Assembly: GCA_902523675.1 (NCBI GenBank) | Contig: CABZAL010000009.1 | Coordinates: 1 to 34,513 of the forward strand | Reading direction: 5' to 3' | Length of the DNA: 34,513 nt | Source: an uncultured Alphaproteobacteria bacterium | Lineage (GTDB): Bacteria > Pseudomonadota > Alphaproteobacteria > Methylaequorales > Methylaequoraceae | Shown here: one piece after another, positions 1 through 34,513 of the stretch | Layout: each line of letters opens with the position of its first letter | How positions within the stretch are numbered: the first letter of the stretch is position 1 | Notes under the pieces: generated by a model | The model's input: the letters and a program-made list of their open reading frames with translations, nothing else | Told to the model about the DNA's origin: nothing | The model's database searches: none | Program-made: the position numbers and the translations under genes

Positions 1-166
1 TACAAAACTTTTCTTTTGTAATAACAACTACATGCACAGATGCTTGTGGGTTTATATCAGAGAAAGCTAAAATCTCTTCGTTTTCAAAAATTTTATTAGA
101 TGGTAATTCATTTCTCAAAATTTTGGCAAAGACATTTTGAGGATCATATTCTTCAATATTTATCAT
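1..166 (-). CDS. HIT family protein (HinT-like), N-terminal part only
   Basis: This is the first 55 codons of a gene that runs off the left edge of the window. The translation begins [20 protein letters not shown] and continues with [20 protein letters not shown]. This matches the N-terminal half of HIT-domain nucleotide hydrolases (HinT type, purine nucleoside phosphoramidase), which usually read NIFAKIL.GE.P ... AF.DINPQAPVH.LVIPK. The catalytic His-X-His-X-His triad lies further on and is outside the window. The ATG at 166 overlaps the 3' end of hisE by 14 bases, so the gene is almost certainly the last one of the his transcript. A HIT gene after hisE is a familiar alphaproteobacterial arrangement. 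The exact substrate cannot be inferred. Confidence 0.85.
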
Positions 167-464
167 TATTCTTTTTTTTCATCCTAGACTTAAGCTCTTC
201 ACAAACGTCATCAATTGATAAATTTGAGAATTCCAAAAGAACTAGCAAGTGGTATAAAACATCAGCTGATTCAGCAATTATTTCTTTTTTGCCTTGAGAT
301 AAAAAAGCTGATACAGTTTCAAAAGATTCTTCACCAAATTTATTTGCTATTTTTTCTTTTCCTTTGCTAAATAAGTTAGCTGTGTAAGAACTCTTTACAG
401 AAGAATGTTTACTATTTTTTATTATTTCTTCTAATTCTCTTAAAATTTTTGTTTTTTCTTTCAT
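153..464 (-). CDS. hisE: Phosphoribosyl-ATP pyrophosphatase
   Basis: HisE hydrolyses phosphoribosyl-ATP to phosphoribosyl-AMP and pyrophosphate, the second step of histidine synthesis. The 103-residue product has the all-alpha MazG-like fold signature: EESFE at residues 45-49 and [13 protein letters not shown] from about 65, which supply the Mg-binding acidic residues. The length is normal for the stand-alone enzyme, so it is not fused to HisI. The gene starts 3 bases after the hisF stop and its end overlaps the HIT gene by 14 bases, so it is translated within the his operon. No hisI, hisG or hisD is present in this window. Confidence 0.95.
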
Positions 465-467
465 CGA

Positions 468-1229
468 TCAATAATCCATTCTAACTGGAATTTTTCTAGA
501 TTGTAGATGATTTTTAGCCTCAGTAATACTAAAAGTTTTAAAATGAAAGACTGATGCTGCAAGAACTGCAGATGCTCCACCGAGTATTATTCCCTCTGAC
601 AAATGTTCTAATTTACCCACTCCTCCTGAGGCTACAACTGGTATTTTAACCTTTTCTGTAATTTGCTTTAAAAGCTCTATATCAAAACCAGACTTAGTAC
701 CATCTCTATCCATTGATGTTAACAAAATTTCACCAGCGCCTTTGCTTTCTACAAAACCAGACCATTCAACAGCATTAATTAGGCTATTAGTCCTGCCTCC
801 GTGTGAATATACCTCCCATTTATCCCCGTTCTTTTTTGCATCTATTGCAACTACTATGCATTGATTCCCAAATATGTTAGCTCCTTGAGAAATTAAATCT
901 GGATTAGTTATTGCTGCGCTGTTGATTGAAACTTTGTCAGCGCCAGCCAATAAAAATTTCTTTATGTCCTCAACACTTCTTACTCCCCCTCCTACCGTTA
1001 GTGGCACAAAACACTCGTTAGATGTTTTTTTAATTACACTTACCATCGCTTCTCTTCCATCTGAAGTTGCTGTGATATCTAAAAAAGTAATCTCATCCGC
1101 ACCTTCTTCGCTATAAATCTTTGCTTGTTCTGCGGGATCTCCAGCATCAACAAGGTTCTTAAAATTTATTCCTTTAACAGTTCTGCCTTTATTAACATCT
1201 AAACAAGGTATTATTCTTTTTTTTAACAC
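468..1229 (-). CDS. hisF: Imidazole glycerol phosphate synthase, cyclase subunit
   Basis: HisF is the TIM-barrel cyclase that uses ammonia passed from HisH to turn PRFAR into imidazole glycerol phosphate and AICAR. The product is 253 residues, the standard length. It begins [16 protein letters not shown], with catalytic Asp11, and has the second catalytic Asp130 in VVAIDAK. The phosphate-binding glycine loops are visible as VGGGVRS (about 79-85) and VASGGVGK. The start overlaps the hisA stop by 7 bases, so the two are probably translationally coupled. Nothing is missing or unusual. Confidence 0.97.
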
Positions 1230-1945
1230 AATACTTCTAGAGCCTCTTTAACTAAAAACTTTTTCTCATAAATAGCTTTACCAGAAATCACTCCTTCAAG
1301 ATTTGTAAAGTTAAGATCTTTTAATTTTTTTAAGTCATTTAAGGTTGAGACCCCACCAGAAGCAATGATTTTCATTTTTGTGCTTTTTAACAATTTTTTA
1401 ATCTGATAAAAGTTTAAACCTTGTAACAAACCATCTTTATTTATATCCGTAAAGACAGCTCTTGTAACACCAATATCTTCATACATTTTTGCTGAATCAT
1501 ATATTGTTTTTTCACTCGTTTTTGACCACCCCTCGATAGCTACTTTTTCATTTTTTGTATCAATTCCTACAACTATGCGATTTGGAAATAAATTACATGC
1601 TTTTTTTACAAAATTCGGGTCTTTTTCTGCTATTGTACCCAGTATTACTCTATCAACTGAGTTGCTCAAAAATTTTTGAATAGTCTCAAGGTCTCTTATC
1701 CCACCTCCTACCTGGATTTTACATCGAGTATGTCTCTTTATCTCAAAAATTATTTTATGATTTATTGGACTTCCTAAAAACGCACCGTCAATATCAACTA
1801 TGTGAATCCAGCTACAACCAATTTTTTCGAATTCTTTTGCTTGTTCTATTGGATTGTTATTATAGAATTTAATATCTTTTAAAAGACCCTTTTTCAATCT
1901 TATACATTTACCCTCTTTAATATCAATTGCAGGAAAAAAAATCAT
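1223..1945 (-). CDS. hisA: ProFAR isomerase (HisA)
   Basis: HisA is the (beta/alpha)8 barrel that isomerises ProFAR to PRFAR in histidine synthesis. The 240-residue product starts [17 protein letters not shown], with catalytic Asp8. The second catalytic Asp129 sits in VVGIDTKN. The phosphate-binding motifs VGGGIRD (about 79-85) and IASGGVS are intact. It is the paralogue of the neighbouring HisF and is distinguished by the PAIDI start and overall sequence. The ATG overlaps the hisH stop as ATGA (4 bases), showing tight operon packing. Confidence 0.96.
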
Positions 1946-2616
1946 AATCTAGAATCCCAATTGAGAAATGCGCTCAAAAAGTCTAATCCAAACTTTTGGC
2001 TTTTTTCTGGATGAAACTGAGTACCCAAAATATTTTCTTTGCCAACCATCGCGGTAAAATCATGTCCATAATTAGATAAAAGTAACTGGTTTTTTTTTAA
2101 CTTTTCTTTAAAAATATAACTGTGTACAAAGTAGGCATTAATTTCTTTATTTAGATTCATTCTTGAGTTTTTTTTCCAAAAACCAATAAATGGGTGTTGA
2201 TTATTAAATGATAAACTATTCCAACCTATATGAGGTATTTTTAGACTTTTATCTTTAAGAGAAAATAATTGCACATCACCATCAATCCAACCAAAACCTT
2301 TACTTTTTCCACCTTCAAAACCCCTCTGGGCTAGCATTTGCATACCGACACATATTCCAAGAAACGCTTTTTTTTTATTGATTACATTATCTTCTAAGCA
2401 TTCAAACAATCCTGGGTTTGAGTAAAATCCTTTTATACACCCTTTAAAAGAACCAACACCAGGTAAAATAAAATGTGAAGACTCGTTAAGTTCTTTAATG
2501 TTATTTGTTACCTTAACGTTTGAACAAAAAGTATGTTTATTTAATAATTGTTTAACAGCGTTATAAACAGACCTCAAATTACCTGAACCATAATCAACGA
2601 TTGAAACTATATTCAC
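1942..2616 (-). CDS. hisH: Imidazole glycerol phosphate synthase, glutaminase subunit
   Basis: HisH is the class I glutamine amidotransferase that feeds ammonia to HisF. The 224-residue product has the nucleophile Cys89 in FLGICVGMQML and the His202/Glu204 pair in GTQFHPEKS, so the catalytic triad is complete. The N-terminus SIVDYGSGNLRS is typical. The start is GTG at 2616. It is supported by a good Shine-Dalgarno AGGAG at 2622-2626 that overlaps the stop codon of the upstream gene. A curious ATG directly followed by TGA sits at 2618-2613, overlapping this GTG in another frame. Confidence 0.95.
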   Translation of the reverse strand: MNIVSIVDYGSGNLRSVYNAVKQLLNKHTFCSNVKVTNNIKELNESSHFILPGVGSFKGCIKGFYSNPGLFECLEDNVINKKKAFLGICVGMQMLAQRGFEGGKSKGFGWIDGDVQLFSLKDKSLKIPHIGWNSLSFNNQHPFIGFWKKNSRMNLNKEINAYFVHSYIFKEKLKKNQLLLSNYGHDFTAMVGKENILGTQFHPEKSQKFGLDFLSAFLNWDSRL

Positions 2617-2624
2617 ATAAGCTC

Positions 2625-2960
2625 CTAAGTTTTATAAGTAAAAAAAGCATTATTTTGACTTGATGCAGAAATAAATTTGACGATTTCAAATTTCAATTTT
2701 TGATTATAATAATTAATTAAAATATCATTTCCATAAATTCCCCAAAAGAATGAAGATGTAAATATGTATAAATAAAAAAACCCATCATCTAAAGCAAATC
2801 CAAGCAACAACAAAATTATCAAATAGATGGAGGATATTGCCCACAATTTATTAGCAAATCCCCAAAAAAAAGTTAAGAAAAAAGCTTTCCAAGAAAATCC
2901 AATTTTAATTATCTCTATTTCTCTTTTACTACTATTTTCTAATACACAAAAAGAAGACAT
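2625..2960 (-). CDS. DUF2628-type small membrane protein in the his operon
   Basis: The 111-residue product has a short N-terminal stretch, then SWKAFFLTFFWGFANKLW followed by one long or two short hydrophobic helices (about 40-75) and a polar C-terminus. The aromatic W.AF..TFFWGF pattern is that of DUF2628 proteins. In Alphaproteobacteria these are commonly encoded between hisB and hisH; that placement is from general knowledge. It starts directly after the hisB stop, with no spacer, and ends 8 bases before the hisH GTG, so it is co-transcribed with the his genes. No catalytic motif is visible. Its biochemical function is unknown and a direct role in histidine synthesis should not be assumed. 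Confidence 0.7.
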   Translation of the reverse strand: MSSFCVLENSSKREIEIIKIGFSWKAFFLTFFWGFANKLWAISSIYLIILLLLGFALDDGFFYLYIFTSSFFWGIYGNDILINYYNQKLKFEIVKFISASSQNNAFFTYKT

Positions 2961-3560
2961 TTAAAGAGATCCTCCAAGGGTACCCTTAGTTGAGGGTATC
3001 TGATTCTTTCTTTTGGAATCTATTTGCACCGCCTCTCTTATTGATCTTGCTAATCCTTTAAAACATGATTCAATAATATGATGAGAGTTTTCTCCGTACA
3101 AGTTTTCAATATGCAACGTAATACCTGAATTTTGAGCAAAGGCTTGGAACCATTCCTTAAATAATTCAGTATCCATTTCTCCAACTTTATCATTAGGAAA
3201 TGAGACTTTCCAAATTAAATACGGTCTATTTGAACAATCAACAACAACTCTTGACAAAGTTTCGTCCATTACAGATAGTGCTTGACCAAACCTTGTGATG
3301 CCTACCCTATTATCTAATGCTTTATAGAGAGCTTGACCGAGTGCAATCGCTGAATCTTCAGTTGTGTGATGATAATCTACGTGTAAATCACCTGAAACTT
3401 TTAATTCAACATCCACTAAGCTGTGTCTAGAAAATTGATCTATCATATGATCTAAAAAACCTATCCCAGTATTTATTTTTGATTTACCAGTCCCATCTAA
3501 ATTTACTGTAACTTTTATTTTTGTTTCTTTTGTTTTTCTTTCTATTGTTTGTTTTCTCAT
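2961..3560 (-). CDS. hisB: Imidazoleglycerol-phosphate dehydratase
   Basis: HisB dehydrates imidazole glycerol phosphate to imidazole acetol phosphate. The 199-residue product is the monofunctional form, without the HisN phosphatase domain seen in enterobacteria. Metal-binding motifs are present in both halves: DHM at 37-39, DYHHTTED at 62-69, and the duplicated SHHIIES at 159-165. It is the first gene of the minus-strand his operon here. A 92-base gap (3561-3652) separates it from the divergent hslV, so promoters for both directions should lie there. Confidence 0.96.
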
Positions 3561-3652
3561 AATCTAATATTATAAATTTATATATTTACATTATTAACAC
3601 ATAATCATATACAAATTCTATTCTAATTAACTTTTATAGTTTTTTTGTAATT

Positions 3653-4204
3653 ATGGAAAAAGAAAATAAATTACGTTGGCATGGCACAACTGTTGTATCA
3701 ATAAGAAGAAAGAGTGAAGTTGTTATTGCTGCAGACGGACAAGTAACATTGGGGGATACGGTGATTAAATCTAACGCAAAAAAAGTAAGAATTTTGGGAA
3801 ATGGAAAAGTGCTTTCTGGGTTTGCAGGAGCAACAGCTGATGCGTTTGCACTTTTTGAAAGGCTTGAATCAAAGCTTGAAAAAACCTCAAATAATTTAAT
3901 GCGAGCTTGTGTAGATTTGGCAAAAGATTGGAGAACAGATAGATATTTAAGAAGGTTAGAGGCTATGATGCTAGTTGCTGACAAAGATGTAAGTTTAATT
4001 TTAAGCGGAACTGGGGACGTGCTTGAGCCAAAAGACGGACTTATGGCCATAGGTTCAGGGGGTAATTATGCACTGGCAGCGGCTCAGGCTCTTAACACAA
4101 CAAAACTTGATGCAGAAAAAATTGCTGTTAAAAGTCTTGAAATTGCTGCGGACTTATGTATCTACACAAATAGAAATATAACCTTAGAAAAAATAAAATT
4201 TTAA
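3653..4204 (+). CDS. hslV: ATP-dependent protease peptidase subunit HslV
   Basis: HslV is the proteasome-like threonine peptidase of the cytoplasmic HslUV (ClpYQ) protease. The 183-residue product reads [19 protein letters not shown]. The conserved HG-TT junction predicts removal of an 11-residue leader, leaving Thr12 as the N-terminal nucleophile. [20 protein letters not shown] is the conserved following block. The stop overlaps the hslU ATG by one base (TAATG), so the two subunits are coupled. The gene is divergent from hisB. No clear Shine-Dalgarno precedes the ATG, which is common in such AT-rich genomes. Confidence 0.96.
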
Positions 4205-5514
4205 TGACCTCTTTTACGCCTAGAGAAATTGTTTCAGAATTGGATAGATTTATTGTCGGTCAGAATGATGCAAAGAGAGCTGTTGCGGTTGCACTTAGAA
4301 ATAGATGGAGAAGACAACAAATTGATGAATCATTAAAAGATGAAGTATTACCTAAAAATATCTTAATGATCGGCCCAACAGGTGTAGGAAAAACTGAAAT
4401 AGCTAGAAGACTTGCCAAATTGGCTCAGGCTCCTTTCATAAAGGTTGAAGCTACAAAATTTACTGAAGTGGGCTATGTGGGCAGGGATGTAGAGCAAATA
4501 ATACGAGATTTAGTGGAAATATCAATAACACTCAATAAAAACTTCCTCAAAGACGAGGTTAAAGCAAAAGCCGAAATTAATGCAGAAAAAAGAGTTATAG
4601 AAGCACTCGTTGGGTCAACAGCAACTAATCAAACAAAAGAAAAATTTAAAAAAATGTTGCGAAACGGAGAGCTTGACAAACAAGAGGTAGAAATTGAAGT
4701 TGAATCTAAAGCTGGCATGCCACTTAAATCCATGGAAATCCCTGGAATGCCAGGAGGAATGATGGGAATGCTAAATCTAGGAGAAGTACTGGGAAAAAGT
4801 TTTGGACAAAAAAAAGAAAAAAGGAAACTAACTGTTAAGGATTCTTACAATTATTTAATTGAAGAAGAATCAGATAAATTAATTGATAATGAGAACTTAA
4901 TCAAAAGATCACTAAAAAATGTAGAACAAGATGGGATAGTTTTTCTTGACGAAATTGATAAAATTTGTGGAAGAAATTCAAAAGGCACAGCAGAGGTCAG
5001 TCGAGAGGGTGTTCAAAGAGATTTGCTTCCGCTAATTGAAGGCACGTCTGTATCTACAAAATATGGAAGTGTAAAAACTGATCATGTTTTGTTTATAGCT
5101 TCTGGAGCATTTCATGTTGCAAAACCATCAGACTTACTGCCTGAACTGCAGGGCCGGCTCCCGAACAGGGTGGAGCTTTCTGCATTAAATAAAAAAGACT
5201 TTATATCAATTCTCAAAGAACCAGAGAATAATCTTATTAGGCAATATATAGAATTAATAGCTACCGAAGGTGTAACATTAAATTTTACCGAAGAAGCTAT
5301 CTCACAGATTGCTGAAATAGCGACTAAAGTAAATGAAGAAATTGAAAATATTGGTGCTAGGCGTCTTCACACAATTTTAGAGAAAGTTCTAGAGGAAATT
5401 AGTTTTTCAGCTTCAGACAAAAAAATTAGTAAAATCGACATTGACGAAAAATATGTAATAAAGCAGTTAAATGATGTTTATAAAGAAGATGATATTAACA
5501 AGTTTATTCTTTGA
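4204..5514 (+). CDS. hslU: ATP-dependent protease ATPase subunit HslU
   Basis: HslU is the AAA+ unfoldase that feeds substrates into HslV. The 436-residue product starts with the family-typical [16 protein letters not shown]. It has Walker A GPTGVGKT at 57-64, the pore segment GYVGRDVEQ at about 90-98, an I-domain insertion rich in Gly and Met around 170-200, and Walker B FLDEID at 247-252. Sensor-type GARRLHT is present near the C-terminus. The tail ends KFIL, close to the usual conserved hydrophobic end that docks into HslV. The last 11 bases overlap the convergent Smr gene. Confidence 0.97.
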
Positions 5515-6037
5515 ACTTTCTTAAATACAGAATGTACGCACCGTTACCTCCAAGATCATTTGGAGCCTGTGTGTACCATAAAACAAACTTCGATATTAAA
5601 ATTGAACTAATCCATTGTGGAACTAATTCTTTTAAAATGCCTTTCCCCCTCCAACCATATTCAACTCCTAACCTTTTTCCTTTTCCTGTAATAATAAGTA
5701 ACAATCTATTTCTTTTTTCAAAATTAAGCCTGATAAATTGAAAGACTTTTATCTTTGCTTCGTATACTTTTAGACCATGTAAATCAAGTGTTCCTTCTAT
5801 TTTTTTTTGTCTCCTTTTTACTTTTTTTATTAAATTTTGGTCAGTATTTTTTTGGTATTCAAATTTTTCGTCAGGTATCTCAATATTTTCGAGATTTATT
5901 TTTTCTAAAATTTTCTGGGAAGTTAGTTCACTATTTTTTTCGGTTTTAACTTTTTGTGCAGGTTTTATTATGTTTTTATTTATTGGGTTTACTGATTTGA
6001 TAAATTCATCCCATTCATCATTTTTTTTTTCAGTCAT
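5504..6037 (-). CDS. Smr-domain protein
   Basis: The 177-residue product has a charged, probably disordered N-terminal 80 residues. A C-terminal Smr (small MutS-related) domain follows, recognised by LDLHG at 84-88 and TGKGKR at 117-122. Smr domains are nucleic-acid nucleases or binding modules, and stand-alone versions in bacteria have been linked to RNA cleavage. The role of this alphaproteobacterial type is not established. The gene starts inside the last 8 bases of mltA, so it is the distal gene of a Tim44-like/mltA/smr operon. Its 3' end overlaps the convergent hslU end by 11 bases, leaving no room for a hairpin terminator. Confidence 0.85.
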
Positions 6038-7049
6038 AAGCTATTACTGGTACAAGACAAATTAATAATAATGGTTTTTTTAACTTTCCTGCCTCTTTTT
6101 CTGCCACTTTACCACTTCCAATAAATAAATCAGCTCTATTAAATCCCTTTATTGCTGAACCAGTATCATGAGCAAGTGTGAGCATATCAAATTTTTTGTA
6201 TTCTGCCTTCAAAACGAAGGGCACTCCTAGAGGATATAGCTTTGTGTCAATAGCAATACTTACGTTAGGAATTAAAATTCTTCCCATAGCTCCAATCGGT
6301 CCTGCTTCAAAAAAAGGTGATGATTTGAAAAAGATATACCTTTTGTTTTTGTTTAAAATTTCTGCTTTTCTATCAGTATTTTTTCTTAACCACTCTTTAA
6401 TTGATTGAAGTGTTACATTTTCTTTTTTAAGATATCCTTTTTTCACCATAATTTTTCCAATTGATGTGTATGGGAATCCATTATTTCCAGAGTAAGATAT
6501 TTTTACCTTGTTACCATTTTTATATTTACCTATTCCGGACCCTTGAATTTGTAAAAAAAACAGATCAATTTCGTCATCAGTCCAATATAAAACATCTTCA
6601 TATTTAAACATTTCATTTATCTTTCGTCTTTCAAAAAACAAATCTTTGGAATAACGAAGTAATGGATATTGAAAAATATTTGTTTTTTTATCAGAAATTT
6701 TAATTGTTGGCTCATAATATCCGGTCAATAATTGCTTTTTGTTACTTAGTCCAACTGCTTTGAAATTTTGTATAAGAAAATTTTTGTTAAAAGTACTTTT
6801 ACCTAACTTTATGCAAACATGTTTCCATTTTTCTAAACTGCCGAAATTAGGATATGATCGATGTTCTTTTAGTTTTTTTTTAAAATGCTCGGAATCACAG
6901 TTATCTAAAAGAATTTTTTTAAATTTCAAAATGTTAGAGTCTAGTAAATCGAGAGTTCTAATATCGTATTCTTTCGAGTAGGCTATGCTAATTTGAAAAT
7001 TGAAGGCTAAGATTATTATTAAAAAAAAAAAATTGACTATTTTAAACAT
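6030..7049 (-). CDS. mltA: Membrane-bound lytic murein transglycosylase A family protein
   Basis: MltA cleaves the glycan strands of peptidoglycan to 1,6-anhydro products. The 339-residue product has a hydrophobic N-terminal signal (about 4-24, ending SIAYS) and no cysteine there, so unlike E. coli MltA it does not look like a lipoprotein. Family motifs are LLTGYYEP (107-114), FFLQIQGSG (164-172), and the 3D-domain motif AHDTGSAIKGFNRADLF (293-309). In that motif Asp307 corresponds to the catalytic Asp308 of E. coli. It lies 3 bases after the Tim44-like gene. Confidence 0.93.
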   Translation of the reverse strand: MFKIVNFFFLIIILAFNFQISIAYSKEYDIRTLDLLDSNILKFKKILLDNCDSEHFKKKLKEHRSYPNFGSLEKWKHVCIKLGKSTFNKNFLIQNFKAVGLSNKKQLLTGYYEPTIKISDKKTNIFQYPLLRYSKDLFFERRKINEMFKYEDVLYWTDDEIDLFFLQIQGSGIGKYKNGNKVKISYSGNNGFPYTSIGKIMVKKGYLKKENVTLQSIKEWLRKNTDRKAEILNKNKRYIFFKSSPFFEAGPIGAMGRILIPNVSIAIDTKLYPLGVPFVLKAEYKKFDMLTLAHDTGSAIKGFNRADLFIGSGKVAEKEAGKLKKPLLLICLVPVIAYD

Positions 7050-7052
7050 TAC

Positions 7053-7727
7053 TTAAACTTCTGCTATTGAAAGCAAAGTCCAATTAGGATTTTTTGACAT
7101 CAACTCTTTTGTAAATGTCCATTTTTCTGATATATCAAGAATTTGATTGGCATCTCCGTCAATAATTTCATCTTTATCATTTTTTACTAAATGAATCTGT
7201 TGACTTTCATATTTAAGCGTAATTATAGCTTTTTTGTCTGCAAGTTTTATCTCTAATAATTCTGGTTCTTTTAAATCTATGATTGTAATTTCAAATACTT
7301 GTTTGTTTTTTATTCTTTTATCTATGTCTTTTTTGTAATCCTTAAAAATTGATTGATCTAGGAGTTCCTCTAAATTTTTAAGATTATTTTTTGAATATGC
7401 AATTAAGATAAATTCAAACGCCTTTTTAGCTTTATCTAAAAAGCTATTAAGGTCAAATTTTGAGTCAATTTTTTTTATAGCTAGAAGCGTCTTATTAAAA
7501 TCCCTATTCTCGTGCAAATGCGATTGGTCTCTTTCCTTCTCAACTTTTTTCTTTAGTTTGATTTCTTTATCTGGCTTACTTTCTTTGAATTTAGTTTTGA
7601 GGTTATATCTCTTTGCTAAGTCTTCTTCGTTGCCAGTCTTTTTCCCCAACACGTTTCTGAGTCTATTGAGAATAAAAACTGCAATTAAAGCAAGTATTAG
7701 AATGTCAAAAAAGGGGATGTTGCCCAT
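7053..7727 (-). CDS. Tim44-like domain protein
   Basis: The 224-residue product starts MGNIPFFDILILALIAVFIL, an N-terminal membrane anchor. A lysine-rich charged linker follows (about 28-75), then a C-terminal Tim44-like (NTF2-fold) domain ending WTFTKELMSKNPNWTLLSIAEV. In Alphaproteobacteria such proteins are commonly divergent from secB and are linked to membrane protein handling. The open frame extends 17 codons upstream, but I chose the internal ATG because GGAGAAA lies just before it and because the family usually starts with this anchor. It is the first gene of an operon with mltA and smr. Confidence 0.85.
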   Translation of the reverse strand: MGNIPFFDILILALIAVFILNRLRNVLGKKTGNEEDLAKRYNLKTKFKESKPDKEIKLKKKVEKERDQSHLHENRDFNKTLLAIKKIDSKFDLNSFLDKAKKAFEFILIAYSKNNLKNLEELLDQSIFKDYKKDIDKRIKNKQVFEITIIDLKEPELLEIKLADKKAIITLKYESQQIHLVKNDKDEIIDGDANQILDISEKWTFTKELMSKNPNWTLLSIAEV

Positions 7728-7826
7728 TAAATATGTTTCTCCATAAATATTTGTATAAAAGTTTAATATAGAATACAAATTAATAATATATTAATATATT
7801 GTAATTTTTTTTAATAGAAAGGTTTT

Positions 7827-8297
7827 ATGTCAAATAATAATAAAGACTCCTTAAATCAAGAAAATAATAATTTTCAATTTATAATTAATACCCAATATTT
7901 AAAAGATTTATCTTTTGAAAATCCAAAAGCACCAAATTCGTTGAAAGTCTTTAATTCCAAACCTGAAATTAAAATTGATGTAGACATAAAATCAAAATCT
8001 CTTAAAGATCATGGTGAAGATATATTTGAAGTTGATTTAATGATCAAGGGCTCTACTTATGTTGAAAAAGAAATAATGTTTGTTGTTGAAGCTATTTATT
8101 CAGGTATTTTTACCATTAAAAACGCTCCAAATGACGTTTTGGAAAAAGTTTTATTAATTGAATGCCCTAAATTTTTATTTCCATTTCTGCGGTCTATCAT
8201 TGCTGCAAATACTCGAGATGGCGGCTTTCCTCCATTGATGATAACCCCCATTGATTTTGTTAGTTTATACGAAAGTAAGAAAAAAAGAACTAGCTAA
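7827..8297 (+). CDS. secB: Protein-export chaperone SecB
   Basis: SecB holds precursor proteins unfolded and delivers them to SecA for export. The 156-residue product has the conserved FIINTQYLKDLSFENPKAP block near its start and the FLFPFLRSIIAANTRDGGFPPLMITPIDF block near its end. That length is normal for the family. The ATG is preceded by AGAAAGG with 4 bases of spacing, one of the better ribosome binding sites in the window. The gene is divergent from the Tim44-like gene across 99 bases of AT-rich sequence. Its 3' end overlaps dnaQ by 8 bases. Confidence 0.96.
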   Translation: MSNNNKDSLNQENNNFQFIINTQYLKDLSFENPKAPNSLKVFNSKPEIKIDVDIKSKSLKDHGEDIFEVDLMIKGSTYVEKEIMFVVEAIYSGIFTIKNAPNDVLEKVLLIECPKFLFPFLRSIIAANTRDGGFPPLMITPIDFVSLYESKKKRTS

Positions 8298-8970
8298 CAG
8301 ACCAAAAGTTCCTTGGGATATCTTTTAACATTTTTGTATGATTATCCTTTTCATATTCAGTTAACTCAATCTCATTCAGCTTAATGTTGTTTACGTTTGA
8401 AGTATGTTTATTTAATAAATTGAAATCTTTATTGTTATTTGAAAATTTAAATTTTCTTTGTTTCCCGCCTATAAGTTCTAAATAAACTTTTGCTAATAAG
8501 TGACAATCTGTCATTGCATCGTGCTTTTCTCTTCCCTCTAAACTAATATCGTACCTTTTGCATAAAGCGTTGAGATTAACTTTACTACCAGGAAAGAGTT
8601 TCTTTGCCATAACCAAAGAACAAATACATTTTTCTATGTCAATTAATTCTAAGTTATTTCTAGAAAAAGCACTGTTTATCATAGAAATATCAAACGAAGC
8701 ATTATGAACTATTAAAATTGAATCTTTTATATATGCTATAAAATCGTCTAAACAATCGTCAAATTTTGGATATTTTTCTAATATTTTGTTATTTAAACCA
8801 TGTATCTTTTCAGCTGCATCACTTATTTTTATGAGTCCAGGGCTATAATATCTATGAAACACATTGCCTGTTGGAACGTCATTAACAAGTTCCAAACATC
8901 CAATTTCTATTATTCTATCTTTTTGAAAATTTAAACCAGTAGTCTCAGTATCAAGAATTATTTTTCTCAT
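8290..8970 (-). CDS. dnaQ: DNA polymerase III epsilon subunit (3'-5' proofreading exonuclease)
   Basis: This is the DEDDh proofreading exonuclease of the replicative polymerase. The 226-residue product has ExoI DTETTG at 7-12 (Asp7, Glu9), ExoII HNASFD at 89-94 (Asp94) and ExoIII HDAMTD at 150-155 (His150, Asp155), so all catalytic residues are present. The C-terminal tail of about 60 residues is polar and would be expected to contact the polymerase alpha subunit. The start overlaps the end of coaE by 20 bases. The order maf-aroE-coaE-dnaQ is well conserved in Alphaproteobacteria. Confidence 0.95.
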   Translation of the reverse strand: MRKIILDTETTGLNFQKDRIIEIGCLELVNDVPTGNVFHRYYSPGLIKISDAAEKIHGLNNKILEKYPKFDDCLDDFIAYIKDSILIVHNASFDISMINSAFSRNNLELIDIEKCICSLVMAKKLFPGSKVNLNALCKRYDISLEGREKHDAMTDCHLLAKVYLELIGGKQRKFKFSNNNKDFNLLNKHTSNVNNIKLNEIELTEYEKDNHTKMLKDIPRNFWSVS

Positions 8971-9619
8971 AGTTATTAAAATATATATATTTTTGTGGCC
9001 AAACCTTAATAATTTTTTTTTTTTTTATTTTTTTTAGGAATCTCTTTATTTCTTTTAAAACAAAGAATGTACCATTACCTGTATTAATATTTAAAGAGAT
9101 ATGTTTAAGATATTTTTTTTTATCGTATTTTTGTCTAATCAATATATTTTTCAATTTTTTTTCAGTCATTTCTGGTCTTGAAATTACTCTTCTCTTTTGA
9201 ATGTGTTTGTTAACTAATAAATTAATAATAAAATCGCACTTCAAAAAATTTTTTTTTACAAACATAATTGGAATGTCAAGAAAAACTGTTTTTTTCCTAA
9301 TAATTGAGGCTTGTTTTAAAAATTGTTTTTCCTTTTGTTTAACTAATGGATGAAGAAGGCTTTCTAACTTATCCAGATCTTTAGGATTATTAAATAGATA
9401 TTCACCTAGATCAACAGTATTGATTTCACAATTATCGGTAATTATTTTTTTTACTTTGTTTTCAAAAAGAAATCTAATGCTGTTATTTACTTTTTTTTCT
9501 TTTATTAAACTTTTACAACATTCATCACTTGAAAAAACACTGTACCCCATTTTTTTTAAAATTTGCGTTGTTTTAGTTTTTCCTGTTCCAATCTCCCCTG
9601 TGATTCCAATTACAATCAT
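8951..9619 (-). CDS. coaE: Dephospho-CoA kinase
   Basis: CoaE phosphorylates dephospho-CoA in the last step of CoA synthesis. The 222-residue product starts MIVIGITGEIGTGKTKTTQIL, with the P-loop GEIGTGKT at 8-15. It also has the family block FSSDECCKSLIKE and FLDIPIMF. The C-terminus is very rich in lysine and isoleucine (KKIKKKKIIK), reflecting the strong AT bias. The ATG overlaps the aroE stop by 4 bases (ATGA). Confidence 0.92.
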   Translation of the reverse strand: MIVIGITGEIGTGKTKTTQILKKMGYSVFSSDECCKSLIKEKKVNNSIRFLFENKVKKIITDNCEINTVDLGEYLFNNPKDLDKLESLLHPLVKQKEKQFLKQASIIRKKTVFLDIPIMFVKKNFLKCDFIINLLVNKHIQKRRVISRPEMTEKKLKNILIRQKYDKKKYLKHISLNINTGNGTFFVLKEIKRFLKKIKKKKIIKVWPQKYIYFNNYEKNNS

Positions 9620-10446
9620 TTCTTAAGAATTATCCTTTTCACCTCATTAATATCTTTTTCAGAAATTCTTTTATTAAACCAAAGGGCAAACGATTCTGCT
9701 GCCTGTCTTACTAACATACCCACTCCATTATAACTTCTCAAATTTGATTTTTTAGCTTTTTTTAAAAAATTTGTTTCTATTGGATTATAAATTAGATCAT
9801 ATACAACTGTTCTTTTTCTTAATGCACAAAAATTAAAGTTTAAATTCTCTCGTAAATTCATCCCAAAAGAGGTTGTATTTATAACTAAATCATATTTTCT
9901 TAATATTTTTTTCCTTTGCCATTTTTGTAGTGTAATTTTACAGTTAAGTGAATACAAACTAAGATTTTTCTTTAATTTTTTTGCGTTCATAACATTTCTA
10001 TTGCAAATGCAAATTTCTTTGATGGGATGTTTCAATAGTTCCAACAAAATTCCTCTAGAAGCACCCCCTGCTCCAATTGCAAACACTTTTATATTGTTTA
10101 GATTCATTTTAACTTCATGTCTTAAAGAACTGACGAAGCCCTTTCCGTCTGTATTCGCTCCCATTATTTTATTGCCCTTTACATATACAGTGTTTGCTGC
10201 TCCAATTTGTTTTACGTTTTCTTCGTAATAATCTAAAAACTTTAATATTTTTGTCTTAAAAGGCAGTGTTACGTTAAAGCCTAAACATTCACCTTTTCTG
10301 ATCATATTTATCATCGGACCTAGTTGTTTTTCTGATAAAAGTTTTTTTTCATATATAATTTTTTTATTAATTTTTTTTAACCATAAATTATGAATAATAG
10401 GAGACTTAGAATGTTTGATCGGGTTTCCTAACACAAATAGTTTCAT
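9616..10446 (-). CDS. aroE: Shikimate dehydrogenase
   Basis: AroE reduces 3-dehydroshikimate to shikimate with NADPH in aromatic amino acid synthesis. The 276-residue product has the substrate-binding NPIKHSKSP at 8-16 and NVTLPFK at 58-64 with catalytic Lys64. Asn85, NTDG at 98-101 with catalytic Asp100, and the dinucleotide loop GAGGASRG at 125-132 follow. The C-terminal GVGMLVRQAAESFALW is also typical. The ATG shares one base with the maf stop (TGATG), indicating coupled translation. Confidence 0.96.
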   Translation of the reverse strand: MKLFVLGNPIKHSKSPIIHNLWLKKINKKIIYEKKLLSEKQLGPMINMIRKGECLGFNVTLPFKTKILKFLDYYEENVKQIGAANTVYVKGNKIMGANTDGKGFVSSLRHEVKMNLNNIKVFAIGAGGASRGILLELLKHPIKEICICNRNVMNAKKLKKNLSLYSLNCKITLQKWQRKKILRKYDLVINTTSFGMNLRENLNFNFCALRKRTVVYDLIYNPIETNFLKKAKKSNLRSYNGVGMLVRQAAESFALWFNKRISEKDINEVKRIILKK

Positions 10447-11036
10447 CAGTTATACTTTTTTAATAATGGGAGAATTCTCTTTATTGGGAAACCTAAAATT
10501 GTCTCTCTATCACCTTCTATCTTTTTAATACATTTTAATTTGTCGTTTTCTATTTTGTACGATCCACTTGTTGAATAAACAATTGATTTGTTGTTTTTTA
10601 CATATGTTTCTATATCTGACGCTTGTATTTTCTTCATGTAAACTTTTGCCTTATCTTCGATTGTTTTATACCTTCCCTCCGGTGTTAAGACACATATAGC
10701 GCTTATCAATCTGTGACAATTTCCTTGTAAAAGCAATAAATTTTTAACTGCTTCTTCTTCGCTGTTCGGTTTGTTTATTACGTCGCCTTTGCATAATATG
10801 ATTTGATCGGAGCCGATGATGAGACTTTTCTGATATCTTTCTTTTATCGATTCTACCTTTTTTTGTGCCAGATATCTTGCTAGATTTTCTTTTATTTTTT
10901 TATGTTTTACTATTTCTTTTTCTTCTTCTACCGCGTGTTCTACATACTTTGCTTTTATATTATAACTTTCCAAAATTCTTCTTCTTGTCTCACTTGTGGA
11001 TGCTAATACAATTTGTGTTTTAATTGTGGAAATCAT
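10446..11036 (-). CDS. maf: Maf-like nucleotide pyrophosphatase
   Basis: Maf proteins hydrolyse non-canonical or methylated nucleoside triphosphates to monophosphates. The 196-residue product has the N-terminal motif IVLASTSETRRRIL (about 9-22, matching the usual LAS.SPRR..LL), the E-E-E helix around 37-42, and IIGSDQIILCKG in place of the common IGADTVV. The C-terminal part GSYKIE ... ILGFPIKRILPLL is also typical. It begins at the left border of the presumed oriC gap and is transcribed away from it. The choice between dTTP/UTP-type and m7GTP-type activity cannot be made by eye. Confidence 0.9.
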   Translation of the reverse strand: MISTIKTQIVLASTSETRRRILESYNIKAKYVEHAVEEEKEIVKHKKIKENLARYLAQKKVESIKERYQKSLIIGSDQIILCKGDVINKPNSEEEAVKNLLLLQGNCHRLISAICVLTPEGRYKTIEDKAKVYMKKIQASDIETYVKNNKSIVYSTSGSYKIENDKLKCIKKIEGDRETILGFPIKRILPLLKKYN

Positions 11037-11091
11037 AGGATTTTTACTATTTGTGTTCTTTTGTTCTTTTCATACACAGCATCTTATTTTT

Positions 11092-11100
11092 TTATTCACA
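11092..11100 (+). promoter_or_regulatory. DnaA box (perfect TTATTCACA)
   Basis: Exact match to TTATNCACA, lying inside the maf-hemE gap. Near matches sit on both sides at 11070-11078 (TCATACACA), 11110-11118 (minus strand, ATATACACA) and 11121-11129 (TTATCTACA). Spacing between centres is about 10 to 22 bases, suggesting a DnaA assembly platform. Confidence 0.75.
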
Positions 11101-11233
11101 CGACTATATTGTGTATATCTTTATCTACAGTTTTGTTTTATTTGTTTAAAAAGTTATCCAGTTTTTTAGTCTTAATCTGTGTAGATTTTATTTATTTATT
11201 CACTTTTTGTTATATACTTATTATCTTGTTAAC

Positions 11234-11242
11234 TGTGTATAA
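11234..11242 (-). promoter_or_regulatory. DnaA box (perfect TTATACACA on minus strand)
   Basis: Plus-strand TGTGTATAA is the exact complement of TTATACACA. It directly borders the most AT-rich part of the gap, so it may mark the edge of the unwinding element. A one-mismatch box, TTATTCACT, lies upstream at 11196-11204. Confidence 0.75.
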
Positions 11243-11278
11243 ATATATAATAAATTTATTAAACATTATTAACAGTCC

Positions 11279-11296
11279 CAACAACAACAACAACAA
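11279..11296 (+). repeat. CAA trinucleotide repeat (6 copies) in oriC
   Basis: Six uninterrupted CAA units lie between two AT-rich tracts in the presumed origin, 21 bases before the hemE ATG. It is the only such run I noticed in noncoding DNA of the window. It could be a strand-specific protein contact, part of the hemE leader, or chance slippage. No function is claimed. Confidence 0.9.
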
Positions 11297-11317
11297 TATA
11301 CATATATATTAAAAATA

Positions 11318-12346
11318 ATGTTGATAACACATAAAAAAAGTAAAAACATTTCCTGTCGCTCTGTTCCTATATGGTTTATGAGACAAGCAGGACGCTATTT
11401 GCCTGAATACCATACGTTACGAAACAAAGAGATATCATTTTTGAAAACTTGTTTTAATCCCGATATTGCAGCCGAGATTTCTCTTCAACCTATAATTCGG
11501 TTTGATTTTGATTTTATTATTTTATTTGCTGACATATTGGTAATTCCTCATGCCTTAGGGCAAAATGTTGATTTTGTAAATGGTAAGGGACCAGTGTTAG
11601 ACAAATTTGATTTAAATAGGAAAAACGGTAATTCCGATAAAGAAGCTTTAAAAATACTATCTCCAATATTTGAAACTATAAAAATTATTAAAAGTAAGTC
11701 TATCCAAAAGAAAACAATAGGATTTTGTGGAGGCCCTTTTACTGTTTTGACTTATATGATTGAACGAGGCTCATCGCGAGATCATAAAAATACATTAAAT
11801 TTCATAAAAAATAAGCCAAATCAGACAAAGTATTGGCTTAAAAAGATAACAGAAATATCAATAAAATATTTATTAAAACAAATAGAAGCTGGTGCTGATT
11901 TAATAAAAGTGTTTGATTCATGGGCAGGATTATTAAATGAAAGGGAATATGAAGAATATATTATAAAACCTAACAAAGAGATATTTGAAAGCATCAAGAA
12001 TGAAAAAGAAAAAACAAAAATTATACTTTTTCCAAGAAAATCAAAACATTTCATTGATATTTTTTTGAGAGAGATAAACTGTGACATTATATCAATAGAT
12101 CAACATCTTAGTAGGAAAAATATGGATTATTGTCGAAAAAATAAGATTACAATTCAAGGTAATTTAAATCCAGAATTGCTATTTACAGGTGGAATTAAAA
12201 TGGTGGAAGAAGTAAAAAAAATCATGGAAAAATATAAAAATAATGAACATATTTTTAATTTATCACATGGCGTTTTACCCAATACCCCATTGAGAAACGT
12301 AAAACAGGTAGTAGAACAAGTAAAGAATTATGAATTTACCAACTGA
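11318..12346 (+). CDS. hemE: Uroporphyrinogen decarboxylase
   Basis: HemE removes four carboxyl groups from uroporphyrinogen III to give coproporphyrinogen III in haem synthesis. The 342-residue product has the signature PIWFMRQAGRYLPEY at about 17-31, with the active-site arginines. LFADILVIPHALG, carrying the key Asp, and the C-terminal NLSHGVLPNTP follow. It is the first plus-strand gene right of the presumed oriC. Its promoter must therefore lie within or next to the DnaA-box region, so its expression could be affected by origin binding. The 3' end overlaps hemH by 17 bases. Confidence 0.95.
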   Translation: MLITHKKSKNISCRSVPIWFMRQAGRYLPEYHTLRNKEISFLKTCFNPDIAAEISLQPIIRFDFDFIILFADILVIPHALGQNVDFVNGKGPVLDKFDLNRKNGNSDKEALKILSPIFETIKIIKSKSIQKKTIGFCGGPFTVLTYMIERGSSRDHKNTLNFIKNKPNQTKYWLKKITEISIKYLLKQIEAGADLIKVFDSWAGLLNEREYEEYIIKPNKEIFESIKNEKEKTKIILFPRKSKHFIDIFLREINCDIISIDQHLSRKNMDYCRKNKITIQGNLNPELLFTGGIKMVEEVKKIMEKYKNNEHIFNLSHGVLPNTPLRNVKQVVEQVKNYEFTN

Positions 12347-13334
12347 ACATCCAAAAATACCAGATAAGAAAACTGGGATATTACTTGTAAATTTAGGAAC
12401 ACCAGATTCAACAAGGTGGTGGGATATTAGATGTTACTTAAAAGAGTTTTTATCAGATAGAAGAGTTATTGAGGTAAATCCAATATTGTGGAAAATCATC
12501 TTAAATTTAATAATTCTGACGTTTCGACCTGCAAAAACTGCAAAAGCATATAGAAAAATATGGCTAAAAAAAGAAAATATGTCTCCTTTACGATATTACA
12601 CGATACAACAAACAGAAAAACTGGAGAGGTCGTTGAAAAATAGATCACTTGTAATCGATTATGCTATGAGATATGGAAATCCAAGTATTTCAGAGAAAAT
12701 AGATAAATTAAGGAAAAAAGGCTGCGAAAAATTAATAATACTGCCATTGTATCCTCAGTACGCTGCGGCAACTACGGCAACAGTATGTGACGAAGTATAT
12801 AGAAGTTTAATGAAAATGAGATGGCAACCAAGTATTCAAATAATCCCGCATTATGAATCAGAACCATTGTACATAAAGGCTTTAGTTAGAAGTATAGAAA
12901 AAAAAATAAAAGAAATAAAATGGATACCCGAAATTATAATAGCGTCGTATCATGGAATACCGAATAGTTATTTCAGAAAAGGCGATCCCTATCATTGTTA
13001 TTGTCATAAAACAACACGTTTAATAACAGAAAAATTAAACAAAAAAATACCCATTATAACGACCTTTCAATCTCGATTTGGACCGGAAGAATGGCTAAAA
13101 CCGTATACAGACAAAACATTGGAAAAATTGCCATCGGAAGGGAAAAGAAAAGTATTATTAATATGTCCAGGGTTTTCGGCTGACTGTGTAGAAACTTTAG
13201 AAGAAATTTCAATCGAAGGAAAAGAGACTTTTTTAGAGTCAGGCGGAAAAAATTTTGAAGTAATACCGTGTTTAAACGATAATAAAGATCATATTTTATT
13301 GTTTAAACATTTAGTTCGACAAACAATTAACTAA
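12330..13334 (+). CDS. hemH: Ferrochelatase
   Basis: HemH inserts ferrous iron into protoporphyrin IX. The 334-residue product starts its domain with GILLVNLGTPDST (16-28). It has the catalytic His208 in ASYHGIP, the proteobacterial-type DPYHCYCHKT block (219-228) and CPGFSADCVETLEEI (279-293) carrying the conserved acidic residues. The C-terminus is short, with no extra tail for the iron-sulfur cluster known from some other ferrochelatases. The 17-base overlap with hemE and 8-base gap to hemJ make this a haem operon. Confidence 0.96.
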   Translation: MNLPTEHPKIPDKKTGILLVNLGTPDSTRWWDIRCYLKEFLSDRRVIEVNPILWKIILNLIILTFRPAKTAKAYRKIWLKKENMSPLRYYTIQQTEKLERSLKNRSLVIDYAMRYGNPSISEKIDKLRKKGCEKLIILPLYPQYAAATTATVCDEVYRSLMKMRWQPSIQIIPHYESEPLYIKALVRSIEKKIKEIKWIPEIIIASYHGIPNSYFRKGDPYHCYCHKTTRLITEKLNKKIPIITTFQSRFGPEEWLKPYTDKTLEKLPSEGKRKVLLICPGFSADCVETLEEISIEGKETFLESGGKNFEVIPCLNDNKDHILLFKHLVRQTIN

Positions 13335-13342
13335 AAATTAGA

Positions 13343-13783
13343 TTGGATATACAAACTAAATATAATATCTTAAAAGCACTTCATCTAATTTTCTTCACAA
13401 CATGGATGGCTGGGTTATTTTACTTGCCAAGAATATTTGTTTACCATGCTGAAGAATCAATAAAAACAAAACAATACGAAACTTTTACTACTATGGAGCG
13501 AAAACTATACAAATACATTATGAATCCTTCATTAGTAGGGACGTGGTTTTTTGGTATAACCTTAACAGTATTAACCGAAGCCCATGTGTATGTATGGTTT
13601 AGTATAAAATTTATTTGTGTCTGTCTTTTAACAGTATTCCATATCTACTGTGGAAAAATAAGAAAGGAATTTGAAATAGGCAATAATACAAAAACATCTA
13701 AATATTATAGAATTATAAATGAAATACCGACGATATTATTTATCTTTATAATATATACAGTGATTTTTAAACCACTAGTTTGA
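13343..13783 (+). CDS. hemJ: Protoporphyrinogen IX oxidase HemJ
   Basis: HemJ is the membrane enzyme that oxidises protoporphyrinogen IX to protoporphyrin IX, the step just before ferrochelatase. The 146-residue product has about four transmembrane helices. The conserved start of the family is visible: LKALHLIFFTTWMAGLFYLPRIFVYH, with His14 as a likely haem ligand. The start is TTG at 13343. No in-frame ATG lies upstream of the conserved His, so a non-ATG start seems necessary. No strong ribosome binding site is visible, and it probably depends on coupling to hemH 8 bases upstream. Confidence 0.9.
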   Translation: MDIQTKYNILKALHLIFFTTWMAGLFYLPRIFVYHAEESIKTKQYETFTTMERKLYKYIMNPSLVGTWFFGITLTVLTEAHVYVWFSIKFICVCLLTVFHIYCGKIRKEFEIGNNTKTSKYYRIINEIPTILFIFIIYTVIFKPLV

Positions 13784-13858
13784 CAAAAGGCAGAAAAATT
13801 TATAATATTCAAATTCCTAATAGTATTTTTATTCCTAAACCTCTAACATTTTCTTATA

Positions 13859-15115
13859 ATGCATCTCAAAGATTTAAAGCAGAAAAATCCCTCAGAACTT
13901 TTAAAAATTGCTGAAGACTTAAAGATTGAAAATGCAAGTTCGTTGAGGAAGCAAGATATGATTTTTGCTATATTGAAACAAATGGCAGAAAATGGCACAG
14001 CTATTTTTGGTGAAGGAGTTTTAGAAATACTCCAAGATGGGTTTGGTTTTCTTAGATCTCCTGAAGCAAATTATCTTCCTGGACCGGATGACATTTATCT
14101 TTCTCCTTCTCAAATAAAAATAAACAGTTTGCGAACAGGAGATACAGTTGAAGGAGAAATGAGATCTCCTCGAGAATCAGAAAGATACTTCGCTATAACT
14201 AAAATAGATAAAATTAATTTTGATTCTGTCGATAAAGCAAAGCAACGAATAAATTTTGACAATCTAACGCCTCTTTATCCTGAGGAAAAAATTAATATGG
14301 AAATAGAGGACCCAACCAAAAAAGATATAACAAATAGAGTTATGGATCTTATCGCACCATTAGGAAAAGGACAAAGAGCTTTAATAGTTGCACCGCCAAG
14401 AACTGGTAAAACAGTTATGTTACAAAATATTGCTCATTCAATAACCACTAATCATCCCGAGACCTACCTAATAGTTTTATTAATAGACGAACGGCCAGAA
14501 GAAGTCACAGATATGATTAGATCAGTTAACGGTGAAGTGGTTTCTTCAACTTTTGACGAACCTGCAGTCAGACACGTTGCTGTTGCTGAAATGGTTATAT
14601 CCAAAGCAAAAAGACTTGTTGAACATAAAAGGGATGTAATAATCCTTTTAGACTCAATAACTAGATTGGCAAGAGCTTACAACACGCAAGTTCCAAGTTC
14701 GGGGAAAGTTTTAACAGGTGGTGTTGATGCGAATGCTTTACAACGACCTAAAAGGTTTTTCGGAGCAGCGAGAAATATAGAAGAAGGAGGGTCGTTAACT
14801 ATTATTGGAACAGCTTTGGTTGATACAGGGTCTAGAATGGATGAAGTAATTTTTGAGGAATTTAAAGGAACAGGAAACTCTGAAATTATTCTAGATAGAA
14901 AACTTTCAGATAAGAGAGTTTTTCCTTCTATTGACGTAACAAAATCAGGTACTAGAAAAGAAGAATTATTGGTTGATAAAGATGCATTATCTAAAATGTG
15001 GGTTCTGAGAAAAATATTGTTACCTATGGGAGTTATAGATTCAATGGAATTTTTGATTGAAAAAATTAAAAACTCTAAAACCAACTCAGATTTCTTTGAA
15101 TCAATGAATAGTTAA
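13859..15115 (+). CDS. rho: Transcription termination factor Rho
   Basis: Rho is the hexameric RNA-dependent ATPase that ends transcription at unstructured C-rich sites. The 418-residue product has the N-terminal helical domain [19 protein letters not shown], the cold-shock-like RNA-binding site GFGFLRS at 61-67, Walker A APPRTGKT at 178-185, and the downstream [14 protein letters not shown] and [11 protein letters not shown] motifs. It lies 75 bases after hemJ. Many gene ends in this window overlap convergent genes and show no hairpin terminator, so Rho-dependent termination may matter a good deal here; that is inference. Confidence 0.97.
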
Positions 15116-15155
15116 TTCAAAATTCTTATATTTATATAATTTCATCCAAATTATT

Positions 15156-16547
15156 ATGCTTAATAAAGACAAAAGTATATTTGCTCTGTCTACCCCATGG
15201 GGTATATCTGGAATTTCTGTAATAAGAATATCAGGAAAAGGGTGCTGTAACGTAGTAAAGACGATGTGCTCAATCAAAAGCCCTAAACCTAGATATATTT
15301 ATAATTGTAATTTAAAAGACAAGCAAAGTAACATAATTGATAATATAATGGCGGTTTATTTTAATTCACCAAAATCCTTTACTGGGGAAGATATGTTAGA
15401 GTTATATACTCACGGAAGCATAGCTGTAATAAAAAGAGTTTTATTAGAGCTAAGCTATATACCAAACCTCGAACCAGCTCAACCAGGTGAATTTTTGAAA
15501 AGAGCATATTTCAACAACAAAATTAGCTTGATTCAAGCTGAAGGGATAAATCATTTAATCAAATCTGAAACAGAGAAGCAAAGAATAGTATCTTCAAATA
15601 TGTCTTTTAATGGGACAATCAGTTTATGTGAAAAGATTAAGGAGGACATTACATATATTGGAGCTCTTGTTGATGCAACAATTGAGTTTTCAGAAGAAGA
15701 CGAAAACACGCAAAAAAGTAATATTGAAAAATTAATTTATAAAATTATAAAGGAGCTTGGAAGTCAGTTAAATGGTATTGAGACAACTAGAAAGATTTTT
15801 AATGGGTTAAATATAATCGTTTTTGGCCCGCCAAATGTGGGAAAATCTTCTTTATTTAATCTTATTACCAATAGTGATAATTCAATTGTTACCTCCAAAG
15901 CAGGAACAACTAGAGATTTAATACAAGTTGCCTTAGAAGTAGAGGGATACAAAGTAAACTTTACGGATACTGCTGGTATTCGACGAGCAAAAGACGACAT
16001 TGAATTAATTGGTATAAAAAGAACAACAAAAAAAATAGAATCAGAAGAAAAATTAATGCTAGTGCTGTCTCCAGACTCTTACAATAAAAGAAATGTAAAC
16101 TCTTTAAAAGATCTTTTCAATAAAATTAGTAAAAAAGAAATCATAGTAATTTTTAATAAAGAAGACTTGTTAAATTTTAAAAAGGCACAGAAAAAATGGT
16201 TCAATGCGTTACCTTTCCTAAAAAAAACTAGTTTTATAACTACATGCTGTATAAATAAAAACGAAAAGCACAAAATATTGAAAAAAATCTCCAAGTTTGT
16301 AAAAAGCGAATTTATTGAAAACGAAAGAGTAAATGATAATAATTTATTTTTTACAGAATATAGGCACGAAGTACATTTAAAGAAATGCTTGAAATTTTTA
16401 AAATCAAGCTATAATCTTTTAGAAAAAGTTGAGTTGTGTTCTGAAGAACTAAGACTGGCTCTCAAAGAGATAGAAAGTATAGAGGGTAATGTAGATAGTG
16501 AAATTAAACTTGACATAATATTTAACAAATTTTGTATTGGCAAATAA
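15156..16547 (+). CDS. mnmE: tRNA uridine-5-carboxymethylaminomethyl modification GTPase MnmE
   Basis: MnmE works with MnmG to modify U34 of several tRNAs. The 463-residue product has an N-terminal formyl-THF-binding domain starting IFALSTPWGISGISVIRISG and a central helical domain with an inserted G domain. That G domain has GPPNVGKS at 224-231, GTTRD at 250-254, DTAG at 271-274 and NKED at 334-337. The protein ends with the essential CIGK (460-463). All hallmarks are intact. The stop is immediately followed by the mnmG ATG with no spacer, so the two partners are coupled. Confidence 0.97.
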   Translation: MLNKDKSIFALSTPWGISGISVIRISGKGCCNVVKTMCSIKSPKPRYIYNCNLKDKQSNIIDNIMAVYFNSPKSFTGEDMLELYTHGSIAVIKRVLLELSYIPNLEPAQPGEFLKRAYFNNKISLIQAEGINHLIKSETEKQRIVSSNMSFNGTISLCEKIKEDITYIGALVDATIEFSEEDENTQKSNIEKLIYKIIKELGSQLNGIETTRKIFNGLNIIVFGPPNVGKSSLFNLITNSDNSIVTSKAGTTRDLIQVALEVEGYKVNFTDTAGIRRAKDDIELIGIKRTTKKIESEEKLMLVLSPDSYNKRNVNSLKDLFNKISKKEIIVIFNKEDLLNFKKAQKKWFNALPFLKKTSFITTCCINKNEKHKILKKISKFVKSEFIENERVNDNNLFFTEYRHEVHLKKCLKFLKSSYNLLEKVELCSEELRLALKEIESIEGNVDSEIKLDIIFNKFCIGK

Positions 16548-18407
16548 ATGTTTCACGTGAAACAAAAATTTTATGATGTTATTATTTTGGGCGGTGGTCA
16601 CGCAGGAGTAGAAGCTGCAGCAGCTGCATCAAAAATAGGCGCAAAAACAGCGCTAATCACTTTCTCTAGAAAAGACTTGGGTGCAATGTCGTGTAACCCT
16701 GCCATGGGAGGGCTAGGAAAAGGACATTTAATTAGAGAAATTGATGCTTTAGGTGGAATTATTGGACAAGCCTCTGACATGTCTGGAATTCAATTCAGAA
16801 TGTTGAACAGAACCAAAGGTGAGGCTGTTCAAGGACCCAGAGCTCAAATTGATAGGAACAAATACAAAAAAGCGGTTTCAGGCTTGCTCAAGACCTTAAC
16901 AATTTTTGAGGATGAAATTGAAGAAATACATTTAGAAAAAAACATTAGAAAAGTTAGGTCAGTTAAGTTAAAGGAATTTGGGAATTTGAATTGTCAATCA
17001 CTAATAGTTACAACTGGAACATTTTTGAATGGGTTGATCCATTGTGGACAAAAAAGTTGGTCAGCAGGAAGACTTGGAGCAAAAGCTACGACTAAGTTAG
17101 CAAAGTTTTTTATAAAAGAGAAGTTTGTAACTCGGCGTCTAAAGACAGGAACCCCTCCAAGACTTTTAGGTAGTTCAATTGATTTTAAAAAATGTATAGA
17201 ACAAAAAGGTGATTCTCATCCAGTTCCCTTTTCTTTTTTAACTGAAGAGCTAAGATTAAAACAGAAGGCATGTTTTATTACTAAGACAAATGAAACTACC
17301 CACAAAATTATACGGTCAAATATTTACAAATCTCCCATGTATAACGGTAAAATAAAAAGCAAAGGTCCAAGATATTGTCCCTCAATTGAAGATAAAGTCC
17401 AAAGATTTAAAGATAGAATAAGCCATCAGATTTTTTTAGAACCAGAAACAGAGGCTGGGGATATAATTTATCCAAATGGAATATCTACTGCTATGCCATC
17501 TAATGTCCAAAAGAAATTTATTAGGAGCATAAATGGCTTAGAAGAAGCTCAAATTTTAAAAGATGGTTATGCTATAGAATACGACACAATTGATAGCAAA
17601 GAATTAAAAAATACCTATGAAACAAAAAAAATTGAAGGATTATATTTGGCAGGACAGATAAACGGATCCACTGGATATGAGGAAGCTGCAGGACAAGGAT
17701 TATTAGCAGGCATAAATGCTGCTAACAAAGTGTTAGGAAAAAAAAGTTTTGTTTTGGGAAGATCAGATGCATATCTAGGCGTACTTACAAGTGATCTTAT
17801 GAAAGGAGGGTTAGTTGAACCATACAGGATGTTTACTTCTAGAGCAGAATATAGATTAACTTTAAGGGCAGATAATGCAGATTACAGATTGACTGACAAA
17901 GCAATAAATTTGGGTTTAGCTTGTAAAGATCGCTCGAGAAAATGGATTAAGAAAAAGAAAGCGTTGGCGGCAGGAACTAAACTATTAAGACAAAACTATG
18001 CGACCCCTAATAAAATAAAAGCTGCAGGGCTGGATATAAACCAAGACGGTAAAAAAAGAAGCGCGTATGAAGTTTTAGGATATAATAACAGTAATTGGCA
18101 ATTAATCATCTCGATTTGGCCACAATTAAAAAAAGTAAACATATCAGAAAAAGAAAAAGAGCAAATAAGAATTACGGCTTTCTATGAAAAGTATGTGGAG
18201 AGACAAATGGGAGAGATAGAAGAATTAAAAAAAGAATCCGGATTAAAATTTAAAAGTAATTTTAATGCAAAAGATTGCGCTGGGCTATCTAATGAAGTTA
18301 AAGAGATATTATTAAAAAATTCACCTAAAACTCTTGGAGAAGCTTCTTTATTGCCAGGAATGACTCCTTCAGCCGCCTCTTTGTTACTGAAGCACACAAA
18401 GAAATAA
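16548..18407 (+). CDS. mnmG: tRNA uridine-5-carboxymethylaminomethyl modification enzyme MnmG
   Basis: MnmG (GidA) is the FAD and NADH enzyme that, with MnmE, adds the carboxymethylaminomethyl group to U34. The 619-residue product has the FAD motif GGGHAGVEAA from residue 15, the SCNPAMGGLGKGHLIREIDALGG block, the CSxE-like and KTGTPPRL segments, GQINGSTGYEEAAGQG, and the C-terminal helical domain ending TPSAASLLLKHTKK. The first residues MFHVKQ are dictated by a perfect parS site that begins inside the start codon. The zero-base gap from mnmE supports this ATG. No Shine-Dalgarno is visible. Confidence 0.97.
   Translation: MFHVKQKFYDVIILGGGHAGVEAAAAASKIGAKTALITFSRKDLGAMSCNPAMGGLGKGHLIREIDALGGIIGQASDMSGIQFRMLNRTKGEAVQGPRAQIDRNKYKKAVSGLLKTLTIFEDEIEEIHLEKNIRKVRSVKLKEFGNLNCQSLIVTTGTFLNGLIHCGQKSWSAGRLGAKATTKLAKFFIKEKFVTRRLKTGTPPRLLGSSIDFKKCIEQKGDSHPVPFSFLTEELRLKQKACFITKTNETTHKIIRSNIYKSPMYNGKIKSKGPRYCPSIEDKVQRFKDRISHQIFLEPETEAGDIIYPNGISTAMPSNVQKKFIRSINGLEEAQILKDGYAIEYDTIDSKELKNTYETKKIEGLYLAGQINGSTGYEEAAGQGLLAGINAANKVLGKKSFVLGRSDAYLGVLTSDLMKGGLVEPYRMFTSRAEYRLTLRADNADYRLTDKAINLGLACKDRSRKWIKKKKALAAGTKLLRQNYATPNKIKAAGLDINQDGKKRSAYEVLGYNNSNWQLIISIWPQLKKVNISEKEKEQIRITAFYEKYVERQMGEIEELKKESGLKFKSNFNAKDCAGLSNEVKEILLKNSPKTLGEASLLPGMTPSAASLLLKHTKK
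16549..16564. promoter_or_regulatory. parS: parS centromere site 1 (perfect 16-bp palindrome)
   Basis: TGTTTCACGTGAAACA is the canonical ParB-binding parS palindrome, here without a mismatch. It starts at the T of the mnmG ATG and encodes the residues after Met (FHVKQ). It lies about 5.3 kb from the presumed oriC and 2.5 kb upstream of parA, as expected for chromosomal parS sites. Confidence 0.95.
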
Positions 18408-18410
18408 GAA

Positions 18411-19082
18411 GTGGCTGAGGCTTTTCGTCAAAAAGAAGCATTTAAATCAACATACAATGTTTCACGTGAAACAATGAGAAAATTTGAGAAATATGAAGAT
18501 ATGTTGAAAGACTCGCAAAAAAAATTTAATCTAATTGGAAAAAGTACTGAGAATAAAATATGGGCACGACATTTTTATGATTCAGCTTTTTCATGCAAGT
18601 TTGTGTTGGAAATAATTGGTAGAACTAAGAAAAAAAGGTTTAGTTTAGTAGATGTAGGCTCTGGAGCAGGCTTTCCGGGTTTGGTAATTGCACTGATGTG
18701 CCAAGAAATTTCCAATGTTTCGTTCACCCTTATAGAATCAAACAAAAAAAAGGCTTTTTTTCTAGAAAGTATAGTTTCTCTTCTTGGGCTAAAAGTAAAA
18801 GTATTAAATAGTAGGGTGGAAGAACAAAAAAAGAAGTTTGATCTCATTACAGCTCGTGCAGTCGCTCCACTCAATAAGTTGGCAAAGTTAGTAAGTAAAA
18901 TTTCAAAAAAAGATTCTATTTTACTTGCATTCAAAGGACAGAGCTGGGAGGAAGAAGTTAGATTATTAAAAAAAGAGTGGAATTATAAAGGTTTAATTGT
19001 TAAAAATAATATTGATCTTGAAAAGTCTAGAGGTGTGTTATTGTTAATCGATTCTGTCTCAAAAAAAAGTAGGCCCAAATGA
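18411..19082 (+). CDS. rsmG: 16S rRNA (guanine527-N7) methyltransferase RsmG
   Basis: RsmG (GidB) methylates G527 of 16S rRNA using SAM. The 223-residue product has the N-terminal block YNVSRETMRKFEKYEDMLK, the substrate segment FNLIGKST and WARHFYDS, and the SAM-binding VGSGAGFPG at 82-90. The later DLITARAVAPL block is also typical. The start is GTG at 18411, 3 bases after the mnmG stop. The next ATG at 18474 would cut off the conserved NVSRET, so the GTG is preferred. The end overlaps parA by 4 bases. A second parS lies in the NVSRET codons. Confidence 0.94.
   Translation: MAEAFRQKEAFKSTYNVSRETMRKFEKYEDMLKDSQKKFNLIGKSTENKIWARHFYDSAFSCKFVLEIIGRTKKKRFSLVDVGSGAGFPGLVIALMCQEISNVSFTLIESNKKKAFFLESIVSLLGLKVKVLNSRVEEQKKKFDLITARAVAPLNKLAKLVSKISKKDSILLAFKGQSWEEEVRLLKKEWNYKGLIVKNNIDLEKSRGVLLLIDSVSKKSRPK
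18458..18473. promoter_or_regulatory. parS: parS centromere site 2 (perfect 16-bp palindrome)
   Basis: A second exact TGTTTCACGTGAAACA, inside rsmG codons 16-21 (Asn-Val-Ser-Arg-Glu-Thr). It lies 1.9 kb from the first parS and about 0.6 kb before parA. The NVSRET peptide is widely conserved in alphaproteobacterial RsmG, which fits a long-standing double use of these codons. Confidence 0.95.
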
Positions 19083-19870
19083 GAACAGTTTTTTCAATTG
19101 TTAACCAAAAAGGTGGAGTGGGTAAAACTACTACAGCTATTAACTTGGCCACTGCACTTTCAATAAGTGGAAAATCCTGTTTGGTAATAGATTTAGATCC
19201 ACAAGGCAATGCAAGTACTGGATTTTCGATAACATCTGAGCAGAGAACACCTGGTTCTTATGAAGTTTTACTGCAGAAATGTAGTATTTTAGATGTCATC
19301 AGACCAACAGAAGTTTCAGGCTTAGGTCTTATTCCATCTAGAGTTGAGCTTTCTAACGTAGAGCAAGAACTAATAAAATTTCAGGATAGAGAGTTTTTAC
19401 TCAAAAAAGCCATTGATTCACTCCCAGATAGATATGATTCAGTTATTATCGACTGCCCTCCAGGTTTAGGTTTTTTAACAACAAATGCCCTAGTTGCCTC
19501 TGACAAAGTGTTAATTCCATTACAGTGTGAATTTTACGCACTTGAGGGTTTAAGCCAAATTTTGAGAGTAATTAAAAAGGTAAAATTAGAACTAAACTCT
19601 AATTTAAATCTGGATGGAATATTATTAACAATGTATGATCCTAGAAATAAATTAAGTTTTCAGGTAGAGGAAGATGTGAGAGAGGTCATGGGGTCGATAG
19701 TATACAAAACTATCATTCCTAGAAATATAAAAATTTCAGAATCTCCTTCACATGGAAAACCTGTTTTATTATACGACCACAAATGTATTGGATCAGAGGC
19801 ATATGTTAATTTAGCTGCAGAAGTTCTCAAAAGAGGAAGTTTTGGTGGACTTGCAAAAAGTAAAAGATAA
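19079..19870 (+). CDS. parA: Chromosome partitioning ATPase ParA
   Basis: ParA (Soj) is the Walker ATPase that moves ParB-parS complexes across the nucleoid. The 263-residue product has the deviant Walker A KGGVGKTT at 11-18 with the signature lysine. VIDLDPQGNASTG (about 39-51) and the switch IIDCPPGLGFLTTNAL follow. It lacks the N-terminal DNA-binding extension of plasmid type Ia ParA, so it is a chromosomal type. The ATG overlaps the rsmG stop by 4 bases. Confidence 0.97.
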   Translation: MRTVFSIVNQKGGVGKTTTAINLATALSISGKSCLVIDLDPQGNASTGFSITSEQRTPGSYEVLLQKCSILDVIRPTEVSGLGLIPSRVELSNVEQELIKFQDREFLLKKAIDSLPDRYDSVIIDCPPGLGFLTTNALVASDKVLIPLQCEFYALEGLSQILRVIKKVKLELNSNLNLDGILLTMYDPRNKLSFQVEEDVREVMGSIVYKTIIPRNIKISESPSHGKPVLLYDHKCIGSEAYVNLAAEVLKRGSFGGLAKSKR

Positions 19871-19882
19871 GGAGTTTAGTCG

Positions 19883-20857
19883 ATGAAAAAAAAAATAAAA
19901 GCAAAAAGAAAGTTAGGAATGGGATTGTCATCATTACTGGTTGAAGACGAGGCACTTTCAATGATCGTAAAAAAGCAAGGAAGGCCAGCAAAAAAAATAT
20001 TACCAGGAAATTACAAAGACAATTTAAAAAAATATGAACTTAAACCCAAGAAAGGTGTTTCCCAAGATGTAGTCCCTACTCACATCTTAGTTCCTGGAAA
20101 GTTTCAGCCAAGAAAAGATTTTAATTCTCAGGAGATTGAAGAGCTTTCAGAATCTATAAAAGAAAATGGAATTTTACAACCATTACTTGTTAGACCACTT
20201 AATACACGTGGGAAAAGTTTTGAAATTATAGCTGGAGAAAGAAGATGGAGAGCAGCTCAAGTGGCAAATCTTCACGAGGTACCAGTAATAGTAAGATCCT
20301 TTGATGATGAGACAGCATTGGGAGTGGCAATGGTAGAAAATTTGCAAAGATCAGATTTAAACTTAATCGAAGAAGCTGACGGGTACAGACTGCTAATGAA
20401 TAAATTTCAATATACTCAAGAAAAACTCTCTTCTCATTTAGGAAAAAGTCGAAGTCATGTAGCTAATGTATTAAGACTTCTTTCTTTATCAAAAAAAATA
20501 AAAAACCATCTTATTCATGGAGATCTTACTTACGGTCACGTTAGATCTCTTTTATCCCTTTCTGAAGATGATGCTAACCAAGTTGCATCACAAGCAATTG
20601 ACAAAGGTATGAGCGTTAGGGAAATTGAAAAATTTGTTAAAAAGCTTAAGAATGTTAGCATTATCGTTAAAAATACTAAAACTTATTGCTCTGACGATCC
20701 TAATATAGAATATTTAGAAAAAGAATTAACAGTTCTACTTGGATTGAAAGTAACAATTAAAAATAATACGAAAAATAAGGGTTATCTTTCAATACATTAT
20801 AACAGTTTAGATCAATTGGATCCAATTATCGACAAGTTAAAATGGAGACCAAAGTAA
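19883..20857 (+). CDS. parB: Chromosome partitioning protein ParB
   Basis: ParB is the CTP-dependent clamp that loads at parS. The 324-residue product has an N-terminal ParA-contact peptide, KRKLGMGLSSLL (9-20). The CTPase/N domain has GERRWRA at 118-124 and ENLQR at 152-156. A helix-turn-helix at about 176-200 (YTQEKLSSHLGKSRSHVANVLRLL) reads parS, and a C-terminal dimerisation region ends DPIIDKLKWRPK. A good AAGGAG overlaps the parA stop 8 bases before the ATG. Both presumed targets (16549 and 18458) lie upstream within the same gene string. Confidence 0.97.
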   Translation: MKKKIKAKRKLGMGLSSLLVEDEALSMIVKKQGRPAKKILPGNYKDNLKKYELKPKKGVSQDVVPTHILVPGKFQPRKDFNSQEIEELSESIKENGILQPLLVRPLNTRGKSFEIIAGERRWRAAQVANLHEVPVIVRSFDDETALGVAMVENLQRSDLNLIEEADGYRLLMNKFQYTQEKLSSHLGKSRSHVANVLRLLSLSKKIKNHLIHGDLTYGHVRSLLSLSEDDANQVASQAIDKGMSVREIEKFVKKLKNVSIIVKNTKTYCSDDPNIEYLEKELTVLLGLKVTIKNNTKNKGYLSIHYNSLDQLDPIIDKLKWRPK

Positions 20858-20861
20858 GAAA

Positions 20862-21860
20862 TCAGTATTTGAGTTTGTAAGCAAGTTTAGCTACAGAAAA
20901 AAAAACAAAGTCTGTGGAGTCAAAATCCGATTGAGTTTTTAATTTTTTTTCTATGTAAAAAAGTCTTTTAAGAGTCCCTTGAATTAATGTAATTGTCCAA
21001 AATTTGGATTGAGTAAAAAATTCCTCTTGATATTTAAAAAAAATTGGTGGTTTAAGAGATTTAAGCGCAGTTTGTCTAGAGCCAATCAATTGATATTTTT
21101 CTTTGAAATAAATTAATTTGTAAAAATGATTAACCAAAGAATTAATAACAAGTATATTTGAAAAGTTATATCTTTTTTTTAATCCAAGTAGAATATCAAG
21201 TTTTTTTAATTCGCCAGATACGATAGCGTAGATCAAGTTTTCAAGCTCAAAGCTTCTATTGGTATTTGTAATTTTTAAAAATGATGTTTCATCAAGTTCT
21301 TGATTGGTTTTTAAGAAGATTATTATTTTCTCAATTTCATTTGAAATATTACTTCTATTTTTATGAAAAAAAATAACCATAAAGTTTAACAAATCTTCAC
21401 TGATTTTCAAATTTTCCAATTTCAGCGTTTTTATTATTATCTTTTTTATTTCATCTTGGTTATTTTCATAGCATGGTAAACAAGCATATTCATGGCTTTT
21501 TTCAAAAAATGATCGAAACTTACTATTTTTTTTTAACTCCGCTGTTTTAAATATAATTCTGGTATTGTTTATATTACTTAAATTAATTTTTTTAATTTTC
21601 TGGAAAATTTTTTCAGGATAAGGAACATTGATTATAAATAAGTTTTTTTGTGCAAAAATATCATGATTAGAAATCTCTTGTTCTAATATGTCAACTTGTT
21701 CCAAATTTGAAAAATCTAGAAAGTGTGTAGTATATTGATCAAAAATTGATGAAATATATTTTAAATACAAGTTATTTTTTTCATAGTTTGGACCATAAAT
21801 AAGAAAACACGATATTTTTTCAAATGAGGATGTTAAATTTTCAATATTCTTAAAAATCAT
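20862..21860 (-). CDS. holA: DNA polymerase III delta subunit
   Basis: HolA is the clamp-loader subunit that opens the beta clamp. The 332-residue product is diverged but keeps the family outline. An N-terminal segment reads SCFLIYGPNYEKNN, followed by EQEISNHDIFAQKNLFIINVP. The C-terminal helical domain has the segment FELENLIYAIVSGELKKLDILLGL and a terminal PPIFFKYQEEF. Identification rests on these blocks plus position: leuS-lptE-holA next to parB is a standard alphaproteobacterial order. It converges with parB with only 4 bases between stops, and its ATG overlaps lptE by 4 bases. Confidence 0.88.
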   Translation of the reverse strand: MIFKNIENLTSSFEKISCFLIYGPNYEKNNLYLKYISSIFDQYTTHFLDFSNLEQVDILEQEISNHDIFAQKNLFIINVPYPEKIFQKIKKINLSNINNTRIIFKTAELKKNSKFRSFFEKSHEYACLPCYENNQDEIKKIIIKTLKLENLKISEDLLNFMVIFFHKNRSNISNEIEKIIIFLKTNQELDETSFLKITNTNRSFELENLIYAIVSGELKKLDILLGLKKRYNFSNILVINSLVNHFYKLIYFKEKYQLIGSRQTALKSLKPPIFFKYQEEFFTQSKFWTITLIQGTLKRLFYIEKKLKTQSDFDSTDFVFFSVAKLAYKLKY

Positions 21861-22357
21861 GGATAAATTTTTCTCTTTAGATTCATTGACAAAATTAGAT
21901 TAACAATTTCCTGAGATAAAGACTTAAGAATATTTTCATTAGTATCTGTCTCTGCGATTAGATTTGCGTAAGAGTTATTACCAAGATCAAAGCTTGAGAA
22001 TTTTTCCAAATTTCCTTTTGTAATAGCCCCTACCTTATCATAAAAAATATAATCTGCGGTGTAGGTAACGTTGTATTTTGTAGTTGAAAGATCTTTTTGT
22101 AAACCTAAGTTGCTTTGAGACCTTTTAATTAAAACAATTAGTTTAAGTGACGAATTCTTCGAGATCTGTTTATTAATTTTTTGGTTTATATATTTTTCTA
22201 CGATTTGCGACTCAAAACGAGAATTTTTATTTTCATTCTTACTTTTGACTATTACTTGAATTTTGTAATTTAAAAGTTTTTCATTTATTTTGTATATAGG
22301 TTTAAATCCACAACCTGAGAAATTAAGAACAATTAAAAAAATAAAAAACTTTAGCAT
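21857..22357 (-). CDS. lptE: LPS-assembly lipoprotein LptE-like
   Basis: LptE plugs the LptD outer-membrane translocon that inserts lipopolysaccharide. The 166-residue product starts MLKFFIFLIVLNFSGCGFKPIY, a lipoprotein signal with the presumed lipidated Cys16 followed by the characteristic GFKPIY. The rest is a weakly conserved alpha/beta domain. An open frame reaches back to a TTG at 22372 inside leuS, but the ATG at 22357 lies 4 bases past the leuS stop and gives a proper signal peptide. The identification depends mainly on the CGF.P.Y motif and the leuS-lptE-holA order. It implies an outer membrane with LPS. Confidence 0.85.
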   Translation of the reverse strand: MLKFFIFLIVLNFSGCGFKPIYKINEKLLNYKIQVIVKSKNENKNSRFESQIVEKYINQKINKQISKNSSLKLIVLIKRSQSNLGLQKDLSTTKYNVTYTADYIFYDKVGAITKGNLEKFSSFDLGNNSYANLIAETDTNENILKSLSQEIVNLILSMNLKRKIYP

Positions 22358-22361
22358 AGAA

Positions 22362-24893
22362 TTATAATACAAAATTTATGATTTTATTCTTTACAAATAT
22401 AGTTTTTTTGATTTTAGAAGAAAATATTTTATTTATATTATCGTCCACTTTCAATAATTTCATTACCTGATTCTCATTTAAATTCTTCTCCATATCTACA
22501 ATTGCTTTTTTTTTCCCGTTAATCTGAATTACCAACTTTATTAGATCTTCCGTAATGTATTTCTCTTTATATTTTGGCCATGGCAGATCACATATGCTCT
22601 TGTTATTGTTACTGTTATTGTTACTCAATTCTTCAGAAAAATGCGGTGTAAAAACATAAATTAGTCTCAAAAAAATTGACCACAAGTAATTCTCAAGACA
22701 CCTCTCAATTTTTTCACTAGAAAATAAAAAATTTGAAAATTCTCTGAGTTTTGCAACCGCTGAATTAAATTTAAAATTCTCAATATCATTATTAAAACTT
22801 TTGATTAATTTTTGAGCTTTTTTAACTAAAGCACTAGATTCTTCAGTGCGAGCATCTAATTCGTCTTTTTCAGTAAATTCAAATTGATTTCTTTTAAGAT
22901 GTAGAAAAATTTTATTTAAATATTTCCAAACGGATCTTATTCCTTCATCTGACCATTCAAGGTCCCTTTCGGGAGGAGAGTCTGACATCATAAAAAGTCT
23001 AGCGGTATCTGCTCCAAATTCTTTAATAATAGTGTCTGGATCAATAATATTTTTCTTTGATTTGCTCATTTTTTCCGACCTTCCTCTTATTACTTCATCA
23101 CCACTAAGTAAAAAAAATTTATTATCTTTCTTTATTACTTCTGAAGGTTCAACCCAAGTATTATCTTTATCTTTATATGTCTCATGACAAACCATCCCCT
23201 GTGTAAGTAAACTCTTAAAGGGCTCGTTTGGCACATCATATTTAAATTTGTTTAATGCTCTCATGAAAAATCGTGAATACAGCAAATGTAAAATAGCATG
23301 CTCTATGCCTCCTATATATTGGTCAACTGGCATCCAGTTTTCTATCGATTTGTTAGAAAAGCCTTTTTCAGAATTTAGAGGATCACAAAATCTTAAAAAA
23401 TACCAAGATGAGTCAAAAAAGGTGTCAAGTGTATCAGTTTCTCTGATTGCCTTCATTCCGGTCTCATGACAGGTTGTGTACTTCCATGTAGGGTGAAGAT
23501 CAAGGGGATTACCTTTTTGCTCAAAATTAGCATCGTCAGGAAGGATTACTGGTAATTCTTTATCACTTACTGGTAAAATTTCTCCATCTTCTCTATAAAT
23601 AATTGGTATCGGACATCCCCAATACCTTTGTCTTGAAACGCCCCAATCTCTCAGTTTGAAAATTGTTCTTTTTTTTCCTATATCTCGTTCTTTAAAAATT
23701 GAGATTATTTCTTTTCTTGCTTTTGACATTTTTTTATTGTTTAAAAAATTTGAATTTACCATTATTGGATCTTCATCGTCGTTTACTTCAAAAAAATCTT
23801 TTTTTTCTGGGTTTGAAAATACAGTCTTTATTTCTAAATTAAATTTCTTTGCAAAATCATAATCTCTCTTATCATGTGCTGGACAACCGAAAATTGACCC
23901 TGTTCCGTATTCCATTAATACAAAATTTGCTAGAAAAATAGGTAATTTTTTTCCATTTAGTGGATGAATAGCCATATAATCTGTTTTAAAACCAATTTTT
24001 TCAATGTCAGTTTTGGCAGTAGTATAAATTTTTTCTTTATTTTCATTTTTAAATTTTTTTAATTTATCACTTGATAAGACATCTTCACAAAGAGGGTGAT
24101 CAAAAGATAATGCAATAAATGATGCTCCAAATATTGTTTCAGGTCTTGTGGTAAACACCGTTATATAGGTGTTATCTTTATTATGAATTTTAAAGAAGAT
24201 TTCAGCACCATCAGATTTTCCAATCCAATTTTTTTGCATAAACTTAACTTTTTCTGGCCAACCGTTTAAGTTTGTTAAATTGGAAAGAAGATCTTCAGAG
24301 AAATCAGATATTTTGAGGAACCATTGTGAAAGTTTTTTTTTCTCTATTTCTGCACCTGACCTCCATCCTTTGCCTTCAACCACTTGTTCATTAGCTAATA
24401 CAGTATTATCAACTGGATCCCAGTTAACATAACTATCTTTTTTGTAAGCTATTCCTTTTTTGAAGAACTCAATAAAAAATTGTTGTTGATGCTTGTAATA
24501 ATCCGGCGAACTTGTTGATATTTCTCTTTTCCAATCAATAGCAAGACCAATCTTTTTTAATTGATTTCTCATTGTGCGTATATTTTTTTTAGTCCATTCT
24601 CTTGGATTGGTTTTATTTTCAAATGCAGCATTTTCTGCTGGCATCCCAAAGCTATCCCATCCCATAGGATGAAGTACATTGTAATTATTGGATTTGAAAT
24701 AACGTGACAAAACATCTCCTAATGTATAATTCCTTACGTGACCCATATGTATTTTGCCTGAGGGGTATGGAAACATCTCTAAAATGTAATATTTTTTTTT
24801 GGGTGATCTCGATTGAGATACATTATAGATATCTTTTTCTACCCAAAAAGTTTGCCATTTTTGTTCAATTTGTTTATGGTTGTAAGCCTGCAT
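22362..24893 (-). CDS. leuS: Leucyl-tRNA synthetase
   Basis: LeuS charges tRNA-Leu. The 843-residue product is of normal bacterial length. It has the class I motifs HMGH (49-52) and KMSKS (608-612). The CP1 editing domain is intact, with [10 protein letters not shown] (248-257) and [13 protein letters not shown] (336-348). WYFLRFCDP and the anticodon-binding helices follow. Near the C-terminus is an asparagine-rich loop (SNNNSNNN) encoded by a 12-base tandem duplication, placed between FSEEL and DLPWPKYKE. It is the first gene of the leuS-lptE-holA operon and begins 2 bases after the upstream ThiE-like gene. Confidence 0.97.
22602..22625 (-). repeat. 12-base tandem duplication inside leuS
   Basis: On the coding strand the unit AGTAACAATAAC occurs twice in a row and encodes Ser-Asn-Asn-Asn twice. 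It keeps the frame and sits in a surface loop region of the C-terminal part of LeuS, so it is probably harmless slippage. Confidence 0.9.
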
Positions 24894-24895
24894 AA

Positions 24896-25450
24896 TTAAA
24901 AAATATCTTTCATAAAATAACTTATACCACCAAATCCTCTCAATTGTTTACATTTTAGTCTCTTAAAATTTTTTTCATTAATGCCACCTAAAGCATAGAG
25001 ATTCGATTCTATTGATTTGCTTAAATTTAAAAATTTTATTGGATTTAATGGCAATATTTTTTTGTGAGTTTTCGTATAAAAAGCTGGTGATAAAAAAACT
25101 AAGTCAACTCTTTTGGAATTAGACGTTATAATTTCTATTTTGTTATGCACTGTGGTTGCGTATATTAACTTTCTGTTCTTCTTTTTTTTTTTTAAAAAGT
25201 TAATGGGAACAAAAATACCGTCTGCCTTAAATCTGAGAGCAATTTCCAATGAACCTTTGATAAGAAACTTTATACTATTTAATCGACAAAATTCGAACAA
25301 ACTTTTTTCCTTAAAAGAAGTAATTGAAGTCGAATAATCTTTGTTAAAAAAAATGACGCCTACATTAGAATCTATTTGTTTTAATGCGTTTAAATTTTTC
25401 TTTTCTAGATCTTTCAGAAAAAACCATTTTTCTGGTAAATTATAAATCAT
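24896..25450 (-). CDS. Thiamine phosphate synthase / TenI-like protein
   Basis: The 184-residue product has the TIM-barrel outline of the ThiE/TenI superfamily: [10 protein letters not shown] (75-84) where ThiE has a DGVHLGQ block, [18 protein letters not shown] (about 118-135), and ALGGINEKN (153-161) followed by GFGGISYF (172-179). Canonical ThiE would condense HMP-pyrophosphate with thiazole phosphate. Here several catalytic positions are not recognisable, so a degenerate or altered function is possible. It lies directly upstream of leuS (2-base gap). Its start codon overlaps the divergent YggS-like start within one CATG (25448-25451), so its promoter must lie inside that gene. Confidence 0.7.
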
Positions 25451-26147
25451 GAGCTCTTCTACAAAAAAAATTGTTTTTAATTATAACAAAGTTTGCAAAG
25501 AAATAAGACATTTTGAAAATTTTTATAAAAGAAAACAAAATAGTGTGAATTTAATTGTTGTCTCTAAGACTTTCGCAGAGGAAAAAATTTCTCCTATAAT
25601 TATAAAAGGACATAAAGATTTTGGTGAAAATAAAGTTCAAGAGGGTTCTGAAAAATGGAAGGATATTAAAAAAATATATTCAGATATAAAACTTCACCTT
25701 ATTGGTCCTTTGCAATCCAACAAGGTAAATCTTGCCTTGAAAACTTTTGATTGTATCCATACGATCGATAGAAAGAAAATTGCAAAAAAAATTAATGATT
25801 CTATAGAAAACAATTTTCAAGCTAACTTTAAAAAATTTACTTTTTTTATTCAAATAAATACTGGTTCAGAACCTCAAAAATCAGGAGTCAAACTATCCGA
25901 AGTTGATGAATTTTATAAATGGTGTGTAAATGAAACAAATCTAAAAATAATTGGTTTAATGTGCATACCTCCAATCAATGAACCTCCTAAAACACATTTT
26001 AGCATTATCAAAGAACTAGCAAGAAAATACGATTTGCCTCATTTAAGTATGGGTATGAGTAACGATTATGCAGAAGCGATTGAATGTGGCTCAACTTTCC
26101 TAAGGCTTGGTTCAGTAATTTTTGGAAAGCGCGATAAAACTATTTAA
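25449..26147 (+). CDS. PLP homeostasis protein, YggS/PROSC family
   Basis: The 232-residue product is a fold-type III PLP-binding barrel that helps control free pyridoxal phosphate and amino acid pools. The PLP lysine is Lys40 in LIVVSKTF. GENKVQEGSEKW, LHLIGPLQSNKVNLAL and the C-terminal LSMGMSNDYAEAIECGSTFLRLGSVIFG are all family landmarks. Length is normal. The ATG overlaps the divergent ThiE-like start, and the 3' end overlaps the L,D-transpeptidase gene by 8 bases. Its promoter must therefore be inside the neighbour. Confidence 0.93.
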   Translation: MSSSTKKIVFNYNKVCKEIRHFENFYKRKQNSVNLIVVSKTFAEEKISPIIIKGHKDFGENKVQEGSEKWKDIKKIYSDIKLHLIGPLQSNKVNLALKTFDCIHTIDRKKIAKKINDSIENNFQANFKKFTFFIQINTGSEPQKSGVKLSEVDEFYKWCVNETNLKIIGLMCIPPINEPPKTHFSIIKELARKYDLPHLSMGMSNDYAEAIECGSTFLRLGSVIFGKRDKTI

Positions 26148-26652
26148 TTATAATTTTACAAGATTTAGTAAGAGTTTTAAGAATTTCTATAAATTCAAGC
26201 TTATTAATAGCGATGCATCCATCTGTAAACTTATTTTTCTTTTCTTTGCAATGGAGAAATATTGCACTTCCTCTAAATTTTTTTGTTAGCTCTGTATTGT
26301 AGTTTAAAACTGCAATAAGATCATAACAATTATCACTTCGAAACATCTTTTCGTGATCGAAACCGCAAGGTTTTTTCCTTATTTGATTATACTGAATATC
26401 TTTAGAGTCAGTGGACCACACGGTTGATTGAATTATGGGAATTTTTTTAAAATTGCATTTTAAATAATTAAATTTATCTTTTCGATACAAAATATAATTT
26501 ATTCGAAATATTCCCCTTGGTGTCTTTTTGTCTCCTTCTCTTGTTTTTTTCCCAATACCATTTTTGCCAATAAAACAGTTGAAAACTCTTTTATTAAAAA
26601 TAAAATCTGCTTTATAATTATTTTTAGATTTAATTATTATATTGAAAGGCAT
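26140..26652 (-). CDS. L,D-transpeptidase (YkuD) family protein
   Basis: YkuD enzymes form 3-3 peptidoglycan cross-links or attach proteins to the wall. The 170-residue form has the family block GKNGIGKKTREGDKKTPRG (29-47), His134 in IFLHCKE, and the catalytic Cys146 in TDGCIAI, so the active site looks complete. No signal peptide is seen, which matches a class of short alphaproteobacterial YkuD proteins. The open frame extends 77 codons further upstream, but that part would be fully antisense to the regulator gene and looks unstructured. I therefore start at the ATG at 26652, which overlaps the divergent regulator's ATG in one CATG. Confidence 0.85.
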   Translation of the reverse strand: MPFNIIIKSKNNYKADFIFNKRVFNCFIGKNGIGKKTREGDKKTPRGIFRINYILYRKDKFNYLKCNFKKIPIIQSTVWSTDSKDIQYNQIRKKPCGFDHEKMFRSDNCYDLIAVLNYNTELTKKFRGSAIFLHCKEKKNKFTDGCIAINKLEFIEILKTLTKSCKIIIK

Positions 26653-27319
26653 GATAAATTTAAGAAAACTAATAAATATAGTATTTATAACAGAAAATAA
26701 TATTATTTTTAATGATCTTAAATTAATATTAAATAACTTTTTTGGAATCACATGCAAGCAAATAAATGATTTTAGAGATTTGGATCTAAATATTTTTGAC
26801 AATAAGTTTCCTCCTATAATTTTTATGTCCGATGAAAATAGAAATTTAAAAAAAAATCTTTTAGATCTACCCAAAAAAATCAAGGATGATAACCACTTTT
26901 TTTTGTTTTCAGAAAAAAAGATACATGTCCCATTTATTACAAATATTCAGGTTCCTTTTAAGATTAATGTCTTAATTAATGAACTGAAAAGAATATCTAA
27001 TATAAAGTTGAAAAAATCTTTCGAGTTTAAAAGTTCTAACTATGAATATTCTTTTGATGAGGCATCTTTCACGTCAAAATTTAATAAAAAAAAAATACAC
27101 CTAACTGAAATGGAGAATAAACTGGTAAATTTCTTACTAACTTCAAAAAAGGGTGTAAATAAAAAACATATCCTATCTGTAGTGTGGGGTTATTCAAAGG
27201 AATTAAATACTCATACATTAGAGTCACTTATATACAGATTGAGAAAGAAGATTGAATTTGATCCTCAAGATCCAAAAATTTTAATTTACGAAAAAAATAA
27301 ATATTTCATGAAATTATAA
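26651..27319 (+). CDS. OmpR/PhoB-type response regulator with degenerate receiver
   Basis: The 222-residue product has a C-terminal winged-helix domain of OmpR type (about 130-222). Its landmarks are IHLTEMENKLVNFLLTSKKGVNKKHILSVVWGY followed by NTHTLESLIYRLRKKIEFDP. The N-terminal half has the length and hydrophobic strand pattern of a receiver (INIVFITENN, PIIFMSDENR, FFLFSEKK, IQVPFKINVLINEL). The usual acidic pocket, the phospho-accepting Asp in a LLD..MP context, and the conserved Lys of the KPF motif are not evident. It may act without phosphorylation. No kinase gene is nearby. An in-frame TTG lies 3 codons upstream; I chose the ATG at 26651. The end overlaps xth by 6 bases. Confidence 0.82.
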   Translation: MINLRKLINIVFITENNIIFNDLKLILNNFFGITCKQINDFRDLDLNIFDNKFPPIIFMSDENRNLKKNLLDLPKKIKDDNHFFLFSEKKIHVPFITNIQVPFKINVLINELKRISNIKLKKSFEFKSSNYEYSFDEASFTSKFNKKKIHLTEMENKLVNFLLTSKKGVNKKHILSVVWGYSKELNTHTLESLIYRLRKKIEFDPQDPKILIYEKNKYFMKL

Positions 27320-28102
27320 ATTAATTTTAATCTTTATTGGCACATGATCTGATGGCCTGCTAAGAGTTCGAGTATAATCTAATATTTTGATAGAATAATT
27401 TTTTTTTTTTAAATCATTTGATATCCAAATATGATCCAGCCTTCTACCCTTGTTATTTATCTTGAAATCTTTCGATCTATAACTCCACCAAGTAAAAATG
27501 TTTTCAGGTGGATTGATCCGAGCTCTGACAGCATCATTCCAATTACCAACTTCAAGAAATTTAAGCAAATATTTCCTTTCAATATCAGTATGGCTTACAA
27601 CATCTTTGAGTTGTTTGTGCGACCACACATCATCCTCGAAAGGAGCAATATTAAAGTCACCACAAATCAGGAAATTTTTCGGTCTAATTTTTTTTGACCA
27701 ACTAATTAAAGCTTTTAAGAAATCTAATTTATTTTTAAATTTAAGATTAATTTTCTGATCAGGAACGTCTCCTCCCGACGGAATATAAAAATTATGAATA
27801 TTTATGCCAAAAATCGAGATACCGATTTGCCTTCCTTGATTTAATTGAGATAGATCTAAAATATCAAAAGATTCTGCTTTCTTTTGAGTTATTATGGCAA
27901 CACCATTGTACGAAGGTACTCCATGTAAATAAAAATGAGAATATCCTAATTTTAAAAATTCATTCTTTGGAAAAGAATCGTTAATCACTTTTGTTTCTTG
28001 AAGGCAAATAATATCAGGTTTATATTTTTGGCAAACATTTAAGACTTGTTCAAGTCTTGTTCGGATTGAATTAACATTCCATGATAGAATTTTAATAATC
28101 AT
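27314..28102 (-). CDS. xth: Exodeoxyribonuclease III / AP endonuclease
   Basis: Xth cuts DNA at abasic sites and degrades 3' ends in base excision repair. The 262-residue product has SWNVNSIRTRL at 7-17, LQETKV with catalytic Glu36, GVPSYNGVAI, ICGDFNIAP and the C-terminal SRPSDHVPI with the catalytic Asp-His. All metal-binding residues of the family seem present. The gene converges with the regulator gene (6-base overlap) and lies 3 bases after the lolA stop, so it is probably the end of an ftsK-lolA-xth transcript. Confidence 0.95.
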   Translation of the reverse strand: MIIKILSWNVNSIRTRLEQVLNVCQKYKPDIICLQETKVINDSFPKNEFLKLGYSHFYLHGVPSYNGVAIITQKKAESFDILDLSQLNQGRQIGISIFGINIHNFYIPSGGDVPDQKINLKFKNKLDFLKALISWSKKIRPKNFLICGDFNIAPFEDDVWSHKQLKDVVSHTDIERKYLLKFLEVGNWNDAVRARINPPENIFTWWSYRSKDFKINNKGRRLDHIWISNDLKKKNYSIKILDYTRTLSRPSDHVPIKIKINL

Positions 28103-28105
28103 TTT

Positions 28106-28708
28106 TTATTTATTCCCAAATGGTATTTGTCTCGGATCTTCTATTATATAATTCTTTCTGTCAATTTTATCATTTATCCTAGTATTTGTAAGATACATTT
28201 CTGTTTGATATCCTTGAAAATCTCTAATAATCCACTTTTTTAAATTCAAAGGTGAACTTTCAAATATTAATTCAACGTTGGAGATATTTGATTCATCCAT
28301 AACTGTTAATTCTATTACGATTATGCCTTCTTTTTTTTCAAATTTTGTTATCTTCTGATTGTTGATTTTAAATTTATCATCGAGAAGTATTTTTACAGGG
28401 AGCTGATTGATGTTATAAAAATTAATAGTTTTTTGTTTTTTGTTAATAATTGCTAGCTTTTTACCATCACTTATTATTAACCGATTTATGGGGGGGTTAT
28501 ATTCGATTCTTAATAGATTTGGTCTAGATAACTTAATATTACCAGACAAATTATCTCCATTAGAATTAATTTGAATAAAGTTGGAATCAAAGGATTTTAT
28601 CTCACTCAAATAGTTTGAAATACTAATTATATCTTTCTGTTCAGAATTAAAACTACTTAACAAGGAAAAAAAAAAAATAATTTTTAAAGTTTTACAAATC
28701 TTTGCCAA
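28106..28708 (-). CDS. lolA: Outer-membrane lipoprotein carrier protein LolA
   Basis: LolA is the periplasmic chaperone that carries lipoproteins from LolCDE to the outer membrane. The 200-residue product has an N-terminal signal (hydrophobic IIFFFSLLSSF). The LolA fold signature follows: ISNYLSEIKSFDSNFIQINSNG, GNIKLSRPNLLRIEYNPP, LIISDGKKL, and a late WIIRDFQGYQTEMYLTN. The start is TTG at 28708, inside the last 17 bases of ftsK. A strong Shine-Dalgarno (GGAGG at 28715-28719, 6 bases before the TTG) supports it, and no in-frame ATG precedes the signal sequence. FtsK-LolA-Xth order is common in Alphaproteobacteria. Confidence 0.9.
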   Translation of the reverse strand: MAKICKTLKIIFFFSLLSSFNSEQKDIISISNYLSEIKSFDSNFIQINSNGDNLSGNIKLSRPNLLRIEYNPPINRLIISDGKKLAIINKKQKTINFYNINQLPVKILLDDKFKINNQKITKFEKKEGIIVIELTVMDESNISNVELIFESSPLNLKKWIIRDFQGYQTEMYLTNTRINDKIDRKNYIIEDPRQIPFGNK

Positions 28709-30875
28709 CTAATACCTCCCTCCTTCCAACGTGATTAGCAGCACTTATAATCCCCTCAGACTCCATTTTTTCAATTATTCTTGCTGCTCTGTTATAGCCT
28801 ATTTGAAGTTGCCGTTGAATAAAACTTGTCGACGCTTTTTTCTCTCTACAGACAATGGCTACGGCTTGATTATATAGTTCGTCATTTTTATCTAGATTCA
28901 AATCAAACATATTTTCATTATTTTCTTCTTCTGTTATTGAATCAATATATTCTGGCTCCCCTTGTAATCGTAAATATGAAACGACTGATTCAACTTCGTG
29001 TGTCTTTACAAAAGGTCCGTGAACTCTCAATAATTTTTTTCCTATCATAGTTATTAGTAAGTCACCGCGGCCTAGTAATTGTTCTCCACCTTGTTCTCCG
29101 AGAATTGTTCTGCTATCAATTTTTGATTGAACCTGGTAGCTGATCCTACTTGGAAAATTTGATTTAATAGTACCAGTAATCACATCTACCGATGGGCGTT
29201 GTGTTGCGACTATAAGGTGTATACCAGCTGCTCTAGCCATCTGAGATAGTCTTTGTATTGTTGCCTCGATTTCTTTTCCTGATGTAATCATTAGATCTGC
29301 TAGTTCATCAACTACAACTACAATTTTAGGAAACACCCTTAAGTCTATCGATTTTTTTTCTATCAAAGGTTTGCCTGTCTCAGAATCAAATCCAACTTGA
29401 ACCTCTTTTTGGATAACCTCACCCTTTTCTATTAGTCTCTTTACTTTTTGATTGTACGACTCAATTTCTCTAACACCAATTTGAGTCATTAACTCGTAGC
29501 GCGACTCCATCTCTTTTACTGTCCACTTTAGAGCACTAACAGCTTTTTTTGGGTCGGTAACTACTTCCGTAAGTAAATGTGGAATATCTTTGTAGACAGA
29601 TAGCTCAAGCATTTTGGGATCAATTAAAATCAAACGGCATTCTTCAGGTGTCAAATTATATAGAAGTGATAAAATCATCGCATTAATCCCTACAGATTTT
29701 CCAGAACCAGTAGTTCCTGCAACCAATAAATGAGGCATTTTTGCAAGATCAACAATAACAGGAGTACCAAGAATATCTTTTCCTAAAACAAGCGGAAGCG
29801 ATAATTTGGTATTGGTAAATTCATGGTTGTTTATTAGCTCTCTCAAAAAAACGGTTTGTGTTTCTTTATTTGGTATTTCAATTCCTATAGCATCTCTTCC
29901 CGGAATTGCAGAAATTCTTGTAGACATAGCACTCATAGATCTTGCTATGTCAGATGATAATCCAATTACAGAAGAGTTTTTCGTTCCTGGAGCAGGAGTC
30001 AGCTCGTACAAAGTTACAATAGGACCTTTTTTAACTGCGGTAATATCACCGTTAATATTAAAGTCTTTTAATATATTAGTTAACATAATGGTATCTCTTT
30101 GGATGTCTCTAGAGTTCGAATGTCTACTGGTATCGGGGGTTGGTGGTTTCTCAAGAAGGTCAAATGACGGAAAACTATAATTATCTATGTTAGGTTGTTT
30201 GAGTATTTTTCCTTTTCTTTTTTTTTGCAAAAAAACTGTGTTATTTTTTTTAAAAAACATAGACAAATTTAAATTTTTTCTAATTCTTAAAATATAAAGT
30301 AACAAGGCAACAATTAAGTTGATTAATGAAACTATAAAAGAAAAAAAAGTTCTTAAGTTTCTGATTGTAATACTAAAAGTTATAACAAATAGAGTAATGA
30401 AGATTAGTATCATTATAATTTTTAAATTTTTAAAAAAAACATCATTGATTAAATGATTTATTATTTCAACGATACCTTTTCCAACAAAACCAGACACTTG
30501 GTTATTAAAAAACATATAATCTTTAGGAAAAATTAATGAACAAATGACACTTAACACTAGAACTAAAAATGGAAAAGCTGAAATTGACAAAAAATTTATA
30601 GAGTTTTTTTTTGAAATTAAAGAAAATGCCCAATAACCCAACACTAATGGAATAATAAATGATGCTATTCCAAAGGTCCTAATCAATAAATCAGAAACCA
30701 CTGCTCCTGTAACACCTAAAATATTATTATTTATTTTAACAGAAGAATCATATTGAAATAATGAATTATCATTAGTATCATATGTAATTAGACTTAAGAA
30801 TATTAAAAGACTTAAAGAGGCAGTTGTGATACATGCTAGGTAGTAAAGAGCTTTACTATTAATTTTAGTAGTCAT
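28692..30875 (-). CDS. ftsK: DNA translocase FtsK
   Basis: FtsK pumps chromosomal DNA at the division septum and activates XerCD at dif. The 727-residue product has an N-terminal membrane domain with about four to five helices (10-200), a short linker (200-250), and an AAA+ motor with Walker A GTTGSGKS at 387-394. ILIDPKMLELS and VVVVDELADLM (Walker B) come next, then QRPSVDVITG. The C-terminal winged-helix gamma domain (about 660-727) ends AANHVGRREVLVGKDL. The linker is short compared with E. coli, as in many alphaproteobacterial FtsK/SpoIIIE proteins. It is divergent from ubiH over only 31 bases. Confidence 0.96.
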   Translation of the reverse strand: MTTKINSKALYYLACITTASLSLLIFLSLITYDTNDNSLFQYDSSVKINNNILGVTGAVVSDLLIRTFGIASFIIPLVLGYWAFSLISKKNSINFLSISAFPFLVLVLSVICSLIFPKDYMFFNNQVSGFVGKGIVEIINHLINDVFFKNLKIIMILIFITLFVITFSITIRNLRTFFSFIVSLINLIVALLLYILRIRKNLNLSMFFKKNNTVFLQKKRKGKILKQPNIDNYSFPSFDLLEKPPTPDTSRHSNSRDIQRDTIMLTNILKDFNINGDITAVKKGPIVTLYELTPAPGTKNSSVIGLSSDIARSMSAMSTRISAIPGRDAIGIEIPNKETQTVFLRELINNHEFTNTKLSLPLVLGKDILGTPVIVDLAKMPHLLVAGTTGSGKSVGINAMILSLLYNLTPEECRLILIDPKMLELSVYKDIPHLLTEVVTDPKKAVSALKWTVKEMESRYELMTQIGVREIESYNQKVKRLIEKGEVIQKEVQVGFDSETGKPLIEKKSIDLRVFPKIVVVVDELADLMITSGKEIEATIQRLSQMARAAGIHLIVATQRPSVDVITGTIKSNFPSRISYQVQSKIDSRTILGEQGGEQLLGRGDLLITMIGKKLLRVHGPFVKTHEVESVVSYLRLQGEPEYIDSITEEENNENMFDLNLDKNDELYNQAVAIVCREKKASTSFIQRQLQIGYNRAARIIEKMESEGIISAANHVGRREVLVGKDL

Positions 30876-30906
30876 TTATACACCATTAACTTAAATTAAC
30901 ATATTC

Positions 30907-32100
30907 ATGAAAAAACATCATTATGATATTACAATAATTGGGGCAGGACTTATAGGCTTGTGTATGAGTTCAATGCTTTCAACGTTAAATAAGAAAATTT
31001 TACTTATTGATAAAAACGCAATAAACTCAAAAAATTATCTGTTAAATGATATCAGAACAACTGCCATTTCACAGGGAACAAAAAGAATCTTAGAGAATTT
31101 AAAAATATGGCATAAAATAAAAGAATACTCTCAACCAATAAAAAAAATTGACGTTTTGGAGTCTAATTCTAATAAAAGAATTGTTTTTGATTCAAAGGAC
31201 TTAGGGGAGGGTGATCTTGGTTATATAGTTTCAAATAGTATTCTAAAAAAAGAGTTTTTATCAAAAATAAATAAATGTTCTAGAATCGAAATAATGGACA
31301 AAACTGAAGTAAAGGATTTAAAAGTTTTTGATATAAGTCACGATAAATTCCCAGAAATTCATACTAGTGATAGTCTTATAACAAGCAAAATTTTAATAGG
31401 CGCTGATGGGAGGTACTCAAATTCTAGGAATCTTATTAACTTGCCAAATTATAAATTCGATTATAAGCAAAATGCATATGTTTTTTTTATAACTCATAAA
31501 AAAAGTCATTCTTCAAATGCGTTTGAAGTTTTTTTCCCAGAAGGCCCTTTAGCAATCTTACCAATGTTAAAAGAAAAAAACCAAAATAGATCTTCTGTAG
31601 TTTGGACTGTTGATAAAAAATTAGGTGATCTTACAAAGTTAAAAAAAAATGAATTTAAAAAAATGTTTTTGGCAAAGTATATGAATCTTTTAGGCGATGT
31701 GACAAGAATATCCGATCTACAAAAGTATGAGTTAAATGTTGTTAATGCAAATTTAACTATAAAAAATAGAGTTGTTTTTATTGGAGATGCTGCACAAGCA
31801 ATTCATCCAATAGCAGGTCAAGGATTTAATTTAGGAGTCAGAGATTGTGAGGTTTTATTCAGAAATATATCTAGATCATTTGAATTAGGGCAAGATCCTG
31901 GTACAATTCTGAGGTTAGAATCTTATTTAAAAGAGAGACTAAGTGATAAATATTCATTTATGGGTGCCACTCACTTTTTAAACTTGATTTTTTCAAATAA
32001 TTCTAGATCTGTAACCAAATTAAGAAAAATGGGTTTAGGAGTTGTGCAGAAATCAAAAATTTTAAAAAATTTTTTTATGTCCAGAGCTATGGGTTTGTAG
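30907..32100 (+). CDS. UbiH/UbiF/COQ6-family FAD-dependent hydroxylase
   Basis: The 397-residue product is a class A flavin monooxygenase of ubiquinone synthesis. It has the Rossmann FAD motif GAGLIGL at 12-18, IGADGRYS at 164-171, and the second FAD motif FIGDAAQAIHPIAGQGFNLGVRD (about 291-313). Which ring position it hydroxylates cannot be decided from sequence alone, as alphaproteobacterial members (UbiH, UbiF, UbiL, UbiM types) differ in regioselectivity. Only 31 bases separate it from divergent ftsK, and its 3' end overlaps the DUF971 gene by 14 bases. Confidence 0.9.
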   Translation: MKKHHYDITIIGAGLIGLCMSSMLSTLNKKILLIDKNAINSKNYLLNDIRTTAISQGTKRILENLKIWHKIKEYSQPIKKIDVLESNSNKRIVFDSKDLGEGDLGYIVSNSILKKEFLSKINKCSRIEIMDKTEVKDLKVFDISHDKFPEIHTSDSLITSKILIGADGRYSNSRNLINLPNYKFDYKQNAYVFFITHKKSHSSNAFEVFFPEGPLAILPMLKEKNQNRSSVVWTVDKKLGDLTKLKKNEFKKMFLAKYMNLLGDVTRISDLQKYELNVVNANLTIKNRVVFIGDAAQAIHPIAGQGFNLGVRDCEVLFRNISRSFELGQDPGTILRLESYLKERLSDKYSFMGATHFLNLIFSNNSRSVTKLRKMGLGVVQKSKILKNFFMSRAMGL

Positions 32101-32401
32101 AATTCTTTTTAGAATTAGCAATCTCTATTATGTACTCCCAGCTATATATGCCTGTATCATGACCATCATCAAAAAAAAATCTCAAAGCATACTTTCCGAC
32201 CTTTTCAATATTTGTAATCTTTATTTTTTCAAATCTTTCATTATTTGGTTTCTTAGCGTGTTTTTTATTCTCAGCTGATGGACTAGCAGCTCTTAAGAAT
32301 GACGCATCTAGAAGTAAATTTGTATTTTTGTAAACAAACAGTACTTTGCTACCAACATTTAGTAATTTTATTGTGTCCGGAATTAAATTTATTGGTTCCA
32401 T
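32087..32401 (-). CDS. DUF971 domain protein (GBBH-like N-terminal domain)
   Basis: The 104-residue product matches the small DUF971 domain that also forms the N-terminal part of gamma-butyrobetaine hydroxylases. Its typical late motif is ALRFFFDDGHDTGIYSWEYI, where DGH.TGIYSW is the most conserved part. Stand-alone DUF971 proteins have been linked to iron-sulfur cluster handling by gene context, but the function is not firmly known. It lies downstream of the LON-domain gene on the same strand (44-base gap) and converges on ubiH. Confidence 0.85.
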   Translation of the reverse strand: MEPINLIPDTIKLLNVGSKVLFVYKNTNLLLDASFLRAASPSAENKKHAKKPNNERFEKIKITNIEKVGKYALRFFFDDGHDTGIYSWEYIIEIANSKKNSTNP

Positions 32402-32445
32402 ATTCTAATTAATTGTTTGTAATCAATTAAACCGCTTATACTTAA

Positions 32446-33123
32446 TTAGGACAATGATTGCGAATTGAATGATTCGTTATCACTAATAATCATATCTAAA
32501 AGTGAACATAGAATGTGTAATCTTTTCTCTAAAGTTTTTGCTTCTAATAAAGCTTGTTTTTCAGCGATTGAAAAAGAACATCCCATCGATATTGAATTAA
32601 TTAAATCTTCATCGCTTGAGGCTTCTATAGCTTGCCAATCAGCTTTGATTTTTATTTTATTAAAATAAGATTTCAGTTTTGTCTCTAATACCGATCTTTC
32701 TTTAAGCATTGGATGATTGTTAGTTTCCATGTCAGATAAATAATCCTGCCAATCAACCTTAGCTTTTCTGAAACCGTTTTGAGTCTCTTTATCCTCTATA
32801 ATTTTGAATCTGCAAATACCATGAAGAACTATTTCATATCTATTGTCGTTGGTTTGATTAAATGCGACGATTTTACCGGCACAACCTACAGGAAACAAGT
32901 CAGAACTATCAGGTGACGAGTTATCTTTAGTAATATCTGATGGTTGAATCATGCCTATATATCGATCCGTTTTTAGCGCGAAATCAAACATATGTAGATA
33001 TCTGTTTTCAAATAAATTAAGAGGTAGTTTACACTTTGGTAGTAAAAGTGCAGAACCCAAAGGAAAAATTGGTATCTTCAGTGGTAGTTCACTAGCTAGT
33101 CTCTCAAAGCTATATGTTTTCAA
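32446..33123 (-). CDS. LON substrate-binding domain protein
   Basis: The 225-residue product is a stand-alone Lon N-terminal (substrate-binding, PUA-like) domain without ATPase or protease parts. The family start is clear: LPLKIPIFPLGSALLLPKCKLPLNLFENRYLHMFDFAL, then RYIGMIQP and GCAGKIVAFNQTNDNRYEIVLHGICRFKI. A helical C-terminal part follows. Such proteins are common in Alphaproteobacteria and of unknown function, possibly an adaptor for degradation. It is divergent from the tRNA-Gly gene across 132 AT-rich bases. Confidence 0.9.
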   Translation of the reverse strand: MKTYSFERLASELPLKIPIFPLGSALLLPKCKLPLNLFENRYLHMFDFALKTDRYIGMIQPSDITKDNSSPDSSDLFPVGCAGKIVAFNQTNDNRYEIVLHGICRFKIIEDKETQNGFRKAKVDWQDYLSDMETNNHPMLKERSVLETKLKSYFNKIKIKADWQAIEASSDEDLINSISMGCSFSIAEKQALLEAKTLEKRLHILCSLLDMIISDNESFNSQSLS

Positions 33124-33218
33124 AACTTTTCTCCAAAATTAATTTATAATGATATATATGTTGATTAATTAGATTTTTTAAACGTTTAAATTCTAATTAA
33201 TTTTCTTACTTCAAAGCG

Positions 33219-33246
33219 TTGTAAATAAAAAATTATAGGGTATATT
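33219..33246 (+). promoter_or_regulatory. Candidate sigma70-type promoter for tRNA-Gly
   Basis: TTGTAA at 33219-33224 (4 of 6 to the -35 consensus) and TATATT at 33241-33246 (5 of 6 to the -10 consensus) are separated by 16 bases. Transcription would begin near 33253, just 5' of the tRNA. In such AT-rich DNA the match could be chance; position is the main support. Confidence 0.4.
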
Positions 33247-33255
33247 CAACAATAT

Positions 33256-33330
33256 GCGGGAATAGCTCAGTGGTAGAGCATCACGTTGCCAACGTGAGGG
33301 TCGCGAGTTCGAATCTCGTTTCCCGCTCCA
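33256..33330 (+). tRNA. tRNA-Gly (GCC)
   Basis: The 75-base gene folds into a full cloverleaf. The acceptor stem GCGGGAA pairs with TTCCCGC. The D arm is GCTC...GAGC, and the anticodon stem TCACG/CGTGA encloses loop TTGCCAA with anticodon GCC at 33288-33290. The T arm GCGAG TTCGAAT CTCGT is standard apart from one G-T pair. The CCA end is encoded. It reads GGC and GGU glycine codons. It stands alone, with no neighbouring tRNA genes in the window. Confidence 0.97.
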
Positions 33331-33664
33331 GCTTATCCTTATTTCTTTAAGTAATAGTTAATATAATCTAAATAAATGAAAATTTAATATCTAATTAATT
33401 ATATCTACACAGGGTAAGAGATATATTTTCCTCCCTAGGAATAATCTCTTACCTAACAAAATTTATCAAACATTATTATCAGCCAAATTACAAATTGTTG
33501 ATTAAAAAACTTTTGCTAAAAAGAATTTTTTGGATGTAATTTAATATTTAATTTTTTGTTAATTTTTTTAAAAATAACTGAAATGTAATTAAATTTCAAA
33601 AATTTCATATATTCTTTTTAAAATCCATTAATTAAGTTAATCTATTAGTTAAACTTAAAGTGTT
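33331..33664. other. 334-base noncoding AT-rich stretch
   Basis: No open frame with coding character lies between the tRNA and the next gene on either strand. The stretch is extremely AT-rich, with one notable structure, the inverted repeat at 33413-33453. The presumed promoter of the downstream gene must be here, but I cannot single out one box among many AT-rich matches. Nothing resembling an attachment site duplicate of the tRNA 3' end was seen in the window. Confidence 0.7.
33413..33453. other. Perfect 10-bp inverted repeat with inner hairpin
   Basis: GGTAAGAGAT (33413-33422) and ATCTCTTACC (33444-33453) are perfectly complementary. The 21-base loop contains a further stem, TTCCT (33428-33432) with AGGAA (33437-33441) around CCCT. 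On neither strand is it followed by a T-run, so it is not a typical intrinsic terminator. It could be a structured RNA element, a processing site or a dimeric protein site. Confidence 0.7.
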
Positions 33665-33979
33665 ATGTCAAAAAATTGTAAATTTAAACTTTTTAAAATA
33701 AAATATTTAATTTTTATATTTATTTTTCTCTTTAACGCTCTTTATGCAAATGAAAATGACCTCAATTTTGACTTCTGCAATGATGATAAACTTACTAATA
33801 AACAAGAGTTTTTATGTAATCAAGACAGGATGCATAAATCTGTAATTGAAAATCCAATGGCTTTCATTCTCTTTTATTTATTCTCAATTTTGATTGTTGC
33901 ATTTTTTTTTCAGTTAACTGTTAAGGATATGAAAAAGAAAATTAAATCAAAGAGAAAAGAAGATGATACTAGAAAATAG
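33665..33979 (+). CDS. Hypothetical exported single-pass membrane protein
   Basis: I do not recognise this 104-residue protein. It has a signal peptide (basic KFKLFKIKY, hydrophobic LIFIFIFLFN, likely cleavage after ALYA at residue 28). A short acidic segment with two cysteines (Cys38 and Cys51) follows and could form a disulphide in the periplasm. A transmembrane helix comes next (about 64-85), then a strongly basic cytoplasmic tail (KDMKKKIKSKRK). The next gene starts within its last 17 bases, suggesting the two membrane proteins are made together. Confidence 0.6.
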   Translation: MSKNCKFKLFKIKYLIFIFIFLFNALYANENDLNFDFCNDDKLTNKQEFLCNQDRMHKSVIENPMAFILFYLFSILIVAFFFQLTVKDMKKKIKSKRKEDDTRK

Positions 33980-34394
33980 TATTCCTATTAATATTTTCTA
34001 TTGTTTAGTTATTCAGTTAATTACATTAGCCCTGTCCATAGAAATTTCAAAGTTATTCGAGATTAAAATAATGGAATTTAAAATAGTGAATTTCTATGAT
34101 CCATCTAAATTTAACAAAATCTTGTCATATCTAATTTTCGTAGTTACTTATTTAGTTGCATCTCTTATATTTTTGTCCTTAAAAGGTGTTTTTGGTTTAG
34201 AGGTACTAAATTTAGTTTTTTTTCTAATTATTATTTTTGAATTATTCATTAAAATTGGAAATTCAAATCGATTTATTAGTTGGTTAGGAGATGGATTAGA
34301 CAAAACATTAAGATCATTTATGATGTTCATAATTTCATTGAATGTTATTTATTTTTTAACAAGAATAACCCACTCAATATTACTTATAAAATAA
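33963..34394 (+). CDS. Hypothetical multi-pass membrane protein
   Basis: This 143-residue protein is not recognised. It has about four hydrophobic helices (near 8-27, 53-73, 79-97 and 117-140) and a short polar segment with FYDPSKFNK between the first two. No catalytic motif is evident. It overlaps the previous gene by 17 bases, so it is probably co-translated with it, and a further exported protein follows 24 bases later. Transporter subunit, anchor or small-molecule exporter roles are all open. Confidence 0.55.
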   Translation: MILENSIPINIFYCLVIQLITLALSIEISKLFEIKIMEFKIVNFYDPSKFNKILSYLIFVVTYLVASLIFLSLKGVFGLEVLNLVFFLIIIFELFIKIGNSNRFISWLGDGLDKTLRSFMMFIISLNVIYFLTRITHSILLIK

Positions 34395-34418
34395 AGAGTC
34401 AAAAATAAATGGTTAAAA

Positions 34419-34513
34419 ATGGGTTTGAGAAAATATAAAAAACAAATTTCTAAAACAATTTATCTAATTATCTTTGCGATTTTAATGTCATCTGTTACTA
34501 GTTCATGTGTTTC
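34419..34513 (+). CDS. Hypothetical exported protein, N-terminal part only
   Basis: An open frame starts at an ATG 24 bases after the preceding membrane-protein gene and runs off the right edge after 31 codons. It encodes MGLRKYKKQISKTIYLIIFA, then ILMSSVTSSCV, which is a basic-hydrophobic signal sequence. The cysteine at residue 30 could be a lipidation site, but TSSC is only a weak lipobox. An alternative ATG at 34410 hits a stop after nine codons. Being partial, its identity is unknown. Confidence 0.5.
   Translation, partial: MGLRKYKKQISKTIYLIIFAILMSSVTSSCV

Follow-up and report, generated by a model that had tools for sequence, protein, structure and literature searches.

A hemE-adjacent putative replication origin with a conserved CAA triplet array in an uncultured alphaproteobacterial family

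The intergenic gap between maf and hemE in this genome raises the question of whether it is the chromosomal replication origin and, if so, by which element it could be opened. The window, meaning the whole stretch of 34,513 nucleotides (34.5 kb) that was analyzed, is a contig of a 1.10-Mb genome that is 74% complete and consists of 48 contigs. The preliminary description had read the gap as a likely oriC, next to hemE as in Caulobacter. This reading was upheld: DnaA boxes are clustered in the gap, the gap and its boxes are kept across the family, parS and parAB lie nearby, and a hemE-adjacent origin has been established experimentally in Caulobacter (PMC1914354). Judged from sequence, the maf/hemE gap is very probably the chromosomal oriC, of the hemE type of alphaproteobacterial origin. 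The site was graded separately from the DnaA-trio mechanism proposed below: the site is well supported, whereas the mechanism is one that we infer. Coordinates are collected in Table 1.

Table 1. Features of the maf/hemE gap and its surroundings (window positions).
Feature	Position	Strand	Remarks
maf	10446..11036	-	Pfam PF02545
putative oriC	11037..11317	.	281-bp maf(-)/hemE(+) intergenic gap, 79% A+T; same gap across relatives
DnaA box-like TCATACACA, one mismatch	11070..11078	+	sister species has TTATGCACA, perfect
perfect DnaA box TTATTCACA	11092..11100	+	perfect at same place in sister species
DnaA box-like ATATACACA, one mismatch	11110..11118	-	box search
DnaA box-like TTATCTACA, one mismatch	11121..11129	+	identical in sister species
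DnaA box-like TTATTCACT, one mismatch	11196..11204	+	box search
perfect DnaA box TTATACACA	11234..11242	-	perfect in sister species too
box TTATTAACA, one mismatch, putative anchor of left opening module	11266..11274	+	4 bp 5' of CAA array; identical in sister species
spacer GTCC	11275..11278	+	between box 11266-11274 and CAA array
(CAA)6 array, putative noncanonical DnaA-trios	11279..11296	+	3'-GTT-5' on minus strand; 5 copies in most relatives
putative unwinding element	11297..11317	.	AT-only except one C
weak right-hand trio-like run TAAAAATAA	11310..11318	+	TAG repeats here in most of family
hemE	11318..12346	+	Pfam PF01208; conserved part from about residue 15
box-like TTATCAACA, one mismatch	11319..11327	-	spans annotated hemE start
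parS, perfect TGTTTCACGTGAAACA	16549..16564	+	within first codons of mnmG
parS, perfect TGTTTCACGTGAAACA	18458..18473	+	within rsmG
parA (19079-19870), parB (19883-20857)	19079..20857	+	names from translations

All six boxes that had been described before (two perfect, four with one mismatch) were recovered at the same coordinates, and two further one-mismatch boxes were found, at 11266-11274 (+) and 11319-11327 (-). The two perfect TTATNCACA boxes of the gap are the sole perfect ones in the window, against a mean of 0.07 in shuffled gaps (P=0.003; reached in 0.3% of 3,000 dinucleotide shuffles). Sites with at most one mismatch number seven in the gap, compared with a shuffle mean of 1.1, and none of the 3,000 dinucleotide shuffles reached seven. 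Neither count was matched by any other 281-bp stretch in the window. Searches by simple consensus found no CtrA-type or IHF-type site in the gap, and over the 29 family gaps neither type was enriched by the same simple consensus (CtrA-type, 12 versus 7.6±3.5 in shuffles; IHF-type, 1 versus 1.8±1.4). GANTC-type sites likewise showed no enrichment in the gaps when compared with shuffles.

Conservation of the boxes in relatives had been proposed as a check, and the box-rich gap was indeed kept throughout the family. In every one of the 29 family genomes that allowed maf and hemE both to be located, maf(-) and hemE(+) diverge across 274-323 bp, although hemE identity within the family falls to 47%. 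The family gaps hold 12 perfect boxes in 8.5 kb versus 6 in 107 kb of flanks; relaxed boxes (TTWTNMACA) occur 95 times in the 29 gaps, at least once in each, versus 14.5±4.0 in shuffles. The family genomes share ancestry, so these counts are not independent and the number of genera is the safer count. The nearest relative compared was the single-cell genome AG-337-E20, whose hemE is 85% identical. Between the window and its sister species the boxes and the CAA array are 91% identical, compared with 77% for the remaining gap.

The surroundings of the gap were also compared with what had been claimed. The placement of parS and parAB 5-9 kb away was confirmed, with two perfect parS sites and both partition genes (Table 1). 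Both parS palindromes are located inside coding sequence, one right at the start of mnmG (MFHVKQ) and one early in rsmG (NVSRETM). Gene direction does flip at the gap, as reported. Counted from the open reading frame (ORF) list of the 34.5-kb window, nine consecutive plus-strand genes do follow the gap on the right; on the left 13 of 16 genes, rather than 14 of 17, are on the minus strand, and directions are mixed again from 20862. Farther along the window two long ORFs, 26140-26883 (-) and 26642-27319 (+), overlap by 242 bp on opposite strands; in Pfam one matches the YkuD L,D-transpeptidase family and the other the C-terminal domain of response regulators. Both start with TTG, so at least one of the two starts is probably set too far upstream.

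The gap resembles the Caulobacter-type oriC (Cori, and the predictions for Rickettsia and Wolbachia) in being hemE-adjacent, AT-rich and furnished with a DnaA-box cluster (PMC1914354). It differs in its other flank, which is maf in the window and in 29/29 family genomes, not COG1806 or COG1253; the gene flank opposite hemE was already known to vary among alphaproteobacterial origins (PMC1914354). It also differs in having neither a CtrA nor an IHF site, and in its CAA array, of which no mention was found in the part of the Caulobacter-type description that was available (PMC1914354).

This array, overlooked by the preliminary description, is the most conserved element of the gap: in the alignment of the 29 gaps the strongest conservation falls on the CAA array near hemE, not on a box. 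The exact 16-mer ACAACAACAACAACAA was found in 21 family genomes, as a single copy in each, and every copy is a short way upstream of hemE. The distance from the array to a DnaA box is restricted. In 20/30 genomes (6 genera) a box of no more than two mismatches precedes the array by exactly 12 bp, and in four more (3 genera) by 4 bp, including the window, where the box has one mismatch; any other distance from 0 to 59 bp was seen in at most three genomes each (n=30). With distances of 0-16 bp pooled, such a box was present in 25/30 family genomes versus 9 in the reversed control, and in one relative it is a perfect TTATCCACA at 12 bp. Substitutions within the family arrays all fall on the centre base (5/5), giving CTA four times and CCA once, and the complement of CTA is the canonical GAT. 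In the family the array is situated within about 20-75 bp of hemE on its upstream side, inside what is likely the 5' leader of this gene. In the literature that was searched, no report connecting CAACAACAA with DnaA and a replication origin was found.

A triplet array beside a DnaA box recalls the DnaA-trios of the basal unwinding system (BUS) of Bacillus subtilis. In a survey of these elements, the spacer between box and trios peaked at 10-13 bp, and at least three trios with a central adenine (NAN) were demanded; no trios were found in 15% of genomes, for which the authors suspected deviants without the middle adenine (PMC8287927). The left array here contains no such run of at least three NAN trios: it reads (TTG)n on the trio strand, with no A. 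The presence of a CAA array where other bacteria keep DnaA-trios suggests a variant of the opening code.

Whether such triplets extend beyond the family was examined in DNA upstream of hemE from 79 other alphaproteobacterial genomes, nearly all of different families. Four or more consecutive CNA triplets were found in 18/79 of them, versus 5 for the mirrored ANC pattern and 0.66 in shuffles. Among CNA runs of at least three, 24/38 were preceded within 20 bp by a CACA-type box, compared with 1/28 in reversed sequence. The best 19 examples from the class resemble TTCACAGGGAT-CTACAACAACAACAA-AT-rich; their centres on the trio strand are A (36), T (30) and G (13), and in these other families the module is seen as C[T/A/C]A runs. 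The CNA run lies 50-184 bp (in one case 368 bp) from the hemE match, yet stays beside the DnaA box. In three Pelagibacteraceae genomes, the region upstream of hemE holds a box-like TTATTAACA, then ATA/CTA triplets and, after these, AT-rich sequence, probably the version of this module used in SAR11. The region upstream of hemE in the Rickettsiales MAG DJN.22 is densely filled with copies of TGTTGAAAA/TTTTCAACA, perhaps a divergent type of DnaA box.

In B. subtilis the centre base of the trio is held by Asn187 of DnaA, and T or G at the centre impairs opening (PMC10721633), a result that speaks against a trio role for the array. The residue equivalent to 187 was Tyr in every alphaproteobacterial DnaA read, and Gln, Ala or Thr in other Pseudomonadota. 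Strict covariation of this residue with the trio centre is weakened by the Gln, Ala and Thr of the latter. Tyr at this position fits an altered reading of the centre base, although it is not proof of it. Because all substitutions in the family fall on the centre base and CNA runs occur class-wide, a relaxed trio centre is favoured. Overall, the box, array and AT-rich stretch are likely, with a fair measure of doubt, to form a noncanonical trio module that is the opening element of oriC, with DnaA contacting the array.

Opening by such a module would proceed in an order that we infer as follows. DnaA would bind the box cluster (11070-11274), and a DnaA-ATP filament would then extend from the box at 11266-11274 along the minus strand of (CAA)n, with one protomer per triplet, and would open the AT tract at 11297-11317. 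The array would thus serve as 3'-GNT-5' trios with a relaxed centre, nearly fixed as GTT in this family. The exact opening point is a prediction, since the 36-bp stretch with the lowest stability in the gap begins at 11237. The proposed module is similar to the B. subtilis BUS in its order of a box, a 12-bp (or 4-bp) spacer and a triplet array beside an AT-rich stretch, and most family members moreover have canonical TAG trios on the hemE side. It is unlike BUS in that adenine is absent from the would-be trio strand of the main array (3'-GTT-5'), and in that the centre-base reader is Asn187 there and Tyr in every alphaproteobacterial DnaA read. In the Thermotoga maritima eTrio, too, the key single-strand motif of the unwinding element is a perfect triplet repeat of short length (PMC10316083); it has three TAG repeats, compared with CAA/TTG here, and its DnaA box differs.

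A serious rival for the array keeps the gap as oriC and takes the minus strand TTGTTGTTG as a single-strand recruitment motif of the E. coli type (TTGT/TTATT), or as a landing site of some other protein, for instance a helicase loader. In the E. coli unwinding element (DUE), DnaA binds the motifs TTGT and TTATT (PMC10316083); on its minus strand the array consists of overlapping TTGT copies, and opening could instead fall to the TAG trios on the right. Unlike the DUE, however, the gap has no IHF-type site that we found, and the repeat is triplet-periodic, with its distance to a DnaA box fixed. This distance of 12 or 4 bp is as for trios. Moreover, the substitutions and the relatives keep the triplet pattern CNA, including CTA, which is the complement of canonical GAT and breaks TTGT. 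This rival is rather unlikely, though it deserves more weight than the alternatives that follow.

The location of the array in the likely hemE leader invites another explanation, in which the two repeats, CAA and TAG, act in the leader RNA to control hemE translation with no role in replication, and the box cluster alone marks the origin. The short distance of the array from hemE in the family would suit this, as would TAGTAG, which often runs right up to the likely hemE start codon. We consider it improbable, because in other families the CNA run varies in its distance to hemE and still adjoins a DnaA box, the exact repeat occurs nowhere else in the 21 family genomes, and the fixed box distance would be left unexplained. 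The distance between CAA and TAG is not in one frame, which argues against a leader peptide; a peptide of CAA codons ending at TAG was rejected since this frame is not kept. Rfam gave no match. The stops reported inside hemE of two family genomes probably come from a match extended upstream through the TAG run.

The position of the origin was further examined by GC skew. Because the 48 contigs of this genome are unordered, its own cumulative skew is meaningless, and skew was computed on long contigs of relatives. Along a 364-kb contig from the sister species, the raw cumulative minimum falls at 264593, 49 bp inside hemE (264544), and dnaA (183875) is 80 kb away from it. In contigs of two other relatives, the raw minima are 8 kb and 28 kb off hemE. 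When skew at fourfold-degenerate sites was split by gene strand, the relatives' contigs showed no consistent difference between the two sides, indicating that the raw minimum mainly reflects gene direction. The skew minimum expected at the gap was therefore seen in the raw data of the sister contig and lost after the gene-strand split; the raw minimum is consistent with an origin at hemE, and not decisive. A true origin elsewhere, for example at dnaA, with the box cluster being a regulatory or DnaA-titrating site, would suit a corrected skew that gives no information on origin position, but is very improbable given that three relatives have dnaA and hemE on one contig at a distance of 80-91 kb, that the sister contig has its raw minimum at hemE and not at dnaA, and that Caulobacter offers an experimental precedent for an origin beside hemE (PMC1914354).

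The proposed trio module has a possible counterpart on the hemE side. Most family members carry, beyond the AT-rich stretch, plus-strand TAG repeats and then a minus-strand box; the right side of the window has TAA-AAA-TAA only, where most relatives have TAG runs. The minus-strand box has one mismatch in 18/26 family members with a clear TAG run, a count confounded by coding constraint since the box lies partly within hemE codons. In their orientation the TAG repeats and this box would form a canonical second module directed towards the CAA module; in the window this second module is degenerate. The composite CAACAACAA-TATATA-TAGTAG was found in 6/385 genomes of the class, five times at hemE in three families, and not at all (0) in the reversed control; the sixth match, away from hemE, is probably due to chance. 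A single DnaA filament across the CAA and TAG arrays is unlikely, because their spacing modulo 3 has no fixed phase (6/13/11 for remainders 0/1/2). A combined scheme, in which alphaproteobacteria use a relaxed 3'-GNT-5' code with a Tyr187-type DnaA reader and this family has two convergent box-trio modules on opposite strands, is proposed only tentatively. That there are two convergent modules that would load helicase in a strand-specific manner is less likely than not.

These results place the probable origin of an uncultured, streamlined marine lineage. The locus and its relatives provide a concrete, testable candidate for the suspected deviant trios, with the same geometry and a relaxed centre base. 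If the two-module arrangement is true, it could place one DnaA filament, and hence one helicase-loading event, on each strand, and such a two-sided opening region would bear on how the two helicases are loaded.
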